Virus record (IMG/VR): IMGVR_UViG_3300044951_001239
Coordinates: 1-64,000 of that record
Source of the DNA: a virus
DNA: 64,000 nucleotides
Strand: one strand, 5' to 3'
Both the position numbers and the translations under genes were made by a program. Position 1 is the first letter of the stretch. The number at the start of each line of letters is the position of its first letter. The notes beneath the pieces are model-generated. The model searched no databases, had not been told where the DNA came from, and saw only the letters and a program-made list of their open reading frames with translations. Shown here in pieces: positions 1 to 64,000 of this stretch.

Positions 1-933
1 TGTAACACTGATGTTATTTGCGTTAGCAATATTACCCTGAACTACAACATCATTTGCAAAGTTAGCAAAATTAGCAGTTACCAAGTTACCTAAGTTAGCA
101 TTGAGCGAAGTTATATTGCCGCTAAAATTAGCTGTATTGCCTTCTAAATTATTGGTTATACTGATGTTATTTGCGTTAGCAATGTTACCTTGAACAACAA
201 CATCATTTGCAAAGTTAGCAAAATTAGCGATTACCAAGTTACCTAAGTTAGCATTGAGCGAAGCAATATTACCACTAAAGTTAGCTGTATTTCCTTCTAA
301 ATTATTAGTGATACTTACATTGTTTGCGTTAGCAATATTACCCTGAACTACAACATCATTTGCAAAGTTAGCAAAATTAGCAGTTACCAAGTTACCTAAG
401 TTAGCATTGAGCGAAGTTATATTGCCGCTAAAATTAGCTGTATTGCCTTCTAAATTATTAGTGATACTGATGTTATTTGCATTTGCAATATTACCCTGAA
501 CTACTACATCATTAGCAAAATTTGCAAAATTAGCAGTTGCTAGATTGCCTAAATTGGCATTAAGTGAAGTAATATTACCGTTAACAGTTAGATATCCAGT
601 GACATTTACACCAGTGCCCGTAATAACAACAATGTTTGCATTACCTGTACTACTGAAGGTAATATTAGCATTAGCAAGAACTCGTATGTTACTATTACCA
701 TTACTAATACTTGATGTGTTGATAGTTGTAAAACTAAGATTACCTAAGCCATCTGTTTGAATTACTTGTCCGTTTGAACCACCAGAAATATAAATATTTC
801 CAATACTATTTAAATTTGATTTACCGGTGGTTGAGAAGTTATTAACTAAAATAGAACCGTTTGGATATATAATAGTTACCGGTGTTGATCCTACTGAGAA
901 GCCTCCTACTGAATTTAAGGGTTTTACCGCCAT
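1..933 (-). CDS. Tail-fibre-like repeat protein, 3' part outside window
   Basis: This reading frame starts at 933 and runs off the left edge of the window, so its C-terminus is missing. The start follows an AGGA ribosome site (revcomp AATAGGAAAATGTAATG) and a late-promoter box at 953-960. The N-terminus (MAVKPLNSVGGFSVGSTPV) is related to that of the next gene upstream (FNSLGGYTVGIPAISVV), suggesting a shared attachment domain. After a TDGLGNLSF motif the protein becomes an array of 51-residue units rich in Asn, Ala and Gly (motifs such as SLNANLGNL and NFANFANDVVVQGNIANAN). Such asparagine-rich beta repeats are usual in phage fibre shafts. The role as a receptor-binding or shaft protein is inferred from composition and location beside other fibre genes; the exact T4 counterpart is not clear. 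Confidence 0.75.
   Translation of the reverse strand, partial: MAVKPLNSVGGFSVGSTPVTIIYPNGSILVNNFSTTGKSNLNSIGNIYISGGSNGQVIQTDGLGNLSFTTINTSSISNGNSNIRVLANANITFSSTGNANIVVITGTGVNVTGYLTVNGNITSLNANLGNLATANFANFANDVVVQGNIANANNISITNNLEGNTANFSGNITSLNANLGNLVTANFANFANDVVVQGNIANANNVSITNNLEGNTANFSGNIASLNANLGNLVIANFANFANDVVVQGNIANANNISITNNLEGNTANFSGNITSLNANLGNLVTANFANFANDVVVQGNIANANNISVT
8..590 (-). repeat. Tandem 153-bp in-frame repeat, about 3.8 copies visible
   Basis: The same phrase (ctgatgttatttgcgttagc and variants) begins at 8, 161, 314 and 467, an exact period of 153 bp or 51 codons. Copies differ by only a few substitutions (for example cagttacc versus cgattacc), and the last visible copy decays near 590. 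The array continues past the left edge of the window. It encodes the shaft repeats of the fibre gene on the minus strand. It is not a CRISPR array: there are no unique spacers and the frame stays open. Confidence 0.9.
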
Positions 934-952
934 TACATTTTCCTATTTAATG

Positions 953-960
953 TATTTATC
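953..960 (-). promoter_or_regulatory. Late promoter box GATAAATA
   Basis: The minus strand reads GATAAATAC, one base from the T4 late consensus TATAAATA, 19 nt upstream of the fibre gene start at 933. Confidence 0.6.
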
Positions 961-968
961 AACATGTG

Positions 969-2438
969 TTATCCGGCGAATACAGTAATCAACATTTTAT
1001 AGGTTATTGGATTACTCTCATAAGGTGATACATTAAGTTCCAATGAAGGAGGAACAATTATATTTCCACCATCATAAGCTACTTCAAAATCACCAACTCC
1101 GCCATTTACAAACAAACTTGCATATTCAGTAAATTCCACCGTGCTATCATAGTATAATGAGCTAATCCTAGAACTCTGTCTACTAGGACCTGCTGGTTCT
1201 GTTGCAATAATTTCAAATTCTATCCCTGAAACATTAGCAACTGGAAGAGAATATAAAATTTGTTGTGGTGTTGCATTCGTAGTATTAGCAAAGAAAACAA
1301 AGCTAGTAGACCACTTGTATGCTCCTGCGCCCACTTGTACTGAGTTAGCAATTAAGTTACCACCAACTTGAAATACTTTGGTAAAGTCATTATATGTTAA
1401 GTATGAATTACCTCCAAAAGTTCCGTCATTGTTATATTGAACTTGGGTATTAGCCCCACCTGGAAGGCCGTTGCCGGTGCCTGGGCCTTCGCTCCAACTT
1501 AAATTACCTGAACCGTCTGTTTGTAGTAGATACCCATTAATACCACCGCTGATGTGCAAGTTAGACACATTACCTAAATTAACATTGGTTGCACCTTGGA
1601 AGTTTGCAGTTGTGTTACTTTTAATAGAAGGAACTGTTAATAATCCGTTAGCACTATTAAAAGTAAATGATGCCACACCACCAAATGCACCCGCATTATT
1701 AAATTGCACCTGTTGATTTGTGCCAGCAGGCGTAGTAACCGACTCTAATATCCAATTTAAATTACCTGAACCATCAGTAGAAAGAACATACCCATTGGCT
1801 CCACCTGTAATATGAATATTTCCTACATTGCCTAACGAAACATTAGGACTAGATATACTGTTAACATTACCTGTTACATTTAATACTGCGCTAGTATTAA
1901 CAGTTAAATTGCTATTGACAATAACTGTATTAGAAAATGTTGCGTTACTTGCAGCAATCGTAGTTACAGTCAAAATACTAGTAATATAATCAAACGTAAG
2001 CCCAGCTGATCCACCCATTACACCTGCGTTGTTGAACTGAATCTGGGTATTACTACCACCTGGGGTTCCATTGCCACTATCAGTCCAACTTAAATTACCT
2101 GAACCATCGGTTTGTAGTACAAATCCGTTAATACCGCCACTAATGCTAACATTAGAAACATTACCTAATGCAAGTCTATTCCCATTCCAAGTGACATTTG
2201 GAATGCCACCAAATACACCCGAATTGTTAAATTGTAATTGTGTATTAGAACCGGCAGCACTTGGTACAAACGGTTGACCATTTGCAAAGCGATAGTTGTT
2301 TGAATATATAGTGCCCGCAGCAACATTACCTGTTATATTCAAGAAATTAGATACAACGTTTCCGTTGCTATCAACTACCGATATTGCAGGTATGCCAACT
2401 GTGTAGCCACCAAGACTATTAAATGGTTCTGACGACAT
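969..2438 (-). CDS. Tail-fibre-like structural protein with QFNN and TDGSGNL repeats
   Basis: A 489-residue, Gly/Asn/Ser-rich protein typical of phage fibre shafts. It contains four copies of a Q(L/I/V)QFNNxGxFGG-type motif (near residues 70, 135, 245, 335) and three copies of an ISGGxNGxxLxTDGSGNLxW motif (near 105, 215, 305). The last 140 residues lose the repeats and may form the tip domain. The N-terminus (MSSEPFNSLGGYTVG) resembles that of the downstream fibre gene at 933, so the two probably share an attachment point or arose by duplication. A late box at 2462-2469 precedes it. No cysteine-rich or enzymatic motif is visible. Function as a virion fibre is inferred from architecture, not from a specific T4 homologue. 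Confidence 0.75.
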   Translation of the reverse strand: MSSEPFNSLGGYTVGIPAISVVDSNGNVVSNFLNITGNVAAGTIYSNNYRFANGQPFVPSAAGSNTQLQFNNSGVFGGIPNVTWNGNRLALGNVSNVSISGGINGFVLQTDGSGNLSWTDSGNGTPGGSNTQIQFNNAGVMGGSAGLTFDYITSILTVTTIAASNATFSNTVIVNSNLTVNTSAVLNVTGNVNSISSPNVSLGNVGNIHITGGANGYVLSTDGSGNLNWILESVTTPAGTNQQVQFNNAGAFGGVASFTFNSANGLLTVPSIKSNTTANFQGATNVNLGNVSNLHISGGINGYLLQTDGSGNLSWSEGPGTGNGLPGGANTQVQYNNDGTFGGNSYLTYNDFTKVFQVGGNLIANSVQVGAGAYKWSTSFVFFANTTNATPQQILYSLPVANVSGIEFEIIATEPAGPSRQSSRISSLYYDSTVEFTEYASLFVNGGVGDFEVAYDGGNIIVPPSLELNVSPYESNPITYKMLITVFAG

Positions 2439-2461
2439 GTTTGTTCCAAAATGTTATATAG

Positions 2462-2469
2462 TATTTATG
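2462..2469 (-). promoter_or_regulatory. Late promoter box CATAAATA
   Basis: Minus strand CATAAATAC, one mismatch to TATAAATA, 23 nt upstream of the fibre gene start at 2438. Confidence 0.6.
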
Positions 2470-2521
2470 CTATCATAATTTTTATGACCCCAATTTTTAA
2501 GAATCTAATAAATCTTTTTTC

Positions 2522-2529
2522 TATAAATA
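2522..2529 (+). promoter_or_regulatory. Late promoter box TATAAATA, 4 nt before a start codon
   Basis: Exact T4 late consensus. Only 4 nt (cact) separate it from the ATG at 2534, so a transcript from it would begin at or next to the start codon. No Shine-Dalgarno sequence lies between. Confidence 0.6.
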
Positions 2530-2533
2530 CACT

Positions 2534-2899
2534 ATGCTTACACACCAACCAACCAGACCTTTCTGTGAAAAATGTAAAATATCATTATCTAAACCCAATG
2601 GTATCAGTAAACATGGATTTAAGCAATGGCACAAGTATTGTGTTCAATGCAGTAAAGCAATGTACAATACTAAATTTGGATACTTGTTACACAAAAAACC
2701 CAAATGCGAAAAGTGTAATTTTCTACCAGAAGATAGCTGTCAACTTGATTTGATATACAAAGACGGTGACAACAAGAATAAAACTAGCAAGAATATGCTA
2801 ACGCTATGTGCCAATTGCAATAGAGTATATCAAAAGAAGCTAAAAGAAAATCGTAAGAGTATACTAGATATAACGGTTGATGCTGATGTTACTATATAA
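2534..2899 (+). CDS. HNH-like zinc-binding protein with altered catalytic positions
   Basis: A 121-residue protein with four Cys-x2-Cys pairs: CEKC (11-14), CVQC (about 36-39), CEKC (about 57-60) and CANC near residue 93. The C-terminal half follows the HNH layout in which a CxxC pair, a HxDGD-type core, an N-rich turn and LCxNC follow each other. Here the core reads IYKDGDNKNK and the end reads LCANCNR, so the histidines normally expected (HxDGD and CHR) are Tyr and Asn. The first Cys pairs add a second zinc-ribbon-like unit. It may be a degenerate homing endonuclease or a DNA-binding protein derived from one. It sits between the divergent fibre clusters, and pieces of its 3' end recur before later glycine-rich genes. 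A longer overlapping frame at 2451-2753 was rejected because the Cys pattern is only in this frame. Confidence 0.65.
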   Translation: MLTHQPTRPFCEKCKISLSKPNGISKHGFKQWHKYCVQCSKAMYNTKFGYLLHKKPKCEKCNFLPEDSCQLDLIYKDGDNKNKTSKNMLTLCANCNRVYQKKLKENRKSILDITVDADVTI

Positions 2900-2910
2900 G
2901 TTAAAACTAT

Positions 2911-2918
2911 CATAAATA
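2911..2918 (+). promoter_or_regulatory. Late promoter box CATAAATA
   Basis: The box lies in the phrase cataaatacatctatta, which recurs with few changes before all four glycine-rich genes. It is 19 nt upstream of the ATG at 2938. Confidence 0.65.
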
Positions 2919-2937
2919 CATCTATTACAGAAAACTT

Positions 2938-3900
2938 ATGCAAATTACTAATCTCACTCTTACTTCCGGATTGACTTTTGCTATTCCACCTCCACCCATC
3001 TCAGTTGATTATCTGGTTGTTGCTGGTGGAGGTGGCGGTGGTGCAAGGCGAAACATTAACTACGGTTATCAGTCGGCTGCCGGTGGCGGTGGTGCAGGCG
3101 GGTTATTATCAGGGTCTGCAACATTAACTGCAGGAACATATACTATAACCGTCGGACCTGGCGGGGCCGGTGGCTCTCTGTCTGTAGGTGGAGGTGACGG
3201 CAGCACTGGAGAAAATACTATAATTTCGGGTACTGGATTAGCTACAGTAACCGGGTATGGCGGAGGCTACGGAGGAGGTATATCTGGTGGTTCAGGTGGA
3301 AACGGTGGAAACGGTGGTTCAGGCGGTGGAGTTGGAGATGCCTCACAGTATAACGGTGGCAGAACGCCTGGTAAAGGTGTTTATCCGGGCTCTAGTTATA
3401 TAAGTGCCACAAGACAAGGATACGATGGCGGCCCTGAAAGAAGCACTTCAATTGGTGGAGGCGCCGGCGGTGGAGGCGCCGGCGGTGCGGGAAATGCACA
3501 GCTTCCAGACTACGCTGCGAGCGGCGGTGCAGGCGGTGTAGGATTAGAATGGCTAGTATCATCGGGTACATATTATGCCGGTGGTGGTGGTGGAGGACGA
3601 AGAACTGGCACAGCTGGAGCAGGAGGTATCGGTGGTGGCGGTGCCGGTGGTAGTAATGCAACTCCTACTGGAGTAGCAGGAACGGTAAATACTGGCGGGG
3701 GCGGTGGCGCCGCATCTTCTATGACAAACGGAGTAGAAAGTGGAGCAAATGGTGGCGCCGGTGGATCGGGAGTTGTGATATTCCGATACGCAGCCTCAAG
3801 CCGGGCTTTTATAAGTACAACAGGTAGTCCAACCATAACAGTAGCAGATGGATATAGAACATATACATTCACTGGCAATGGCACAATAACGGTTGACTAG
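2938..3900 (+). CDS. Glycine-rich adhesin-like protein, one domain copy
   Basis: A 320-residue protein: a short N-terminal segment (MQITNLTLTSGLTF), then one glycine-rich domain that opens with VDYLVVAGGGGGG, contains YTITVGPGG, several GGGGGG runs and TVNTGGGGG, and closes with SGVVIFRYA, GSPTITVADGYRTYTFTGNGTI. This domain type is common in virion proteins of T4-like phages from aquatic samples, and glycine-rich tips bind receptors in some T-even adhesins (T2/T6 gp38); that role is inferred here by analogy. It is the first of four paralogues that carry 1, 1, 2 and 3 copies of the domain. It is likely transcribed from the late box at 2911-2918. Confidence 0.75.
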   Translation: MQITNLTLTSGLTFAIPPPPISVDYLVVAGGGGGGARRNINYGYQSAAGGGGAGGLLSGSATLTAGTYTITVGPGGAGGSLSVGGGDGSTGENTIISGTGLATVTGYGGGYGGGISGGSGGNGGNGGSGGGVGDASQYNGGRTPGKGVYPGSSYISATRQGYDGGPERSTSIGGGAGGGGAGGAGNAQLPDYAASGGAGGVGLEWLVSSGTYYAGGGGGGRRTGTAGAGGIGGGGAGGSNATPTGVAGTVNTGGGGGAASSMTNGVESGANGGAGGSGVVIFRYAASSRAFISTTGSPTITVADGYRTYTFTGNGTITVD

Positions 3901-3938
3901 TTAGAGAGATAGTAGTATTTGTAATTTCACCGCCTGAT

Positions 3939-4010
3939 TTGCCAATTACAACAGAGTACAACAGAATTGAAAGAAAAATAAGAGTACAGTTGATGCTGAT
4001 GTTATTATCT
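3939..4010 (+). pseudogene. Decayed copy of the HNH-like gene 3' end
   Basis: The sequence gccaattacaacagagtac at 3941-3959 matches gccaattgcaatagagtat in the intact gene (from 2810), and further on aagagtacagttgatgctga and gatgttattat match its last codons and stop region. No open frame remains. It lies between two glycine-rich genes, just before a late promoter box. Confidence 0.7.
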
Positions 4011-4023
4011 AATTTAACGCTAG

Positions 4024-4031
4024 TATAAATA
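4024..4031 (+). promoter_or_regulatory. Late promoter box TATAAATA
   Basis: Exact consensus, 19 nt upstream of the ATG at 4051, followed by a good ribosome site (AAGGA). Confidence 0.7.
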
Positions 4032-4050
4032 CATCTACTAAGGAAAATAT

Positions 4051-4905
4051 ATGCTACTTGCTAATCTCACTCTTACTGCCGGAATGACTTTGGATAATCC
4101 AATACTTGTACTAGTTGATTATCTTATTGTTGGCGGTGGCGGCGGCGGTGGACAGGGTGGCGGCGGTGGCGGCGGCATATTATCTGGCAGCTTAACTGCC
4201 TTTGGTGGAGTAGCTGCATCTGCATATTCCATCACAGTTGGTCCAGGCGGTACGATAAATCCGCCCGGCGGGTATGGTGGTATTATTGGTACTGCATCGA
4301 CGGCATTCTCTCTAACCGCACAGCCTGGTGGCGGTGGCGGTGGTATAACCCCACCCGGTGCTCCTAGTGCTTCGGGAACCAATGGCGCTGGTGGTGATTA
4401 CGGTGGTGCAGGCGGTAGTGGGGTAGCTGGTCAAGGAAATGCTGGTGGTAACGGTCAAGAGTATACAGGTGGTTCTGCACCTCAACCAGGAGGTACTGGT
4501 GGCGGACTAGCCGGCGGTGGTGGTGGTGGTGGTGGTGGTGGTGGAGCAGCCGCTGCTGTCGGCGGGGCTGGCGGCAGCTATTCAATTTCCGGAGCATCGG
4601 TAATTTATGCAGGTGGAGGTGGTGGTGCCCAGTATGCCCAGGGTGGAGGTGCAGGCGGCGCTGGCGGCGGCGGCGCAGGTGCTGCTTATTTAGGAAATGG
4701 TGTTGCTGGAACGGTAAATACTGGCGGGGGCGGGGGCGGTGCTACTGGTAGTAACTCAGGTGGTGCTGGCGGTTCTGGTATAGTCATTGTTCGCACTGCG
4801 GACACTGAACCAGCAGCCACTACAACAGGATCACCTACAATAACAGTTGCAGGTGGCTATAGAGTATATAAATTCACTGGTGATGGTACAATAAAATTCA
4901 ATTAG
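4051..4905 (+). CDS. Glycine-rich adhesin-like protein, one domain copy
   Basis: A 284-residue paralogue of the preceding gene. After MLLANLTLTAGMTL it has one domain opening with VDYLIVGGGGGGG and closing with GIVIVRTAD and GSPTITVAGGYRVYKFTGDGTI. Its domain is much closer in DNA sequence to the second domain of the next gene than to its other neighbours: the stretch near 4261-4400 matches 6058-6195 with only scattered changes. A pure GGT run near 4518-4542 is a candidate for slippage. Receptor-binding function is inferred from family and context only. Confidence 0.75.
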   Translation: MLLANLTLTAGMTLDNPILVLVDYLIVGGGGGGGQGGGGGGGILSGSLTAFGGVAASAYSITVGPGGTINPPGGYGGIIGTASTAFSLTAQPGGGGGGITPPGAPSASGTNGAGGDYGGAGGSGVAGQGNAGGNGQEYTGGSAPQPGGTGGGLAGGGGGGGGGGGAAAAVGGAGGSYSISGASVIYAGGGGGAQYAQGGGAGGAGGGGAGAAYLGNGVAGTVNTGGGGGGATGSNSGGAGGSGIVIVRTADTEPAATTTGSPTITVAGGYRVYKFTGDGTIKFN

Positions 4906-4939
4906 AGATATAACTTGGCATTTGTAATTTCACCAACTA

Positions 4940-5010
4940 ATGTGTCAATTGCAATAGAGTAAAGTAACAGAAATTAAAAGAAAATTGAGAGTATGTTAAT
5001 ATATAATTCA
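4940..5010 (+). pseudogene. Second decayed copy of the HNH-like gene 3' end
   Basis: It reads gtcaattgcaatagagta, then aattaaaagaaaattgagag, matching the intact gene from 2810 onward with deletions, including loss of the ttgatgctg block. It sits in the same place relative to the next glycine-rich gene as the copy at 3939. Confidence 0.65.
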
Positions 5011-5026
5011 AAGTTTAGTGTGCTAT

Positions 5027-5034
5027 CATAAATA
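5027..5034 (+). promoter_or_regulatory. Late promoter box CATAAATA
   Basis: Found in the conserved phrase tatcataaatacatctatta, 19 nt before the ATG at 5054. Confidence 0.65.
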
Positions 5035-5053
5035 CATCTATTAAAGAAAACTA

Positions 5054-6703
5054 ATGCAACTTACTGGAGGAATCAATTTTGCTGGCGGATTTACTGTTGA
5101 GTCACCGCTATCTGTACTAGTTGAGTATCTAGTTGTTGCTGGCGGCGGTGGCGGTGGAAGGAGTACAGGTGCTCCTGGAGCGGGAGGTGGTGCGGGCGGA
5201 ATGGTTACCGAGATTTCTATTCTTGCTTTTGGAATCCCCCACACTGTTACAGTAGGTGCCGGTGGCGGCGCAGCGCCATCTAGCCAGGCATATGGCCTCA
5301 ATGGTGTAAATTCTGTTTTTAATGGCATAACATGTATTGGTGGCGGTGGCGGTGGCTACTATACCGGTGCTCTCTTGAATGGAAAAGCAGGAGGATCTGG
5401 TGGCGGTGCTAACGGCAACGGCGGTGGCGTTGGTGGCGTGGGAACAGCGGGTCAAGGTAATGCTGGTGGAGTCAGTTCCGGTCAATATGCCGGCGGAGGT
5501 GGTGGAAAAGGTGCAGTGGGTGGATCTGCTAACCCGTGTGATGGCGGTATAGGAGGAGAATGGCCAGCATCATCAGGTACATATTATGCTGGTGGCGGCG
5601 GCGGCGGCGCAAACGCTGATGGTTTAGCATCAAGTTCTGGCGGTCTTGGCGGCGGTGGCGCTGGTGGTAAGGGCGCCAGTCCAGGTGTGGCGGCAGTAAG
5701 TGGTACTGCTAACACCGGTGGAGGTGGCGGCGGTTCTTATTTACAGGCAGCTGGCGCTGGCGGCTCTGGAGTTGTTATTATTCGCTATGCAGACACTAAC
5801 CTAGCAGCAACTACAACAGGTAGTCCCACAATAACAGTTGCAGGTGGCTATAGAACCTATACATTTACCGGCGATGGTTCAATAACTTTTAATGCTCCAA
5901 CCGTCCCAGTTGATTATCTTCTTGTTGGTGGGGGTGGTGGCGGTGGACTAGGCGCGGGTGGTGGCGGCGGCATATTATCCGGTATCTTCACTGCGTTAGG
6001 CGGACTTTATGGATCTGCATATTCCATTACAGTTGGGCCTGGTGGTCCGATAAATCCGCCCGGCGGTTATGGTGGTATTATTGGTACTGCATCGACGGCA
6101 TTCTCTCTAACAGCACAGCCCGGTGGTGGTGGTGGTGGGACAACACCTCCCGGTGCTCCTAGTGCTTCGGGAACCAATGGCGCTGGCGGTAACAACAGCG
6201 AAGCAGGCGGACTTGGAATACCTGGTCAAGGAAATGCCGGAGGTAACGGTGAAAATTATACGGGTGGCTCTGCTCCTGGTCCCGGCGGGACTGGTGGTGG
6301 ACTAGCCGGCGGCGGTGCCGGTCGGGGTACTGGCGGCGTTGCTGGATGGCCCGCTGCTGCTGGAGGTGCCGGTGGCAGCTATTCAATTTCCGGAGCATCG
6401 GTAATTTATGCAGGTGGAGGTGGCGGTTGCCAGTACAATCAGGGTGGAGGTGCAGGCGGTGCCGGTGGAGGTGGTGCTGGCGGTGGATATCAAGGACCTG
6501 GTGTAGCCGGAACAGTAAATACCGGTGGTGGCGGAGGTGGCTCCTATAATAACACAGGTGGTGCTGGCGGTTCTGGTATCGTCATTGTTCGCTATGCAGA
6601 TACTTACGCAGCAGCCACTACAACAGGATCACCTACAATAACAGTTGCAGGTGGATATAGAGTCTATAAATTCACCGGCAATGGTACAATAAAATTTAAT
6701 TAG
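5054..6703 (+). CDS. Glycine-rich adhesin-like protein, two domain copies
   Basis: A 549-residue paralogue with two tandem glycine-rich domains. The first opens at about residue 22 (VEYLVVAGGGGGG) and closes near 275 with GSPTITVAGGYRTYTFTGDG; the second opens near 285 (VDYLLVGGGGGGG) and ends the protein with YRVYKFTGNGTIKFN. The second domain is nearly the domain of the gene at 4051, so a copy moved by duplication or recombination. The N-terminal lead (MQLTGGINFAGGFTVES) is short, like those of its neighbours. No catalytic motif is visible. A role in host recognition is inferred. Confidence 0.75.
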   Translation: MQLTGGINFAGGFTVESPLSVLVEYLVVAGGGGGGRSTGAPGAGGGAGGMVTEISILAFGIPHTVTVGAGGGAAPSSQAYGLNGVNSVFNGITCIGGGGGGYYTGALLNGKAGGSGGGANGNGGGVGGVGTAGQGNAGGVSSGQYAGGGGGKGAVGGSANPCDGGIGGEWPASSGTYYAGGGGGGANADGLASSSGGLGGGGAGGKGASPGVAAVSGTANTGGGGGGSYLQAAGAGGSGVVIIRYADTNLAATTTGSPTITVAGGYRTYTFTGDGSITFNAPTVPVDYLLVGGGGGGGLGAGGGGGILSGIFTALGGLYGSAYSITVGPGGPINPPGGYGGIIGTASTAFSLTAQPGGGGGGTTPPGAPSASGTNGAGGNNSEAGGLGIPGQGNAGGNGENYTGGSAPGPGGTGGGLAGGGAGRGTGGVAGWPAAAGGAGGSYSISGASVIYAGGGGGCQYNQGGGAGGAGGGGAGGGYQGPGVAGTVNTGGGGGGSYNNTGGAGGSGIVIVRYADTYAAATTTGSPTITVAGGYRVYKFTGNGTIKFN

Positions 6704-6739
6704 AGATATATAACTTGGCATTTTAAATTTCACTGTCTA

Positions 6740-6810
6740 CAGTGCATATTGGCAATGGTATACATCAAAAAATTAAAAGAAAAGTAAGATGATGTTACTA
6801 TATAATTCAA
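6740..6810 (+). pseudogene. Third decayed copy of the HNH-like gene 3' end
   Basis: It contains attaaaagaaaagtaag followed by gatgatgttactatata, matching the intact gene end (gctgatgttactatata at 2882-2898). It is more damaged at its left side than the other copies. Confidence 0.6.
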
Positions 6811-6825
6811 CGTTTTATGTGCTAT

Positions 6826-6833
6826 CATAAATA
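6826..6833 (+). promoter_or_regulatory. Late promoter box CATAAATA
   Basis: Again in the phrase tatcataaatacatctatta, 20 nt before the ATG at 6854; an AAGGGA ribosome site follows. Confidence 0.65.
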
Positions 6834-6853
6834 CATCTATTAAGGGAACCCTA

Positions 6854-9508
6854 ATGCAATTTACCGGTGGATTCAACTTTACAAGCGGATGGTCTTTAAC
6901 TGGGGGCGGCGGTCCTCCACCTCCATTCTTAGTTGATTATCTTGTTGTTGCCGGTGGTGGAGGTGGAGGTGCGCTTACAGCAGGTGGCGGCGGCGCAGGC
7001 GGTTATAGAACCGATACCGGATTTGAAGTTGCGCTTGATACACCTATTACAGTAACCGTAGGTACAGGTGGCGCCGGATCAATACTCTCAGGCATGACTG
7101 CAAACGGCAAAGGTGTATCTGGCTTAGATTCTGTATTTTCTACTATCACAAGTGCCGGTGGCGGCGGTGGTGGTGCCTACCCTTCTTTTTCAAATGGCGC
7201 TAACGGAGGATCAGGTGGCGGCGGTGGTGTAAGTGAACCAGGCAATGGCGCCGGTGGCACTGGCAATACCCCTAGTACATCACCTAGTCAAGGCAATAAC
7301 GGAGGTAACGGTAACTATGGTGGAGGTGGTTACTACTATGGTGCCGGGGGCGGCGGAGCTAGTGCAGCAGGAGCCGGAGTTAGCGGTAGTGGTGGACCAA
7401 ATGCAGGTGGTGCAGGCACTCAAAGTAGTTTAAGTGGTGCTGCTGTTTATTATGCAGGTGGCGGCGGTGGTGGACTTCATTTCCTCGACCCCAGTCCCAG
7501 TGTTCGGGCAGCAGGTGGTGTAGGTGGTGGTGGTGGTGGTGGTACAGGTGCAACAGGTACTACTACTGGTGTAAACGGAACAGTAAATACTGGCGGTGGT
7601 GGTGGAGGTGGTGGCTGGGACGCGAGTACTGGAAACGGCGGAGCAGGTGGCTCCGGTATCGTAATTATTCGCTATCCAGACACTGAATACGCTTCAGCTA
7701 CTACAGGCTCACCCACAGTAACAGTTGCAGGTGGCTATAGAATCTATAAATTCACCAACTCTGGTACAATAACATTTTCTAAGTCGCCGGCTCCTCCACC
7801 GACAACCGTCTCAGTTGATTATCTGGTTGTTGCTGGCGGTGGCGGTGGCGGTGCTATTACATCCGGTGGCGGTGGAGCCGGTGGTTATAGAACTGCTACT
7901 GGGTTTGAAGTTACGCTTGATACACCTATTACAGTTACTGTAGGTACAGGTGGAGCAGGTGCAACAATCTCATCAGGTACGACTACAAGCGGCAAAGGTG
8001 TATCTGGATTAAATTCTGTATTTTCTACTATCACAAGTGCAGGCGGGGGCGGTGGTGGATCATATGGGTCTGGTGCTGGGTTTGCAAATGGTGCAGCTGG
8101 AGGTTCTGGTGGTGGTGGAAGTATAGGCGAACCGTCTCTTAATGGCGCCGGTGGCACTGGCAATACCCCTGTTACATCACCTAGTCAAGGCAATAACGGA
8201 GGTAACGCTAATTATGGTGGAGGTGGTTACTACTATGGTGCCGGGGGCGGCGGAGCTAGTGCAGCAGGAGCCGGAGTTAGCGGTAGTGGTGGACCAAATG
8301 CAGGTGGTGCAGGCACTCAAAGTAGTTTAAGTGGTTCTGCTGTTTATTATGGTGGTGGTGGCGGGGGCGGTATTCATTATGTTGATCCTAGTAACAGTGT
8401 TAGGGCGGCAGGTGGTGTAGGTGGTGGTGGAGGTGGTGGCACTGGTGTAGCTGGTACTACCGCAGGGGTAGCCGGAACTGTTAATACTGGCGGTGGTGGT
8501 GGAGGTGGTGGCTGGGACGGGACTTCTGGAAACGGCGGAACAGGTGGGTCCGGTGTAGTAATTATTCGCTATGCAGACACTGAATACGCAGCAACTACAA
8601 CAGGATCACCTACAATAACAGTTGCAGGTGGATATAGAATCTACACCTTCACCGGCAGCGGCACAATAACTTTTAATTCGGCACCACCCCCAACCATCCC
8701 TGTTGATTATCTGGTTGTTGCCGGTGGTGGTGGTGGTGGCAGCTTTGCTGGTGGTGGCGCTGGTGGTTGTCTAACTGCTACCGGGTTTGCAGTTGCCCTT
8801 GCTACACCTATTACAGTTACTGTAGGTACAGGTGGTGCAGCATCAACCGCTAGTACTAATGGAGGAAACGGAAATCCATCTGTTTTTTCAAGTATTACTA
8901 CATTAGGTGGCGGTGGAGGTGGTTCATTTAGTAATTCGGCACCAAACGGATTAGCTGCAAGTTCAGGAACAACCGGATCCGGGGGTGGGGGTGGAACAAC
9001 GGCTACGAGTCCATATCCAGTTGGTACTGTGGGTTTTGGCACAAGTCCACAAGGGTATAATGGAGGTTTGGGAGTAGCCGGTGCCTATTGCGGCGGTGGA
9101 GGAGGTGGGGCCGGAGGTACTGGATTTGCCGGTACAACAAGTTCTCCTTATATTGGTGGGAACGGAGGTATTGGAATAACATCTTCCATGTCGGGTGCAG
9201 CAACAAATTATGCCGGTGGCGGTGGTGGTGCGGGACTCAATACCGCCGGTACTAATTCATATGGTGGCGGTACTGGCGGGACCCAGGCGAGCCAGCCAGC
9301 CCTATCTGGTGGAACAGTTAATACTGGTGGCGGCGGTGGTGGTTCATATTCTAGTTCAGGTGGTCTTGCAGGCGGTTCTGGTATAGTAATTGTTCGCTAT
9401 GCAGATACTTACGCAGCGGCAACTACAACAGGCTCACCCACAATAACAGTTACAGGTGGCTATAGAATCTATAAATTCACAGCCTCAGGTACAATAACTT
9501 TTAATTAG
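6854..9508 (+). CDS. Glycine-rich adhesin-like protein, three domain copies
   Basis: An 884-residue paralogue with three tandem glycine-rich domains beginning near residues 27, 318 and 615, each opening with VDYLVVAGGGGGG and each closing with a GSPT(I/V)TVxGGYRIYxFTxSGTITF-type strand. Domains are joined by short Pro-rich linkers (KSPAPPPTTVS and NSAPPPTIP). The first two domains share an identical 123-bp block with a 897-bp period, a sign of recent duplication or gene conversion. It is the longest of the four paralogues and the last, and is followed 17 nt later by a small conserved gene. Receptor-binding function is inferred from the family and neighbours. Confidence 0.75.
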   Translation: MQFTGGFNFTSGWSLTGGGGPPPPFLVDYLVVAGGGGGGALTAGGGGAGGYRTDTGFEVALDTPITVTVGTGGAGSILSGMTANGKGVSGLDSVFSTITSAGGGGGGAYPSFSNGANGGSGGGGGVSEPGNGAGGTGNTPSTSPSQGNNGGNGNYGGGGYYYGAGGGGASAAGAGVSGSGGPNAGGAGTQSSLSGAAVYYAGGGGGGLHFLDPSPSVRAAGGVGGGGGGGTGATGTTTGVNGTVNTGGGGGGGGWDASTGNGGAGGSGIVIIRYPDTEYASATTGSPTVTVAGGYRIYKFTNSGTITFSKSPAPPPTTVSVDYLVVAGGGGGGAITSGGGGAGGYRTATGFEVTLDTPITVTVGTGGAGATISSGTTTSGKGVSGLNSVFSTITSAGGGGGGSYGSGAGFANGAAGGSGGGGSIGEPSLNGAGGTGNTPVTSPSQGNNGGNANYGGGGYYYGAGGGGASAAGAGVSGSGGPNAGGAGTQSSLSGSAVYYGGGGGGGIHYVDPSNSVRAAGGVGGGGGGGTGVAGTTAGVAGTVNTGGGGGGGGWDGTSGNGGTGGSGVVIIRYADTEYAATTTGSPTITVAGGYRIYTFTGSGTITFNSAPPPTIPVDYLVVAGGGGGGSFAGGGAGGCLTATGFAVALATPITVTVGTGGAASTASTNGGNGNPSVFSSITTLGGGGGGSFSNSAPNGLAASSGTTGSGGGGGTTATSPYPVGTVGFGTSPQGYNGGLGVAGAYCGGGGGGAGGTGFAGTTSSPYIGGNGGIGITSSMSGAATNYAGGGGGAGLNTAGTNSYGGGTGGTQASQPALSGGTVNTGGGGGGSYSSSGGLAGGSGIVIVRYADTYAAATTTGSPTITVTGGYRIYKFTASGTITFN
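7316..8335 (+). repeat. Identical 123-bp direct repeat inside the three-domain glycine-rich gene
   Basis: Bases 7316-7438 and 8213-8335 are identical, offset by 897 bp (299 codons), while flanking parts of the same domains differ at many positions. This pattern fits gene conversion or a very recent domain duplication. Confidence 0.85.
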
Positions 9509-9525
9509 AAAGAGAGAAATATAAA

Positions 9526-9900
9526 ATGGCACATTTCGCAAAACTTAATGAACATAACATTGTACAGGATGTACATTGTGTTCATAACAACGAATTGTTA
9601 GAAAATGGAGTTGAATCTGAGGAAAAAGGTATCAACTTCTTAATTACATGGAGCGGTGGACATACATATTGGAAACAAACATCTTATAATGGCAATTTTC
9701 GTAAAAACTATGCCGGGGTTGGTTATACATATGATAATCTACGCAATGCGTTTATTTCACCAAAACCACACGCAAGCTGGATTATGAATGAAGATAATTG
9801 TCAATGGACAGCTCCTACTACAATGCCCACTGATGGTAAACAATATCAATGGGATGAACCAACATTGGCTTGGATAGAAGTACTCAACAGTATACTATAA
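9526..9900 (+). CDS. Small conserved phage protein, function unknown
   Basis: A 124-residue protein beginning MAHFAKLNEHNIVQDVHCV, with an aromatic-rich core (TYWKQTSYNGNFRKNYAGVGYTYD) and a C-terminal tryptophan-rich end (CQWTAPTTMP, YQWDEPTLAWIEV). I recognise this type as a widespread small protein near fibre or structural genes in aquatic T4-like phages, but no function is established to my knowledge. It follows the last glycine-rich gene by 17 nt with a GAGAG ribosome site, so it is probably in the same transcript, which ends at the terminator at 9908. Confidence 0.75.
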   Translation: MAHFAKLNEHNIVQDVHCVHNNELLENGVESEEKGINFLITWSGGHTYWKQTSYNGNFRKNYAGVGYTYDNLRNAFISPKPHASWIMNEDNCQWTAPTTMPTDGKQYQWDEPTLAWIEVLNSIL

Positions 9901-9907
9901 TTAAAAA

Positions 9908-9930
9908 AGGCACTCAGGGTGCCTCTTTTT
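9908..9930 (+). terminator. Rho-independent terminator, probably bidirectional
   Basis: Stem AGGCAC (9908-9913), loop TCAGG, stem GTGCCT (9919-9924), then CTTTTT. An A-run precedes the stem, so it could also stop minus-strand transcripts coming from 9983. It lies between convergent genes. Confidence 0.85.
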
Positions 9931-9982
9931 GTTTTCTTTCTGGTGAAATATGGTATCTATGCCGGGTTTCGCCTTTTACAAC

Positions 9983-10261
9983 CTAATCATCTGAATCATC
10001 ACGTTGGCAAATATCATCTGCTTCAGAATGAGTAATTACTTCATCTAACAACTCAGTGGTACTCCATCCGCTATTAGTGAGCGTTTGAATACATGACACA
10101 AACAAACTAAAAATTGTAGCGGTGTAATCAAACCCAAGTTGAACATTTTCTTTGGCATACAGTTGTTCTAAGGCATTAGCTGCTTCAGCACCGCATACAT
10201 CTAAATCAAAATGGTAAATCGTACCATCTGCTAATACTTCTACAATTTCTGTGTCTTTCAT
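9983..10261 (-). CDS. Small acidic protein, function unknown
   Basis: A 92-residue protein (MKDTEIVEVLADGTIYHFDLDVCG at the start, split here only as description) with an acidic tail rich in Asp (DDICQRDDSDD). I do not recognise it. Its ATG overlaps the stop codon of an 18-codon ORF at 10258-10314 (ATGA overlap) and is preceded by AAGGAA inside that ORF, which suggests coupled translation. Its position between a homing-endonuclease-like gene and the fibre cluster says little about function. Confidence 0.6.
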   Translation of the reverse strand: MKDTEIVEVLADGTIYHFDLDVCGAEAANALEQLYAKENVQLGFDYTATIFSLFVSCIQTLTNSGWSTTELLDEVITHSEADDICQRDDSDD

Positions 10262-10314
10262 TTTATTTCCTTAAGTTGATCATTACGAATCTTTTCATAT
10301 TGTCTTGAGTTCAT
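10258..10314 (-). CDS. Possible 18-residue peptide, translationally coupled to next gene
   Basis: The minus strand reads ATG AAC TCA AGA and continues for 18 codons (MNSRQYEKIRNDQLKEIK) to a TGA that overlaps the ATG of the gene at 10261. A strong ribosome site (AAAGGAAACGAA) precedes its start and another (AAGGAA) lies near its end, before the next gene. It may be a real micro-peptide or a leader that sets expression of the 92-residue protein. It is charged and probably helical. Being so short, it cannot be confirmed by sequence alone. Confidence 0.45.
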   Translation of the reverse strand: MNSRQYEKIRNDQLKEIK

Positions 10315-10324
10315 TTCGTTTCCT

Positions 10325-11920
10325 TTAATTTACACTTGTCACCGGCATTATCCAAGTTCTTGTGCCACAATTCCAAATTCGTAAATAGCCAAGCTCATCC
10401 ATTATAACTTTCTCCGTTTTACTAGGATCATGCCCGGCCTTTACTAAAGTATGTTTTGCGAATTTGTATCTATGATATGATATTTTCTTGACAGGATCAT
10501 AGTACCAGTACCCGGCTTTATTATCCTTTTCCATGGTAAATCCTAATTTAACATACATAGCACCAATGCTGTATTGGTTGTCTGAGTAACTTACTATTTG
10601 GATTGGGGTGTGGTCTATTATGAACTTCTTCAATAGCTTGCTTGCTCCGCCCATCACTGAACTGCTAGTTGCATAGCGTACTAGTTCGTATGTTCCGATC
10701 CCTCTATCTTTTCCAATTCCGATTCTGTTTTTTGAAAAAGTCATTAAAGCGACAATAACATCGTTGTAAGTTAGTCCATAACAATACTGAGCTACACAAT
10801 ATCCCTGAACATGATTTTTATCTAAAAATTCCTTTGTTTCAGCCGGCTTCAATTGAATTATTTTTGTCTGCCGAGCACCAATCTTATCGGTCTGCTTCAA
10901 GTTGATTTGATTTTTGATCTTTTCTTTCCAAATAGCTTTCTTACTACTCCATGAGTTACCAAAAATAGTAAATAGAGTAATTCCATTTTCTTCACATTTT
11001 TTAAACTTGTCGTAATGATATGTGCTTGTTATGTGTGGAACTTTATCGTGGTGCCAATACTCACCGTTGTACTCTATAGCTAGATTAAAATCTGGCAAAA
11101 ATATATCAAGCTCTTTTCCTATTAGTTTTCTGGTATTAGTAACTATATTACTAATTCCCAATTCTTTTAAAAAATAAACAATTTCCTGTTCAAATGTTGA
11201 CTGGTATGGTACTCTAAATCCATGCGAAGTTAGATATCGGTATACTGTATGTACATGCACTTTGCATTTATCTGCAACTTGTTCCGGAGTATATCTAGGA
11301 TATAATAAGGTTAATTGATCTTTATCCTTAAGTAAATTTAAATTTGGATTTTGTTTGTCATCAGTTAGCGACCATGTATTCTTAACTCCATACTTCTGCA
11401 AACATGTTTCTTCACATTTCTTTCTGTTATTGAAGTTTGGATCACCGTGTTTATTTTGCTTGGTATCTTTTATCCTAGATGTAATAGCTGCAACTTTGTC
11501 GTGATCAGTGTAAAATAATGAGTGTGCAACTAATGCAGTCTCTGTTTGAGCATTGTTGGTTACACCGTATTTTTCTAATGTAGTTTTCTCCCTCTTTTGA
11601 TTTTCTTGATCAATCGCATCAGGTGTTCTTTTCGCTTTTGCGATCATAACCTTGTTACTAACAGATTCCCTTGCACATTCACATACCCCTGCCGGGCCGC
11701 AGAATCCAAACCCAATCGTGATGTTTTTAAACTTCATCTGACTACCAAACTTACAAATGCCTGTCTGCTGGGTAAGCGAACTATAGATATGGTCTGCCCA
11801 GTTTGAAGTGTCAGGTAATTTTGAATTTAGTTTAACCCAAGTTCGCATTATCTCAGATTTTTTAATCATTGCTGAGTAATGCTTTGGATACTTGTTAATT
11901 AGTTCTTTGATTTCGTTCAT
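10325..11920 (-). CDS. Large homing-endonuclease-like protein with PD-(D/E)XK/EDxHD-type nuclease core
   Basis: The protein has about 531 residues from the start at 11920; a longer start at 11962 is possible but would contain the late box at 11943-11950. The N-terminal part has two TxLxKYGVxN units, typical of modular homing endonucleases. A helix-turn-helix-like stretch follows (TPEQVADKCKVHVHTVYRYL), then a nuclease core: FEQEIVYFL, ELDIFLPDFNLAIEYNGEYWHH, consistent with EDxHD/Vsr-like enzymes. The C-terminal 180 residues (KEFLDKNHVQGYC, YELVRYATSSSVMGGASKLLKKF, GAMYVKLGF) resemble the GNAT-like tail found on such phage proteins. It sits between the fibre and capsid modules, a usual site for free-standing homing genes. 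Cleavage and homing are inferred from family features. Confidence 0.7.
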   Translation of the reverse strand: MNEIKELINKYPKHYSAMIKKSEIMRTWVKLNSKLPDTSNWADHIYSSLTQQTGICKFGSQMKFKNITIGFGFCGPAGVCECARESVSNKVMIAKAKRTPDAIDQENQKREKTTLEKYGVTNNAQTETALVAHSLFYTDHDKVAAITSRIKDTKQNKHGDPNFNNRKKCEETCLQKYGVKNTWSLTDDKQNPNLNLLKDKDQLTLLYPRYTPEQVADKCKVHVHTVYRYLTSHGFRVPYQSTFEQEIVYFLKELGISNIVTNTRKLIGKELDIFLPDFNLAIEYNGEYWHHDKVPHITSTYHYDKFKKCEENGITLFTIFGNSWSSKKAIWKEKIKNQINLKQTDKIGARQTKIIQLKPAETKEFLDKNHVQGYCVAQYCYGLTYNDVIVALMTFSKNRIGIGKDRGIGTYELVRYATSSSVMGGASKLLKKFIIDHTPIQIVSYSDNQYSIGAMYVKLGFTMEKDNKAGYWYYDPVKKISYHRYKFAKHTLVKAGHDPSKTEKVIMDELGYLRIWNCGTRTWIMPVTSVN

Positions 11921-11942
11921 GCTACTTTTGTACCTGTTCTCG

Positions 11943-11950
11943 TATTTAGC
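11943..11950 (-). promoter_or_regulatory. Late promoter-like box GCTAAATA
   Basis: Same variant as the one before the portal gene. It lies 22 nt upstream of the start at 11920 and inside the alternative longer frame. Confidence 0.4.
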
Positions 11951-11980
11951 ACTATACAACATTTCACTACTGTTAGATAC

Positions 11981-12006
11981 AAAAAAGGGCGCCGAAGCGC
12001 CCTTTT
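11981..12006 (-). terminator. Terminator of the capsid transcript, UUCG-type loop
   Basis: On the minus strand: GGGCGC, loop TTCG, GCGCCC, then TTTTTTG. Stem 11987-11992 with 11997-12002. It lies 50 nt past the stop codon of the major capsid gene. Confidence 0.9.
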
Positions 12007-12014
12007 GTTGCTTT

Positions 12015-12042
12015 GTATTACGGCAAGCAGTCGCCGTAATAC
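12015..12042 (-). other. Perfect 10-bp hairpin between capsid stop and terminator
   Basis: GTATTACGGC (12015-12024) pairs exactly with GCCGTAATAC (12033-12042) around an 8-nt loop. There is no T-run after it. It may protect the 3' end of the abundant capsid mRNA; this is inference. Confidence 0.6.
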
Positions 12043-12051
12043 ACCTGAAAT

Positions 12052-13254
12052 TTATTGGAATGTAAGGTTAGAAACTGCAATTTCTCCAACATAATCGGCA
12101 GCATTGCCGAAACTTGAGGCAGTATTAGTAAGCTCTATGTAGCCATAACGAGTCATAAATGAAACCACTGGCTCGAATGTGCTAGGGTCAAGAACAACAC
12201 CAGAACTCATTAACGGGATGTAAGGGCAATAGAATGCCGCTGCATCTGTTTCTGAAGAACCTTTATAGCCAACCAATACAGGTTGTGTATCCGGTGCATA
12301 GCTATTTACGAACACACGCATAGCGCCATTCAATGTACCAACGAACTTAGTGTTTGTAGGTGCTTCAAATGTACCTTCTGTAGTACGAGCGAATGCTGAA
12401 GTAGTAGCAGACTGAAGAACAGTCAAGCTAGCTGGAGAGACCACAGCCCAATTACCAGCGCCACGACGAGTACGTTGAGCGATCAAGTTAGCGACACGAT
12501 TGATAAGAACAGCCAGAGCGGCGTGTTCGTCACCAACGAATGTAGCAGTACCAGACACAGTAGCTTGATTGTATGTGAACTCAGTAGTAGCCAGAGTAGC
12601 AAGAGACAAGAGAATTTCTTGGTCAATTTCAGCAGTAATTTCTTGTGCTAGTGCTGCCATGATTTCTGCTTCAACGTCGATCCCATGTTGAGATTGAGCG
12701 TCTTGAGCAGCTTCAAATGTCCAACGTGCTTGCAATTTACGTGACTTAGCTTCAACAGCTTGACGTAGAATCTGAACACTGATTTGACGACCGCCATTGC
12801 CTTCAAGAGCAGCAGTGTCATTACCGGTGTAGTAGCTAGTTGTGTCACCACCTGCACCACTTGGTTGGCGTGAATAAGCCTGAGCGATCAAGAATGGACT
12901 TAATGCTTCTTGACCAGCGACTACGCTAGTTTGAGCAGCACTATTGTCTGTTAATGACTGAGCATAACGAACACGTAGAGTGTGGATCTGACCAACTGGT
13001 CCTGTCATTGGCTGAACGCCTACCAATTCGTTAGCGATAACGGTTGGCATAACACGACGAATAACTGGAAGAATCACACGGTTTAGAGTAGCGATGTTAC
13101 CAGCTGTTGTTGTACCGGCTGAAGATTCAGCAAGTAGTTGCTTTTTAGTGTTTTCTAAGATAACACCCATTGTTGAACGGCGAGTTCCTTTTAGACCTTC
13201 TAACAGGGCTTCCTTGGTCTCGTTCCAACGGCCTTCTAATAATACTTTTGACAT
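12052..13254 (-). CDS. 23: Major capsid protein, T4 gp23-like
   Basis: The 400-residue major head shell subunit. Features of the gp23 family are the ILPVIRRVMPTVIANELVGVQPMTGPVGQIHTLRVRYA segment (about 62-100, shown in parts: ILPVIRRVMPTVIANE and LVGVQPMTGPVGQIHTLRV), the central AQEITAEIDQEIL helix and the C-terminal RYGYIELTN. It is shorter than T4 gp23 (521 residues). A site fitting the prohead protease rule (L/I)-x-E is present at L41-A42-E43, so the N-terminus is probably removed during maturation by the gp21-like protease encoded upstream. The start has a strong TAGGAG ribosome site. A TATAAAAA box at 13278-13285 may give the gene its own late promoter, and a strong terminator follows. 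Confidence 0.95.
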   Translation of the reverse strand: MSKVLLEGRWNETKEALLEGLKGTRRSTMGVILENTKKQLLAESSAGTTTAGNIATLNRVILPVIRRVMPTVIANELVGVQPMTGPVGQIHTLRVRYAQSLTDNSAAQTSVVAGQEALSPFLIAQAYSRQPSGAGGDTTSYYTGNDTAALEGNGGRQISVQILRQAVEAKSRKLQARWTFEAAQDAQSQHGIDVEAEIMAALAQEITAEIDQEILLSLATLATTEFTYNQATVSGTATFVGDEHAALAVLINRVANLIAQRTRRGAGNWAVVSPASLTVLQSATTSAFARTTEGTFEAPTNTKFVGTLNGAMRVFVNSYAPDTQPVLVGYKGSSETDAAAFYCPYIPLMSSGVVLDPSTFEPVVSFMTRYGYIELTNTASSFGNAADYVGEIAVSNLTFQ

Positions 13255-13277
13255 TTTATATTCTCCTAAATTATGTC

Positions 13278-13285
13278 TTTTTATA
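13278..13285 (-). promoter_or_regulatory. Possible late promoter box TATAAAAA before the capsid gene
   Basis: One mismatch to TATAAATA, overlapping the scaffold stop codon, 23 nt before the capsid ATG. Confidence 0.4.
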
Positions 13286-14381
13286 GCCCTGCCAGACGCT
13301 TGATATCAATAACGTTATCACGTTGATCCATATCTACTTCTTGTGTTTTGGCAGCTTTATCACCAGTAACTTCTTTAACACTTTCACGTAGAGTAGTCTT
13401 ATTAGACTTTCTTTCTGTTCCACTGTTTAAAACTGCTGGTAGATACTTGTCGAAAGTGTTTTGCAATTTTGGTGTTTGCACACTTTCTAGTAAGTCCTTC
13501 ATTACAGATGCTTTCTCTGCGTTTAACGGAGCAAGTAAATCGCTCATCATTTTTTCACGCTGATTAGACTCTTTAATAATACGAACTTCACGTTCTTTTG
13601 TCTCAATCAATTTTTTAGATTGACCAATTACTTTGATAGATTCAGCCAACTGTTGGTCTTTCAATTGTAGAGCATTCATAAGTTTACGTGTTTCAGCTTT
13701 ATCATTTAGATGAGTAACCGAGAACTCGCTTGCAAAACTTTCAAATATTCTACGTCCAAAATTGTTCTCACGAGCAACCTTGATATCTTCCTTCAATTGT
13801 CCTAATTCACCCTTAAGATGTGATGTTACAACAGTATTCAACCTTTTAGCAGATTCACTCACGAAACGTGACTTCAATCTTTCAAGTTGTTTACGACCTT
13901 CAGCAACTAACTTAACCTTAGCTTCAACCACAGCTTGTTTGTCTTGTGTGAATTCTTTAATTTCACGTGCCAAAGCATGAACAATAAATTGTTCAAGTTT
14001 AGATTGACTTTCCATTTGTAGTTTGCGTTCACTGCGTAATTCTTTAATTTCTTCAGCTAGTTTAGTAACCATGAAATTATTGAATTTAACTGCATTTTCA
14101 CGCAATTGTTGTTTAGCCTGTACGCGGTCTTCGTTCATTGATTGTCTTTCAGATTGAAATTCGGAAATTTCTTCTGAAAGACTTTCTGTAACCATTTTAT
14201 CTAGGGCTTCTACCATTACGATTCTGTCATGTTCATAACGTTGTGCGAATTCTTCACGTAATTCAACACGTACTTGCTCACGTGCCTCATGTAACTTAGA
14301 TTCCCAGGCTTCGTTTAGTTCACGGCCCACGTCCTCGTTGATAAGTCCACTTTCAAGTAATGGCTTGATAGCATCAAACAT
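13281..14381 (-). CDS. 22: Prohead scaffolding core protein, T4 gp22-like
   Basis: A 366-residue, highly charged protein forming the internal scaffold around which the head shell assembles. Almost the whole length is predicted long helix or coiled coil by eye (repeating E/K/Q/L pattern such as SEEISEFQSERQ, AEEIKELRSERK, AREIKEFTQDKQ), with at least three similar units near residues 70, 115 and 145. The start at 14381 (MFDAIKPLLESGLINEDVG) follows AAGGGGAAACAG, which is better than the upstream ATG at 14414. Its place between protease and capsid matches T4 gene order. It should be degraded by the prohead protease; many L/I-x-E sites fit that. Confidence 0.9.
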   Translation of the reverse strand: MFDAIKPLLESGLINEDVGRELNEAWESKLHEAREQVRVELREEFAQRYEHDRIVMVEALDKMVTESLSEEISEFQSERQSMNEDRVQAKQQLRENAVKFNNFMVTKLAEEIKELRSERKLQMESQSKLEQFIVHALAREIKEFTQDKQAVVEAKVKLVAEGRKQLERLKSRFVSESAKRLNTVVTSHLKGELGQLKEDIKVARENNFGRRIFESFASEFSVTHLNDKAETRKLMNALQLKDQQLAESIKVIGQSKKLIETKEREVRIIKESNQREKMMSDLLAPLNAEKASVMKDLLESVQTPKLQNTFDKYLPAVLNSGTERKSNKTTLRESVKEVTGDKAAKTQEVDMDQRDNVIDIKRLAGL

Positions 14382-14394
14382 TTCTGTTTCCCCT

Positions 14395-15030
14395 TTATTT
14401 AATTTTGAGATCATTGATGAGGCGCATTACTTCCCCTTTCAAGTATTTCTCCACTTTCTTGTTGCCTTGAGCATCTTTTGCAATATCCAACAATTTATGA
14501 CCATGACGCATATTCATCATACCTTCATAAATTGCCTTAGGATAAGCCTGAGGCGCACTTGGTTGTGCAACAATATCCACAGTGACTATTTCAAAGTCAC
14601 TTACTTTTCCGTTCATGTCGTCCACGTTACCGCTGCCACGACTTGAAACGCCGAGTTTGACACCACTCTCCAGCATAGTAGCAACTAGTTGCCCCATTGG
14701 AGTTGGTAATATCTTTAACTTTCCGAACCCGTTAGCGCCGTCCATCCACATGCTTGTAATCATATGTGATACACGATCTAGGTTGATTTTTAAGTCATCT
14801 GGGTGATCTACTTCACCTAATACTGAATGACCATCTGTAATCTGTTCGTTTAATGTTTGTACAGCGGATTCAATTTCGGAAACGGGGTAAATACGCTCGT
14901 TAGCGTTCTTTACCCCGCCCTGAATGAAAATTCCTTTCATATAAAGGTTTTTCTTATCGCCTTCACTTACACTTTCAACCACCATGCTAGCACGGTCAAA
15001 AGTTAAGTGCTCCTTGAGATACAAAGCCAT
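14395..15030 (-). CDS. 21: Prohead maturation protease, T4 gp21-like
   Basis: A 211-residue serine protease of the T4 gp21 family (related to herpesvirus assemblin in fold). It processes capsid and scaffold proteins inside the prohead. Visible features are GIFIQGGVKNANERIYP (about 33-49), the catalytic-type histidine in LGEVDHPDD (H76) and the serine in LGVSSRGSG (S129/S130), and VDIVAQPSAPQA (about 152-163). It overlaps no gene and follows the acidic core protein by 13 nt. Gene order portal, core, protease, scaffold, capsid is that of T4. Confidence 0.92.
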   Translation of the reverse strand: MALYLKEHLTFDRASMVVESVSEGDKKNLYMKGIFIQGGVKNANERIYPVSEIESAVQTLNEQITDGHSVLGEVDHPDDLKINLDRVSHMITSMWMDGANGFGKLKILPTPMGQLVATMLESGVKLGVSSRGSGNVDDMNGKVSDFEIVTVDIVAQPSAPQAYPKAIYEGMMNMRHGHKLLDIAKDAQGNKKVEKYLKGEVMRLINDLKIK

Positions 15031-15043
15031 TCTCTCAGATTCC

Positions 15044-15883
15044 TTACTTAATAATACGCTTTACTGGCTTGCGTGATTCAGCTACAGGGCTTTTAGTGTT
15101 TGTACCGCTAGCTTGTGACTTTGATGGAGCCGGAGCCTTTTCTAAGTCAGCGTTGTTTTGTGCTGGAGCGTTTTTAAATGAACCAGCGCCTTTTACTTGT
15201 CCTTCGCCTTTTGAGTAGAAGTTACTAGCACCTTTAGGGCCTGTAGGAACTGCCTCACTAGCACCACTGAACTTAACTGGACGACTTGCCATTCCAGCTT
15301 GACCGCTGTTGGTTAAACTTGTGCTTTTTGTGTTTTGACCGTTATCACCGTGAGTTACAGAAACTTTCTTCAAAGTAATTGCTTCCATCATAGCTTCATC
15401 GTCATCACCCATAGCCATGTCGTCATCGCCCATATCCATGTCATCGCCGTCGCCCATATCCATGTCATCGCCGGCGCCCATATCGTCATCGGCCATATCA
15501 GCATCGCCATTGCCCATGATTTCTTCAAATTCAGCCATCAATTGGTCTAACTTATCTTCAATGCTTACTAGACGATCTTCTGTACCTTCAGCTTCATCAC
15601 CCATGTCATCATCGGCTTCGATATCAACGATATCGTCATCACCTTCGTCATCAAAGTCAATTTCTTCATCTTCTTCTTCAGTCATGCCTTCTTCTTCAGC
15701 AGAGATTTCGTCCATCATCTGACCTACTTGACCGCCCATGCCTTCATCCATTTCATCGGACATTATATCTTCATAGATTTCGCGGCTTTTTTCAACTACG
15801 ATATCGTGAAATAATGCACGAGCTTGTTCTTCATTCTCATTAATAATCAAATCAATAAGTTGTTCAAATTTTTTGTGGTCCAT
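15044..15883 (-). CDS. Acidic prohead core protein, gp67/gp68 position
   Basis: A 279-residue protein. The first 45 residues look helical (MDHKKFEQLIDLIINENEEQ). Residues 45-165 are extremely acidic, with MDMGDDD-like units repeated several times. The C-terminal third is basic and low in complexity (Ala/Ser/Lys/Gly) and ends in KPVKRIIK. The place between portal and protease is that of T4 genes 67 and 68, which encode small acidic core proteins; the assignment rests on this position and composition, not on clear sequence match. The start has a TAGGAG ribosome site. Confidence 0.7.
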   Translation of the reverse strand: MDHKKFEQLIDLIINENEEQARALFHDIVVEKSREIYEDIMSDEMDEGMGGQVGQMMDEISAEEEGMTEEEDEEIDFDDEGDDDIVDIEADDDMGDEAEGTEDRLVSIEDKLDQLMAEFEEIMGNGDADMADDDMGAGDDMDMGDGDDMDMGDDDMAMGDDDEAMMEAITLKKVSVTHGDNGQNTKSTSLTNSGQAGMASRPVKFSGASEAVPTGPKGASNFYSKGEGQVKGAGSFKNAPAQNNADLEKAPAPSKSQASGTNTKSPVAESRKPVKRIIK

Positions 15884-15917
15884 TGTTTGTTTCTCCTAAG
15901 TAATGGCTTGTGTATTG

Positions 15918-15925
15918 TACTTATG
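15918..15925 (-). promoter_or_regulatory. Possible late promoter box CATAAGTA
   Basis: Two mismatches to TATAAATA, 34 nt before the ATG at 15883. The same variant sits 20 nt before the giant gene at 41080. Confidence 0.35.
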
Positions 15926-15935
15926 CTATACATTT

Positions 15936-15964
15936 AAAAAATGCTTAATAAGATAGCATTTTTT
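15936..15964 (-). terminator. Terminator between small conserved gene and acidic core gene
   Basis: AAAAAATGC (15936-15944) pairs with GCATTTTTT (15956-15964) around an 11-nt loop; the T-rich arm serves as the tail on either strand. It would end transcripts coming from the portal. Confidence 0.6.
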
Positions 15965-15994
15965 GCATTATTAGGAGAGATAGAAAGTTTTACT

Positions 15995-16216
15995 CTATTG
16001 AGGTACGGCTTCTGGCTTTACACCATATTGTTCATGTACTTTTTTGATATATTTTGATTTTTCAAAATTCCTAACATCCAACATTTTTCTAAGTTTGCGA
16101 ATCTGTCTTAGTGTTAGTTTTGTTTTGCGGCTTTCTTTCCACTTTGGACTAGAGTTATCAGCAGCTAAATCTTGATAGCCTTCAACCGCAGGATTAAACA
16201 TTTCCATCAAAATCAT
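15995..16216 (-). CDS. Small basic conserved protein next to portal
   Basis: A 73-residue protein with a basic helical core (SRKTKLTLRQIRKLRKMLDVRNFEKSK, seen as two parts). Similar small proteins with an RKTxLTLRxxxKLRK-like segment occur next to the portal gene in T4-like phages of aquatic origin. The position fits T4 gene 67, a prohead core component, but length and charge differ and I cannot confirm it. It has its own late box at 16235-16242, and a terminator follows. A start four codons later (MEMFNPAVEGY) is possible. Confidence 0.7.
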   Translation of the reverse strand: MILMEMFNPAVEGYQDLAADNSSPKWKESRKTKLTLRQIRKLRKMLDVRNFEKSKYIKKVHEQYGVKPEAVPQ

Positions 16217-16234
16217 AATATTTCTCGCATATGT

Positions 16235-16242
16235 TATTTATC
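16235..16242 (-). promoter_or_regulatory. Late promoter box GATAAATA
   Basis: One mismatch to TATAAATA, immediately after the portal stop codon and 18 nt before the ATG at 16216. Confidence 0.6.
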
Positions 16243-18033
16243 TTACATTCCAGTATCTGCTGGGGCAGGCTGTCCCCCAGGAGTGTTGCCTACAGGTCCC
16301 ACTACTTCCGGTCCAGTTGGTTGTTCGCCTTCTTCTGGGTTATTTTCAATTCCGTCAGCAGTTTCTAAATCACTTTCTATGCCGCCGGCGCTAACACCAA
16401 TATTACGCAAATCGCTACTTGATGCTTCAACCTCAGCATCTTTGCCGTTTTCTTCGCGCCACATCTTCTCGTTCTTGTTGATTTCTTCTTCACTTAATCC
16501 CAAGAATCGTTCTAGTGCAAAGCGTTTACTGATATAAGGAAATGCTTCCATACTAGCAAATGTACTTACCCGTGCGTTATCTAGTTCGCTTTGGCGATAA
16601 GCTGCAAAATTTTGAGGTGGATTAAATTCCAATGTAAATAACCCACTATCAATATTGAAACCTCTCCAACGCAAAAATAACTTGAATTCTTCATCTAACT
16701 TATGGCTCATGTACTTCTGTAGTCGTTCGCAATATTGATTGAAGCGGAACTCTTGGATCATTGCTGTTCCAACACGACCATCACTTAATGGTGTAGTATT
16801 ATCATCAGGACCAGTTGGTAAATATGAACTTGGTACACGCAAACCACGGGCTAATCTGTTATTGAAGTATTTCAAGTCATCAATTTCACCAAGATTTTGT
16901 CCACCTGGCAATACTTCAACACTACTTCCTCTGCCGTCTGCTGTTACTGGAAAGAAGTAATCCTCATTCATTGAAAGTGGCGAATAACTAGCATCAACGA
17001 TCGCTGATCCGCCATTGGTGCTAGGAATTCGTCTTTGATGAATCTCATTTTTAATACGCTCAACAAAAGCCATGGCCAAATGACTTGGCATATTTCCAAC
17101 GTCAATCTTAAACATTCTCCGTTCTGGTGCGCGTTGTACACGATAGATAAGAACCGCATCTTCTAGTAATTCTTTCTGCTTATAAACTTTGAAAATGTTC
17201 TCTAGTATTGATTGACCAAATGGCCAGAATCTATCTAATCCTTCAGTTAAACTCAAGTGAACAATGTGTTTAGCGTCAATTGCTGATTCACTTTGTCCTA
17301 ATGTAAAACGAGATCCAGTAGTATTGTAGGGCATACTTGGAACAGTATATCCACCACCGCCCCCGCCGCCTGAACCTCCACCTGTACCACCCAAGCCTGT
17401 TGCTGGATTGGCAGCAAAGTCTGAGTTAGTTTTCTGTGCTACAGTAAGATTCTGTAGATTTATATTAATGTCTTTGATAACATATTGTTCTGGCTTTTTG
17501 CCTTCGCTTTCATTAACAATAACTTTGATTACTTTAGTATTATCAATCCAGTATAGTTTGAAGTTTTCTGGATCTCGGACGAATACTTGATCTCCGTACT
17601 TGATTGTATTACGGAAGATTTTGAATGTTCTTGTTCCAAATTCGTTTAGTTTACACCATTGTTGTAATTGTTTCTTAAGCAATTCTACTTCGTGAGGAGT
17701 TGGATCTTCTGCAAATGCTAGATTGAATGGGGTATCATTGTGTTCGTTTTTCTGTGTACTGAATTCTGAAATGATATCTAAACAGGCGTTTATCTCGGCG
17801 TCAACATCCATCATTTCATATTGATTATAGCGTTCAATGCGATTTGGGTGACCTGTATATACTTCAGGGAGTCTACTCATGTAGTTTTTATAACCCATTT
17901 CGTGATTATTCCAACCGCCAGTAGATGAACCATTTTGTCCTGGACTACCATTCCAGGTGCCAGAGTTGCTATTTCCGCCACCAATGGGGCTAGAGATACC
18001 ACTTTTATTCGTAAAACGTTTTTTGTAGGTCAT
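16243..18033 (-). CDS. 20: Portal protein, T4 gp20-like
   Basis: A 596-residue portal vertex subunit, forming the DNA channel and the site of head-tail joining. Family features are MDVDAEINACLDIISEFST (about 75-93), GDQVFVRDPENFKLYWID (about 148-165), the long DRFWPFGQSILENIFKVYKQKELLEDAVLIYRVQRAPERRMFKIDVG segment (about 270-315, read as DRFWPFGQSILE and YRVQRAPERRMFKIDVGNMP), NEDYFFPV and LPGGQNLGEIDDLKYF. The N-terminal 45 residues are Gly/Ser/Asn-rich. An unusual glycine run (GGTGGGSGGGGGGGY, about 212-226) sits in a middle region and may be a flexible loop. The length is close to that of T4 gp20. Confidence 0.95.
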   Translation of the reverse strand: MTYKKRFTNKSGISSPIGGGNSNSGTWNGSPGQNGSSTGGWNNHEMGYKNYMSRLPEVYTGHPNRIERYNQYEMMDVDAEINACLDIISEFSTQKNEHNDTPFNLAFAEDPTPHEVELLKKQLQQWCKLNEFGTRTFKIFRNTIKYGDQVFVRDPENFKLYWIDNTKVIKVIVNESEGKKPEQYVIKDININLQNLTVAQKTNSDFAANPATGLGGTGGGSGGGGGGGYTVPSMPYNTTGSRFTLGQSESAIDAKHIVHLSLTEGLDRFWPFGQSILENIFKVYKQKELLEDAVLIYRVQRAPERRMFKIDVGNMPSHLAMAFVERIKNEIHQRRIPSTNGGSAIVDASYSPLSMNEDYFFPVTADGRGSSVEVLPGGQNLGEIDDLKYFNNRLARGLRVPSSYLPTGPDDNTTPLSDGRVGTAMIQEFRFNQYCERLQKYMSHKLDEEFKLFLRWRGFNIDSGLFTLEFNPPQNFAAYRQSELDNARVSTFASMEAFPYISKRFALERFLGLSEEEINKNEKMWREENGKDAEVEASSSDLRNIGVSAGGIESDLETADGIENNPEEGEQPTGPEVVGPVGNTPGGQPAPADTGM

Positions 18034-18045
18034 AATATTATCTAG

Positions 18046-18053
18046 TATTTAGC
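18046..18053 (-). promoter_or_regulatory. Late promoter-like box GCTAAATA
   Basis: Two mismatches to TATAAATA, 12 nt before the portal ATG and just beyond the tape measure stop. Confidence 0.45.
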
Positions 18054-18054
18054 G

Positions 18055-21000
18055 TTAAACCATAGCTTTTACTAATTTGTCAGAGTAATTATTACCCATG
18101 TCCAATCTGTCAATCATTTCATCCATTTTAGAGGACATCATTTCAAAAATATTGGACATCAAATCAGTTGTATTATATTGTTGTGAGTTACTATTATTAT
18201 TTACCACTGACGATAATGGGGTTTTGTCAGGTGAATTGGTTTCCATTTTTATTGTAGAAGATGGGTCTGGCATTGGTACAATCGCTTCTCTACCATGCAA
18301 TTCTACAGCGTATCCTGATTTAGGTCCATCAAATAAACCCCCATCAAATGCTTTAGGCATTGCCAATTCTGCATGAAAATGCCCACCGGTAGCTTTTTTA
18401 CTAGGGTTATCATATTCATTTTCTACTTTAGATAATCCCATTCCTTTCAGCATACTAATAATTGTATCACTCCGTTCTTTTGAGGGTTTCTGCCTACCTG
18501 GTCCAGGATTTACTACAAAGTCAAATGCTAGGCCTTTAGTATGTTTACTCGCCGGTGATTTTTCTTGATGATATTGATCGTTGAACCCTGAAAAATATTC
18601 AAATCCAGGTATACTTGCTTGAGCTTGTTTTGCTATTTCTATAAGTTTTGGATCTACACTAGAACCCTCTTTTTGTACATCACCGCGTTTAATTGTTAGT
18701 CCGGCATCGGTTAGTTGTTCCCTTCCGGTTAGGCCTTTGACTCCCTCTGCCTTTTTTTCCAATGCCTCTCTTCCGCCAAAATCTTTTATATCTCTTGCCT
18801 TACCATTATCTAAAACATTTCTGGCCTCTTGAGGCGTAAACATTTGTGTTTTTGAATAATTAGCTGCAACTGGAACTGGCGCTCCTTGCTGTCCTACTTT
18901 TTGTACATCACCGCGTTTAATTGTTAGTCCGGCATCGGTTAGTTGTTCCCTTCCGGTTAGGCCTTTGACTCCCTCTGCCTTTTTTTCCAATGCCTCTCTT
19001 CCGCCAAAATCTTTTAAATCTCTTGCACTAGGGTTTCCGTCTAAAATATTTCTGGCCTCTTGAGGCGTAAACATTTGTGTTTTTGAATAATTAGCTGCAA
19101 CTGGAACTGGCGCTCCTTGCTGTCCTACTTTTAGTGCCGTTGGGTCCGATGATGCCCCGGTGTTACTGCTGCGCTTACCCACATCATCATTTTTACCTGC
19201 AAATTTGTTAACCGCATCTGAAAATATGTTTGTAGCACCCATAAAATTGTTAGACACTTCAATCAACCGATTATCAGCAGCAATATTATCTTTTACTTGC
19301 TGTTCTCTTAGCAACTGTGCCTTTTTTCCCTCTTCATCAGTTGCCTTTTTCTGTGCAACTAAGAAATCCTCAAAGAACTTATTATATTCAGGAGTGCCTT
19401 CTACTAATCCCTTTTTAGCCGCCTCCTCTCTCCCAGTCTTTTCTTGCAGTTTAACAGCAGTGGTCATGTCGGCTGCTTTTCCAAATTTACCTCCAGTCAT
19501 TCCTGGATCTACTCCGGTTCTTGCAAAACCTAAAGCAGTTCTTTCATACGCGGTCTGTGTTTCTTTTGCTAGTTGGCGCGTTAATTCTATCGTTGTTGCT
19601 GTACCTTTATCAAGTTTTTTAAAATAATCATTACTATACATTTGTCTTGCTATTACAGTATCGTCATCTGTTACTGCTCCACCACTTGCACCTAATTTAG
19701 CTACACCTGCAGATTCTTTTGTTAATCCCCTTTCTTGTAATACGACAGCTTGTTGTAAATATCTTTCTAATTTTTCAGATTCTTCTGTGTTGCCCGACGC
19801 TTGAGCAGCCATCATAGCGGCCCGTAATTGCTCAATTGCCATTACAGCACCACGAGCATCTTCCTGTTCTTTACGACTAGATCCCAATAAAGTAGCAGTT
19901 TTGTCTAATTCTTCTAAATACTTTCCTGCACCAGTTGCCAATTCAGTTACTGTTTTTCCTTGTAGTAATCCTAGTCGTGCTTGCAAAGCCATATACTTTG
20001 CTGTTTCTTCTGCTTGTTCTTCTATTGAAATTCCTAAATTACGAAAATGATTTCCTAGTTTAGCAGTCATTTCACCCGTAACTGATGCAAATTTATCTAC
20101 ACCTGCGGCTGCACCTCCGGCAAACAAACTCATTTCTTTTTGACTAGTCTTAAGTACCGAGGTAAACTTATCAATATCTTTTAATGCAAATCCTGCTTTA
20201 TGTGCATTGTCTTTTAGTCCAGTAAGACCCTGAGAACCAACTAGACCAGCTTTACCAATATTCATGTACGAGTCGTACAATTTATCGTTTAACTGATTAC
20301 CAAGTTTACGGTCTTGTGCTTCCTTCTCTTTCTTAAGCTGCTGATCTTTTAAGATTGCAGCACCACCAAGCCCTAGCAGAGTCGCTAATGCAAATAAACC
20401 TATTGTCACTAATGACACCGGAGCAGCTACCGCGGCAAGTCCAAAAGCGGCGGATAGTGCAGGAATCTTCAGTGCCCCCATTGCAAGTGCTGTGGTGCCG
20501 GCGGCTGCACCCACAGCAAAGAAACTGCTACTAGCAGTTCCTATCGAGGTGGCTTGAGAGTCCAGTACTGCTAATTGTTCAGTACTCGCCAGAGTAATTC
20601 CATCTGCGGCGGTTACCAAAGCAGCATTGTAGGCCATCATACCTGCGTATGCAGCTTTAGTGCTATCTACAATATAATTGAATCCAGCAGAAACAGCAGT
20701 TGTGCCTAATTCCATTAATGCAAATTTACCTACTACCTTAGCAGTAGCGTCAGCATTACCTGCAGCAGCTTCTAATTGTTTGGTCTTATAAAGAGCAATT
20801 GCCCCTGTCACAGAATTTATGCTGGTGATCATTGAAGCATAATTTTTTTCTGCGTTTTTTAAAGTATCTATTTCACGATCTTTTGCTTTTTGCAACATTT
20901 CAGCAGCGTGTATGCTATCATATTGTGTTTTTGTTAAGGCAACAGTTGACTCAAGCTGATCTTTTAATCCTCCTAATGTTTTTTCATAAAGGGAAGTTTG

Positions 21001-21213
21001 TTTTCTTTGTTCTAACTCTGCTTTCTGCTGTGCTGCTGTCAGTGTATCAAACGCAACACCAGAGTCCTTAATTTTTTGTATAACCGCGTACTCCGCATCG
21101 ACCCGTTGGTCCTCTAATAGTCCCCTCTTCAACATCATTTTTTCGTTCTCAAAGCCGTATGTTTCAAATGCTTGTGCTATCAAACGGTCAAATTCTTCAG
21201 TTCCAGTTGCCAT
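18055..21213 (-). CDS. Tape measure protein with M15-type peptidase domain
   Basis: About 1052 residues from the start at 21213, which follows AAGGAT; a start 13 codons upstream lacks a ribosome site. The N-terminal part is coiled coil (Gln/Glu/Lys-rich), a hydrophobic stretch lies near residues 230-290 (AAVAAPVSLVTIGLFALATL), and a second helical region follows. Two direct repeats of about 76 residues lie near 695-848. Near 880-950 a metallopeptidase M15-like motif set is visible: SKHTKGLAFDF (S-x-H-x6-D type) and GGHFHAE (HxH). The end (FDGGLFDGPKSGYAVELHGREAIVPMP) is typical of tape measure C-termini. It would set tail length and be injected; the peptidase may cut cell-wall peptides during entry. 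It lies next to the portal rather than the baseplate genes as in T4. Confidence 0.82.
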   Translation of the reverse strand: MATGTEEFDRLIAQAFETYGFENEKMMLKRGLLEDQRVDAEYAVIQKIKDSGVAFDTLTAAQQKAELEQRKQTSLYEKTLGGLKDQLESTVALTKTQYDSIHAAEMLQKAKDREIDTLKNAEKNYASMITSINSVTGAIALYKTKQLEAAAGNADATAKVVGKFALMELGTTAVSAGFNYIVDSTKAAYAGMMAYNAALVTAADGITLASTEQLAVLDSQATSIGTASSSFFAVGAAAGTTALAMGALKIPALSAAFGLAAVAAPVSLVTIGLFALATLLGLGGAAILKDQQLKKEKEAQDRKLGNQLNDKLYDSYMNIGKAGLVGSQGLTGLKDNAHKAGFALKDIDKFTSVLKTSQKEMSLFAGGAAAGVDKFASVTGEMTAKLGNHFRNLGISIEEQAEETAKYMALQARLGLLQGKTVTELATGAGKYLEELDKTATLLGSSRKEQEDARGAVMAIEQLRAAMMAAQASGNTEESEKLERYLQQAVVLQERGLTKESAGVAKLGASGGAVTDDDTVIARQMYSNDYFKKLDKGTATTIELTRQLAKETQTAYERTALGFARTGVDPGMTGGKFGKAADMTTAVKLQEKTGREEAAKKGLVEGTPEYNKFFEDFLVAQKKATDEEGKKAQLLREQQVKDNIAADNRLIEVSNNFMGATNIFSDAVNKFAGKNDDVGKRSSNTGASSDPTALKVGQQGAPVPVAANYSKTQMFTPQEARNILDGNPSARDLKDFGGREALEKKAEGVKGLTGREQLTDAGLTIKRGDVQKVGQQGAPVPVAANYSKTQMFTPQEARNVLDNGKARDIKDFGGREALEKKAEGVKGLTGREQLTDAGLTIKRGDVQKEGSSVDPKLIEIAKQAQASIPGFEYFSGFNDQYHQEKSPASKHTKGLAFDFVVNPGPGRQKPSKERSDTIISMLKGMGLSKVENEYDNPSKKATGGHFHAELAMPKAFDGGLFDGPKSGYAVELHGREAIVPMPDPSSTIKMETNSPDKTPLSSVVNNNSNSQQYNTTDLMSNIFEMMSSKMDEMIDRLDMGNNYSDKLVKAMV
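18669..19128 (-). repeat. Direct repeat of 228/231 bp inside the tape measure gene
   Basis: Two adjacent copies start at 18669 and 18897 and the second ends near 19128. They are nearly identical except around the segment encoding ARNILDGNPSARDLKDFG versus ARNVLDNGKARDIKDFG, where one codon is gained. Each encodes VGQQGAPVPVAANYSKTQM onward to LTIKRGDVQK. Confidence 0.9.
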
Positions 21214-21238
21214 ATTAATTTTATCCTTATTTTTAAAT

Positions 21239-21246
21239 AATAAATA
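21239..21246 (+). promoter_or_regulatory. Possible late promoter box AATAAATA for gp26
   Basis: Plus-strand AATAAATAG, 49 nt upstream of the gp26 start, within the divergent region shared with the tape measure promoter. Confidence 0.35.
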
Positions 21247-21262
21247 GTTCAATAGTATTTAT

Positions 21263-21270
21263 TATTTATA
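21263..21270 (-). promoter_or_regulatory. Late promoter box TATAAATA of the tape measure gene
   Basis: Exact consensus on the minus strand, 49 nt before the ATG at 21213; a second weaker box AATAAATA lies at 21256-21263. Confidence 0.6.
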
Positions 21271-21295
21271 AAATACATATTTAGGAGAATATACA

Positions 21296-22120
21296 TTGAA
21301 CAACCCACTAAGACAATATTTCCGTAGACCTGCATTTTATGTGTCGTTACCTAGTAAAGGCACATTTTACCCACAGGGGTCAATTGAAATGCCAGAAAAC
21401 GGTGAATTACCGGTTTATCCCATGACAGCCATTGATGAAATTACTAGCAAAACACCTGATGCTTTGTTCAATGGTATTGCAATATGTGACATTATAAAAA
21501 GTTGCGTTCCAGCAATAAAAGATCCTTGGGCAATGCCTAGCATGGATATTGATGCTGTATTGATTGCTATTCGTGCCGCTACCAATGGAAGTGAGTTAGA
21601 AATAGAATCTACATGTCCCGCATGTGAAGAAGAAGCTACGTATGGAATAAATTTAATTGGATTGTTGTCAGTAATGAGTTCAGGTGATTATTCCAGTACA
21701 TTGAATTTAGGTGATTTAAAGATTAAAATTAGACCATTAAATTACACAAACATCAATGACGGGAACTTAGCTCAGTTTAACATACAACGTGAAATTGTAG
21801 CATTGGAAAACATGACTGATGAAGCAGAACGTAAAGAAAAATCTAGCACGATGATGCTTAAAATTTCCAAAATAAATATAGAGGTTATGTCCAATAGTAT
21901 TGAGTATATAATAATACCCACAGGTGAACAAGTGGATAATAAAGAATATATTGCGGAATTTTTAGGAAACTGCGATAAAAATACACATGATACTATTAGA
22001 AAACAAATAGGAACATTGAGAGAACATTCTACAACTAAGCCACAAAAAATTAAATGTATTCACTGTGCCAATGAATACGAACAACCTCTAGCATTAAATG
22101 TAACTGATTTTTTCGGATAA
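21296..22120 (+). CDS. 26: Baseplate hub/chaperone protein, T4 gp26-like
   Basis: A 274-residue protein of the T4 gp26 family. It starts at a TTG codon with a strong TTAGGAG ribosome site 8 nt before it. The N-terminus (FRRPAFYVSLPSKGTFYP) and the middle (CPACEEE; LGDLKIKIRPLNY) fit the family, and a second Cys pair (CIHC) near residue 258 suggests zinc binding together with CPAC near 115. In T4, gp26 is needed for hub assembly. The gene is divergent from the tape measure gene. Its last codons GAT TTT TTC GGA TAA hold a slippery heptamer, and ribosomes shifting -1 would add the C-terminal segment encoded to 22344, giving a protein of about 349 residues. Confidence 0.85.
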   Translation: MNNPLRQYFRRPAFYVSLPSKGTFYPQGSIEMPENGELPVYPMTAIDEITSKTPDALFNGIAICDIIKSCVPAIKDPWAMPSMDIDAVLIAIRAATNGSELEIESTCPACEEEATYGINLIGLLSVMSSGDYSSTLNLGDLKIKIRPLNYTNINDGNLAQFNIQREIVALENMTDEAERKEKSSTMMLKISKINIEVMSNSIEYIIIPTGEQVDNKEYIAEFLGNCDKNTHDTIRKQIGTLREHSTTKPQKIKCIHCANEYEQPLALNVTDFFG

Positions 22121-22156
22121 GGCTTCTATCTCTTTCCCCAGAAGGGGTACAGAAGC
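22108..22156 (+). promoter_or_regulatory. Candidate programmed -1 frameshift site
   Basis: The slippery heptamer T_TTT_TTC lies at 22108-22114 in the zero frame, two codons before the gp26 stop. After 7 nt a hairpin begins: GCTTCT (22122-22127) pairs with AGAAGC (22151-22156), and inside it CCCC (22136-22139) pairs with GGGG (22144-22147) around AGAA. The -1 frame is open only from this point: a TGA in that frame ends at 22107. Confidence 0.7.
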
Positions 22157-22167
22157 TATTAGACGGT

Positions 22168-22344
22168 ATGGAAAAAGAGTGCAAAGATATTAAGAAAAAT
22201 GCATTGAAGTATTCTTGGTATATGCGAGGTGGGGTATCATACGAGGACGTATTAAATATGAGTCCTGATGAACGTTTGGCTATAAGTCAGATTGTAGAAG
22301 AAAACTTAGAAACCACTAAGAAAATTCAAATGCCATTTTTCTAA
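22168..22344 (+). CDS. gp26 frameshift extension, or separate small hub/chaperone protein
   Basis: From the ATG at 22168 this frame gives 58 residues (MEKECKDIKKNALKYSWYM, then RGGVSYEDVLNMSPDERLA, ending KKIQMPFF). The frame is open back to the slippery site at 22108, and the stretch before the ATG (LLSLSPEGVQKLLDG) looks like coding sequence. The ATG has no good ribosome site. A W-x-MRGG-x-SYE-x-VLNMS-x-DER pattern resembles C-terminal extensions of tail assembly chaperones such as P2 E', which are made by -1 frameshifting. In T4 the neighbouring function is gp51, but its length (249 residues) is different. It is best read as the extension of gp26. Confidence 0.65.
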   Translation: MEKECKDIKKNALKYSWYMRGGVSYEDVLNMSPDERLAISQIVEENLETTKKIQMPFF

Positions 22345-22392
22345 TTATAGCCGTAAATATTCATTTATACATTTTGAGTTGTTTCAATAACA

Positions 22393-22409
22393 GATGAACT
22401 ACGTTCATC
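22393..22409 (+). other. Hairpin GATGAAC-TAC-GTTCATC
   Basis: A perfect 7-bp stem with a 3-nt loop directly before the terminator hairpin at 22409. Confidence 0.6.
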
Positions 22410-22440
22410 AAAGAACTCACTGCGTTCGTTCTTTGTTTTT
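22409..22440 (+). terminator. Terminator after the gp26 region
   Basis: CAAAGAAC (22409-22416) pairs with GTTCTTTG (22428-22435) around an 11-nt loop, followed by TTTTT. Confidence 0.65.
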
Positions 22441-22501
22441 ACGGTACTCAATTGTTTTATACTGTAATGGTTTAGATATCAATTGCCGATTAGAGAGCCA
22501 T

Positions 22502-22523
22502 GGTAGTGCAAATTTGCACTACC
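22502..22523. repeat. Perfect 22-bp palindrome
   Basis: GGTAGTGCAAA followed directly by its reverse complement TTTGCACTACC. The flanks CCAT and AATGG continue the symmetry with one extra base. It could be an operator or part of a larger RNA structure. Confidence 0.8.
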
Positions 22524-22684
22524 AATGGGTAAAAGTGTGTTTGCCACGACCGTCGACCTTTGCATTCTATTCCCCGTATAATTGCCTATTTCTGACATTA
22601 TACGCAACCGGTTGTCCTGTAATGTTTTTGGGACTGTAGTGAAGCTGCCAATGTCTTTCAATTGGTCCTTCGACAACGCATGTT

Positions 22685-22775
22685 CTATATCCGCAAGATA
22701 GAGTTGGATATAGACTCATTGAAGGTTCGCTTTGACGAGAGCCTTCTCGGTTTTCCATGAATATTGCTATTCATG
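22685..22775. repeat. Two further hairpins
   Basis: CTATATCC (22685-22692) pairs with GGATATAG (22706-22713); CATGAATA (22756-22763) pairs with TATTCATG (22768-22775) around TTGC. Both are perfect 8-bp stems. Confidence 0.65.
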
Positions 22776-22859
22776 TATACTCCAGATCCGTCAGCACAGC
22801 ACAATCTGTACAAACTCAAGGAGGACCCACAAACTGAGCCAGCAAATTGTTACTATATA

Positions 22860-23279
22860 TTAGATATTAATTGTTAATTGAGAATTATTTTTTGTTGACT
22901 TGGTGTCGATGGAACAATATGATTTTAATAAATCAGTATTGTGTAAGAAGAAACTATCAAATTCAAAAATCATCCAGTCTCCGTGTTTTTGAGATGTATA
23001 ATAAGTGAAATTATCGGCAACCCATGTTAATTTGCTTTGTACAGCAATATAACGACCTTTACGATTAAACTTCATAAAAAGAATGTTCAAATCATTGGGG
23101 TCGGCCACATCCATAAGTTGCCCGATCCATGCATCTATTACTTTACATTCCCCTGTAAGCAATAGATGAAAAGGAAAGTCGTTTAGTGTTTCAACATTGA
23201 AATTAATTCTATCACGATTAAATGACAGTAATAAAGTGTTGATTTCTTCGTCTACGGTAACTGACATTTCACTTATCAT
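22860..23279 (-). CDS. Unidentified 139-residue protein
   Basis: No family recognised. The protein is mixed alpha/beta in appearance, with hydrophobic segments (NDFPFHLLLTGECKVIDAWI; WMIFEFDSFFLHN) and no obvious metal or nucleotide motif. The start at 23279 has no Shine-Dalgarno sequence but a TAAATA element exactly 4 nt before it; a start four codons later (MSVTVDEEIN) is possible. It is the last gene of the minus-strand group with gp46 and gp47, so a role near recombination or replication is conceivable but unsupported. Confidence 0.6.
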   Translation of the reverse strand: MISEMSVTVDEEINTLLLSFNRDRINFNVETLNDFPFHLLLTGECKVIDAWIGQLMDVADPNDLNILFMKFNRKGRYIAVQSKLTWVADNFTYYTSQKHGDWMIFEFDSFFLHNTDLLKSYCSIDTKSTKNNSQLTINI

Positions 23280-23307
23280 CTTATATTTACTCTATCTTTT
23301 TCATTGC

Positions 23308-23751
23308 CTATTTTTTCATCTTCGCTTCTTCTGGCGTCTCTCCGGGCGGGATAAATTTTATCCCAGAAATTAGTCCATTGTAGTACTTTCTCTCACCGTT
23401 GGGTAATCTAGTTCTAAGAACCTCTTCATTTATCTGGAGTTTAACTTCAGCGTAAACTAACGAGGCTCTGGTCTTGTGAAGGGACACTATTTCAAATTTA
23501 TAATTATTTTTGCCCAAAGCAGAGATTGCTAAATTTAATCGCACAGAAGATCCTGTATATGTTTTCCAGTCAGATTCCTTAATCACTTTTTTCTTATTTA
23601 CTTTACCCTTGACTGTTTTTCTCAAGTGTTGATGTAGTTGTTTTTTACCTAAATATTCCATACCGGAAGATAATTCAGTTATCCTATATAGGAAACCAAA
23701 CCATTCATCAATATTGAAATCATGAGGGAACTCCCAGTGACCTTTGTGCAT
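23308..23751 (-). CDS. GIY-YIG-like nuclease family protein
   Basis: A 147-residue protein. Near residues 19-36 it reads FGFLYRITELSSGMEYLGKK, fitting a GIY-(10-11 aa)-YIG layout with the variants GFLY and YLG. Later motifs KESDWKTYTGSS (about 60-71) and FEIVSLHKTRASLVYAEV (about 87-104) fit a small phage family I have seen annotated as GIY-YIG-like or unknown. Arg (R21) and the downstream Glu needed for catalysis are plausibly present (YAEV), so activity is possible. It may be a repair or homing nuclease. A TATAAATA box lies 6 nt before the start. It follows gp46 by 15 nt. Confidence 0.55.
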   Translation of the reverse strand: MHKGHWEFPHDFNIDEWFGFLYRITELSSGMEYLGKKQLHQHLRKTVKGKVNKKKVIKESDWKTYTGSSVRLNLAISALGKNNYKFEIVSLHKTRASLVYAEVKLQINEEVLRTRLPNGERKYYNGLISGIKFIPPGETPEEAKMKK

Positions 23752-23757
23752 GTGTCA

Positions 23758-23765
23758 TATTTATA
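23758..23765 (-). promoter_or_regulatory. Late promoter box TATAAATA, 6 nt before a start codon
   Basis: Exact consensus on the minus strand between gp46 and the GIY-YIG-like gene, ending 6 nt before the ATG at 23751. Confidence 0.5.
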
Positions 23766-23766
23766 C

Positions 23767-25839
23767 TCATTCTATATCCACTAAGTTATTGTATTGTGTA
23801 AAACCATTTTCTTTCACAACTTTCAGCACATTAGGTACCCTATTTACTAATTCCTCTTTGTGCGAAACAAGCCATATTGATTTGTGTCTGCGGCGAGACA
23901 TATCCTTTAGAATCGCCAGAGAATTTTCAACCCCAACACTATCTGTGCCGTTATCCAACAGTTCGTCAATGAACAACACATTTATGGGTTGATATAAGTT
24001 TTCCCAAACATCACGGAATGCCCAAGACAATGATAGAATAACTCTATTCATTTCTCCCCTTGATAAATTATAAAAGTCCATTTCACGACCCAATTCCGTA
24101 ATCTCAACTTGCAAATCATTTTTAAATATTACTTGATGGGGAAGTCCAATTTTATCTAAGTAATGCGTTAATCTACTATTCAAGTATGCCAGATTTTGAT
24201 CAATGATCTTCTTACGAACAAAACTATCTTTACTAGTTAAAATATCAAGCAAGAATTTCTGATGTTCCATAGTGCGGGTCAACCGATTAATCTTGTCAAA
24301 ATTAATCTCTTGTAATGCTTGATTTTCCATCTCGGTAATCTGTTCATTATATGGGTCAACATCTTCACTTTTTCGTTCAATATCTTTAATTGTATTAGCC
24401 ACTTTACTACGATGTTCAATTGCCTGCGATTCAGTATCATAATGAGTTTCTGGCTGACGCCCCAACTCAAGCTCCGTATATTCTGCTAATTGATCAGAAA
24501 AAGGATTAGCTTCTAGCTTTTTATCTTCCCAAACTGTTTTCAAGTTACTTAGGTCGCTACTATGTCTGATTGCTTCAGCTTCGGTTTTGTACAAAGTGGT
24601 AGGCTTCATCCCCAAGTCTTTTATAAGTGCTTGATTAGTAGCTACACTAGTTTGTAATTCATTAATCTGCACCACTGCATTACCCAACAGTTCTTGCTTA
24701 TCAATTAACACCTTGGCGTGACTGTCATCATGGAAGTCTTGTCCACACGCATAACAAGTATGATCTTCTAATAACTCAACTTCTTTTTCAAGTTTAGAAA
24801 TTAATTCTTTTTCTTTTACTATACTTTTGGTTAGTGTAGAAATCGTACTAGCAATAGTAGATTGACTGATAAATTCGCGTGACCACTCGTTCAATTTAGT
24901 CCATGCTGCTAGTTCATCTTCAATGTTATAGCGATTCTTATCTACATATATTTTATCAGCAGCAGATACATCACTGTCATGCTTTTGTTGCCAGGCCAAA
25001 GACCGAGCAAACAATGAATTATAAGCATCCTGTTGTTTTTTCTTTTCGTTCCAAGCTGATAATGCGGTATGAGACTGTAATTCAATATCAATATCAATAA
25101 TAATCAACCGTTGATAATCAATAGCAAGTTTCTCCAAGTCCTCATCGTGCTTCATCTTCCACAATTTCTGTCTACGTTTAGTAGCATCAATTTGTTCTTG
25201 TACACGTTTGTTGGCCTCTTCAATTGCTTTTACATTAAATTCTTCTTGTTGAATATGATCTTTACTATCTTTGACCATTCCTTTAATGATTTCTGCCTTC
25301 TCACTAAGTAAAGTAATGCCCAATAGTTGTTCAATGATAGCACGTTGTTCATTATTTTTTAATGCAAGAAACGGTTCGGAATAGGTGTTGAGTGCCACAA
25401 TATGCTGAAACATATCGCTACTCATATGAATCACTTTTTCAATTGCCACTTGGGTTTCTTTGTTTTCGCCCTGGGCATCATCATTTCCCCTTTGTAAATC
25501 ATTATTCACATAGAATCGTAAAATGTTTGGCTTTCGTCCGCGTTCAATCTTATAATCAATTCCACCGGCATTAAACTCTAATGTTACCATCATGTTTTTG
25601 CCATTAGTACGATTAACTAGATTATCTTTACGAATATTGTTAATAGGAACACCGAATAAAGCGTAAGATAATGCTTGAATCAGTGAGGTTTTGCCCGTTC
25701 CATTTCTAGAATCACCGCCGCCCAGGTCTAGATTTTCACCCAGAATAAGGGTTAGCTCTTGTCTGTCAAAGTCAACTGCTTGGCAAATAGCACCTATGCT
25801 CAAAAAATTACGCAGGGTTATTGTTTGTAGAATTATCAT
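23767..25839 (-). CDS. 46: Recombination nuclease ATPase subunit, T4 gp46-like (SbcC/Rad50)
   Basis: A 690-residue SMC-like ATPase that works with gp47 to resect DNA ends for recombination-dependent replication and host DNA breakdown. Visible motifs are the Walker A region (GGDSRNGTGKTSLIQ, about 41-55), long coiled coils on both sides of a zinc hook CYACGQ (about 360), an ABC signature-like LSRGEMNRVILSLSWAF (about 590-606) and Walker B NVLFIDELLDNG (about 620-631). The length is typical of SbcC-like phage proteins and a little longer than T4 gp46 (560). Its ATG overlaps the stop of gp47 (ATGA), indicating coupled translation. Confidence 0.95.
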   Translation of the reverse strand: MIILQTITLRNFLSIGAICQAVDFDRQELTLILGENLDLGGGDSRNGTGKTSLIQALSYALFGVPINNIRKDNLVNRTNGKNMMVTLEFNAGGIDYKIERGRKPNILRFYVNNDLQRGNDDAQGENKETQVAIEKVIHMSSDMFQHIVALNTYSEPFLALKNNEQRAIIEQLLGITLLSEKAEIIKGMVKDSKDHIQQEEFNVKAIEEANKRVQEQIDATKRRQKLWKMKHDEDLEKLAIDYQRLIIIDIDIELQSHTALSAWNEKKKQQDAYNSLFARSLAWQQKHDSDVSAADKIYVDKNRYNIEDELAAWTKLNEWSREFISQSTIASTISTLTKSIVKEKELISKLEKEVELLEDHTCYACGQDFHDDSHAKVLIDKQELLGNAVVQINELQTSVATNQALIKDLGMKPTTLYKTEAEAIRHSSDLSNLKTVWEDKKLEANPFSDQLAEYTELELGRQPETHYDTESQAIEHRSKVANTIKDIERKSEDVDPYNEQITEMENQALQEINFDKINRLTRTMEHQKFLLDILTSKDSFVRKKIIDQNLAYLNSRLTHYLDKIGLPHQVIFKNDLQVEITELGREMDFYNLSRGEMNRVILSLSWAFRDVWENLYQPINVLFIDELLDNGTDSVGVENSLAILKDMSRRRHKSIWLVSHKEELVNRVPNVLKVVKENGFTQYNNLVDIE

Positions 25840-26849
25840 AGATTGGTGTAAATTTCTAGCAAAATCCTTTTATCAAAGCTATTGCTTTCAATACTGTTGA
25901 TTTGTTCCACGATTATTTGGTCCACTGACTCAAACTTTAAATCACCGCGACCTTCTGTTTCAACTTGGTCTACTTTCATTGGTATCAATGTCATCTCTCT
26001 TAGTTTATATTCAGGTATAAATGTTTCTCGTAAAAAATTAGCTTCCTCGTAACTTACGTTGATATCTAAATGCACACGAACATGACTGTCAATTAATAGC
26101 AAACCTTCTGGATTTTCTAGAACATCACTAAGTTTATGTACACGGAAGATAGGTTGTCGAGGCCAACTGTGAAAGATCGGGTCTTGTCCCCATTCTAACA
26201 TCATCATACCTCTGGCATCATCACCTGCGTCAGCATAGTTATGCGGGAATGCATTCCCTATATACCAAACATTCTTATTGTGTTGTCGTTTATGAAAATG
26301 TCCACTAAAGACATGATCAAAATCCTTCATATGATCAGTGCTGATTTCTCCGTGATCAGGCATTAATATTTGTGCATTCATATAGAATCTAGGTAATTCA
26401 AAATGTCCAAACATATATTTACCACTAAGTTTCTGTACCTTTTTGTAATCATCTTGGACTAACCAAGGGCTGATGCAAACATCACCTTCAGTGAAGAAAT
26501 CATTAACGAGTTGTACATTAGGTAAATGTTTAGCCCACTCAATACCATGAATATCTCTGCGATCACGATAATAAAGGTCGTGATTACCCGGTATAAAATA
26601 TACCCGATCAAAGTTATCATTTAGTTTCTCCAGCGCCTGTAGCCCAAACTGTAATGTATGGATATTGATACTTGCCCTATGATGATTCCAGTCACCCAAG
26701 AAAAAACAAGTTTCGCACCCTTCACTTTTGGCTTTGGCAATAAACCAATCAATGAAATTGATACAATCTGTGTTATGTTGTATACTATTACCCTTAAGAC
26801 CAAAATGAACGTCAGTTAGGCAAGCGGCTTTTTTAAAAAGATTTGACAT
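25836..26849 (-). CDS. 47: Recombination nuclease subunit, T4 gp47-like (SbcD/Mre11)
   Basis: About 337 residues from the start at 26849. A calcineurin-type phosphoesterase with all expected metal motifs: CLTDVHFG, FFLGDWNHH, IPGNHDLYYRD, GHFELP and SGHFHKRQHN. It forms the nuclease complex with gp46, with which it overlaps by 4 nt. An in-frame start at 26891 exists, but the sequence between holds a hairpin and a sigma-70-like promoter (TTGCTA, 18 bp, TATAAT), so the shorter start MSNLFKKAACL is preferred. No ribosome site is visible before it. Confidence 0.93.
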   Translation of the reverse strand: MSNLFKKAACLTDVHFGLKGNSIQHNTDCINFIDWFIAKAKSEGCETCFFLGDWNHHRASINIHTLQFGLQALEKLNDNFDRVYFIPGNHDLYYRDRRDIHGIEWAKHLPNVQLVNDFFTEGDVCISPWLVQDDYKKVQKLSGKYMFGHFELPRFYMNAQILMPDHGEISTDHMKDFDHVFSGHFHKRQHNKNVWYIGNAFPHNYADAGDDARGMMMLEWGQDPIFHSWPRQPIFRVHKLSDVLENPEGLLLIDSHVRVHLDINVSYEEANFLRETFIPEYKLREMTLIPMKVDQVETEGRGDLKFESVDQIIVEQINSIESNSFDKRILLEIYTNL

Positions 26850-26855
26850 TTTTCT

Positions 26856-26885
26856 ATTATACAATAAATGATGCTGCCGTAGCAA
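26856..26885 (-). promoter_or_regulatory. Possible sigma-70 promoter of gp47-gp46
   Basis: Minus-strand TTGCTA (26880-26885), 18 bp, TATAAT (26856-26861). A start about 7 nt downstream would fall on the gp47 ATG, giving a leaderless transcript. Confidence 0.45.
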
Positions 26886-26889
26886 CATC
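26870..26889 (-). terminator. Hairpin after gp55, possible terminator
   Basis: Minus-strand GATGTTGC, loop TACG, GCAGCATC, followed by ATTTATTG. The tail is only partly T-rich, so termination may be weak. It overlaps the putative gp47 promoter. Confidence 0.4.
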
Positions 26890-26899
26890 ATTGGACAAC

Positions 26900-27820
26900 T
26901 TATTCTTCGTAAACTACTGAACTCATTCCAGAACCCAGACCCTGACGAGTCCAGCTTGGGTTAAGGCCATTAATTTCCAAGATGTCATCACGAATATTTT
27001 GGTTGCGTTTTTCAGTATTTAGGACACGGCAGAAACTATTTGTAATTGCTGCTGTATAATATGCGAATGGATTAGCACTTTTAGACTCATTGAATCTTAG
27101 CCCAACATAAGTAAGTTGAAGAATGGCACTATTACGCATTTCATCATTATAAGTATATCCACGCCAATTGTATTTCATGGCGTATTTCCCACACATCATA
27201 ATATACATACGGGCAAGTTTATTTGTTACTTGACCGTGATCCTTACTGAATTCTCCAGTGGATAGATCACCTTTCCAATGACTTTTGCCAACACAATAGA
27301 ATGTATTATTTTCATCAATTTTATAATGTTGGAATGGTGGAAAGTTTACCTTAACATGAACTAGATCATCTACTTCTGCTTTGGTTGTTGCGTCTTCCAA
27401 ATCAGCAAAAATCTCATCTGGATTAACTTCTTCTTCAAATTCAAAGATATCTTTTGCTGTTTTCTTTTTAACTGTTTTGCGTGGAACTTTTGGTGCTACT
27501 GGCACATGATCCCAATTCATTACTCTGAATACTAAATCTGTTACCAGAATAGATTCTGGGCTAACTGATTCTTTTACCCCTGCTTCTAAACTCAAGCGTG
27601 TAGCTCTAGTTTCTCTGGCTAATTGAATAGTTTCGGGTTTAAATGCATATTCTAAACTTGCTTGTATAGAAGATTGGGGCATATCAACAATAAAATCGTA
27701 TCTATGATATTCAGGTTCAGTGAAGTGACAATACGAGGTCTTGCTTGTGTGAATCTCTTTAAGAATGTCACGATTATTCAGATAATTAACGGGTTTTCTT
27801 GGTGCAGGTAGTAATGACAT
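26900..27820 (-). CDS. 55: Late sigma factor, T4 gp55-like
   Basis: A 306-residue protein of the T4 late sigma family, which directs host RNA polymerase to TATAAATA promoters. Family signatures are VNYLNNRDILKEIHTSKTSYC (about 11-31, first part NYLNNRDILKEIHTSK) and the sigma region 2-like C-terminal half: NKLARMYIMMCGKYAMKYNW, GYTYNDEMRNSAILQL and SKSANPFAYYTAAITNSFCR. It is longer than T4 gp55 (185), because of an N-terminal and central insertion (KKKTAKDIFEFEEEVNPDE). It has a good AAGGAG ribosome site and a sigma-70 promoter at 27853-27881, as expected for a gene expressed before late time. Its target boxes lie throughout this window. Confidence 0.92.
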   Translation of the reverse strand: MSLLPAPRKPVNYLNNRDILKEIHTSKTSYCHFTEPEYHRYDFIVDMPQSSIQASLEYAFKPETIQLARETRATRLSLEAGVKESVSPESILVTDLVFRVMNWDHVPVAPKVPRKTVKKKTAKDIFEFEEEVNPDEIFADLEDATTKAEVDDLVHVKVNFPPFQHYKIDENNTFYCVGKSHWKGDLSTGEFSKDHGQVTNKLARMYIMMCGKYAMKYNWRGYTYNDEMRNSAILQLTYVGLRFNESKSANPFAYYTAAITNSFCRVLNTEKRNQNIRDDILEINGLNPSWTRQGLGSGMSSVVYEE

Positions 27821-27852
27821 GGGTCTCCTTGTGTTATAGTTATGCTACAGTG

Positions 27853-27881
27853 ATTATAGCATACTAGTTGTTGAAATGCAA
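27853..27881 (-). promoter_or_regulatory. Sigma-70 promoter of gp55
   Basis: Minus strand TTGCAT (27876-27881), 17 bp, TATAAT (27853-27858) with extended -10 TGC before it. It lies 33 nt upstream of the gp55 start. Confidence 0.75.
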
Positions 27882-27915
27882 CAGTTTTTTGTAGAAAAGG
27901 TAAAAAAGACGCTTT

Positions 27916-28338
27916 TTATTTATCTCTTACAATTTTCTGTCCCGACAATAGAAATTTTTCTAGTTGTAGTATTGACATGCTTTTGCACATTTCTAATATT
28001 TCACTTGTTTTTAAATATTTTTCCGTGTCATCACGATGCCACATATTTTCCATCACAGTTGTCCATTCTAAATTATTTACTGTGTTATTCTTTTTGTTTT
28101 TGTCTTTGTGATTAACTACTAGTGCTTTGTTTGTGGTCGGGATGAACACCTCTGCTACTAACCGATGGATATAGCTAGTATATCGTTTTTTGCCATCTGA
28201 TAAACATACTAATTCATATCCCCAATTGTTAACGCATACTTTTAGTAATTTTACTTTTCCATTTTTTGTAGACTTAATTTTACCGTAATTGCTGACTTCA
28301 TATTTAGGTATTCTTTCAAGCGTTTTCCACTCTTCCAT
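27916..28338 (-). CDS. NUMOD4/HNH homing endonuclease
   Basis: A 140-residue free-standing endonuclease. The N-terminus EEWKTLERIPKYEVSNYGKI is a NUMOD4 DNA-binding motif, and RLVAEVFIP, VVNHKDKNKKNNTVNNLEW form the HNH core (H of VNHKD and the paired Asn residues are present). It lies between gp55 and the baseplate operon, a site such elements often occupy. It has its own late box (28359-28366) and a strong AAGGGGA ribosome site. Homing activity is inferred from the intact motifs. Confidence 0.88.
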   Translation of the reverse strand: MEEWKTLERIPKYEVSNYGKIKSTKNGKVKLLKVCVNNWGYELVCLSDGKKRYTSYIHRLVAEVFIPTTNKALVVNHKDKNKKNNTVNNLEWTTVMENMWHRDDTEKYLKTSEILEMCKSMSILQLEKFLLSGQKIVRDK

Positions 28339-28358
28339 AATGCATCCCCTTGTACATT

Positions 28359-28366
28359 TATTTATC
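28359..28366 (-). promoter_or_regulatory. Late promoter box GATAAATA
   Basis: One mismatch to consensus, 20 nt before the HNH endonuclease start at 28338. Confidence 0.55.
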
Positions 28367-28408
28367 TAAATATTTTATTTTTATTCTAAATGCTGATATT
28401 TTGGAATG

Positions 28409-28415
28409 CTAAATA
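28409..28415 (+). promoter_or_regulatory. Weak late promoter-like box CTAAATA
   Basis: Plus strand gctaaatag, 26 nt before the ATG at 28442, the first gene of the baseplate operon. Confidence 0.35.
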
Positions 28416-28441
28416 GATAAGAAGAAGGATAATAATATTAT

Positions 28442-30646
28442 ATGGCAACAACAGGAGCAAATACCTCATCGCAATGGAGAACAGCCGCACTCAATGCTTC
28501 AGATGCTGCTAATAAGGCTGATATCAAGGCCTTTAACGCAGAAAAAGCGGTCCTAGATGCAGAACGTGATGCAAAATTTGCTATCGTAACTTTAGATCGG
28601 GCAAAAGTGACCGGTGATGCTGTTGAAATAGGGCGGGCGCAACAACAATTACAAGCTGCTAATAATAAAGTGACTCAACAACAAGTTGTAGCCTCCGAAT
28701 ACCGAACTCAGTCAAATAATGCCAACACAGCCGCCGATGCAGCGGAAGCGTTGGAAGCTAAGAATAGCGGACTTACCCCAACTACGACCCCTCCAGCAAC
28801 AGCTACTCCGGGGCAACCGGCTACAACATATATTCCTACTCCAGAAATTGAACAAGCAACAAGTCCTGCTCCGGCGTTAACTACTAATTATCAAGCAAAG
28901 GTAGTTACTACTACCACGACAACTAATACTTCAGTAGCTGAGACTACAGGCGGTAATATTACGACTAGATATAGTTTTGCCCCCATTGAGACTGAGGCTA
29001 GTAAAACTCTTGACGCACAAGGTGACCGGGCTACTAAAGAAGCAGCTTTGTTTCGCCGTACTCCAAACACTGCTTTTAATAATAGAGCATTAGATCGTGG
29101 TCTTGCGGAAGGAACTATTACACAAGCACAATACGATACAATTAAAAGTGCGACCCCAGCCGAAAGATTGGCATTAGCTGATGAAGCTTCCACGAGAGCC
29201 GGTAAATTATATGATCAAGCGAATGCAGAAAAAATTAAGGTACCTCCACAGACAGTAGTTACTAATCAACCCAATACGAGTGAAGTAAAAGTTGATACTG
29301 CGGAAACTACAAGTGTAGCAACAGCAACAGTTACCGGCACAATTCCAGGGACTAATGTCGCGACGGCTACAGTAGACGGACAGGAGTATCAAGTAACAAA
29401 AAATATTGCTGAAAATACCTCTACTTACACGGCCGCAGACAATTCAGCAGTCTCGGTAACAGTCCCGACAACTAATATTGAAAATGCTGCACCAATTCCA
29501 ATAAACAATGTATTTTCTCAAGCTGCATTTGATCAAGAGTTTACGCAAATAGAGGCAGAGCAGAATAGAGTTAAAAATTCAAAAGCAGTAGTCGATCCAA
29601 ATCAAGACCCGGCAGACACCGCTAGATTTAAATCTGGTGAGGAAACTATACAAGACAAGAAAGTACCTGCTGACCCTGTTCTAGTACAAAATTCTAATCC
29701 TGAAGGTAACGCAAATATACTAGAGCAAAATGCGGCTGCAAATGCGGAAGCAATAAGCAATGCAGGTGAATTAGGTAATATGTCAGTGTCAGGTTTAACT
29801 ACAAAAAAATTAAACACAGCAAAACAGGCTACACTACAAGATGCAGTAAACTTCCAAAACAAAGCAGACTGGCGGGTAAGATTAAGTTTAAGTCCCGGGG
29901 CAGACTATTTGTATAACGCTAGACCCCCTGGAATATTAGCACCATTGGTAGCAACAGGAGGGGTCATCTTCCCATATACTCCTAATATAGCAGTTGCGTA
30001 TGCTGCTCAATATGAGCCTACTCCATTAACACATTCAAATTATAAAATTCACTCATATCAGGGTAGTTCAGTTGATACCGTTACTATTGGGTGTGATTTT
30101 ACTGCACAGGATACATTTGAAGCACAATATGTACTAGCAGTAATACATTTCTTCAGATCAATTACTAAAATGTTTTATGGTTTAGACCAAAATCCTACTA
30201 ACGGCACCCCTCCTCCACTGTGCTATTTGAGTGGATTGGGCGCATTTCAATTTGATAATCATCCATTGGCAATTACAGCTTTTACCTACACTTTGCCCAC
30301 GGAAGTTGATTATATACAAGCTGGAAGTAATTTTGCCCCGGCGGGTGATAATAGACAAAACAATCCTGCACAAGCTAAATCCGGAGAAAGTGGAATGGTA
30401 CAAGCAGGGGCAGTTAGAATGGATAGTGGTGGCCTTAATCCAGGTGCAACAGTATCATCACCCGTTTGGCAAACTACGAATGCTGGAACAAAGGAAGCGT
30501 CATATGTTCCTACAAAGATAAATCTTAGTATTACCGCAGTGCCAATTGTAACTAGAAATGACATTAGTAATAGATTTAGTTTGAAAGAATATGCAACAGG
30601 TGCATTATTAAGAGGATCACTCAATTCAGGCGGAGGAATTTGGTAA
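28442..30646 (+). CDS. Baseplate/tail-tube junction protein, gp48/gp54-like C-terminus
   Basis: A 734-residue protein. Residues 1-110 are coiled coil, Ala/Gln-rich (AANKADIKAFNAEKAVLDAE). Residues 110-480 are Thr/Ala/Pro-rich and low in complexity. The C-terminal domain, about 477-640 (DWRVRLSLSPGADYLYN; FTAQDTFEAQYVLAVIHFFR; SITKMFYGL; LPTEVDYIQ), resembles the gp48/gp54 family that caps the baseplate and starts the tube in T4-like phages. That family match is from memory of conserved patterns and is moderate. It overlaps the next gene at TAATG, and starts the baseplate operon (gp53, hub, gp5, gp25, gp6). Confidence 0.6.
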   Translation: MATTGANTSSQWRTAALNASDAANKADIKAFNAEKAVLDAERDAKFAIVTLDRAKVTGDAVEIGRAQQQLQAANNKVTQQQVVASEYRTQSNNANTAADAAEALEAKNSGLTPTTTPPATATPGQPATTYIPTPEIEQATSPAPALTTNYQAKVVTTTTTTNTSVAETTGGNITTRYSFAPIETEASKTLDAQGDRATKEAALFRRTPNTAFNNRALDRGLAEGTITQAQYDTIKSATPAERLALADEASTRAGKLYDQANAEKIKVPPQTVVTNQPNTSEVKVDTAETTSVATATVTGTIPGTNVATATVDGQEYQVTKNIAENTSTYTAADNSAVSVTVPTTNIENAAPIPINNVFSQAAFDQEFTQIEAEQNRVKNSKAVVDPNQDPADTARFKSGEETIQDKKVPADPVLVQNSNPEGNANILEQNAAANAEAISNAGELGNMSVSGLTTKKLNTAKQATLQDAVNFQNKADWRVRLSLSPGADYLYNARPPGILAPLVATGGVIFPYTPNIAVAYAAQYEPTPLTHSNYKIHSYQGSSVDTVTIGCDFTAQDTFEAQYVLAVIHFFRSITKMFYGLDQNPTNGTPPPLCYLSGLGAFQFDNHPLAITAFTYTLPTEVDYIQAGSNFAPAGDNRQNNPAQAKSGESGMVQAGAVRMDSGGLNPGATVSSPVWQTTNAGTKEASYVPTKINLSITAVPIVTRNDISNRFSLKEYATGALLRGSLNSGGGIW

Positions 30647-30957
30647 TGTCAGCTAATAATTTATACCCAGCAACAAGTCCATATTATTTTACTGAAATAG
30701 TTAATAATAACTTTTTAGATATTATGTCAAATAGACCCATACCAATGCAACCATCGGATATTTATTGGGAGATAACTTCAGTTTATGAATATAGACCTGA
30801 TACCTTGGCATATGACTTATACAGTGACAGTAGATTATGGTGGGTGTTTTCAAGTAGAAATCCAAACAGATTAAAAGATCCATATTTTGATTTTACCGCC
30901 GGGACAGGAATATATTTACCTAAATTGGATATGTTAAAACAAGTTTTGGGAATTTAA
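30646..30957 (+). CDS. 53: Baseplate wedge protein, T4 gp53-like
   Basis: A 103-residue protein with the gp53 family core: YWEITSVYEYRPDTLAYDLY (about 38-57), SRLWWVFSSRNPNRLKDPYFDF (about 61-80) and the TAGTGIYLPK end. In T4 gp53 joins wedge units during baseplate assembly. It is shorter than T4 gp53 (196). The ATG at 30646 overlaps the stop of the preceding gene and has a GGAGG ribosome site; a TTG at 30640 in frame is less likely. Confidence 0.85.
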   Translation: MSANNLYPATSPYYFTEIVNNNFLDIMSNRPIPMQPSDIYWEITSVYEYRPDTLAYDLYSDSRLWWVFSSRNPNRLKDPYFDFTAGTGIYLPKLDMLKQVLGI

Positions 30958-30958
30958 G

Positions 30959-33646
30959 ATGAATCAAAACTCAGTAAAGGATGATAAAGAAAATCCTGCC
31001 CAATCAGGTGAGAATGCTAGATTATTAAATAGATATCCTCCAAAAGGTAGTGCTGCACCAGTTCAAGCGACTCCCACTACTCCAGCAGGAAAAGCAGATT
31101 CTCCGGCAGCAAATCCAATGTCTACTGACTCAACTAACACAGTAGCAATTAAACCCGGCAAACGAACACAAAATCCATTAAGTAATTTTAGTAGCTACAC
31201 ATATCAACTATCATTGTATATGATAACTCCTGATGCATACGATGCTTTTATAGAATCAGGAAGAAAGGATTTGAATGCTATAAATAATATCTCCCCCGGG
31301 GTTGCATCCCCTGCGCCTACTACTAGTTCAAACTTTGTACAGGCACCGGGCGAAGCAGGACGTTCTGGTTCACCTCCTGCAGCTTCTACTCCGTCACCAA
31401 AAAAAGGCGGAGCATATTTAATTGCACAAAGCAGCGGAATTAATAAAACGACTAAACGTACCCCTGGATTTGAACTAGATTTTTTCATAGATGATTTAAA
31501 ATTTACACAAACAATTGGCACCAAAGAAGTTGGTGCATCAACCAATATTAGTGAAATGTCATTCACTATAACTGAACCGTATGGTTTTTCGTTGTTAACT
31601 AAATTACGCAGGGCACAGAATGAGTTAGCATCTACAACTAATACTAAAAACTTTGCAATGGTGCAAGACGGCATGAGACAATTTTTTATATTAGGTATTC
31701 GATTCTTGGGATATGATAAAAATGGTGAAATTATTGACCCATCTAAAATACCAAGCGCAGATGGCAATCCTGCAGGTAATGCGTTTGGACTGTATGAACG
31801 TTATATTGACATACTAATCAAGGACATGAAATTTAAAATTACCGGTAAACCGGTAGTTTACAATATCACGGCTGTTCCACCAAATCAGATAATTGGGTTT
31901 GGTTCAAAATTTAGCACAATTATTTCTGATACGCCCATCGTGGCAGATACTGTATTTAATGCGTTGTTTGATCCTGGACAAAATCAACCTGACGCAAATA
32001 ATCCAGTTGGGCCAGATCCTGCACAAAGGGCTAACGGACAACAGACAAATGTTTCAAACATGTCAAGTTTGTTTTCAAAATTAAATTTTGACCAGCAAAA
32101 ACTAGTGGGCAAAGGGGTAACTATACCAAGAAAATATGATGTTGTGTTTCTTGGTCCCGATAAAGAACAGTTCAAGAACTCAAGTTTAAAAAGTAGTGCT
32201 GATTTAGATAAGAGAAAAATACCCATGACAACGGCGGCTAAAACTTCAGAATCTAATCAAAAGACTGCTTCTAGAGAAAAACCAAATGATTCATTGCGTA
32301 CTATTAAAATAGCACAGGGTACGTCTATCATACAAGCAGTGTCAGAAATAATTAAACAGAGTTCGTATTTAGAAGATGGATTGTCTCAAGTAAATAATAC
32401 AAATTTGTCTCCCGACCCCGAAACAGGTTCATATGAAAAACAAGAGAATTCACCAAAAGAATTAAAATGGTTTAACATAAGTGCCGAAGTAAAAAACTTA
32501 GGATGGGATCCTAATCAGGGAGACTATGTTTATAAGATTACCTATATTATCCAGCCGTATTTAACTCCAATTGTAGTAGCAGCCTCTGCTAGTAAGACAA
32601 CACCGTATTATGGGGCACATAAACGATACGAGTACTGGTATACTGGTAAAAATTCTGAAGTAATTAGTTATACACAAAATATGGATTTTACCTACCATAA
32701 TGTTACCCTTCAGGGATTTGGTCTCGGGGCACCTCTACCTTCGCAGGCTCAGGGTGGCGCAGCCGATATTCCAGTAACAGTTGGTCAACCTCAAGGACAA
32801 CCAACACAGGGTAAACTTAATATATCTATGGAAGCACAAAATATGTATATGACTAGTTTGTTTAGTCCTAAAGACTTTGGTTCAGCTAGAATCACAATCT
32901 TAGGTGATCCAGACTTTATAATGCAAACTTCACCTAGTAGTATAAATTCACGATACAATCAATTTTACGGTGACGACGGATTTACTATTAATCCAAACGG
33001 AGGTCAAGTTTTTATTGAAATAAATTTTATAGAACCAATAGACTATCAAAATAGTACTGGCACGATGAGTTTAAATAACTCAATATTCTTTTATAAATAT
33101 CCAGATTATGTTCAAAAAGATATTGATAGTCGCGGTGGCGGAATTAGCTATATGGTTACAAGGGTAATTAGTAATTTTAAGGGTGGAAAATTTACACAAG
33201 ATTTAACTTTGACACTTAACACGTTTCAAGATCCCGGACCAAGTACTGTTAAATCTGCTCAGGGTAGACCTTCTGGTGGAACCGGTGTAGTTTTGAATCA
33301 AGGCGCCGCCGCGGCAGCAAGGACTAACTTTGCAGCGACTGATACTAGACTAATCGGTGCAGCCGAACGCAGCGCCGCCGCGGCAGCAAGGACTAACTTT
33401 GCAGCGACTGATCCTAGACTAATCGGATCGTCCCAGGGTTCTGCCCCTACACCAGCCGGCACAGGCACAACGAGTAGAGCAGGGTTCACTTCTGGGTCAA
33501 ATGCTGGTACAGATGCTGGTCAACTCAGTACTTCAGTTGGAAGTATTAACAATGTCATGGACCCAATGCAAAGAATTGCAGCAAGTTCAGTTTTGGTTCC
33601 GACTAAGTACGGCGGAACAGTAGACGATGAAAATAACGGAAGATAA
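30959..33646 (+). CDS. Large virion protein, probably baseplate hub-associated
   Basis: An 895-residue protein whose ATG is placed one base after the gp53 stop. The first 75 residues are Pro/Ala-rich and disordered. A folded region starts at NPLSNFSSYTYQLSLYMITP (about 73-92), a pattern I associate with virion proteins of T4-like phages, and continues to about residue 770 with beta-rich sequence. The C-terminal 120 residues are Ala/Gly/Ser-rich and include a 23-residue repeat. It sits between gp53 and the gp5-like spike, so a role in the hub (the T4 gp27 region) is plausible, but I see no clear gp27 match. Confidence 0.6.
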   Translation: MNQNSVKDDKENPAQSGENARLLNRYPPKGSAAPVQATPTTPAGKADSPAANPMSTDSTNTVAIKPGKRTQNPLSNFSSYTYQLSLYMITPDAYDAFIESGRKDLNAINNISPGVASPAPTTSSNFVQAPGEAGRSGSPPAASTPSPKKGGAYLIAQSSGINKTTKRTPGFELDFFIDDLKFTQTIGTKEVGASTNISEMSFTITEPYGFSLLTKLRRAQNELASTTNTKNFAMVQDGMRQFFILGIRFLGYDKNGEIIDPSKIPSADGNPAGNAFGLYERYIDILIKDMKFKITGKPVVYNITAVPPNQIIGFGSKFSTIISDTPIVADTVFNALFDPGQNQPDANNPVGPDPAQRANGQQTNVSNMSSLFSKLNFDQQKLVGKGVTIPRKYDVVFLGPDKEQFKNSSLKSSADLDKRKIPMTTAAKTSESNQKTASREKPNDSLRTIKIAQGTSIIQAVSEIIKQSSYLEDGLSQVNNTNLSPDPETGSYEKQENSPKELKWFNISAEVKNLGWDPNQGDYVYKITYIIQPYLTPIVVAASASKTTPYYGAHKRYEYWYTGKNSEVISYTQNMDFTYHNVTLQGFGLGAPLPSQAQGGAADIPVTVGQPQGQPTQGKLNISMEAQNMYMTSLFSPKDFGSARITILGDPDFIMQTSPSSINSRYNQFYGDDGFTINPNGGQVFIEINFIEPIDYQNSTGTMSLNNSIFFYKYPDYVQKDIDSRGGGISYMVTRVISNFKGGKFTQDLTLTLNTFQDPGPSTVKSAQGRPSGGTGVVLNQGAAAAARTNFAATDTRLIGAAERSAAAAARTNFAATDPRLIGSSQGSAPTPAGTGTTSRAGFTSGSNAGTDAGQLSTSVGSINNVMDPMQRIAASSVLVPTKYGGTVDDENNGR
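33303..33440 (+). repeat. Tandem 69-bp repeat in the hub-associated gene
   Basis: The block starting gcgccgccgcggcagcaagg occurs at 33303 and 33372, a period of 69 bp, encoding AAAARTNFAATD(T/P)RLIG twice. It is far more GC-rich than its surroundings. Confidence 0.85.
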
Positions 33647-33652
33647 TAATTA

Positions 33653-35104
33653 ATGGCAACAAATGACATTAAAGTAAAGGGCCAAGCTAAGGAAACTAAG
33701 CCAGATGCAGGTGGCGGTGTAATACGTTCGGTGCCTGTACTTGGCGTAGTAAAAAATAATATTGACTCAACAAGAGCAGGTAGAATAGATGTTTATATCG
33801 CTCAATTTGGCGCGCCTAGCCCAAATGAAAAAAGTAGTTGGATTACAGTAAGCTACATGAGTCCCTTCTTTGGAAGTACTCAACCTCAGGGAGGAAGTAA
33901 AGACACTGATTATGGCACATATACACAAAATCCAAGTTCATATGGAATGTGGTATAGCCCTCCTGATATTGGAAGTACAGTAGTTTGTATTTTTATTAAC
34001 GGTGATGTTAACTACGGATATTATATTGGTAGTATTCTTCCACCGGAATTATTGCAAATGATACCGGCAATAGGGGCGTCTGAAAATATTGTACCAAATG
34101 ACCCCGAAGCAGCGGGATTGGGCGGAGCTACAAGACTACCAGTAGTTAATCTCAACAATAATAATAAAAAAATTAACGCAGTTACAGAATTTTTAAACGC
34201 AGCTAAACCAATTCATAGCTATAGTTCTTCTGTTTATTTCCAACAGGGGTTAATCAGAGACCCTATAAGAGGGCCAATATCAACTAGCGCACTAAGAGAA
34301 TCACCGTCACAGGTTGGTTGGGGAGTTAGCACTCCGGGTAGAGCAATTCATCAAGGTGGTTTTACTGACAACAATATATTAACAACGGGAGTTGAGTCAT
34401 CAGATGAGTCATTAAAATTAGTATCACGCAGAGGCGGACATAGCATTGTTATGGATGATGGTGATGTTGTTGGGAAAGATCAATTAATAAGATTAAGAAC
34501 TGCATTGGGTCATCAAATATTAATGAGCGACGATGGGCAAACATTGTTCATTATTCATTCTAACGGACAAAGCTACATTGAATTAGGCAAAGAAGGTACT
34601 ATTGATATGTACGCTACCAACAGTGTAAATATCAGAACACAGGGCGATTTAAATTTACACGCAGATAACAATATCAATATTAACGCTAAAAATGATTTAA
34701 ATATAGCAGCCAATAACATTAAAATAAATGCTGAGGCTGATATTTCTTATCGTTCAGGTGGAAACTTTAGTGGGTACACATTAGGCACATATACAGTTAA
34801 AGTTAATGGTGCAATGAGTATGAGCGCAAGTGGTGAGGGGTCTTATGCTAGTGCAGGAACTATGTTTGTTAATGGTAGCAAAATAAATTTAAACACAGGA
34901 TCGACTTCAGTAACCCCAGTAGAAGTACCTAAAATACCGATAGTAACTCATACTGATACATTGTTTGACAAAATAAAAGGATGGTTAGCTGCACCCGGTT
35001 ATCTGTTATCAATTGTCAGTCGTGCTCCTACTCATGCTCCTTGGTCAAGTGCAAACCAAGGGGTTGATGTTAAAGTAAATAATAATAGTAGTGGGGCATT
35101 CTAA
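33653..35104 (+). CDS. 5: Baseplate hub spike protein, T4 gp5/VgrG-like, no lysozyme domain
   Basis: A 483-residue protein. Residues about 22-130 form an OB-fold-like domain (VLGVVKNNIDSTRAGRIDVY; WYSPPDIGSTVVCIFINGD), as in gp5 and VgrG. After a middle region, residues 260-420 are a beta-helix-like repeat (LVSRRGGHSIVMDDGD; INGQSYIELGKEG-like; NIRTQGDLNLHADNNININA), the part that forms the central spike. T4 gp5 has a lysozyme domain between these parts; nothing with its catalytic pattern is visible here. It starts 6 nt after the previous gene. Confidence 0.82.
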   Translation: MATNDIKVKGQAKETKPDAGGGVIRSVPVLGVVKNNIDSTRAGRIDVYIAQFGAPSPNEKSSWITVSYMSPFFGSTQPQGGSKDTDYGTYTQNPSSYGMWYSPPDIGSTVVCIFINGDVNYGYYIGSILPPELLQMIPAIGASENIVPNDPEAAGLGGATRLPVVNLNNNNKKINAVTEFLNAAKPIHSYSSSVYFQQGLIRDPIRGPISTSALRESPSQVGWGVSTPGRAIHQGGFTDNNILTTGVESSDESLKLVSRRGGHSIVMDDGDVVGKDQLIRLRTALGHQILMSDDGQTLFIIHSNGQSYIELGKEGTIDMYATNSVNIRTQGDLNLHADNNININAKNDLNIAANNIKINAEADISYRSGGNFSGYTLGTYTVKVNGAMSMSASGEGSYASAGTMFVNGSKINLNTGSTSVTPVEVPKIPIVTHTDTLFDKIKGWLAAPGYLLSIVSRAPTHAPWSSANQGVDVKVNNNSSGAF

Positions 35105-35712
35105 TGCAATATAATCAAAGTCAAACCTATGCTGATGCAGCAAGACTTCCACCAAACAATCCAGTTACGCTTGCAACTGCTGCCACTGTGCCTGCTATTG
35201 GAACAATTAGTAAATCATTAAATGCAGGGGTAACTGCTGCAATGATTGGCGGAACAGCAGCACAAGCAGCGGCAGCATATCCTGATGTAGTATCAAATGG
35301 TACTGGAATTATTATAGATGCATCAGGAAATGTTAATGCTGGCATAGGTATACTAGCAAAAACACCGCAACAACTTGAGGCCGCCGGTATATTAAAACCG
35401 GGAGCAGCTTCATTGGTTACTGGTTTGGTTCAACGGGGAATGACTATAGAATCTGCAATGACAAATAATTTGTTTACTGGAGTTTCTGGTGCTGAAAATT
35501 TACAAGCATTAATTAATAATACCGCTGCACAAACAGCCGCACAGATAATTAATTTTCAACAGGCACAAACTGCAATGATGATGTCCGGTTCTATAGTTGG
35601 TAATGAAGCACCCGGAGCCATAGCAGGTATAGTAAATGCTGCTGCATATGTTGGAGTAAAATCTACAGTAGCATTCTTGCAAAACTCTACTAATATAGGT
35701 AATATACTATAA
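35104..35712 (+). CDS. Ala-rich virion-type protein, function unknown
   Basis: A 202-residue, alanine-, glycine- and asparagine-rich protein whose ATG overlaps the stop of gp5 (TAATG). A segment LAKTPQQLEAAGILKPGAASLV (about 83-104) recurs in type in baseplate-region proteins of other T4-like phages. The C-terminus looks helical. Tight coupling between the gp5-like spike and the next gene suggests a hub or spike-associated role, which is inferred only from position. Confidence 0.65.
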   Translation: MQYNQSQTYADAARLPPNNPVTLATAATVPAIGTISKSLNAGVTAAMIGGTAAQAAAAYPDVVSNGTGIIIDASGNVNAGIGILAKTPQQLEAAGILKPGAASLVTGLVQRGMTIESAMTNNLFTGVSGAENLQALINNTAAQTAAQIINFQQAQTAMMMSGSIVGNEAPGAIAGIVNAAAYVGVKSTVAFLQNSTNIGNIL

Positions 35713-37172
35713 TGTCATCACTTCCTTCTATTGCGAATGTAGCAAGTGCAATAAGTTCAGGTAATTTCTCATCTGCGCTAGCAATAACTACAGGTTCTGC
35801 GGGTTCTATTGTTACTTCTCTTAATGGCATGATATCGTCAATCCCAAGTATACCTAGTATTCCAGGGTTACCTAGTATTCCTGGGTTACCAAGTAGACCG
35901 GGGTTACCAAGTATACCGGGGTTACCTAGCATTGACTCTTTGCGAAATATTAAACCACCTGCAATTACTGGGTTAGCAGGATTAGCTGACGCAGCAAAAG
36001 GAATATCAAAGTCTGCATTTACTGCTATAGCAGATTCATTTAAACCACTACAAGCCGGCGTGCCCCAGAATTTAACAGCTATTAATTTAAAAAACAAGTT
36101 AGAACAGGTGGCAACTGACACTAAATCTACAATCGCTCCAGGTGTTACTTCATTTACCAATGTGTTAAATAGCGCAGGAGTTGACATAGCAACCGGTAAA
36201 ATACCCGCAGTTGAAGCAGCAGTTGCATCAGGTGGAGTAGATGCAGGCTTTAATGCATTAGCAGGGGCAATGAGTAATGTACCCGGTATGTCAGGTATAG
36301 TTAGTCCGTCTGCAATTGCTAGCGGGGTAAGCAACTTGCCTGGCGGACAATCAGCACTTTCGTCAATCATAAACTCTAGTTCGTTAACTATTAGTGGAAT
36401 TTCTAGCACACTAAGTAGTCTTGGCACAATAACTAAAAATGCAGCTAGTGCAGCACAAAATCAAATTAGTACCGCATCTGCAGGATCAAGTTCACTGACA
36501 AGTTTATTGTCCGGAAATGCGTTAATAGGAGCAGGGGCCTCACTTAGCGGAGAACTAAGCAATTCGTTCAGTCTGTTGAGTAGTGTAGCCGGACGCTTAT
36601 CTACTATTCCTGGGGTACCTAGTGTTCCGGGTTTACCCTCAATTAGTAGCTTGACAAAAGGCCTGCAATCTGGAAAGCAAGCACTGTCATCACTAGTTTC
36701 AACTGGGCTATCACCTGCAGCGGCGGCAGCATTAACTGCAAGTATAAATTCACTAAGTACGGCAAGTCCTTTTCCTATAAAAATGCCAACAGTGGCCGAG
36801 AAAACAGTTGATAGAAGTGAAATATCTTCTCAAATTAAAAATTTATTAGGTGACAAGAAAATCCCATCCCCAAACTTTTCAGGATTATTTGCAAATATCA
36901 ATATATCAAATGCTGCTTTAGCAGAGCAAGATGTAGTACTGAAGCAAATTGCTGTATTAAGAGAACAACGTTACGATTTAGATAAAGAGGTGAGAAATAC
37001 TAAGTACACGTTATCAAAGGCCAGGCAAGAGTTGCCACAAGGTGATCCGCAAATTCCAATATTAGAAAATGCTGATGCAACCGCTAGACAAGCGTTAATA
37101 GATTTAGATGCAAAAATTGCTTCATTGCAGCAACAACAACGCGCCTTTGCTACATCAAGTCAACCTGCATAA
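35712..37172 (+). CDS. Virion-type protein with PGLPS repeats, function unknown
   Basis: A 486-residue, Ser/Ala/Gly-rich protein, coupled to the previous gene by a TAATG overlap. Near residues 42-75 it has consecutive pentapeptide-type units (SIPGLP repeats, about seven), and a similar unit (TIPGVPSVPGLPS) recurs near 300. The last 100 residues are a coiled coil (QIAVLREQRYDLDKEVRNTK). The repeated segment may be a stiff, proline-kinked rod. It precedes gp25 and belongs to the baseplate operon, so a baseplate role is inferred. Confidence 0.65.
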   Translation: MSSLPSIANVASAISSGNFSSALAITTGSAGSIVTSLNGMISSIPSIPSIPGLPSIPGLPSRPGLPSIPGLPSIDSLRNIKPPAITGLAGLADAAKGISKSAFTAIADSFKPLQAGVPQNLTAINLKNKLEQVATDTKSTIAPGVTSFTNVLNSAGVDIATGKIPAVEAAVASGGVDAGFNALAGAMSNVPGMSGIVSPSAIASGVSNLPGGQSALSSIINSSSLTISGISSTLSSLGTITKNAASAAQNQISTASAGSSSLTSLLSGNALIGAGASLSGELSNSFSLLSSVAGRLSTIPGVPSVPGLPSISSLTKGLQSGKQALSSLVSTGLSPAAAAALTASINSLSTASPFPIKMPTVAEKTVDRSEISSQIKNLLGDKKIPSPNFSGLFANINISNAALAEQDVVLKQIAVLREQRYDLDKEVRNTKYTLSKARQELPQGDPQIPILENADATARQALIDLDAKIASLQQQQRAFATSSQPA

Positions 37173-37175
37173 ATA
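37168..37175 (+). promoter_or_regulatory. Late promoter box CATAAATA, 4 nt before gp25
   Basis: It overlaps the stop codon of the preceding gene and lies 4 nt (cagt) before the gp25 ATG. Confidence 0.5.
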
Positions 37176-37179
37176 CAGT

Positions 37180-37629
37180 ATGGTTGCATATAAGGGCTTT
37201 TCTACAATTAACGCTAATACCCCGAAGTCTACTAATCTTCAAACGGGTCCTGCTGGTGGCACCGGTTCACCTGTAACGCCCTATAATGTAGGTAATAAAT
37301 TTGGATTAGTTGATGGACCATTGGTTATACAAGATTTAGTCAATGCATTAAACATTCGTCAAGGGGAAAAGGTGGGAAATCCTGGCTATGGGACCACACT
37401 CTGGAGTTTTGTATTCGAACCAAACACAGCAGATGTGCAATTTCAATTGGAAAATGAAATACGCAGAGTTGCCGGGCAAGATCCCCGTCTTATAATAAAC
37501 ACTGTTAGGGCATTCCCGCAAGAAAATGGCATATTGCTAGAAGTTGAAATGGCGGTATCTCCATTCAATCAAGCTAGTTTATTAAGTGTTTTCTTTAATA
37601 GTGCTACTAATATAGCAGTTTTACAGTAA
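37180..37629 (+). CDS. 25: Baseplate wedge protein, T4 gp25-like
   Basis: A 149-residue wedge component of the GPW/gp25 family. The core is DLVNALNIRQGEKVGNPGYG (about 48-67), TTLWSFVFEPNTADVQFQLENEIRR (about 68-92) and RLIINTVRAF. T4 gp25 (132 residues) links wedge and sheath. The start at 37180 is chosen because the earlier in-frame start at 37108 would overlap the preceding gene by 65 nt. There is no ribosome site before the ATG, only the late box. The protein MVAYKGFSTINAN begins as others of the family do. Confidence 0.88.
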   Translation: MVAYKGFSTINANTPKSTNLQTGPAGGTGSPVTPYNVGNKFGLVDGPLVIQDLVNALNIRQGEKVGNPGYGTTLWSFVFEPNTADVQFQLENEIRRVAGQDPRLIINTVRAFPQENGILLEVEMAVSPFNQASLLSVFFNSATNIAVLQ

Positions 37630-37656
37630 ATCTAAAAACCCCAGGTTATTAGGTAT

Positions 37657-37664
37657 GATAAATA
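37657..37664 (+). promoter_or_regulatory. Late promoter box GATAAATA before gp6
   Basis: One mismatch to consensus, 17 nt before the ATG at 37682. Confidence 0.6.
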
Positions 37665-37681
37665 CTTAAAAGAGAATAACT

Positions 37682-40600
37682 ATGGCAACCTCATCTAGAC
37701 AATCAGCATTATTTGGAGTAAATGACTGGAAGGCCATTTACCAAACCTTCAATCAAGCCGATTTTCGTAGCTTTGACTATGAAACTTTGCGTAAAAGTTT
37801 CATAGATTATCTGCGCCTGTACTATCCTGAAACATTCAATGATTACATTGAAAGTTCAGAATTTATTGCCTTACTTGATGTTATGGCGTTCATGGGACAA
37901 GGACTTGCTTTCCGCAATGACTTAAATACTCGTGAAAATTTCATTGATACTGCTGAACGCAGAGATAGTGTTATTAAGCTAGCAAACTTAGTTAGTTATA
38001 CCCCTAAAAGAAATTTAGAAGCACAAGGATATTTGAAAGTAACAAGTGTTCGTACTACTCAAAATATCACAGATTTAAATGGGTTTAATCTAGGCAATGT
38101 TCCTGTATTATGGAACGATCCAGCTAACCCAAATTGGTTAGAACAATACAATACTATCATTAATGCAGCATTAATCAATACACAACGAGTTGGATTACCA
38201 GCCAATTCATCACAAATTCTTGGGATAAAAACTGACGAATACACATTACAGATTCCCGCAGGTTCAGTGCCAGTAGTACCGTTTAGTAATTTAGTTAATG
38301 GTTTAAATATGAATTTTGAATTGTGCAGTGTAAGTACCGTTGGAACAGATTATGTTTATGAAATTCCTCCTGCACCAACTAATAGATTCAATATGCTTTA
38401 TCGCAATGATAAATTGGGTTACGGTAGTCCAAACACAGGGTTCTTCTTTTACTTTAAACAAGGGTCATTGACAAATTTTGACTTTACTCTACAAAATCAA
38501 ATCTCAAATCAAGTAATTGACATTGGTGATATCCAAGGGGTTAATAACACTGATACTTGGTTGTATCAGGTTAGTCAAGTGAATGGGACATTTGGATTAT
38601 GGAAAGACGTAGATAATATCTATGCTGATGCATACTTGCAAACTGAGAATTCTGTTAAACAAATTTATTCGGTTAATAGTAGATTTAATGACCAAGTTAG
38701 TTATATATTTGGCGACGGGGTATTCAGTCAAATACCAGTGGGTACTTTCAGAGCATATGTACGTGCGGGCAATGCATTAACTTATACTATTCAACCCACT
38801 GATATGCAAGGGTTATCAGTGTCAATTAATTATGTAAGTAGAATTGGCAGAGTTGAAACATTAACATTAGGGTTGTCATTGCAAATACCGGTGTCAAATG
38901 CACAGGTTCGTGAGTCATTGGCAAATATTAAACAACGTGCGCCAAGTCGTTACTATACACAAAATCGTATGGTTAACGGGGAAGATTATAACAATTTTCC
39001 GTATACATTATATAGTTCAATAATCAAATCAAAGGCTATCAATCGTAGTAGTGTTGGTGTAAGCAAAAATCTAGACTTGCTTGATCCATCCGGAAAGTAC
39101 TCTAGCACAAACAGTTATGCAAATGATGGCGGCACTTGGTTAGACAACACCAATGGGTATGCAACACTTAACATAACTAGTACCGGTGATATTATTACGT
39201 TCTTAACTGGAACATTAGCTGCTATCTTGGCTGATAATAGATCGTCACAATACTATACTCAAAACTATACCAGATACAGCATCAATACGGCATCTGGTGA
39301 TGGTACATTATATTGGAACACTAGTACAGTAGATGCCAACAGTTTATCAGGATATTTTTACAATATTACTAACGGAGCAGATACTCCCGTCCCTGTAGGA
39401 ACGTATTCATCACACAATGCAAAGTATATTACTTCAGGTGCATTACTTAAATTTATAGCGCCATCGGGTTATTATTTTGATAGCAACAACCGATTGGTAA
39501 GTGGAGTAGCTGGACCGTCAAACACTACATATATTTGGATTACTGTATTAAATGTAATTGGTGACGGATTCAATAATGGCTTAGGTCAATTTGCAAATGG
39601 TTCAGGACCTATAACTTTAAATAGCTATGTTCCCAACGGTGCAATCTTAACAGTAGTTCTACCCTCATTCAGCAACGCATTGCCTAATAGTGTCATACAA
39701 GAATGTATTGTTAGACTAGATTTACAACAAAACTTTTCATTAGTATTTAATAATTCATTGACCATTAATCAAAATCGTTGGCATATTGATATTTACAATG
39801 CATCTAACTATTTTGTAAACTTTGAGAGTGTTGGCAATAATAGATACACTGTAACTTATCGTTCACTGGCATATTACTTTGGTAGTGTTGCAGATACTAG
39901 ATTTATATATGATGCAGGTAAATTAGTATATGATCCGTTATCCGGAATCATACTTCAAGATTTTGTTAAAGTATTGGTTACTAATACACAACCTAATAGT
40001 AATTACGCATTGAGTACCCCTGTAACCACTAGTATTGTTGGCCAAACTGTTGAAAGTGACGGTTATATAAATGATTTTGAAGTTGAAGTTGCTAGTATTG
40101 ATGTTAATAATAGAAGCATAATTCAGAATCCCGATTTCTTCAATGAAATCACCGGGTATGTTACCGGTAGCACAAACATTGGAGTATATGCATTCTTTGA
40201 AACAATACAAGATGCTATTAATTTAACTCGTCAAGATTTGATAGCTTCCTCTACCGTGGCATATCAATATTCAACCACTACTCAAATTGAAATTGTAAAA
40301 TATGAATATCCAGTTGGTCAATTATTCTATGCATTTTCTGAAAATGTGTTCTATATAACTGTGCAAGATCCAATAATAACAACCCCGTATTTTGTACTAG
40401 TTGCTCAACCTCAGTATAGCATGAAGCCTGGTCGTCAAGGGTTGCAATTCCAATATCGGCATAATAGTAATAATACTACACGCATTGATCCTGCTACAAC
40501 CAACATAATTGATTTGTATGTAGTTACACAGGCATACTATACTGCTTATCAAAATTGGATTCAAGATATTACAAACACCGTTCCTGTACCATTGAAACCT

Positions 40601-41056
40601 ACTATCAATCAACTAAGCACCGAGTATAGTCAGATACAAGATTATAAAATGTTAACGGATAGTGCAATATTAAACAGTGTGGTGTTCAAGCCATTGTTTG
40701 GGCCTAAAGCAGCATCTGCATTAAGAGCAACAATAAAAGTTATTAAAAATTCTAATACCAATGCCAGTGATAGTGAAATTCGTAGTGCTGTATTAACACA
40801 AATGAATAATTATTTCAACATTAACAATTGGAACTTTGGTGACACTTTTTACTTTAGTGAATTAAGTGCTTATATCCACACTAACATAGGTGGCTTGGTG
40901 AGTTCTTGTGTATTGGTACCCAACGACCCTACACTACATTTTGGAGATTTATATGAAATTAAATGTTTACCTTACGAGATATTCGTTAACGCAGCTACAT
41001 CAAACGATGTACTTGTTATAGCAGCACTAACCCCCGCCCAATTGCAGATGGCATAA
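37682..41056 (+). CDS. 6: Baseplate wedge protein, T4 gp6-like
   Basis: A 1124-residue wedge protein (T4 gp6: 660 residues) with a baseplate J-like core. Conserved features are the N-terminal FRSFDYETLRKSFIDYLRLY (about 28-47), YIESSEFIALLDVMAFMGQGLAFRNDLNTRENF (about 58-90, read as SSEFIALLDVMAFMGQ and NDLNTRENF) and LANLVSYTPKRN. The C-terminus (SALRATIKVIKN; NFGDTFYFSELSAYIH) is also typical. The extra length comes from a long beta-rich middle part. gp6 proteins form the inner ring of the baseplate. It is followed 23 nt later by the giant gene. Confidence 0.92.
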   Translation: MATSSRQSALFGVNDWKAIYQTFNQADFRSFDYETLRKSFIDYLRLYYPETFNDYIESSEFIALLDVMAFMGQGLAFRNDLNTRENFIDTAERRDSVIKLANLVSYTPKRNLEAQGYLKVTSVRTTQNITDLNGFNLGNVPVLWNDPANPNWLEQYNTIINAALINTQRVGLPANSSQILGIKTDEYTLQIPAGSVPVVPFSNLVNGLNMNFELCSVSTVGTDYVYEIPPAPTNRFNMLYRNDKLGYGSPNTGFFFYFKQGSLTNFDFTLQNQISNQVIDIGDIQGVNNTDTWLYQVSQVNGTFGLWKDVDNIYADAYLQTENSVKQIYSVNSRFNDQVSYIFGDGVFSQIPVGTFRAYVRAGNALTYTIQPTDMQGLSVSINYVSRIGRVETLTLGLSLQIPVSNAQVRESLANIKQRAPSRYYTQNRMVNGEDYNNFPYTLYSSIIKSKAINRSSVGVSKNLDLLDPSGKYSSTNSYANDGGTWLDNTNGYATLNITSTGDIITFLTGTLAAILADNRSSQYYTQNYTRYSINTASGDGTLYWNTSTVDANSLSGYFYNITNGADTPVPVGTYSSHNAKYITSGALLKFIAPSGYYFDSNNRLVSGVAGPSNTTYIWITVLNVIGDGFNNGLGQFANGSGPITLNSYVPNGAILTVVLPSFSNALPNSVIQECIVRLDLQQNFSLVFNNSLTINQNRWHIDIYNASNYFVNFESVGNNRYTVTYRSLAYYFGSVADTRFIYDAGKLVYDPLSGIILQDFVKVLVTNTQPNSNYALSTPVTTSIVGQTVESDGYINDFEVEVASIDVNNRSIIQNPDFFNEITGYVTGSTNIGVYAFFETIQDAINLTRQDLIASSTVAYQYSTTTQIEIVKYEYPVGQLFYAFSENVFYITVQDPIITTPYFVLVAQPQYSMKPGRQGLQFQYRHNSNNTTRIDPATTNIIDLYVVTQAYYTAYQNWIQDITNTVPVPLKPTINQLSTEYSQIQDYKMLTDSAILNSVVFKPLFGPKAASALRATIKVIKNSNTNASDSEIRSAVLTQMNNYFNINNWNFGDTFYFSELSAYIHTNIGGLVSSCVLVPNDPTLHFGDLYEIKCLPYEIFVNAATSNDVLVIAALTPAQLQMA

Positions 41057-41059
41057 GTA
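41052..41059 (+). promoter_or_regulatory. Possible late promoter box CATAAGTA before the giant gene
   Basis: Two mismatches to consensus, overlapping the gp6 stop, 20 nt before the ATG at 41080. Confidence 0.4.
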
Positions 41060-41079
41060 TTGTATAGAGATTAATAAAC

Positions 41080-44000
41080 ATGGCAACAAGAATTAGGACA
41101 TTAGATTTTCTTCCAGAGATATTTAAAACCACGACCAATGCACAATTTTTAGCAGCAACGCTAGATCAATTAGTTGCACAACCCAATACTAAAAAGATTC
41201 AGGGTTATATTGGTAGTAAATTTGGATATGGTATTAATGCCAAAGATCGTTATGTAATCGAACCCACTAAATCAAGAACTGATTATCAATTGGATCCGGG
41301 AATTATTTTCTTAAAAGAAAATAATTCAACTGCAAAAGATTTCATTAGCTATCCTGGCATCATAGATGCATTGACGTTAGAAGGTGGATTAACTGCCGAT
41401 AATAACAGATTGTTCAACAATCAATTTTATTCATGGGATTCATTTACTAATTTAGATACAATCATTAACTTTAATCAATACTACTGGTTGCCAGAAGGCC
41501 CAGAACGGGTGATAGTAGCGTCTAATATTGTTTACAGTTCAGCAAACTTTGTTGTTCAACCCGAAGCCAACTCTTATTTAATTTCTTCAGAAACACTTGT
41601 TAATCCTAGTGCTAACCCAACATTAACTCTACTAAGAGGTGGGCAATATACTTTTACAGTAAATCAAAATACTCAGTTTTGGATTCAAGGAGAACCGGGC
41701 GTTACCGGATTAAGTCCAACTCAACGAAATGTACAAACTCGTGATGTATATGGAGTTATAAACAACGGGATAACTAATGGGGTCGTTACATTTAATGTTC
41801 CTCAGAAAAATGCACAAGACGACTTCATTTTCCCAGGTGATAATACAGTAGGTGTTGTTTCCACATTACCATTTGATCAAGTAAACGGGGCATTAGTAAA
41901 CGAAATCGGGGGTATTGACGGAGTAACTGCATTAGACGGATTGACCGTCATGTTTTACAATACCGGCGATACAAATGAAGAGGTAACTTCAACTTTCTAC
42001 ACTATAAGTTTATCTGGAGACATTGACGACCCACTGATTCAATTGACCGCTACCGCAGCAATTCCTACTAATCAAAAGATAACTGTCTCATACGGGGTAG
42101 AGTGGACAAACAGAAATTTTTATAGAAGTTCAATTGGTGTAATAACATTAGAGCCATACAACAGTGCAATACTAGATAAATTGTACTACCAAGATGGTAC
42201 TATCCCCGGTCGTGTTGGTGTTATCAATTTAATTGAAAATAATGTTTTAAATCAAATTAATGTAGAAACTGACATTTTAGGTAAGATTAACTATACTTCT
42301 ACAAATGGTGTTATCTTTACCAATGGATTAAAAGTTCTTTTTCAGGGTGATATATACCCTGAAAGTTTTAATAATGTAGAATTTTATGTTGAGGGTGTAG
42401 GTACAGCAATTGAATTAATACCGGTATCTACACTTGTTTCACCTGGATTATTTTCGGCTGCAGCATATATTCCATTTGATACTACCCCATTTGACATAGG
42501 TAATTATGATTCAAGTTTGTATATTCCAATATATCCTGATTATATAACTATTGCTAGAAACGCTATCAATAGAAATCCATGGTCAAGAAGCAATCGTTGG
42601 TTTCACATTGATGTTATCAATGCAACGGCGGAATATAATAACACCCCGGAATTAGTTACAGAGTATACTCAATTAGGTAATAAAGCAAAACGACCAATCA
42701 TTGAATTTTATCCTAATCTTAAATTATTCAATAGTGGTGCTGTAGGTAAAAATCCAATTGACTTTATTGATACTAAAACAACTGATGCATTTACTTATGT
42801 AGCCGGGCAAACTATTTATTACCCAGATACCGCTGGGTACACCACTGCTACAGCAACTATTGCTCCAATAACCGGCGCAATAACAAAGACCGCAACCGCA
42901 ACTTTACCATTAATAAATCAAGTGGTATTAGATAGCACAACTGGAATACATATCAATGACACTATAACTTTTACTGGCACTGCATTCGGAGGATTAAGCA
43001 CTGACCCTACAAACAATGCTAACAGATATTATATTCTTGACATTGTTAATTCTACTAATGTTGTAATATCAGCAACTAAACAAGGAACCTCTGTAATAGT
43101 AACTACCGGCACAGGAACAATGTCAGCGGCAGTTTATCCATATAGCACTACTATAACAATGCCAAGTACAGATGTATTTGGGTTATTCACTGCAGGGCAG
43201 TATATAACTGATTCCACTGGTCTACTACCTTCAATTACTTTTGTGTCTACGATTAGTGTTGTAGGTTCTAATACTGTTATTACTGTATCTTGGTATAACC
43301 AATCAATCGTAGCAGGTACTTCAGTTGCATCAGTGGTAACTGCTGATACGCCATTGGATAATTATGCATTGTTTGACGGCTCAAGAGTGGTATTTGCAGT
43401 TGATAGTGACAGCAATGTTAGAAATAAAATATATGTTTCACGCTTTTCTACAATACAGCCAGGTAGTATACCAGTTATTACGCTTACAGAAGCGACTGAG
43501 GGTTTAGTTTTACTAGATGAGCAAACAGCAGTTTATAGAGGATATAATTACAGTGGTAAAGATTTCTTCTTTGATGGGGTTGACTGGATAGAAGGCCAAC
43601 AAAAATCTCAATTAAATCAACCACCTAAATTTGATATATATGATGGCAATGATATAAGTTTTGGTGACCATGCAGTTTATGTCGGAACATCATTTTCAGG
43701 TTGCACATTGTTTTCATATGGCATAGGATCAGGATCAAATGATACAGTACTGGGTTTCCCGTTAAGCTATAGTTCGGTTAATAATGTAGGTGACATAAGT
43801 TTTGATGTAACCTTAAATTCTGATACCTTCACATATGTTCAAGGTTTGAATTCAATTACAGAGTACGTAAACAAGGGTTACGTTTATAACTACTCAATAA
43901 CACCCGGTATTGAACCTGTAATTGTTAGGCAGTTAGGATGGCAAACTGCGGTGTCGCCTAGTGTGCAATATCAAATTTTTGAATTTGATTATGATGTATT

Positions 44001-47000
44001 AACAAATACAAATAATACTTTCATATGTGATATAGCACCTATTCTTACCACACCCACTCAGTGGCCAATGATTCAAGTTTATGTTAACAATATTTATGTA
44101 CCAAACACAGAATGGCAGGTTCTTGGTCCAGTGTCTGACACATCAACAACTATTAATATTCCAGTTATTCCTACGACAAATACAGTAGTACAAATTTTAA
44201 TTTTAAGCGATCAAGTAAGCAGCACTGCTTACTTTCAAACACCTATTAACTTAACTAACAATCCATTTAATACATCTGTTACAACTGCTAACATAGGTGA
44301 CATTCGCGGGCAGTATCAAAGTATTTTCTTTAACAATCCTAATACAACAGGTGTTGTTTTTGGCTCAAACAACTATCGTGATTTGGGTAATTTAGTTCCG
44401 TGGGGCAATAGAATTATACAGAATAGTGCCTCACTGGTTTTACCTGGAACTTTCTTACGAAATCAAGATCACAATTTATTCAACTCATTGTTGTATAATA
44501 GCAGACAATATATAACATTTAAGACATTATTAGTAGATACCGTTAACAATTCAGATTATTCTAGAATACTGACCCCATCACAAATGTTAGATGATGCATT
44601 GGGTCAGATTAATGCACCAAAGGTAGAATCTCAATCGTTTTTCTGGAGTGATATGTTGCCTTCTAAGGCTCCCTACATCACAAATACATATAATTTTGCA
44701 AATACATTAGATATAAGTGTTTATCCTCTGAGCCATATCTATAATTTTGCTACTGCAAATTATAATGGTATACTGGTATATTTGACTCGGGACAATGTAC
44801 AAACACAATTGATTAGGGGAATTGAATACACGGTTAGCACTGATAGTCCTTCGTTGACGGTTACTCTTTCACTAGACGTAAATGATCAAATTACTGTTAA
44901 AGAATTTAATCAAACATATGGAAGTTATGTTCCAAATACTCCAACTAAGCTGGGCTTGTATCCTGCAACTATTCCTAGTGTTACCCTAGATACCGCTTAT
45001 AGTCCTGCAACATATTTCATTGTGGGACACGACGGATCATTCAATAAACTGTATGGTAGTTATGATTCACCTACAAGTACATTGGTTGATTTCAGAGACC
45101 AAGTACTACTTGAATATGAAATTCGGGTATACAACAACTTGAAATTAAGTGAAACGGTTCCTGCAGGTTCATATCAAAGTGTAATTATTCCTGGATTCTT
45201 TAGAACCACTGATTATTCAACTGATGAGTTCTTGCAAATTTATAGTGAATTGTTTTTAAATTGGGTTGGGCAAAACAGAATTGATTATAAAACACAATTC
45301 TATAATACAAATAATCAGTTTACTTACAACTATAGAGACAGCGGCAACCAACTAAACAATCAACCAATTGAACAAGGTAATTTCAGAGGTGCATACTTAT
45401 TCTTCTATGACACCAGCACACCGAACGAAACTCCTTGGCAGATGTTAGGTTTGGCAAATCAGCCAACCTGGTGGACTAGTCGTTATGGTCCTGCACCGTA
45501 TACCAGTGATAACTTGGTGTTATGGGGCGACTTAGAAACAGGTACTGTTTGGAATGACGGAACCCCGTTTATTAAACCTAGCTATGCCCGTCCCAATTTA
45601 TCAAAGATAATACCAGTAGATAGTAATGGTGATTTATTATCACCGTTTGATTCATTAGTTGGTAATTATGATCAATATCTATTCCAGCGTGATTGGATAG
45701 TAGGTGATGTTGGCCCGGCAGAATTCAGCTATCGTAGAAGCAGCACTTGGCCCTTCGACTTGATGCACATTCTTGCTGTAACCAAACCAACAGAATTCTT
45801 CAACTTGGGTGTTGAGGTTGACACCTACAAATATAATGTAGAATTTAATCAATATCTAGTAAATGATAGAAGTCATTTGGTAATAAGTGACATTCCAATA
45901 TACGGAACAGGTACACCTGCAACTAGCTATATCAACTGGATTGTTGACTATGAAAAACAACTTGGTGTAGATGCAACAGCTAATATATCTACTCTGTTGG
46001 ACAATTTAGATGTTCGTTTAGTATATCGTGCAGCAGGCTTTAGTGATAAGAACCTGTTAAAGTTCTTTGTTGAAAAGAGTTCAGCAAATAGTAATAACAG
46101 TTCATTGTTGATACCCGATGAAAGTTATGGATTATTGTTGTACGAAAATCAACCATTTGACAGAATTATCTACAGTGGCGTAGTAATACAAATAACTGAA
46201 AATGGTTATAAAGTTTTTGGTAACTCACAAACTAATGCATATTTCAAAACTCTTACACCAAAATTTGGCGGAACCATTCAAACAATTACGGTTGAAACAT
46301 TAACAGTAAAAGTTACAGATAGGTTTACTGATACTATACAAGTGATTCCTTATGGAACTGAATTTTATAACACACAGCAAGTAGCACAGTTTTTAATTAG
46401 CTATGGTGAATTTTTAATAAGCCAGGGTGTTGTATATGAAGAAATTGAAAATGGTATTCCAATTCAATGGCAACAAATGGTTGCTGAATTCTTGTATTGG
46501 GCGCAAACAGGATGGGATCTTGGTTCTATTACAACAATCAATCCCTCAGCTAACTTAATAACTATTAACAAAGAAAGTAGAATTGTTCAGCCATTAACAC
46601 TAAGTCAAAAAAACTTCTTGTTGAATCAAGATTTATATCCAATCTCAACAAGTAATTTAAATATTACCCGTGAGGGAACTGCATTTGCAGCCAAAACATT
46701 AAACGTAGGTGATGCTATTAGCTATGGTCAATTCAATATCAGTAATATTGAAAATGGTATAGTTTTTGACAATGTTACTTTGTTCAATGATGTAATTTAT
46801 AATTTAGTCACTGGATTAAGACAATATCGTATCTCTGTCAATGGTTCATTAACTGCTGATTGGACCGGTAATGTTGATGCAGCTGGATTTATCTTAAATC
46901 AAGATAATGTAAAAGAGTGGGATAATACACTTAAATATACTGCCGGGGCTATTGTTCAATATAAAAATAAATATTGGTCTGCGCTTAGAATAATACAACC

Positions 47001-50000
47001 AAGCATATTGTTCAGGGAACTTGATTGGAAAGAAACAACTTATGATCAAATTCAAAAAGGATTATTACCCAATAATCAAACTCGTTCATATGAAAGTACC
47101 TTGTATTATGACGTAAACAACGCTAATTTAGAAAATGATGCAGACTTATTATCATTCTCTTTGATTGGATATCGTCCAAGGGATTATCTAGCACTAGTTG
47201 ATTTGACTGACGTTACTCAAGTTAATGTTTACAAAAACTTAATTAAAAATAAAGGTACATTAAATGCAGCTAGCGCATTTAAGGGTGCAAATTTACCACA
47301 GGGCGGGATTGATTATACCTTATATCAAAATTGGGCTATCAAGTCCGGTGAATTTGGTGGTATATTAAACAACAATTTTATTGAGTTTAGACTTGATCAA
47401 CCTGAATTAGTTGGTAATCCTTCTATTGTAGGTTTAACTTCCGGGGTATTTATAGATGGAGTACAACAACAAGTACCGCTATATAGCGTGTTTAACTATG
47501 GAAGACCAATAACAACTGTTGATATATTACCTACTATTTCAGACTTGCAACTATCATCATTATATCCTACTGCCGGATATGTTAATTTAAATGATGTTAA
47601 AATGGCCAGCTATTTTTATTCTGGATTACCAACAGCGCAAAACGCTGCCGGGACTACAGTTCCGATCAGTCAGTTTTATGTGCGTGATTATGTTTGGGTA
47701 GCAAACTATCTTTCAACATGGCAAGTTTACACCCCTGCTAGTTTAGGCTCAGTTATTAATGCCAAGAACAATTTAAATAATACTGTAACCATAACATTCA
47801 GTCAAGCACACAACTTGAAAAGATATGAATCTTTTGCAATTGTTAATTTTAATGTTGCAATTGATAATTATTACATTGTGGCTGCTGTTGTGGATCCGTT
47901 CAATGTTATTATAAACCTGTCATTGAACCCACAAATAAAAAATATTAATAGTCAAGGGGTAGGTTTCAGATTACAAAGTCAACGGGTGGCAACTGCCCCT
48001 GAAATAGGCACTTTGCCTTTGCTAGATAATGAGTTTAATAAATTAAAAGTTTGGGTCGATACCAACAACGATGGTAGCTGGGCTGTATATCGCAAGAGTT
48101 TAAATTATCAATTTGATACCGAAATTGTAAATCCAGCAAGTGAAACTTTTGGTAGCGCAGTTGCGTATGCTTCTAGCTTTGGTTACTTATTAGGTGATAG
48201 TGAAACTGGTGAAGTCTATCGCTATAAATATAACGCACTCAATAATTCTTACATATCATACCAAACAATAACACAAACTACTTCGTTTGGTGCAAACATA
48301 TCGTATGTTAATAACTTGTTTGTTATTTCTCAACCGACAGGAACACCTAAGGTTTATGTATATCAATACATAGATACACAAGCATTGAATACATTAGAAT
48401 TGTATCAACTCATTGCGGCCCCTGGTGGAGTAACTACATGGGGAACTTCAACTGCATTATCAGGTGATCAAAACTGGCTTTATGTTTCTGACATTGATAA
48501 CAATAGTGTTTATGCTTATCGTAGAGCAGCTTATGAGGTCACGGCTGGCAACTTTGTTTCTGCAAACACCTACACTATTACCAGTTTAGGTACTACTGAT
48601 TTTACATTAATTGGTGCATCCAGTAATGCAGTAGGAACAATATTCGTGGCAAGTGGCGGTGGCACCGGCACCGGCACTGCTACAAATTCTACATATGAAT
48701 TAGCACACCTTATTGACGGGGATGCATTAGGATTAACAAGCGCAGGTGACAATTTTGGTTATTCAATCTCAACCGATTACTATGGTGATACAGTCGTTAT
48801 TGGAACTCCGCAGCAAGATTATGATGTAAATACACAAAACTACGGGTATACCTATGTATTCTCTAGGACTGTTCAGAATTTTGAATCTCAGTCAGCTAAT
48901 CAAGCATATGTTCCAGTAGCGATACCGGTAGCATGGACACCAATTACAGTTACCCAAACTGCAACAGCAACTACCGCGTCAACAGACAGAATTACAGTAA
49001 GTAGTAGCACTGGGTTTACAGTCGGTGATCCTGTCGTATTCTCGGGCACCATTATATCTGCTGGGGCACTTGCACTAAACGCTGTTTATTATGTATTGGC
49101 CAAGCCAACATCAACTACATTCACTATCTCAACTACACGCAATGGTAGTGCGGTACAACTAGTTGATGATACTGGTAGTATGACAGTAACCGTTCAGACA
49201 AGTCCGTTGTTTGTCACTGTTAATGGAACTTCACTGGAAGATAACTATTATGCTGTGATTGGTTCTACACTAAACATATATAGTGGAGCAACCCCTACAT
49301 TAAATGCAGGTGACATAGTAAATATTAGTGGTTCTAACTTTGTATTAGCACAAACACTAACTAATGAGGAAACTCCAAGAGTTGGTGTTCAATTTGGATT
49401 AAGTACAGATACTAATACATTTGCAAATGAAATATTAGTTGGAGCCCCATTTGAATTAAGTGCAGAGAACTACGAGGGTGCGGTTCATAGATATACTAAT
49501 AGTGGAGAAAGATATGGTACTATCATTGGCACGACTGCGTGTAACATAACTACTCCTAGAACTGTTCTATTGAATGGATATAGAGTCGTGCTACCAATCG
49601 GCAATGCAACCTCTGCGGTGGCAAATATCAACTTGTTAGGGCTTACGAATATACAAGCAAGTGAAGTAAATGATAATTTAGTAATATCACTGATTAATGT
49701 TGATTTAGCCATTGCAGGAAACAAACTGTCATTAACAGTATTAGATTCAGCTACATTAGGTGAAATGGGTGTTGAATTGTACCAGCAAACACAAAAGGTA
49801 ACTTCCCCCCACGTACAAGGTCGAACTCAATTTGGAACTGTAGTAAAGTTTGATAAGTCTAATTCTGGTTCATTTATAGCAAGTGCTCCAGTAGGAACTA
49901 GATATGCAAGTACAACATTTGACTTCTTTGACGATGAAATAGATAATGACACTGTATTTGATAACAACGCCACTCAGTGGGTTGACACATTCACCAATGC

Positions 50001-53000
50001 AGGTGCAGTTTACATGTTTGACTATTTACCATTGTACAGTGAAAATATAAACAACCCTGGTCAATTCGTATATGCTCAAAGTACAAATGCCCAAAACTTG
50101 AATTATGGTGCTCAACCATATTATGGATCTGCGCTAGATTTCAACAATAATAGAGTTACTATCGGTACACCAAACTTTGTTCCAACTGGATATGCCAACG
50201 ATATCTTTGGACAAGTTGTTACTTATGTTAGTACCGCAAGCACTCCGGATTGGGCAGTGTTTAGACAATCTTCACCAATTGTTGATGTTAATGGTATATT
50301 CAACATTCAATTGTTTAGTGCAATGACTAATCAAACATTAGAAAACTTAGATTATATCGATCCTCTACAAGGAAAACTATTGGGGGCTGTAGCAGAAAAT
50401 ATTGATGTTGTGTCAAATATTGACCCGGCAGCTTATAATTCAGCAGGGTCAACACAAGGTGGAAAAGTTTGGGCAGCAGAGAATGTGGGTAGACTTTGGT
50501 TTAATACATCAAATACTCGTTTTATGAATTATCATCAAAATGATGTTCAATATAACAGCCAGTATTGGGGCAGAGTATTCCCTGGAAGTAATGTCAGTGT
50601 TTATTCTTGGATTGCAAGCCAAGCTATCCCTTCACAGTATGCTGGACCAGGTAACCCGTATGATGTTAATAGTTATTCTATTCGTGGAATAGTCAATGCA
50701 GAAGGATTGATTACACCAATTTATTATTACTGGGTAAGAAATACAAATGTTGTGTTCACATTAATAGGTAAAACATTAGCAGATAGTACACTTGAGTCTT
50801 ATATTTCTCAACCACAACAATCTGGTATCAGTTACTTTGCTCCATTATTACCTAGTGTGTTTGGATTATACAACTGTGCAGCTTATATCAATGCAAAAGA
50901 TACAGTATTGCACATTGGTTATTCAGAAACAACCAACGATGATGTTGCACACAATCAATATAGTTTGATTCGTGATGGATATCCTGAAGATTTCTTAAGC
51001 GGTGTTCCTGGCTCAGGTGCCGCCTTTCAATTTCACGCCGCAGTGGGCATAACAGAACCTATTGGGTTGTACAATAGGATGTTAGACAGTATGTGTGGAG
51101 TTGATAATGCCGGCGGAGTTGTACCTGATCCATTGTTGCCAAAAGCAGTTCAAACTGGTATATTAGCTAGACCAAGACAAGGTTTCTTCTATAATAGATT
51201 TGGTGCTCTAGAAAATTACTTGCAGTATGCTAACACTGTACTAGCACAGTTCCCTATCATAGAGATAAGAAACCCTAAATTCTTATATAGAACAGGGGAA
51301 TTCTTTGACACCGCTCAGTATTGGAATACTATAAATTGGTGGGCAATTGGATATAACAATAATACCAAATCATCAATACAAGTTCCGATATATGCAGATT
51401 TATCCACACTAAATGTACCTAATGGCACTATTGTAACAGTGGCATCAAATGCTGCAGGTAATGCAGAGACTTACATTTACTCTGGCTCCGGCATCTGGAC
51501 TAGAATTGGGTTAGCTAACGGTACTATTGAATTTAGTAGTAAATTGTGGGACTACGCTGAGGCTATGTTAGGTTTTGGTGATAACTTCTTTGACACTACG
51601 CCGTATGATGAATATCCGTCAGAAGAAACACGATATATAATTCGTTCATTGAATGAGGAAATTTATACTAACGAATTGTTAGTCTTTAGAAATAAGAGTT
51701 TGATATTACTGTTTGAATATATTCAAAGTGAAACTATTGAAAGTCAAAACTATCTAACATGGTTAAACAAAACATCATTTATAGATGTTTCTCACACTAT
51801 TCGTGAATTGCTTCCGTTAGAAGTATTCCGTTCTGATAATCAATTGTTCTTGGAAGGTTACTTGAATGAGGTCAAACCATATCATGTAGTAATCAAAGAA
51901 TTTATCTTTAAATATACTCGTACGGATATATATGAAGGTGACATAACTGACTTTGATTTGCCGGCTCAGTACAATTCAAGTATAGAACAATTTGTTACCC
52001 CTGAATTAGTGTATGCTAACGCAAGTGGTGATAATCAATATCTACCTTCAGATCCGATCTGGCAAACTGCTCCGTATAGTCAATGGTTTGCTAACTATGG
52101 TTTAAGTATATCTGGCCAAGATGGATATCAAATATCTGTGCTAGCATCTTATATGGCATTGAATACAACTACGTGTTATGTTGACAATGTAAATGGTTTT
52201 CCTGTATCAGGTACTATAATTCTCGGTGAAGAAGTTATGAGTTATGCCAGTAGAAATATAGCAACAAACCAATTGACTGGAATTTCAAGAGGTATACTAG
52301 GTTCTACTACAACTGTACATATTCCAGGGGAAGATATCTTTATAAACTTGCCTGCTGTATTAGTACTTAATGAAGGCAGAAATTATGCAACTCCACCTAG
52401 AGTTACTGCACATGTTGATACTTCCATATATCCTGTACCAAGAGTTGTTGCACAATTTGAACCAGTAATGAGTTTGGGAAGTTTGATTGGAGTAAATGTA
52501 ATTAACCCAGGTGAAGGTTATGCTGTTTTGCCTGAGATCATTATTGATCCTGCATTCACTGTTTTAGTAGATAGTACACAGGTAAATATTGTAACTAATA
52601 CCATTGGTATAACTACTCCTGCATTACAAACAGGTGATTTAGTAATTTATACTGTAGCACCAAATAGCACCCCAATCTCAGGATTGACTCCGGGACAACA
52701 CTATTATGTAAATCTACTGGAGATCACACCGTCCTCGGTGTTTGCACTGTATACTTCATACTTAACTGCGATAAATGATCATGACCGCGTGATTTTGTCA
52801 GCACAGGGTAGCGGAACTCAGCAGTTTAGTGCAGGAGCAATTGCAAGTTGTGTTACTAGTTCAGCACCAACTAGAGAAAACACTATTGTTCTACGGTTTG
52901 ATAGAACAAGTTATACTTCTCAGGTAATAAATTGGACACCGTCAGGATTCTATGCCGGGGTAATTGACACCAGCGTACAGGCTTCTTCCGCAATAACATT

Positions 53001-56000
53001 AGAAAGCACTGTCCCACCTATCAGTACTATTTTAGCAAGCGCCGGCGGTGAAAGTTTTGAAATATTGAATACGACAAATCAACAAACATTGACTTGGTCT
53101 TCAAGAACAAGAGCTACTATTCAGACGTATGGATCAGCGACATCTTATCCAAATGCAATAAGAATAAATCCTAATATAGGTGGAGCACCAGTTGAGGGTA
53201 AAATAGGGTCTACTATAGGGTTCTACATTGGCATGCCAGTTAAATTTGTAGGTTCAGTAATTGGCACTACCTTAACTAACAGTGTAACTTACTATGTAAA
53301 ATCATTGATACAATTGCCAAATACTATTACTAGTGTATTAGAAGATACTGGATTCACTATTTCTACTACCGTAGATAACAATGGTAACCCTGGAGCAGTA
53401 CTTGTACAAAATACTGCTTCTATCGTAGCTGCTGGACTTACCTTGTATGTAGGAGAATTGACAAATCTTGCCGTATTGACTATCAATTATGCTGGAATTA
53501 GAACTGCTACTAACACTGTCGCCGTTACTAATAATATTACTGTTCAATTAACTCCAACTGGATTAGCAGGAACTACCGGATTCTATTTAGGCACTACGAT
53601 ATTCTTTACTGGTAATGTATTTGGTGGAATAGTTGAGAATGAAAATTATTATGTAATAACTATCATTGACAATCAAACATTCACTATGTCAACTGATGCT
53701 AATCCTACGACATTTAGTGTAACTGAAACTTTGGCTAGTAATAATTCTATTATATGTGAAAGTGCTACCGGGCTAGCAGCAAATAATCCTATAATATTTA
53801 CTGGAACAACCTTTGGTGGACTAGTTGCAGGTACAACTTATTATGTAAGAGAGATATTTAGTGGTAATACATCATTTTCTATTGCAGCAACAGTTAACAG
53901 TGCTGCAATTATATTAACTAATGACTCAGGGTCATGTACTCTTACAAATCAAATTAATGCAGTTGAGTTAACCACAGGTTCAGGTAGTATGACATTAAAT
54001 GTTGGACTACCTATAAGTCCAGGACAGATTGAAGGACAAGCATTTACTTTCTATGAAACGTCCTTACCATATTCTAATGTATCCGGTACTGCTTCTAACT
54101 TATTGGCAAGAACGATTTCATCAACCCTTGCCACAGTTAATAGAATTTGTTTAGTTGAAAATTTGACAAATATCTACAACAACTTAGAATTCAATATTGA
54201 TTCTGACGTAGGTGGACTAACTGTAGCCGGAGAACCATACACGGTTAATGGGTTTGGTACAACTACAGTAACAGTTAGCAGCACTAGTGGCGGACCCGAT
54301 TATTGGTTAACATTACCTGTAGCATCTAATCCAAATATCACTGATGCATTATATGTAGGTATGCCAATAGTATTCACCGACCCATCGTTGGGTGGGATTG
54401 AAATTGGTTCAGTATATTATGTTTACTCAATAAATGCCAGTCCACCGGCGGGTACAGGGCAATTTACTATTTCTGCATTTGACACACTTTCCCAAATATT
54501 TGCATTAACAACTAGTACTGGAATAATGACCGGAATAGGTGATGACTACTTAACTATTAGCGGTGGTTATTCTTTAATAGATTCAGTTCAACCTGCAACT
54601 ATAACTAATGCTAGCCCAGCTGTAGTTACAGTGGCTAATGGCGGTGCGTTCCCTGACGGAACAGCTATAACATTTGGTTCATATGGAACTTTACCGGTGC
54701 CGTTAAACAGTATAACAACATATTATGTTATCAATCTTAGCGGTAATACATTTAATGTATCATATAGCTTAAACGGGGTAGCAATCAATACAATTACTGC
54801 AGGTTCAGGCACACATAGAGTTGCACAAACCAATGTTACATTGACCCAGCAACCTATTACTGACCCTGTATTTGATGTTAGCTATATCCTGGGAGGATAT
54901 AGAGCTTCTATCATTACACTTGGTAGTGGATATGCGGTAAACAACACTATAACAATACCCGGAACACTAGTGGGAGGAACAACTACTGCCAATGATTTAG
55001 TATTAACTGTTGCAAGTATAAATTCAACCGGTGGCGTTACATCAGCCATTGCAAGCGGAACACCTAATGGAATAGTATCTGATTACTACTTAAAAGTATT
55101 ATCAGAAAATCAAGTAGGTGTTTATAGTGATCCTAACTTGACAGTAGAAGTAAGTGGACAGAACTTCCTGTACACAGGTACTATTTCAACCGCCGCAACT
55201 GCCACTAACTCAAGCACTAATAGAGTTACTGTTACCAGTGCAGCAGAGTTCAACGTTAATGATGCGATTGTGTTTACCGGAACAACTTTTGGTAATATTG
55301 TATTGGGTCAAACTTATTATGTAAAAACAATTGATCCAGGAAATACTTGGGTGACTATTTCTGCATCAACAAGTGGAACTACTTTTGTGTTAGTTACTAG
55401 TTCAGGTACTAATATGACCATGGCCAAGTCAGGTGACTTTGCATTCTTATCAGAGCCATTCTTCTTTAGCCCAACTATTGTAAAATACAATAATCAGTTG
55501 TATCAATGTATCATAAGTAATAATGATGCTGACTTTTTCTTTAGTAAGTGGGAGTTACTAGTGTCGGGTAATAGGAAATTAAACGCATTAGATAGGATCG
55601 TTGGTTACTATCAACCCACTGTTAATATGCCCGGGGTTGATTTGACTCAATTGGTGTCAGGCATAACATATCCAAACAGCACTTATAAGGGTAATGCCTT
55701 TGCCCCCGATGATGAATATGAAGTAGACCTTATATTACAAGATCAACCATTCTACCCATCAGGGATTGATTTAAAATCTATTATATGGAATGGTCTAGTT
55801 TATATTGCTGGTTCAGACATCGGGACGTATTCAGCATTTAATGTAAGCGCAGATACTACCTCGTGGACAATCAATCAGTTATCCAACCAGACACTATCTA
55901 TAACTGACTTTATATATGCAGGAGGAAGTTATGTCATTACTACAAATAACAATGCAACCCCTGTATTAACAAGTGATAACGGATATACTTGGAGTAGTAA

Positions 56001-59000
56001 CGAGACAGTTAATGTACTGACCTCTTCATTGAATAGCGTAACATATCAAAACGGGATATATGTTGCGGTAGGGCAAAACATTATAACATCTACTGATTTA
56101 AATTCTTGGACTGAACGTTATGCGTTTACTAATGGATTAACTAATGTATTCAATGGGGTAACCTATGCTACCACTACTGGATATACAGGGTATGTGGCAA
56201 TTGGTTTGGGACAACAGACAATTGGCTCCAGTGCTGTCAATTTTGCAATCATTTATACAAGTACAGATGCATACACTTGGACACAAGTTACATTTAATGA
56301 TACATCTCTGGGATTTAATAGTATTGCATCTAATGGTCAAACAATAGTAGCTGTGGGTGACGGTGGTATAATATACACCAGCTTTAACTGTATCACTTGG
56401 TTTGCCCAATCTTCAACTATTGCTAGTAAGTTAAACAACATAATTTGGGACAGTTACAACAATAGATTCGTGGTAGTTGGCGAAACCGGGACAATATTAA
56501 CCGGTACACTTGACGGTATAACTTGGACGCAACAAACTTCGGGTGTAGCTTCAACATTAGAAAGTGTTGTTTGGAACAATACTGCACTTGAATATGTAGT
56601 AGTTGGTTTTAATAATACAATTTTAGTTAGTGCTGATGCAACTATATGGGGTAGCTCTGGAACGTTTGTAACTGCTCCGCTGGCGTACTCAATTCAAGGA
56701 GATGACTTTACACAAGGGTATGGTCCAGAAGAATTAGTACCGGGAGTAATAGCTGATACCATTATGATGACCGTGGCTACTCGTCCTGGAACAAACTGGG
56801 ATGAAACAGTTTATCAGCATGTTGGTTACAACACTGTTTCTACTGAAATAACACCAACATCTGCTTCTCAAGATGAATATAGTTTTAATAATCTAGTTAC
56901 AGTTCCTGCTCAACTTGCAGTTTTTGTAATAAATAGAAGTACTAATCTAAGTACTTCGTTGTATCGTGGAATTGACTATACAGTTGATTGGGTTAACAAA
57001 AATGTAATATTAAATACACCTATAACTTATATTGCACCTGGAAACACAGATCGTTTAAGGATTGATGTTTATGAAGTAGGTAATGGGGATCAGTTAGTTA
57101 ACGCTACCTCAGATACTGATGCATTACGACTAAACACAACTACTGGATTTCAAGAAATTTATGTAAATGCAAATTACAGCGCAAGTATCTATCAAGGATC
57201 AGGGGTAGTCAGACCAGATACTTCCTCGATATCGGTAAATGCAAGTAGTACTTCTAGCTCCACAAACGCAATAACATGCAGTGGTGTTATTGATTTCGTA
57301 TTGAATAGTCCAGTATCCTTCACAGGATCAGTCTTTGGTAACATAGTTGAAAATCAAGTTTACTATGTTAAATCAATTAGTAGTACTACAAATAGGATTG
57401 TAATTTCTGCTACTTACAATGTAAGTACAGGCACTGCAGGTGAAACTTTCTTATTAACAGACTCCACAGGTAGTATGGAAGCTGTAATTGCAGTTGGTAC
57501 AGGATTACCTTGGACACCTCCATCGGTATTTGCAAACGGAAATGCATTAGTATTAGGAACTTATGCGTCAGTTGTACAAACAACTGCAATTACAAACTCA
57601 ATCACCACTGTTAGTACAGGTGGATTGATAGTTGATACCCCGGTTGTTTTTAGTTCAACTATGTTTGGTAATGTAACTCCGCATGTGGTATACTATGTGC
57701 ATAGTATTATCAGTAGTACTCGCTTTACTATATCAGCGACTCAGGGTGGATCTATATTAGCATTAATTGATGCAGTTGGCGGTGCCACATTAGTTTCTAA
57801 TGATTATGCATTTAGTATTGCTGACAATGGAATTACCGCAGCAATGGTGTTAGCAAGTACATATGATGTTACTACGGATTATTTAACTTATACGATTATG
57901 GGTGAAACATTGCCTGAGCAGTTTGGATATACACTTCCCCAAGTTCAACTGTTTAGTGGAAATGGGTCAACTGCATTATTTGCTTTAACTAACTATGTTA
58001 GTGGTAATAATCCAAACAATGCTATTGTAGAAATTAACGGGATTAGACAAACTGCGGCAGCTTATACAATAAGTGCTATCAGCAATACGATATTGTTCAA
58101 TAGTCCTCCTGCGGTAGATTCTACGATAGCAGTTACAACTTACAACCAAACTCAGCGTCAGTATTTAAATACTCAATACGATATCACAGGGTCTGGTGAG
58201 GCGGTGGCAAGTATCACGGTTAGTGACACTACACACTTGTTAAGTGGATTTGATCAAGATACACCCACAGTGGCAACATTTGATCAAGATACCCCCACAG
58301 TAGTATTGTTTGACCAAGAACTAAACTATTTGACATTAGCATCTGGCACAACTAGTCAATTGATTATCAACAGCGCAATAGTGTTTCAGAATGTAATCGG
58401 TGGCATAATAGCTGGACAAACTTACTTTATTACAGAAATATTGAATTCTACTGACTTTGTTATCTCAACTCAAGTTGGTGGTTTACCGTTTGAAGTTACA
58501 ACTGACAGTGGAGCAATGACTAGTGTGGTCAGTGGATTAACGGTAGCTGCTATTGTTGGAATTGATAATTCTCTTAGTGCGCCATTAGTAATTAATGTGT
58601 CTGGTACGGTAGCTGCTGATAATTCAGTAACATGCAATGATACTACGAGTTTAGTAGTAGGGCAAGATATAATATTCAAAGCTATAGTAGTTACAGTTGC
58701 CGGAGTGTTAATTAGCGGTGATGAATATGAAATTATTACATTAGGTGATACTACTCAATTACAGTGGAATACTGCTGCAGGAACAGTAGGTGTTGATTAT
58801 TTAGTAGGTAGTGTATTTACCGCAGTTTCTACTGGTGGCGGGGTAGGTACTGGTACAGTGTTGCTTTCAAACTTAGGAGGAATTAGTACACTAGGTCAAG
58901 TTTACTTTGTCCGAGCAATAATAGATTTAACACATTTTACAATACAAGATCAAGGTGGTAACATAATTGTTCTTACTGATACTTCAGGCTATAACTTATT

Positions 59001-60516
59001 TGCGTACATTGGTGGACTTGTTGCGGTTAGAGTGATTACTCAAATAAATAATAACTTTACAGAAAATCAATTGATTAGCATCGACGGCGTGGGTGGATCA
59101 ATCCAGTTAAATAATAACACATATTATGTAAAAATAATAAGTGATATTGAATTTGATTTGTATAATCAGCCATATAACCCTGCATATGCAGCAGTTAATT
59201 ATCCAGTTACGCTGCCATCAGCTTATACTTCTGGCGGATATGCTTGGTTAGATCAATTATTCACTATCGTGGATACGGTTGCAACTCGTACTACTGCAAA
59301 CGGTAATAGAATTACTGTTGGTAGCACTGATATTATAGTGCCAAATACTCCAGTATTATTTACTACATATGGCGCAAGTATAGGTGACAACATATTAGGT
59401 GGAATATTAGCAAAAACTCAGTACTATGTGTTTGAAGTAAGACCTACTATCTTAGCAGGAAACTTTATTGTTGGAAATAGTTATCAGATTGTTACGTTAG
59501 GCACCACTGATTGGAATACTGCTGCTGGAACAGTAGCGGTAGCATATGCAGTAGATGACATATTTACCGCAGCCAATATAGCGAGTGGAACAGGTCTTGC
59601 TTCTGGATTGCAAGAATTCACTATTGCGTTAACCAGATATCCAAATCAAGCGCAAGAGGGATTGACTGATGCGACAGGATCAGTCAATGTAACTGAATTT
59701 GAACAAGTTAATGTTGACAGATTATGGGTAACAGTTAATGGTTACAGAGTTCCATCAAGCTCATTGAGATTGAATCCTTTCAATAATTTGAGTATTTTGA
59801 CAACTATCCAGACTGGTGATCAAGTTATTATTACTAGCATGATGCCAACGGCAACACCAAATGAAGAAGTTTACTTGTTGTATGTATCAACTTCAAATGA
59901 ACCTACCGTTTACAGAGTAAATTCTGAGTCCAGAACATGGTTGACTCATTCTCTCCAGTTTACTGACACTACTATATATGTAAATGACATAACCCGTGTG
60001 ACAGATACTGTTATACAAAATGTAGTATGTCCGGCAGCAGTAGATGGTAAATATAATATTGGATTGACTGCTAATAAAAATGCAATATGTCTTGTTGAGG
60101 TTTACAATGTAACAACCGTAACTACAGTAAATCCTACAAACTATCAAATAATTATCGTAGATGCTGCTCCAGTATTACAAATTTCTAGTCAGGTTACTGT
60201 TGGTGACTCGTTAATAATTACTTTAGTTGTAGGACAATTGATCTACCTTAACGGTGAGCAAATTGCATTCGCAGAATGCGACTTGGCCAACAATACACTT
60301 GGTCAATTGACCAGAGGTGCTAACGGAACTGGAGTTAGAGATTATACCCCAATATATGCTGAAGTGTACGGACTCATGCCTGATAATGTAATGCCAGACT
60401 TGTTATATTCAGAAGTTTGGAATCCTATCCCAGGTGTTTATGACCCGATTGAAGGTGATCCGTTACAGATAGCTTATAGTCAAGGTGCAACTTTCTTAAG
60501 AACGAATACAAACTAA
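41080..60516 (+). CDS. Giant 6478-residue baseplate/virion protein, gp7 position
   Basis: One open frame of 19.4 kb, about 0.7 MDa. The N-terminus (TRIRTLDFLPEIFKTTTNAQF; LVAQPNTKKIQGYIGSKFG; FNQYYWLPEGPERV) matches a type seen in very large virion proteins of aquatic T4-like phages, located after gp6, the place of T4 gp7. Further inside: a propeller-like region with FG-GAP-like units at about 2340-3060 (DNFGYSISTDYYGDTVVIGTP; FGLSTDTNTFANEILVGAPF); BNR-like repeats at 4900-5200; and at least a dozen copies of a 60-90-residue beta module with FTGTxFGGIVxGxxYYV and TGSM-type ends, mostly after residue 4000. RG-type motifs (ISRGILGSTTTVH; LTRGANGTG) lie near 3740 and the C-terminus. It likely forms a large peripheral baseplate structure. 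Confidence 0.85.
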   Translation: MATRIRTLDFLPEIFKTTTNAQFLAATLDQLVAQPNTKKIQGYIGSKFGYGINAKDRYVIEPTKSRTDYQLDPGIIFLKENNSTAKDFISYPGIIDALTLEGGLTADNNRLFNNQFYSWDSFTNLDTIINFNQYYWLPEGPERVIVASNIVYSSANFVVQPEANSYLISSETLVNPSANPTLTLLRGGQYTFTVNQNTQFWIQGEPGVTGLSPTQRNVQTRDVYGVINNGITNGVVTFNVPQKNAQDDFIFPGDNTVGVVSTLPFDQVNGALVNEIGGIDGVTALDGLTVMFYNTGDTNEEVTSTFYTISLSGDIDDPLIQLTATAAIPTNQKITVSYGVEWTNRNFYRSSIGVITLEPYNSAILDKLYYQDGTIPGRVGVINLIENNVLNQINVETDILGKINYTSTNGVIFTNGLKVLFQGDIYPESFNNVEFYVEGVGTAIELIPVSTLVSPGLFSAAAYIPFDTTPFDIGNYDSSLYIPIYPDYITIARNAINRNPWSRSNRWFHIDVINATAEYNNTPELVTEYTQLGNKAKRPIIEFYPNLKLFNSGAVGKNPIDFIDTKTTDAFTYVAGQTIYYPDTAGYTTATATIAPITGAITKTATATLPLINQVVLDSTTGIHINDTITFTGTAFGGLSTDPTNNANRYYILDIVNSTNVVISATKQGTSVIVTTGTGTMSAAVYPYSTTITMPSTDVFGLFTAGQYITDSTGLLPSITFVSTISVVGSNTVITVSWYNQSIVAGTSVASVVTADTPLDNYALFDGSRVVFAVDSDSNVRNKIYVSRFSTIQPGSIPVITLTEATEGLVLLDEQTAVYRGYNYSGKDFFFDGVDWIEGQQKSQLNQPPKFDIYDGNDISFGDHAVYVGTSFSGCTLFSYGIGSGSNDTVLGFPLSYSSVNNVGDISFDVTLNSDTFTYVQGLNSITEYVNKGYVYNYSITPGIEPVIVRQLGWQTAVSPSVQYQIFEFDYDVLTNTNNTFICDIAPILTTPTQWPMIQVYVNNIYVPNTEWQVLGPVSDTSTTINIPVIPTTNTVVQILILSDQVSSTAYFQTPINLTNNPFNTSVTTANIGDIRGQYQSIFFNNPNTTGVVFGSNNYRDLGNLVPWGNRIIQNSASLVLPGTFLRNQDHNLFNSLLYNSRQYITFKTLLVDTVNNSDYSRILTPSQMLDDALGQINAPKVESQSFFWSDMLPSKAPYITNTYNFANTLDISVYPLSHIYNFATANYNGILVYLTRDNVQTQLIRGIEYTVSTDSPSLTVTLSLDVNDQITVKEFNQTYGSYVPNTPTKLGLYPATIPSVTLDTAYSPATYFIVGHDGSFNKLYGSYDSPTSTLVDFRDQVLLEYEIRVYNNLKLSETVPAGSYQSVIIPGFFRTTDYSTDEFLQIYSELFLNWVGQNRIDYKTQFYNTNNQFTYNYRDSGNQLNNQPIEQGNFRGAYLFFYDTSTPNETPWQMLGLANQPTWWTSRYGPAPYTSDNLVLWGDLETGTVWNDGTPFIKPSYARPNLSKIIPVDSNGDLLSPFDSLVGNYDQYLFQRDWIVGDVGPAEFSYRRSSTWPFDLMHILAVTKPTEFFNLGVEVDTYKYNVEFNQYLVNDRSHLVISDIPIYGTGTPATSYINWIVDYEKQLGVDATANISTLLDNLDVRLVYRAAGFSDKNLLKFFVEKSSANSNNSSLLIPDESYGLLLYENQPFDRIIYSGVVIQITENGYKVFGNSQTNAYFKTLTPKFGGTIQTITVETLTVKVTDRFTDTIQVIPYGTEFYNTQQVAQFLISYGEFLISQGVVYEEIENGIPIQWQQMVAEFLYWAQTGWDLGSITTINPSANLITINKESRIVQPLTLSQKNFLLNQDLYPISTSNLNITREGTAFAAKTLNVGDAISYGQFNISNIENGIVFDNVTLFNDVIYNLVTGLRQYRISVNGSLTADWTGNVDAAGFILNQDNVKEWDNTLKYTAGAIVQYKNKYWSALRIIQPSILFRELDWKETTYDQIQKGLLPNNQTRSYESTLYYDVNNANLENDADLLSFSLIGYRPRDYLALVDLTDVTQVNVYKNLIKNKGTLNAASAFKGANLPQGGIDYTLYQNWAIKSGEFGGILNNNFIEFRLDQPELVGNPSIVGLTSGVFIDGVQQQVPLYSVFNYGRPITTVDILPTISDLQLSSLYPTAGYVNLNDVKMASYFYSGLPTAQNAAGTTVPISQFYVRDYVWVANYLSTWQVYTPASLGSVINAKNNLNNTVTITFSQAHNLKRYESFAIVNFNVAIDNYYIVAAVVDPFNVIINLSLNPQIKNINSQGVGFRLQSQRVATAPEIGTLPLLDNEFNKLKVWVDTNNDGSWAVYRKSLNYQFDTEIVNPASETFGSAVAYASSFGYLLGDSETGEVYRYKYNALNNSYISYQTITQTTSFGANISYVNNLFVISQPTGTPKVYVYQYIDTQALNTLELYQLIAAPGGVTTWGTSTALSGDQNWLYVSDIDNNSVYAYRRAAYEVTAGNFVSANTYTITSLGTTDFTLIGASSNAVGTIFVASGGGTGTGTATNSTYELAHLIDGDALGLTSAGDNFGYSISTDYYGDTVVIGTPQQDYDVNTQNYGYTYVFSRTVQNFESQSANQAYVPVAIPVAWTPITVTQTATATTASTDRITVSSSTGFTVGDPVVFSGTIISAGALALNAVYYVLAKPTSTTFTISTTRNGSAVQLVDDTGSMTVTVQTSPLFVTVNGTSLEDNYYAVIGSTLNIYSGATPTLNAGDIVNISGSNFVLAQTLTNEETPRVGVQFGLSTDTNTFANEILVGAPFELSAENYEGAVHRYTNSGERYGTIIGTTACNITTPRTVLLNGYRVVLPIGNATSAVANINLLGLTNIQASEVNDNLVISLINVDLAIAGNKLSLTVLDSATLGEMGVELYQQTQKVTSPHVQGRTQFGTVVKFDKSNSGSFIASAPVGTRYASTTFDFFDDEIDNDTVFDNNATQWVDTFTNAGAVYMFDYLPLYSENINNPGQFVYAQSTNAQNLNYGAQPYYGSALDFNNNRVTIGTPNFVPTGYANDIFGQVVTYVSTASTPDWAVFRQSSPIVDVNGIFNIQLFSAMTNQTLENLDYIDPLQGKLLGAVAENIDVVSNIDPAAYNSAGSTQGGKVWAAENVGRLWFNTSNTRFMNYHQNDVQYNSQYWGRVFPGSNVSVYSWIASQAIPSQYAGPGNPYDVNSYSIRGIVNAEGLITPIYYYWVRNTNVVFTLIGKTLADSTLESYISQPQQSGISYFAPLLPSVFGLYNCAAYINAKDTVLHIGYSETTNDDVAHNQYSLIRDGYPEDFLSGVPGSGAAFQFHAAVGITEPIGLYNRMLDSMCGVDNAGGVVPDPLLPKAVQTGILARPRQGFFYNRFGALENYLQYANTVLAQFPIIEIRNPKFLYRTGEFFDTAQYWNTINWWAIGYNNNTKSSIQVPIYADLSTLNVPNGTIVTVASNAAGNAETYIYSGSGIWTRIGLANGTIEFSSKLWDYAEAMLGFGDNFFDTTPYDEYPSEETRYIIRSLNEEIYTNELLVFRNKSLILLFEYIQSETIESQNYLTWLNKTSFIDVSHTIRELLPLEVFRSDNQLFLEGYLNEVKPYHVVIKEFIFKYTRTDIYEGDITDFDLPAQYNSSIEQFVTPELVYANASGDNQYLPSDPIWQTAPYSQWFANYGLSISGQDGYQISVLASYMALNTTTCYVDNVNGFPVSGTIILGEEVMSYASRNIATNQLTGISRGILGSTTTVHIPGEDIFINLPAVLVLNEGRNYATPPRVTAHVDTSIYPVPRVVAQFEPVMSLGSLIGVNVINPGEGYAVLPEIIIDPAFTVLVDSTQVNIVTNTIGITTPALQTGDLVIYTVAPNSTPISGLTPGQHYYVNLLEITPSSVFALYTSYLTAINDHDRVILSAQGSGTQQFSAGAIASCVTSSAPTRENTIVLRFDRTSYTSQVINWTPSGFYAGVIDTSVQASSAITLESTVPPISTILASAGGESFEILNTTNQQTLTWSSRTRATIQTYGSATSYPNAIRINPNIGGAPVEGKIGSTIGFYIGMPVKFVGSVIGTTLTNSVTYYVKSLIQLPNTITSVLEDTGFTISTTVDNNGNPGAVLVQNTASIVAAGLTLYVGELTNLAVLTINYAGIRTATNTVAVTNNITVQLTPTGLAGTTGFYLGTTIFFTGNVFGGIVENENYYVITIIDNQTFTMSTDANPTTFSVTETLASNNSIICESATGLAANNPIIFTGTTFGGLVAGTTYYVREIFSGNTSFSIAATVNSAAIILTNDSGSCTLTNQINAVELTTGSGSMTLNVGLPISPGQIEGQAFTFYETSLPYSNVSGTASNLLARTISSTLATVNRICLVENLTNIYNNLEFNIDSDVGGLTVAGEPYTVNGFGTTTVTVSSTSGGPDYWLTLPVASNPNITDALYVGMPIVFTDPSLGGIEIGSVYYVYSINASPPAGTGQFTISAFDTLSQIFALTTSTGIMTGIGDDYLTISGGYSLIDSVQPATITNASPAVVTVANGGAFPDGTAITFGSYGTLPVPLNSITTYYVINLSGNTFNVSYSLNGVAINTITAGSGTHRVAQTNVTLTQQPITDPVFDVSYILGGYRASIITLGSGYAVNNTITIPGTLVGGTTTANDLVLTVASINSTGGVTSAIASGTPNGIVSDYYLKVLSENQVGVYSDPNLTVEVSGQNFLYTGTISTAATATNSSTNRVTVTSAAEFNVNDAIVFTGTTFGNIVLGQTYYVKTIDPGNTWVTISASTSGTTFVLVTSSGTNMTMAKSGDFAFLSEPFFFSPTIVKYNNQLYQCIISNNDADFFFSKWELLVSGNRKLNALDRIVGYYQPTVNMPGVDLTQLVSGITYPNSTYKGNAFAPDDEYEVDLILQDQPFYPSGIDLKSIIWNGLVYIAGSDIGTYSAFNVSADTTSWTINQLSNQTLSITDFIYAGGSYVITTNNNATPVLTSDNGYTWSSNETVNVLTSSLNSVTYQNGIYVAVGQNIITSTDLNSWTERYAFTNGLTNVFNGVTYATTTGYTGYVAIGLGQQTIGSSAVNFAIIYTSTDAYTWTQVTFNDTSLGFNSIASNGQTIVAVGDGGIIYTSFNCITWFAQSSTIASKLNNIIWDSYNNRFVVVGETGTILTGTLDGITWTQQTSGVASTLESVVWNNTALEYVVVGFNNTILVSADATIWGSSGTFVTAPLAYSIQGDDFTQGYGPEELVPGVIADTIMMTVATRPGTNWDETVYQHVGYNTVSTEITPTSASQDEYSFNNLVTVPAQLAVFVINRSTNLSTSLYRGIDYTVDWVNKNVILNTPITYIAPGNTDRLRIDVYEVGNGDQLVNATSDTDALRLNTTTGFQEIYVNANYSASIYQGSGVVRPDTSSISVNASSTSSSTNAITCSGVIDFVLNSPVSFTGSVFGNIVENQVYYVKSISSTTNRIVISATYNVSTGTAGETFLLTDSTGSMEAVIAVGTGLPWTPPSVFANGNALVLGTYASVVQTTAITNSITTVSTGGLIVDTPVVFSSTMFGNVTPHVVYYVHSIISSTRFTISATQGGSILALIDAVGGATLVSNDYAFSIADNGITAAMVLASTYDVTTDYLTYTIMGETLPEQFGYTLPQVQLFSGNGSTALFALTNYVSGNNPNNAIVEINGIRQTAAAYTISAISNTILFNSPPAVDSTIAVTTYNQTQRQYLNTQYDITGSGEAVASITVSDTTHLLSGFDQDTPTVATFDQDTPTVVLFDQELNYLTLASGTTSQLIINSAIVFQNVIGGIIAGQTYFITEILNSTDFVISTQVGGLPFEVTTDSGAMTSVVSGLTVAAIVGIDNSLSAPLVINVSGTVAADNSVTCNDTTSLVVGQDIIFKAIVVTVAGVLISGDEYEIITLGDTTQLQWNTAAGTVGVDYLVGSVFTAVSTGGGVGTGTVLLSNLGGISTLGQVYFVRAIIDLTHFTIQDQGGNIIVLTDTSGYNLFAYIGGLVAVRVITQINNNFTENQLISIDGVGGSIQLNNNTYYVKIISDIEFDLYNQPYNPAYAAVNYPVTLPSAYTSGGYAWLDQLFTIVDTVATRTTANGNRITVGSTDIIVPNTPVLFTTYGASIGDNILGGILAKTQYYVFEVRPTILAGNFIVGNSYQIVTLGTTDWNTAAGTVAVAYAVDDIFTAANIASGTGLASGLQEFTIALTRYPNQAQEGLTDATGSVNVTEFEQVNVDRLWVTVNGYRVPSSSLRLNPFNNLSILTTIQTGDQVIITSMMPTATPNEEVYLLYVSTSNEPTVYRVNSESRTWLTHSLQFTDTTIYVNDITRVTDTVIQNVVCPAAVDGKYNIGLTANKNAICLVEVYNVTTVTTVNPTNYQIIIVDAAPVLQISSQVTVGDSLIITLVVGQLIYLNGEQIAFAECDLANNTLGQLTRGANGTGVRDYTPIYAEVYGLMPDNVMPDLLYSEVWNPIPGVYDPIEGDPLQIAYSQGATFLRTNTN
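42900..59630 (+). repeat. Dispersed degenerate beta module in the giant gene
   Basis: Copies are visible near 42900-43130, 48955-49200, 53210-53420, 53500-53730, 53740-53990, 54330-54540, 54590-54840, 55180-55430, 57230-57490, 57580-57800, 58320-58540, 58610-59020 and 59280-59620. Each goes from an NxI(T/V)C/V start through V(V/I)FTGTxFG to YYVxxI, FTISxxxxG and a GSM-like end. Copies are diverged in DNA, so they are old. Confidence 0.7.
58248..58320 (+). repeat. Short 30-bp tandem repeat
   Basis: tttgatcaagata plus acccacagt occurs at 58249 and 58279 with a third partial unit at 58309, encoding FDQDTPTV repeats. The near identity shows it arose recently. Confidence 0.85.
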
Positions 60517-60517
60517 A

Positions 60518-60525
60518 GATAAATA
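60518..60525 (+). promoter_or_regulatory. Late promoter box GATAAATA, 4 nt before a start codon
   Basis: It lies just after the giant gene stop and 4 nt (atat) before the ATG at 60530. Confidence 0.5.
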
Positions 60526-60529
60526 ATAT

Positions 60530-60682
60530 ATGAACGAAAACCCAGTGGAAAATAAATACCCCCAGACCGAAAAATCCGGCACAAAACCAAACGAACAGGT
60601 TGGCTTTTACTTTTCTTCTGGGATAAAGATAACCGACCCAAATACTAAAGAAATTTTGGTTCAAATGCGAGGTGATAATTAA
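60530..60682 (+). CDS. Small 50-residue protein, related in part to the next protein
   Basis: A 50-codon frame (MNENPVENKYPQTEKSGTK, then VGFYFSSGIKITDPNTKEIL, ending VQMRGDN) that stops directly at the ATG of the next gene. Its GIKITDPNTKEILV resembles GFIKIHDPNNGEIFV in the following protein, and I recall small proteins of this kind before similar genes in T4-like phages. The start has no ribosome site but a late box 4 nt before it. The gene fills the gap between the giant protein and the next gene, with suitable codon use. Confidence 0.65.
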   Translation: MNENPVENKYPQTEKSGTKPNEQVGFYFSSGIKITDPNTKEILVQMRGDN

Positions 60683-61303
60683 ATGTCAGTAATAACTCTA
60701 TCATACAAAGTAGAAGGATTCATTAAAATACATGACCCTAATAACGGGGAAATTTTCGTAGACAAGAAAAATGCTATAAATTACGAAAATATGTCAATCG
60801 CCATGGCTGATACATTAAGTAGTCGTGGATACGGAGAAATCTATGAAATGGCGTTTGGGAACGGCGGAGCTAGTGTTTCAGATACAGGGGTTATCACTTA
60901 TCTACCCCCAAATGTAACTGGTCAGAATGCTGCACTTTACAATCAAACTTACGCTAAGATTGTAGACGATACTAGTGTTTTTAACTTGGACCCTACCCGT
61001 AATAAAATGACAGTTTCCCATACCACCGGAAAGTATTATACTGACATTTTGGTACAATGTTTACTAGATTATGGTGAACCACCGGGTCAGGCGGCGTTTG
61101 ATAATAGCACACAAACCAATAGTTCTTATATATTTGATGAATTAGGGTTGCTTGCTAACTACGGAACTGACAGTTCAGGTGCGATTATTACAAAATTATT
61201 GACCCACGTGATCTTTCACCCAGTGCAAAAGAGTTTAAATAGACAGATTCAGATTGATTACACGGTACGCCTGCAGTCATTAACTAATTTGGTAACAATT
61301 TAA
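60683..61303 (+). CDS. Virion-type protein, function unknown (gp8 position)
   Basis: A 206-residue protein. The N-terminal VEGFIKIHDPNNGEIFVDKKNAINYENM is shared in type with the preceding small protein; the rest has LSSRGYGEIYEMAFGNGGAS (about 46-65) and a C-terminal VIFHPVQKSLNRQIQIDYTVR. It follows the gp7-position giant, where T4 has gp8 (334 residues), but I see no secure match. It is a likely baseplate or fibre-attachment component because the operon is structural. Its ATG follows the previous stop without a gap (TAAATG), so translation is probably coupled. Confidence 0.65.
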   Translation: MSVITLSYKVEGFIKIHDPNNGEIFVDKKNAINYENMSIAMADTLSSRGYGEIYEMAFGNGGASVSDTGVITYLPPNVTGQNAALYNQTYAKIVDDTSVFNLDPTRNKMTVSHTTGKYYTDILVQCLLDYGEPPGQAAFDNSTQTNSSYIFDELGLLANYGTDSSGAIITKLLTHVIFHPVQKSLNRQIQIDYTVRLQSLTNLVTI

Positions 61304-61311
61304 TATAAATA
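61304..61311 (+). promoter_or_regulatory. Late promoter box TATAAATA
   Basis: Exact consensus, right after the stop of the preceding gene, 23 nt before the ATG at 61335 and its GGAGAG ribosome site. Confidence 0.75.
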
Positions 61312-61334
61312 ACAGATATCGGAGAGATTTTAAA

Positions 61335-62582
61335 ATGGCATATACAATTGTAAAAACCAATGGTCAAGTGTTAACGACCATTGCAGATGGTACTGTTAAT
61401 ACAAGTAGTACTTCACTAGCATTACCGGGCAGAAACTTCGCCGGTTACGGTCAATATGTAGACACAAACTTTGTTCACCAACTTGAAAACTATGCTAATA
61501 CAAGTCCTCCCCCTAACTCATTAGCAGGCCAGTTGTGGTACAATACAAATTCTAATACAATGTTTGTTTGTCCGGCAGACGGAACTACATCGGCTGCTAG
61601 CTGGTTAGCATTAACCTCAACATCTAGCGGTGGTACAACAACATTTGGGGCAGTTACTGTAACTGGAAACATTGGGGCAAATAACATCACGGTGACGAAC
61701 GGCATAGTTGCTGATACGATTACTGTACGCCTGGCAACGGTTACAGCCAACGCCACTATAGCAAATGCTAATATTACTACTGGTAATATTGGAACATTAA
61801 ACACAGCTATAGTAACAACCGGTGGCGCAGCTACAACAGGTACATTGACTGGAACTTGGACTCTGGATGGTACAGGAACCGCGAATACTGTAGCAGGGAC
61901 CGGGTTATACGTGAATTCAGGCAACATTGTAGTTAACCAAGCAGGTGGCGTTTACGGTGTCAAGACTGACAAATACATGTATGCAAATGGTACACCTATC
62001 AGTTTTGCAGGTACTTATAATAACGGAAATGTGTTTGACTATTTGACAGGGGCAAACTCTGTAGTACAATTCGGTGGAGTTATCGCTCCTTCAAGTGTTA
62101 CAACAGCAAATATCACAACAGGTGCCAATACTACTGCTGGGCAGTTGACCGGCAATTGGACATTAACTGCCGGTAGTAGATTAACAGCCACATATGCTGA
62201 CTTGGCTGAACGCTTTGAAGCTGATGCATATTATGATGCAGGGACTGTTGTTGAATTGGGCGGGGACAAAGAAATCACCAGCGTAAAGTACGAATTAAGT
62301 GAAGATATCTTTGGTGTCATCTCTGATACTGCTGCTTACTTGATGAATTCAGGTGCAGGGGATAATATAACACATCCACCGGTCGCTATGACAGGTAGAG
62401 TTCAAGTTAAAGTCACTGGTATAGTTAAAAAGGGTGAGCGGCTAGTTAGTGCAGGTAAAGGATTAGCTCGTGCTGCTCAATCAGGTGAAGCAACTGCGTT
62501 TAACGTCATTGGGCGAGCATTAGAAAACAAAATAACACATGATATTGGAACAGTTTTGGCAATTGTTACGGTGTCTAAATAA
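61335..62582 (+). CDS. Fibre/baseplate-type structural protein with self-processing-like C-terminus
   Basis: A 415-residue protein. The N-terminus (MAYTIVKTNGQVLTTIADGT) and LAGQLWYNTNSNTMFV fit virion proteins near gp10 in T4-like phages. The middle is Thr/Asn/Gly-rich beta repeat. The C-terminal 130 residues (YADLAERFEADAYYDAGTVV; GVISDTAAYLMNSG; GRVQVKVTGIVKKGERLVS) belong to a domain common at phage fibre ends, related in type to Peptidase_G2-like intramolecular chaperone domains. Self-cleavage is not proven by the motif. It has the best late promoter of the right-hand operon. Confidence 0.72.
   Translation: MAYTIVKTNGQVLTTIADGTVNTSSTSLALPGRNFAGYGQYVDTNFVHQLENYANTSPPPNSLAGQLWYNTNSNTMFVCPADGTTSAASWLALTSTSSGGTTTFGAVTVTGNIGANNITVTNGIVADTITVRLATVTANATIANANITTGNIGTLNTAIVTTGGAATTGTLTGTWTLDGTGTANTVAGTGLYVNSGNIVVNQAGGVYGVKTDKYMYANGTPISFAGTYNNGNVFDYLTGANSVVQFGGVIAPSSVTTANITTGANTTAGQLTGNWTLTAGSRLTATYADLAERFEADAYYDAGTVVELGGDKEITSVKYELSEDIFGVISDTAAYLMNSGAGDNITHPPVAMTGRVQVKVTGIVKKGERLVSAGKGLARAAQSGEATAFNVIGRALENKITHDIGTVLAIVTVSK
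62574..62581 (+). promoter_or_regulatory. Possible late promoter box TCTAAATA
   Basis: It overlaps the previous stop codon and lies 10 nt before the ATG at 62592. The same variant is found before 63600. Confidence 0.35.
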
Positions 62583-62591
62583 GGATTAGAA

Positions 62592-63551
62592 ATGACATAC
62601 GCACAATACGGAACAGTATCCGCAGCAGATTTTAATACTTTAGTAGGTGGAAATCCTACTACAACTGCAAACACGCTTAATGCTACTTGGGCAACAGGTG
62701 GGAGTAGTGCAGGGTATGGACAAACTGCGATTGCTAATGTCTCAGTAGGTAGTAATGTCGCTGCTGTAGGAGCATGGGCAAATTTAGTAAATGTAACTGC
62801 ATCTGCGGCTTCACATCAAGGAATGGCAATCACCTCAGTTACTGCACCGGTTGCAGGCGGAACAATTACATATTTGTCCGCGATACCAACCAACTTAACA
62901 ACTATATATGGTAGTAGATTAAGTGCCGCTATCCAAGGTTCGACTTCTGCTAACTCTGCTAACCGTGCAACAACTTGGAACAATAATCTAGTTGCAACTT
63001 TTACTGCTAGTTTTGCAAATGGTAATGCTGCTAGATTCTTTTTTAACTCGGGTGGCCAATTAAAATTAACATTTTCAGCTCCAACCGGTACAGCAATTGA
63101 TAACTCACTAAACGCACTTGCAACTGCTGTAGGAACAGTAGTTATCTCTGCCCCTTCAAGTGGGGCAATTACAGTAGCAGCAGTTTCATACAACGGTGTT
63201 ACTAAAATAGGCGGAAGCGGAACGGTAAATGCAATATCAACTAACACGGGTTACTATGGATTAGGTACAGCTAATACACAACTGTTTAAACAACTAGTTG
63301 CTTCGGCTCCAGTAGGTTATACAAATACCAATATCAATATTCTTGCAAAAACCAATGGTACTCAGGGAACTAATCTGGATAACGGCAGCATTATTACTAT
63401 ATATTGCAATTGGGCAGAACTATCATCTACTGGGTTAACAGCAGCAGCGGGTGCAAACTCAATATTAACTGTTGCTTTCCCGGAAACTACCTACCTAACA
63501 TCCAATTCTTGGGGAGCAGTTACTACTACTGCTGTGGTTACAGGTACATAA
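62592..63551 (+). CDS. Virion-type protein, function unknown
   Basis: A 319-residue, Ala/Thr/Asn/Gly-rich protein. Its start (MTYAQYGTVSAADFNTLVG) and the following GxNATWATGGSSAGYGQTAI-like segment are shared with a family of structural proteins in aquatic myophages. The middle repeats Asn/Ala segments and has RATTWNNNLVATFTASFANG; the end (NWAELSSTGLTAAAGANSIL) is beta-rich. It sits between the fibre-type gene and a small conserved gene, so it is probably a virion component, but its place in the particle is unknown. Confidence 0.65.
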   Translation: MTYAQYGTVSAADFNTLVGGNPTTTANTLNATWATGGSSAGYGQTAIANVSVGSNVAAVGAWANLVNVTASAASHQGMAITSVTAPVAGGTITYLSAIPTNLTTIYGSRLSAAIQGSTSANSANRATTWNNNLVATFTASFANGNAARFFFNSGGQLKLTFSAPTGTAIDNSLNALATAVGTVVISAPSSGAITVAAVSYNGVTKIGGSGTVNAISTNTGYYGLGTANTQLFKQLVASAPVGYTNTNINILAKTNGTQGTNLDNGSIITIYCNWAELSSTGLTAAAGANSILTVAFPETTYLTSNSWGAVTTTAVVTGT

Positions 63552-63573
63552 TTTTATGGCTATGTTATATCTA

Positions 63574-63581
63574 TCTAAATA
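63574..63581 (+). promoter_or_regulatory. Late promoter-like box TCTAAATA
   Basis: 18 nt before the ATG at 63600, which has an AGGAGAG ribosome site. Confidence 0.5.
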
Positions 63582-63599
63582 CTCTTATAGGAGAGTAGG

Positions 63600-63905
63600 A
63601 TGGATATCAAAAACTTACTTGCCGATTCAAAAGCAAGATTCAATCATAATTCAGCTAAAGCCTACCTGGCAGAAAAATACAAATCAAAATTAATTGTGGC
63701 TGAACAAGGTGGGTTATGGAAAGCCGACGCCGAAACTATTTTATTGCTCACTGGTTTTTCTTCTACTGAATTGGTTCTTATAGACACCTTTAACAGTCCT
63801 GTTAAAGTAGATCGTCAGCAACTTTTAGAAAAACTTCAACAAATCTACGAAACTACCATGGAACAATGGTATACTGAATGGCAAGCACTTGAGAGCAAGA
63901 GATGA
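63600..63905 (+). CDS. Small conserved protein, function unknown
   Basis: A 101-residue helical protein (MDIKNLLADSKARFNHNSAK; LVAEQGGLWKADAETILLLT; PVKVDRQQLLEKLQQIYETT). Similar small proteins occur beside structural genes in T4-like phages of cyanobacteria and other aquatic hosts; no function is known to me. It has a good ribosome site and overlaps the next gene by 4 nt (ATGA). Confidence 0.7.
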   Translation: MDIKNLLADSKARFNHNSAKAYLAEKYKSKLIVAEQGGLWKADAETILLLTGFSSTELVLIDTFNSPVKVDRQQLLEKLQQIYETTMEQWYTEWQALESKR

Positions 63906-64000
63906 CCCGAGGTGCAATTTTATTTGCTTTTAACACAGAGAAATTTAATTATTACGAAATGGCAGAATATGCTGCTAAACGAATTAATCACTTTCTTAAT
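63902..64000 (+). CDS. Partial gene, 5' end only
   Basis: An open frame of 33 codons to the window edge (MTRGAILFAFNTEKFNYYEM, then AEYAAKRINHFLN). The pattern of TRGxxxFAFN with a following Tyr/Lys-rich helix resembles the start of proteins annotated as glycosyltransferase-like in T4-like phages, but the rest is missing and the match is weak. Its ATG overlaps the stop of the preceding gene. Confidence 0.6.
   Translation, partial: MTRGAILFAFNTEKFNYYEMAEYAAKRINHFLN

What the first reader, a model, noticed from the sequence alone, without database searches (positions are those of the whole stretch)
21296..22344. Likely programmed -1 ribosomal frameshift fusing gp26 to a 75-residue C-terminal extension
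Seen: gp26 ends GAT TTT TTC GGA TAA, so the heptamer T_TTT_TTC (22108-22114) is in the correct phase. Seven nt later a two-part hairpin starts (GCTTCT/AGAAGC with CCCC/GGGG inside). The -1 frame opens only at this site (TGA at 22105-22107) and stays open to 22344, encoding sensible sequence upstream of its first ATG, which has no ribosome site. Known: tail assembly chaperones of long-tailed phages (lambda G/GT, P2 E/E') are made by such shifts beside the tape measure gene, and gp26 here lies beside the tape measure gene. Inference: gp26 and its extension are the T4-like version of that chaperone pair. I am not aware of this being described for gp26.
Basis: partly seen in the sequence, partly recalled or inferred. 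Interest (0 to 1): 0.88.

Follow-up and report, generated by a model that had tools for sequence, protein, structure and literature searches.

The report
Frameshifted tail-assembly chaperone gene in T4-like phages
This virus gene almost certainly makes two versions of a tail-building helper protein, because some ribosomes slip back one letter near its end; the trick is known from other tailed viruses, and here it is conserved across many T4-like giant phages whose database entries list the two halves as separate genes.

Summary
gp26 (21296-22120, PF12322) ends in an in-phase T_TTT_TTC (22108-22114) seven bases before a stem-loop, and the -1 frame opens there and runs to 22344, giving a 349-aa fusion. 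It is far more than chance. All 80 IMG/VR loci found with the extension protein alone carry the heptamer exactly at its start. So do jumbo phages only 27-38% identical in gp26. The stem-loop covaries beyond an amino-acid-preserving null, and the -1 frame is under purifying selection upstream of any start codon. Phages with the signal carry one PF12322 gene. T4 and 44RR carry two, gp26 and gp51, and gp51 ends in a homologue of the extension; the T4-type gp26 ends read here (T4, WG01, Acj9, AS-gz) have no heptamer. Best explanation: a -1 programmed ribosomal frameshift making the short and long tail assembly chaperones from one gene. [quoted passage not shown] So this is a new, strongly supported member of a known kind. 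No expression data were available, and tape-measure adjacency is only weakly supported.

The parts
21283..21288 (+). Shine-Dalgarno-like AGGAGA, 7 nt before the TTG start of gp26
   Evidence: Read from the sequence
21296..22120 (+). gp26, short tail assembly chaperone (274 aa), stop TAA 22118-22120
   Evidence: PF12322 E 7e-17 and phrog_150 E 2e-17; the only PF12322 gene in the 95-kb record
22108..22114 (+). slippery heptamer T_TTT_TTC, in phase with gp26 (GAT TTT TTC GGA TAA)
   Evidence: conserved in all relatives of this group
22121..22157 (+). 3' stimulatory stem-loop: outer stem 22121-22127 with 22151-22157, inner consensus stem 22128-22134 with 22142-22148; the window's own minimum-energy inner pairing is shifted (includes CCCC/GGGG)
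   Evidence: covariation on 45 sequences; amino-acid-preserving codon shuffle z 5.7-7.1; fold
22114..22344 (+). -1 frame extension (76 residues after FF plus stop) = C-terminal domain of the long chaperone; fusion 349 aa
   Evidence: homologous to the C-terminus of T4 gp51
18055..21213 (-). divergently transcribed neighbour, 1052 aa from its ATG; probable tape measure protein (weak)
   Evidence: no profile hit; pairwise E 0.007 to the same-position GAP32 protein; same-position BF protein hits tape-measure PHROGs at about 3e-6; RaK2 neighbour annotated tape-measure-like
16243..18033 (-). portal protein, gp20-like (conserved synteny portal / large structural protein / gp26)
   Evidence: PF07230 E 1e-102; same order in GAP32, 121Q, BF, CBB and PA5oct

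Best explanation
gp26 is a single-copy tail assembly chaperone gene of a T4-superfamily phage. Most ribosomes stop at TAA 22118 and make the short 274-aa form. A minority pause at the downstream stem-loop with the P- and A-site tRNAs on UUU UUC, slip one base back to UUU UUU, and continue in the -1 frame to 22344, making the 349-aa long form. The extra C-terminal helical domain (long helix, short helix, long helix in the model) corresponds to the C-terminus of T4 gp51. By analogy with lambda G/GT, the two forms coat the tape measure protein and the long form recruits tail tube subunits. Shown here: the sequence signal, its conservation, the covarying RNA stem, purifying selection on the -1 frame, homology to gp26/gp51, and single copy. 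Inferred: that the shift happens, its efficiency, and the chaperone role.
For: In-phase T_TTT_TTC at the start of the extension in 80/80 loci chosen by the extension alone and in 8 named jumbo phages, plus RaK2, Munch and SCTP-2. Variants with 6-7 T in phase occur in RL38J1, VmeM-32 and RAS14. The heptamer stays in phase although the gp26 stop lies 10-40 nt from its start. Stem-loop: 81.7% of cells paired against 34-54% when slid, 9 pairs with changes on both sides, z 5.7-7.1 in a shuffle that keeps amino acids and column codons. -1 frame pN/pS 0.42 before the window's first ATG, against 0.86 and 1.88 in the other frames. The -1 frame is closed immediately before the heptamer in most loci. One PF12322 copy in complete or large genomes with the signal; two in T4 and 44RR. 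T4-type gp26 genes (T4, WG01, Acj9, AS-gz) lack the heptamer. Homology to gp51.
Against: No protein or reporter data. RNAalifold proposed no consensus structure on the same alignment. The predicted fold of gp26 matched no solved structure, so the chaperone fold is untested. About a fifth of relatives have an ATGA overlap at the gp26 stop, where the extension could also start as its own protein. Phage Cygsa01 keeps a downstream ORF without the heptamer.
Confidence: 0.92

Rival explanations
1. The extension is a separate small protein made by its own start or by translational coupling at the gp26 stop; the heptamer is incidental.
For: Database records list it as a separate ORF; phrog_18291 holds it as a 59-aa protein starting at extension residue 15. 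Some relatives have ATGA or TAATG overlaps. Cygsa01 has the overlap and no heptamer.
Against: 80/80 heptamer conservation; conserved residues 3-19 lie upstream of any start codon in the window and in many relatives, and in several no ATG/GTG/TTG occurs before residue 34-38; purifying selection covers that stretch. In T4 the same domain is fused in frame at the end of gp51.
Confidence: 0.05
2. The frame change occurs by RNA polymerase slippage on the T run, giving a mixed mRNA.
For: The site is a homopolymer of 6 T (7 in VmeM-32 and RAS14).
Against: Efficient transcriptional slippage usually needs 8-9 or more identical bases (general knowledge). The exact X_XXY_YYZ phase and a covarying stem 6-7 nt downstream are hallmarks of ribosomal slippage.
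Confidence: 0.03
3. The shift occurs but gp26 and the fusion are not tail assembly chaperones; they are baseplate hub parts or hub-assembly factors, as the old T4 labels say.
For: Database labels: baseplate hub, hub assembly catalyst. No structural match to a solved chaperone. Tape-measure adjacency weak in the window.
Against: The short/long pair by -1 shift is diagnostic of these chaperones in other phages; published identification of T4-like chaperone genes (title and citing papers); Stupor annotates gp26 as tape measure protein assembly chaperone; weak structural hits of the extension to the Moogle tape measure chaperone and a Microbacterium phage chaperone.
Confidence: 0.12

Closest known systems
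Phage lambda G/GT and phage P2 E/E' tail assembly chaperones
   Same: One gene, -1 slippage near the 3' end, major short and minor long product, gene beside the tape measure gene
   Different: No sequence similarity shown here; different heptamer; proteins twice as long; gp26 is transcribed divergently from its large neighbour
T4 gp26 and gp51 (PF12322; tail assembly chaperones of T4-like phages, Vladimirov et al. 2022)
   Same: gp26 is homologous to the short form; gp51 aligns with the whole fusion, including the C-terminal domain
   Different: T4 uses two separate genes and has no slippery site (FF is TTC TTT); here one gene with a shift makes both forms
Cyanophage and schizo-T4 gp26 plus small 'gp51' ORF (P-SSM5, S13, phiAS5)
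   Same: T_TTT_TTC in phase and a -1 frame open from there
   Different: Shorter extension (59-64 aa), lacking the long first helix region
Vandenendeviridae and Andersonviridae chaperones (Adele, PMC12846349)
   Same: Predicted -1 shift at a poly-T site, downstream piece misannotated as a separate gene
   Different: GTTTTT site; different phage families

Membership tests
Tailed-phage tail assembly chaperone made by -1 frameshift | Slippery site in phase near the 3' end with an overlapping -1 ORF conserved in relatives | tested here: met
Tailed-phage tail assembly chaperone made by -1 frameshift | Downstream RNA stimulator (common, not universal) | tested here: met
   Covariation and codon-preserving null; RNAalifold found none
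Tailed-phage tail assembly chaperone made by -1 frameshift | Both short and long proteins are made, long form the minority | not testable with these tools
   Needs proteomics or a reporter
Tailed-phage tail assembly chaperone made by -1 frameshift | Gene next to the tape measure gene | tested here: inconclusive
   Window neighbour has no profile hit; same-position BF protein hits tape-measure families
Tailed-phage tail assembly chaperone made by -1 frameshift | Binds tape measure protein, absent from virions | not testable with these tools
   No binding or virion data
Tailed-phage tail assembly chaperone made by -1 frameshift | Fold shared with solved chaperones | tested here: inconclusive
   No PDB match; weak viral-model hits for the extension
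gp26/gp51 family (PF12322) | Profile match above curated cut-off | tested here: met
   62.3 bits against cut-off 24.5
gp26/gp51 family (PF12322) | Long member carries the gp51 C-terminal segment | tested here: met
   hhalign extension vs gp51 90.7%, fusion vs gp51 98.5%
gp26/gp51 family (PF12322) | Two separate genes as in T4 (feature of the T4 arrangement, not of the Pfam family) | tested here: not met
   Only one PF12322 gene in the record and in complete relatives

The most novel reading that the evidence does not exclude
A -1 frameshift at T_TTT_TTC is the ancestral way in which the whole T4 superfamily made its short and long tail chaperones. The T-even lineage replaced it by gene duplication: gp51 fixed the long form in frame, gp26 kept the short form, and the slippery site was lost while its FF dipeptide stayed as TTC TTT.
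Probability: 0.65. Interest if true: 0.6.

Novelty: new member of a known kind. Interest (0 to 1): 0.47.

Why it matters
It corrects the annotation of a structural gene in many jumbo and T4-like phages: none of the annotated records read here joins the two frames, and the extension is listed as a truncated 'hypothetical protein' or as 'hub assembly catalyst'. It links the single-gene frameshift state to the two-gene gp26/gp51 state of T4, a testable case of recoding replaced by gene duplication. It also supplies a compact, covariation-supported frameshift signal for bench work.

Tried and rejected
PDB fold and sequence searches with gp26 gave only chance matches. RNAalifold returned no consensus structure; a named structure was counted instead. 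I considered the small ORF as an independent gene with its ATG at 22168 and rejected it because conserved coding sequence lies upstream. I considered the bare heptamer count as evidence and rejected it (18 seen, 19 expected). The 2022 Virology paper is not held, so how far it already covers jumbo phages is unknown.

Full report
Observation. The coordinates and phase are exact. gp26 runs from TTG 21296 (AGGAGA 7 nt upstream) to TAA 22118-22120 and ends GAT TTT TTC GGA TAA, so T_TTT_TTC at 22108-22114 is in the X_XXY_YYZ phase. The -1 frame is closed by TGA at 22105-22107 and open to TAA at 22342-22344. The fusion is 349 aa. The bare heptamer is not rare in this AT-rich window (18 seen, 19.3 expected), so its meaning rests on conservation.

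Conservation in relatives. In the first set, every gp26 locus with a complete end has T_TTT_TTC in phase and a -1 frame that continues as FFRxxLL... or a close variant: 20 IMG/VR loci and 8 named jumbo phages (Phosso, Atu_ph07, PA5oct, BF, 121Q, Vibrio 2.275.O, GAP32, CBB). The gp26 stop lies 10, 16, 19 or 40 nt from the heptamer start while heptamer and phase stay fixed. A second set was retrieved with the extension protein alone. More than 540 relatives were reported; the best 80 were kept, and all 80 have TTTTTTC exactly at extension residue 1, with a zero-frame ORF upstream. A few contigs occur in both sets. For 54 representatives under 85% nucleotide identity, the codon frequencies of the same genes put the chance of universal N-N-T TTT TTC at about 10^-45 (naive, ancestry ignored).

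Downstream structure. The stem-loop begins 6-7 nt after the heptamer. On 45 sequences, 81.7% of cells pair, against 34-54% when the partner is slid; 9 pairs have changes on both sides. Because the arms also encode protein, I shuffled codons among sequences with the same amino acid at each codon column. Observed pairing exceeds all 2000 shuffles (z 5.7-6.1 for standard pairs, 6.3-7.1 for Watson-Crick pairs). Related sequences inflate such z-scores somewhat. RNAalifold on its own proposed no structure, and the most divergent members do not share this stem.

Coding signature. In the -1 frame, pN/pS is 0.42 for codons 5-19 (upstream of the window's first ATG) and 0.28 for codons 20-77; in the other two frames it is 0.86-1.91. 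In several relatives no ATG, GTG or TTG occurs before residue 34-38. A separate gene therefore cannot explain the conserved stretch, except where an ATGA overlap exists (about a fifth of loci).

What the protein is. gp26 matches PF12322 and phrog_150. T4 gp26 and T4 gp51 both match PF12322 over its whole length. The extension aligns with the last residues of gp51, and the whole fusion aligns with gp51. The shorter extensions of P-SSM5, S13 and RL38J1 match phrog_634, 'baseplate hub assembly catalyst', the gp51 label. Phages carrying the signal have one PF12322 gene above the cut-off, while T4 and 44RR have two. The T4, WG01, Acj9 and AS-gz gp26 ends lack the heptamer; T4 and WG01 keep FF but as TTC TTT. 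Variants occur: TTTTTTG in RL38J1 and TTTTTTT in VmeM-32 and RAS14. Cygsa01 lacks the heptamer and has a TAATG-overlapping downstream ORF, which looks like a third arrangement.

Surroundings. Gene order portal / large structural protein (minus strand) / gp26 plus extension (plus strand) is shared with GAP32, 121Q, BF, CBB and PA5oct. The large neighbour of the window has no profile hit. The same-position BF protein hits three tape-measure families, and RaK2's is annotated tape-measure-like. Adjacency to a tape measure gene is therefore probable but not shown in the window.

Models. gp26 was predicted at mean pLDDT 82.7. It matches only uncharacterised or baseplate-labelled viral models, largely of the same family, and no solved structure. 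The extension is all-helical at pLDDT 79.5, with weak similarity to two annotated chaperones.

What is known. Frameshifted tail chaperones are classical (lambda, P2; reviewed in PMC5009743). [quoted passage not shown] PMC10885494 says some T4-like phages carry separate short and fused long genes. PMC12846349 cites the same paper for poly-T slippery sequences in T4-like short-chaperone genes. I therefore file this as a new member of a known kind. Its added value is the breadth and strength of the comparative evidence and the reciprocal link between one gene with a shift and two genes without.

Noticed in passing
L038 (Pseudomonas phage Cygsa01) 2072-2982: Single PF12322 gene without the slippery heptamer, followed by a TAATG-overlapping small ORF: a possible third arrangement (coupled separate genes).
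   Followed up: partly
loci such as L048, L060, L067, L072, L103 and L023/L024, at the gp26 stop: ATGA overlap of the gp26 TGA with an in-frame ATG of the extension, so the C-domain might also be made alone by reinitiation.
   Followed up: partly
window 22376-22440: Two adjacent short inverted repeats (GATGAACTACGTTCATC and AAAGAACTCACTGCGTTCGTTCTTT) just after the extension; similar sequence follows the extension in close relatives, perhaps a bidirectional terminator. The second was sought elsewhere in the window and occurs only once.
   Followed up: partly
window 23308-23751, minus strand: Small ORF matching phrog_447 (labelled NAD synthetase) and homing endonuclease families, lying between gp26 and gp46; probably a homing endonuclease.
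   Followed up: no
PHROG 18291 and PHROG 634: Public families that hold the frameshift extension as a stand-alone protein (59-aa truncated form; 'hub assembly catalyst'); likely annotation artefacts of the missed shift.
   Followed up: partly
window 18055-21213, minus strand: The 1052-aa neighbour contains a near-exact internal repeat (VGQQGAPVPVAANYSKTQMFTPQEARN...LTIKRGDVQK) and, by eye, a peptidase-like C-terminal part (ASKHTKGLAFDF...GGHFHAEL).
   Followed up: no
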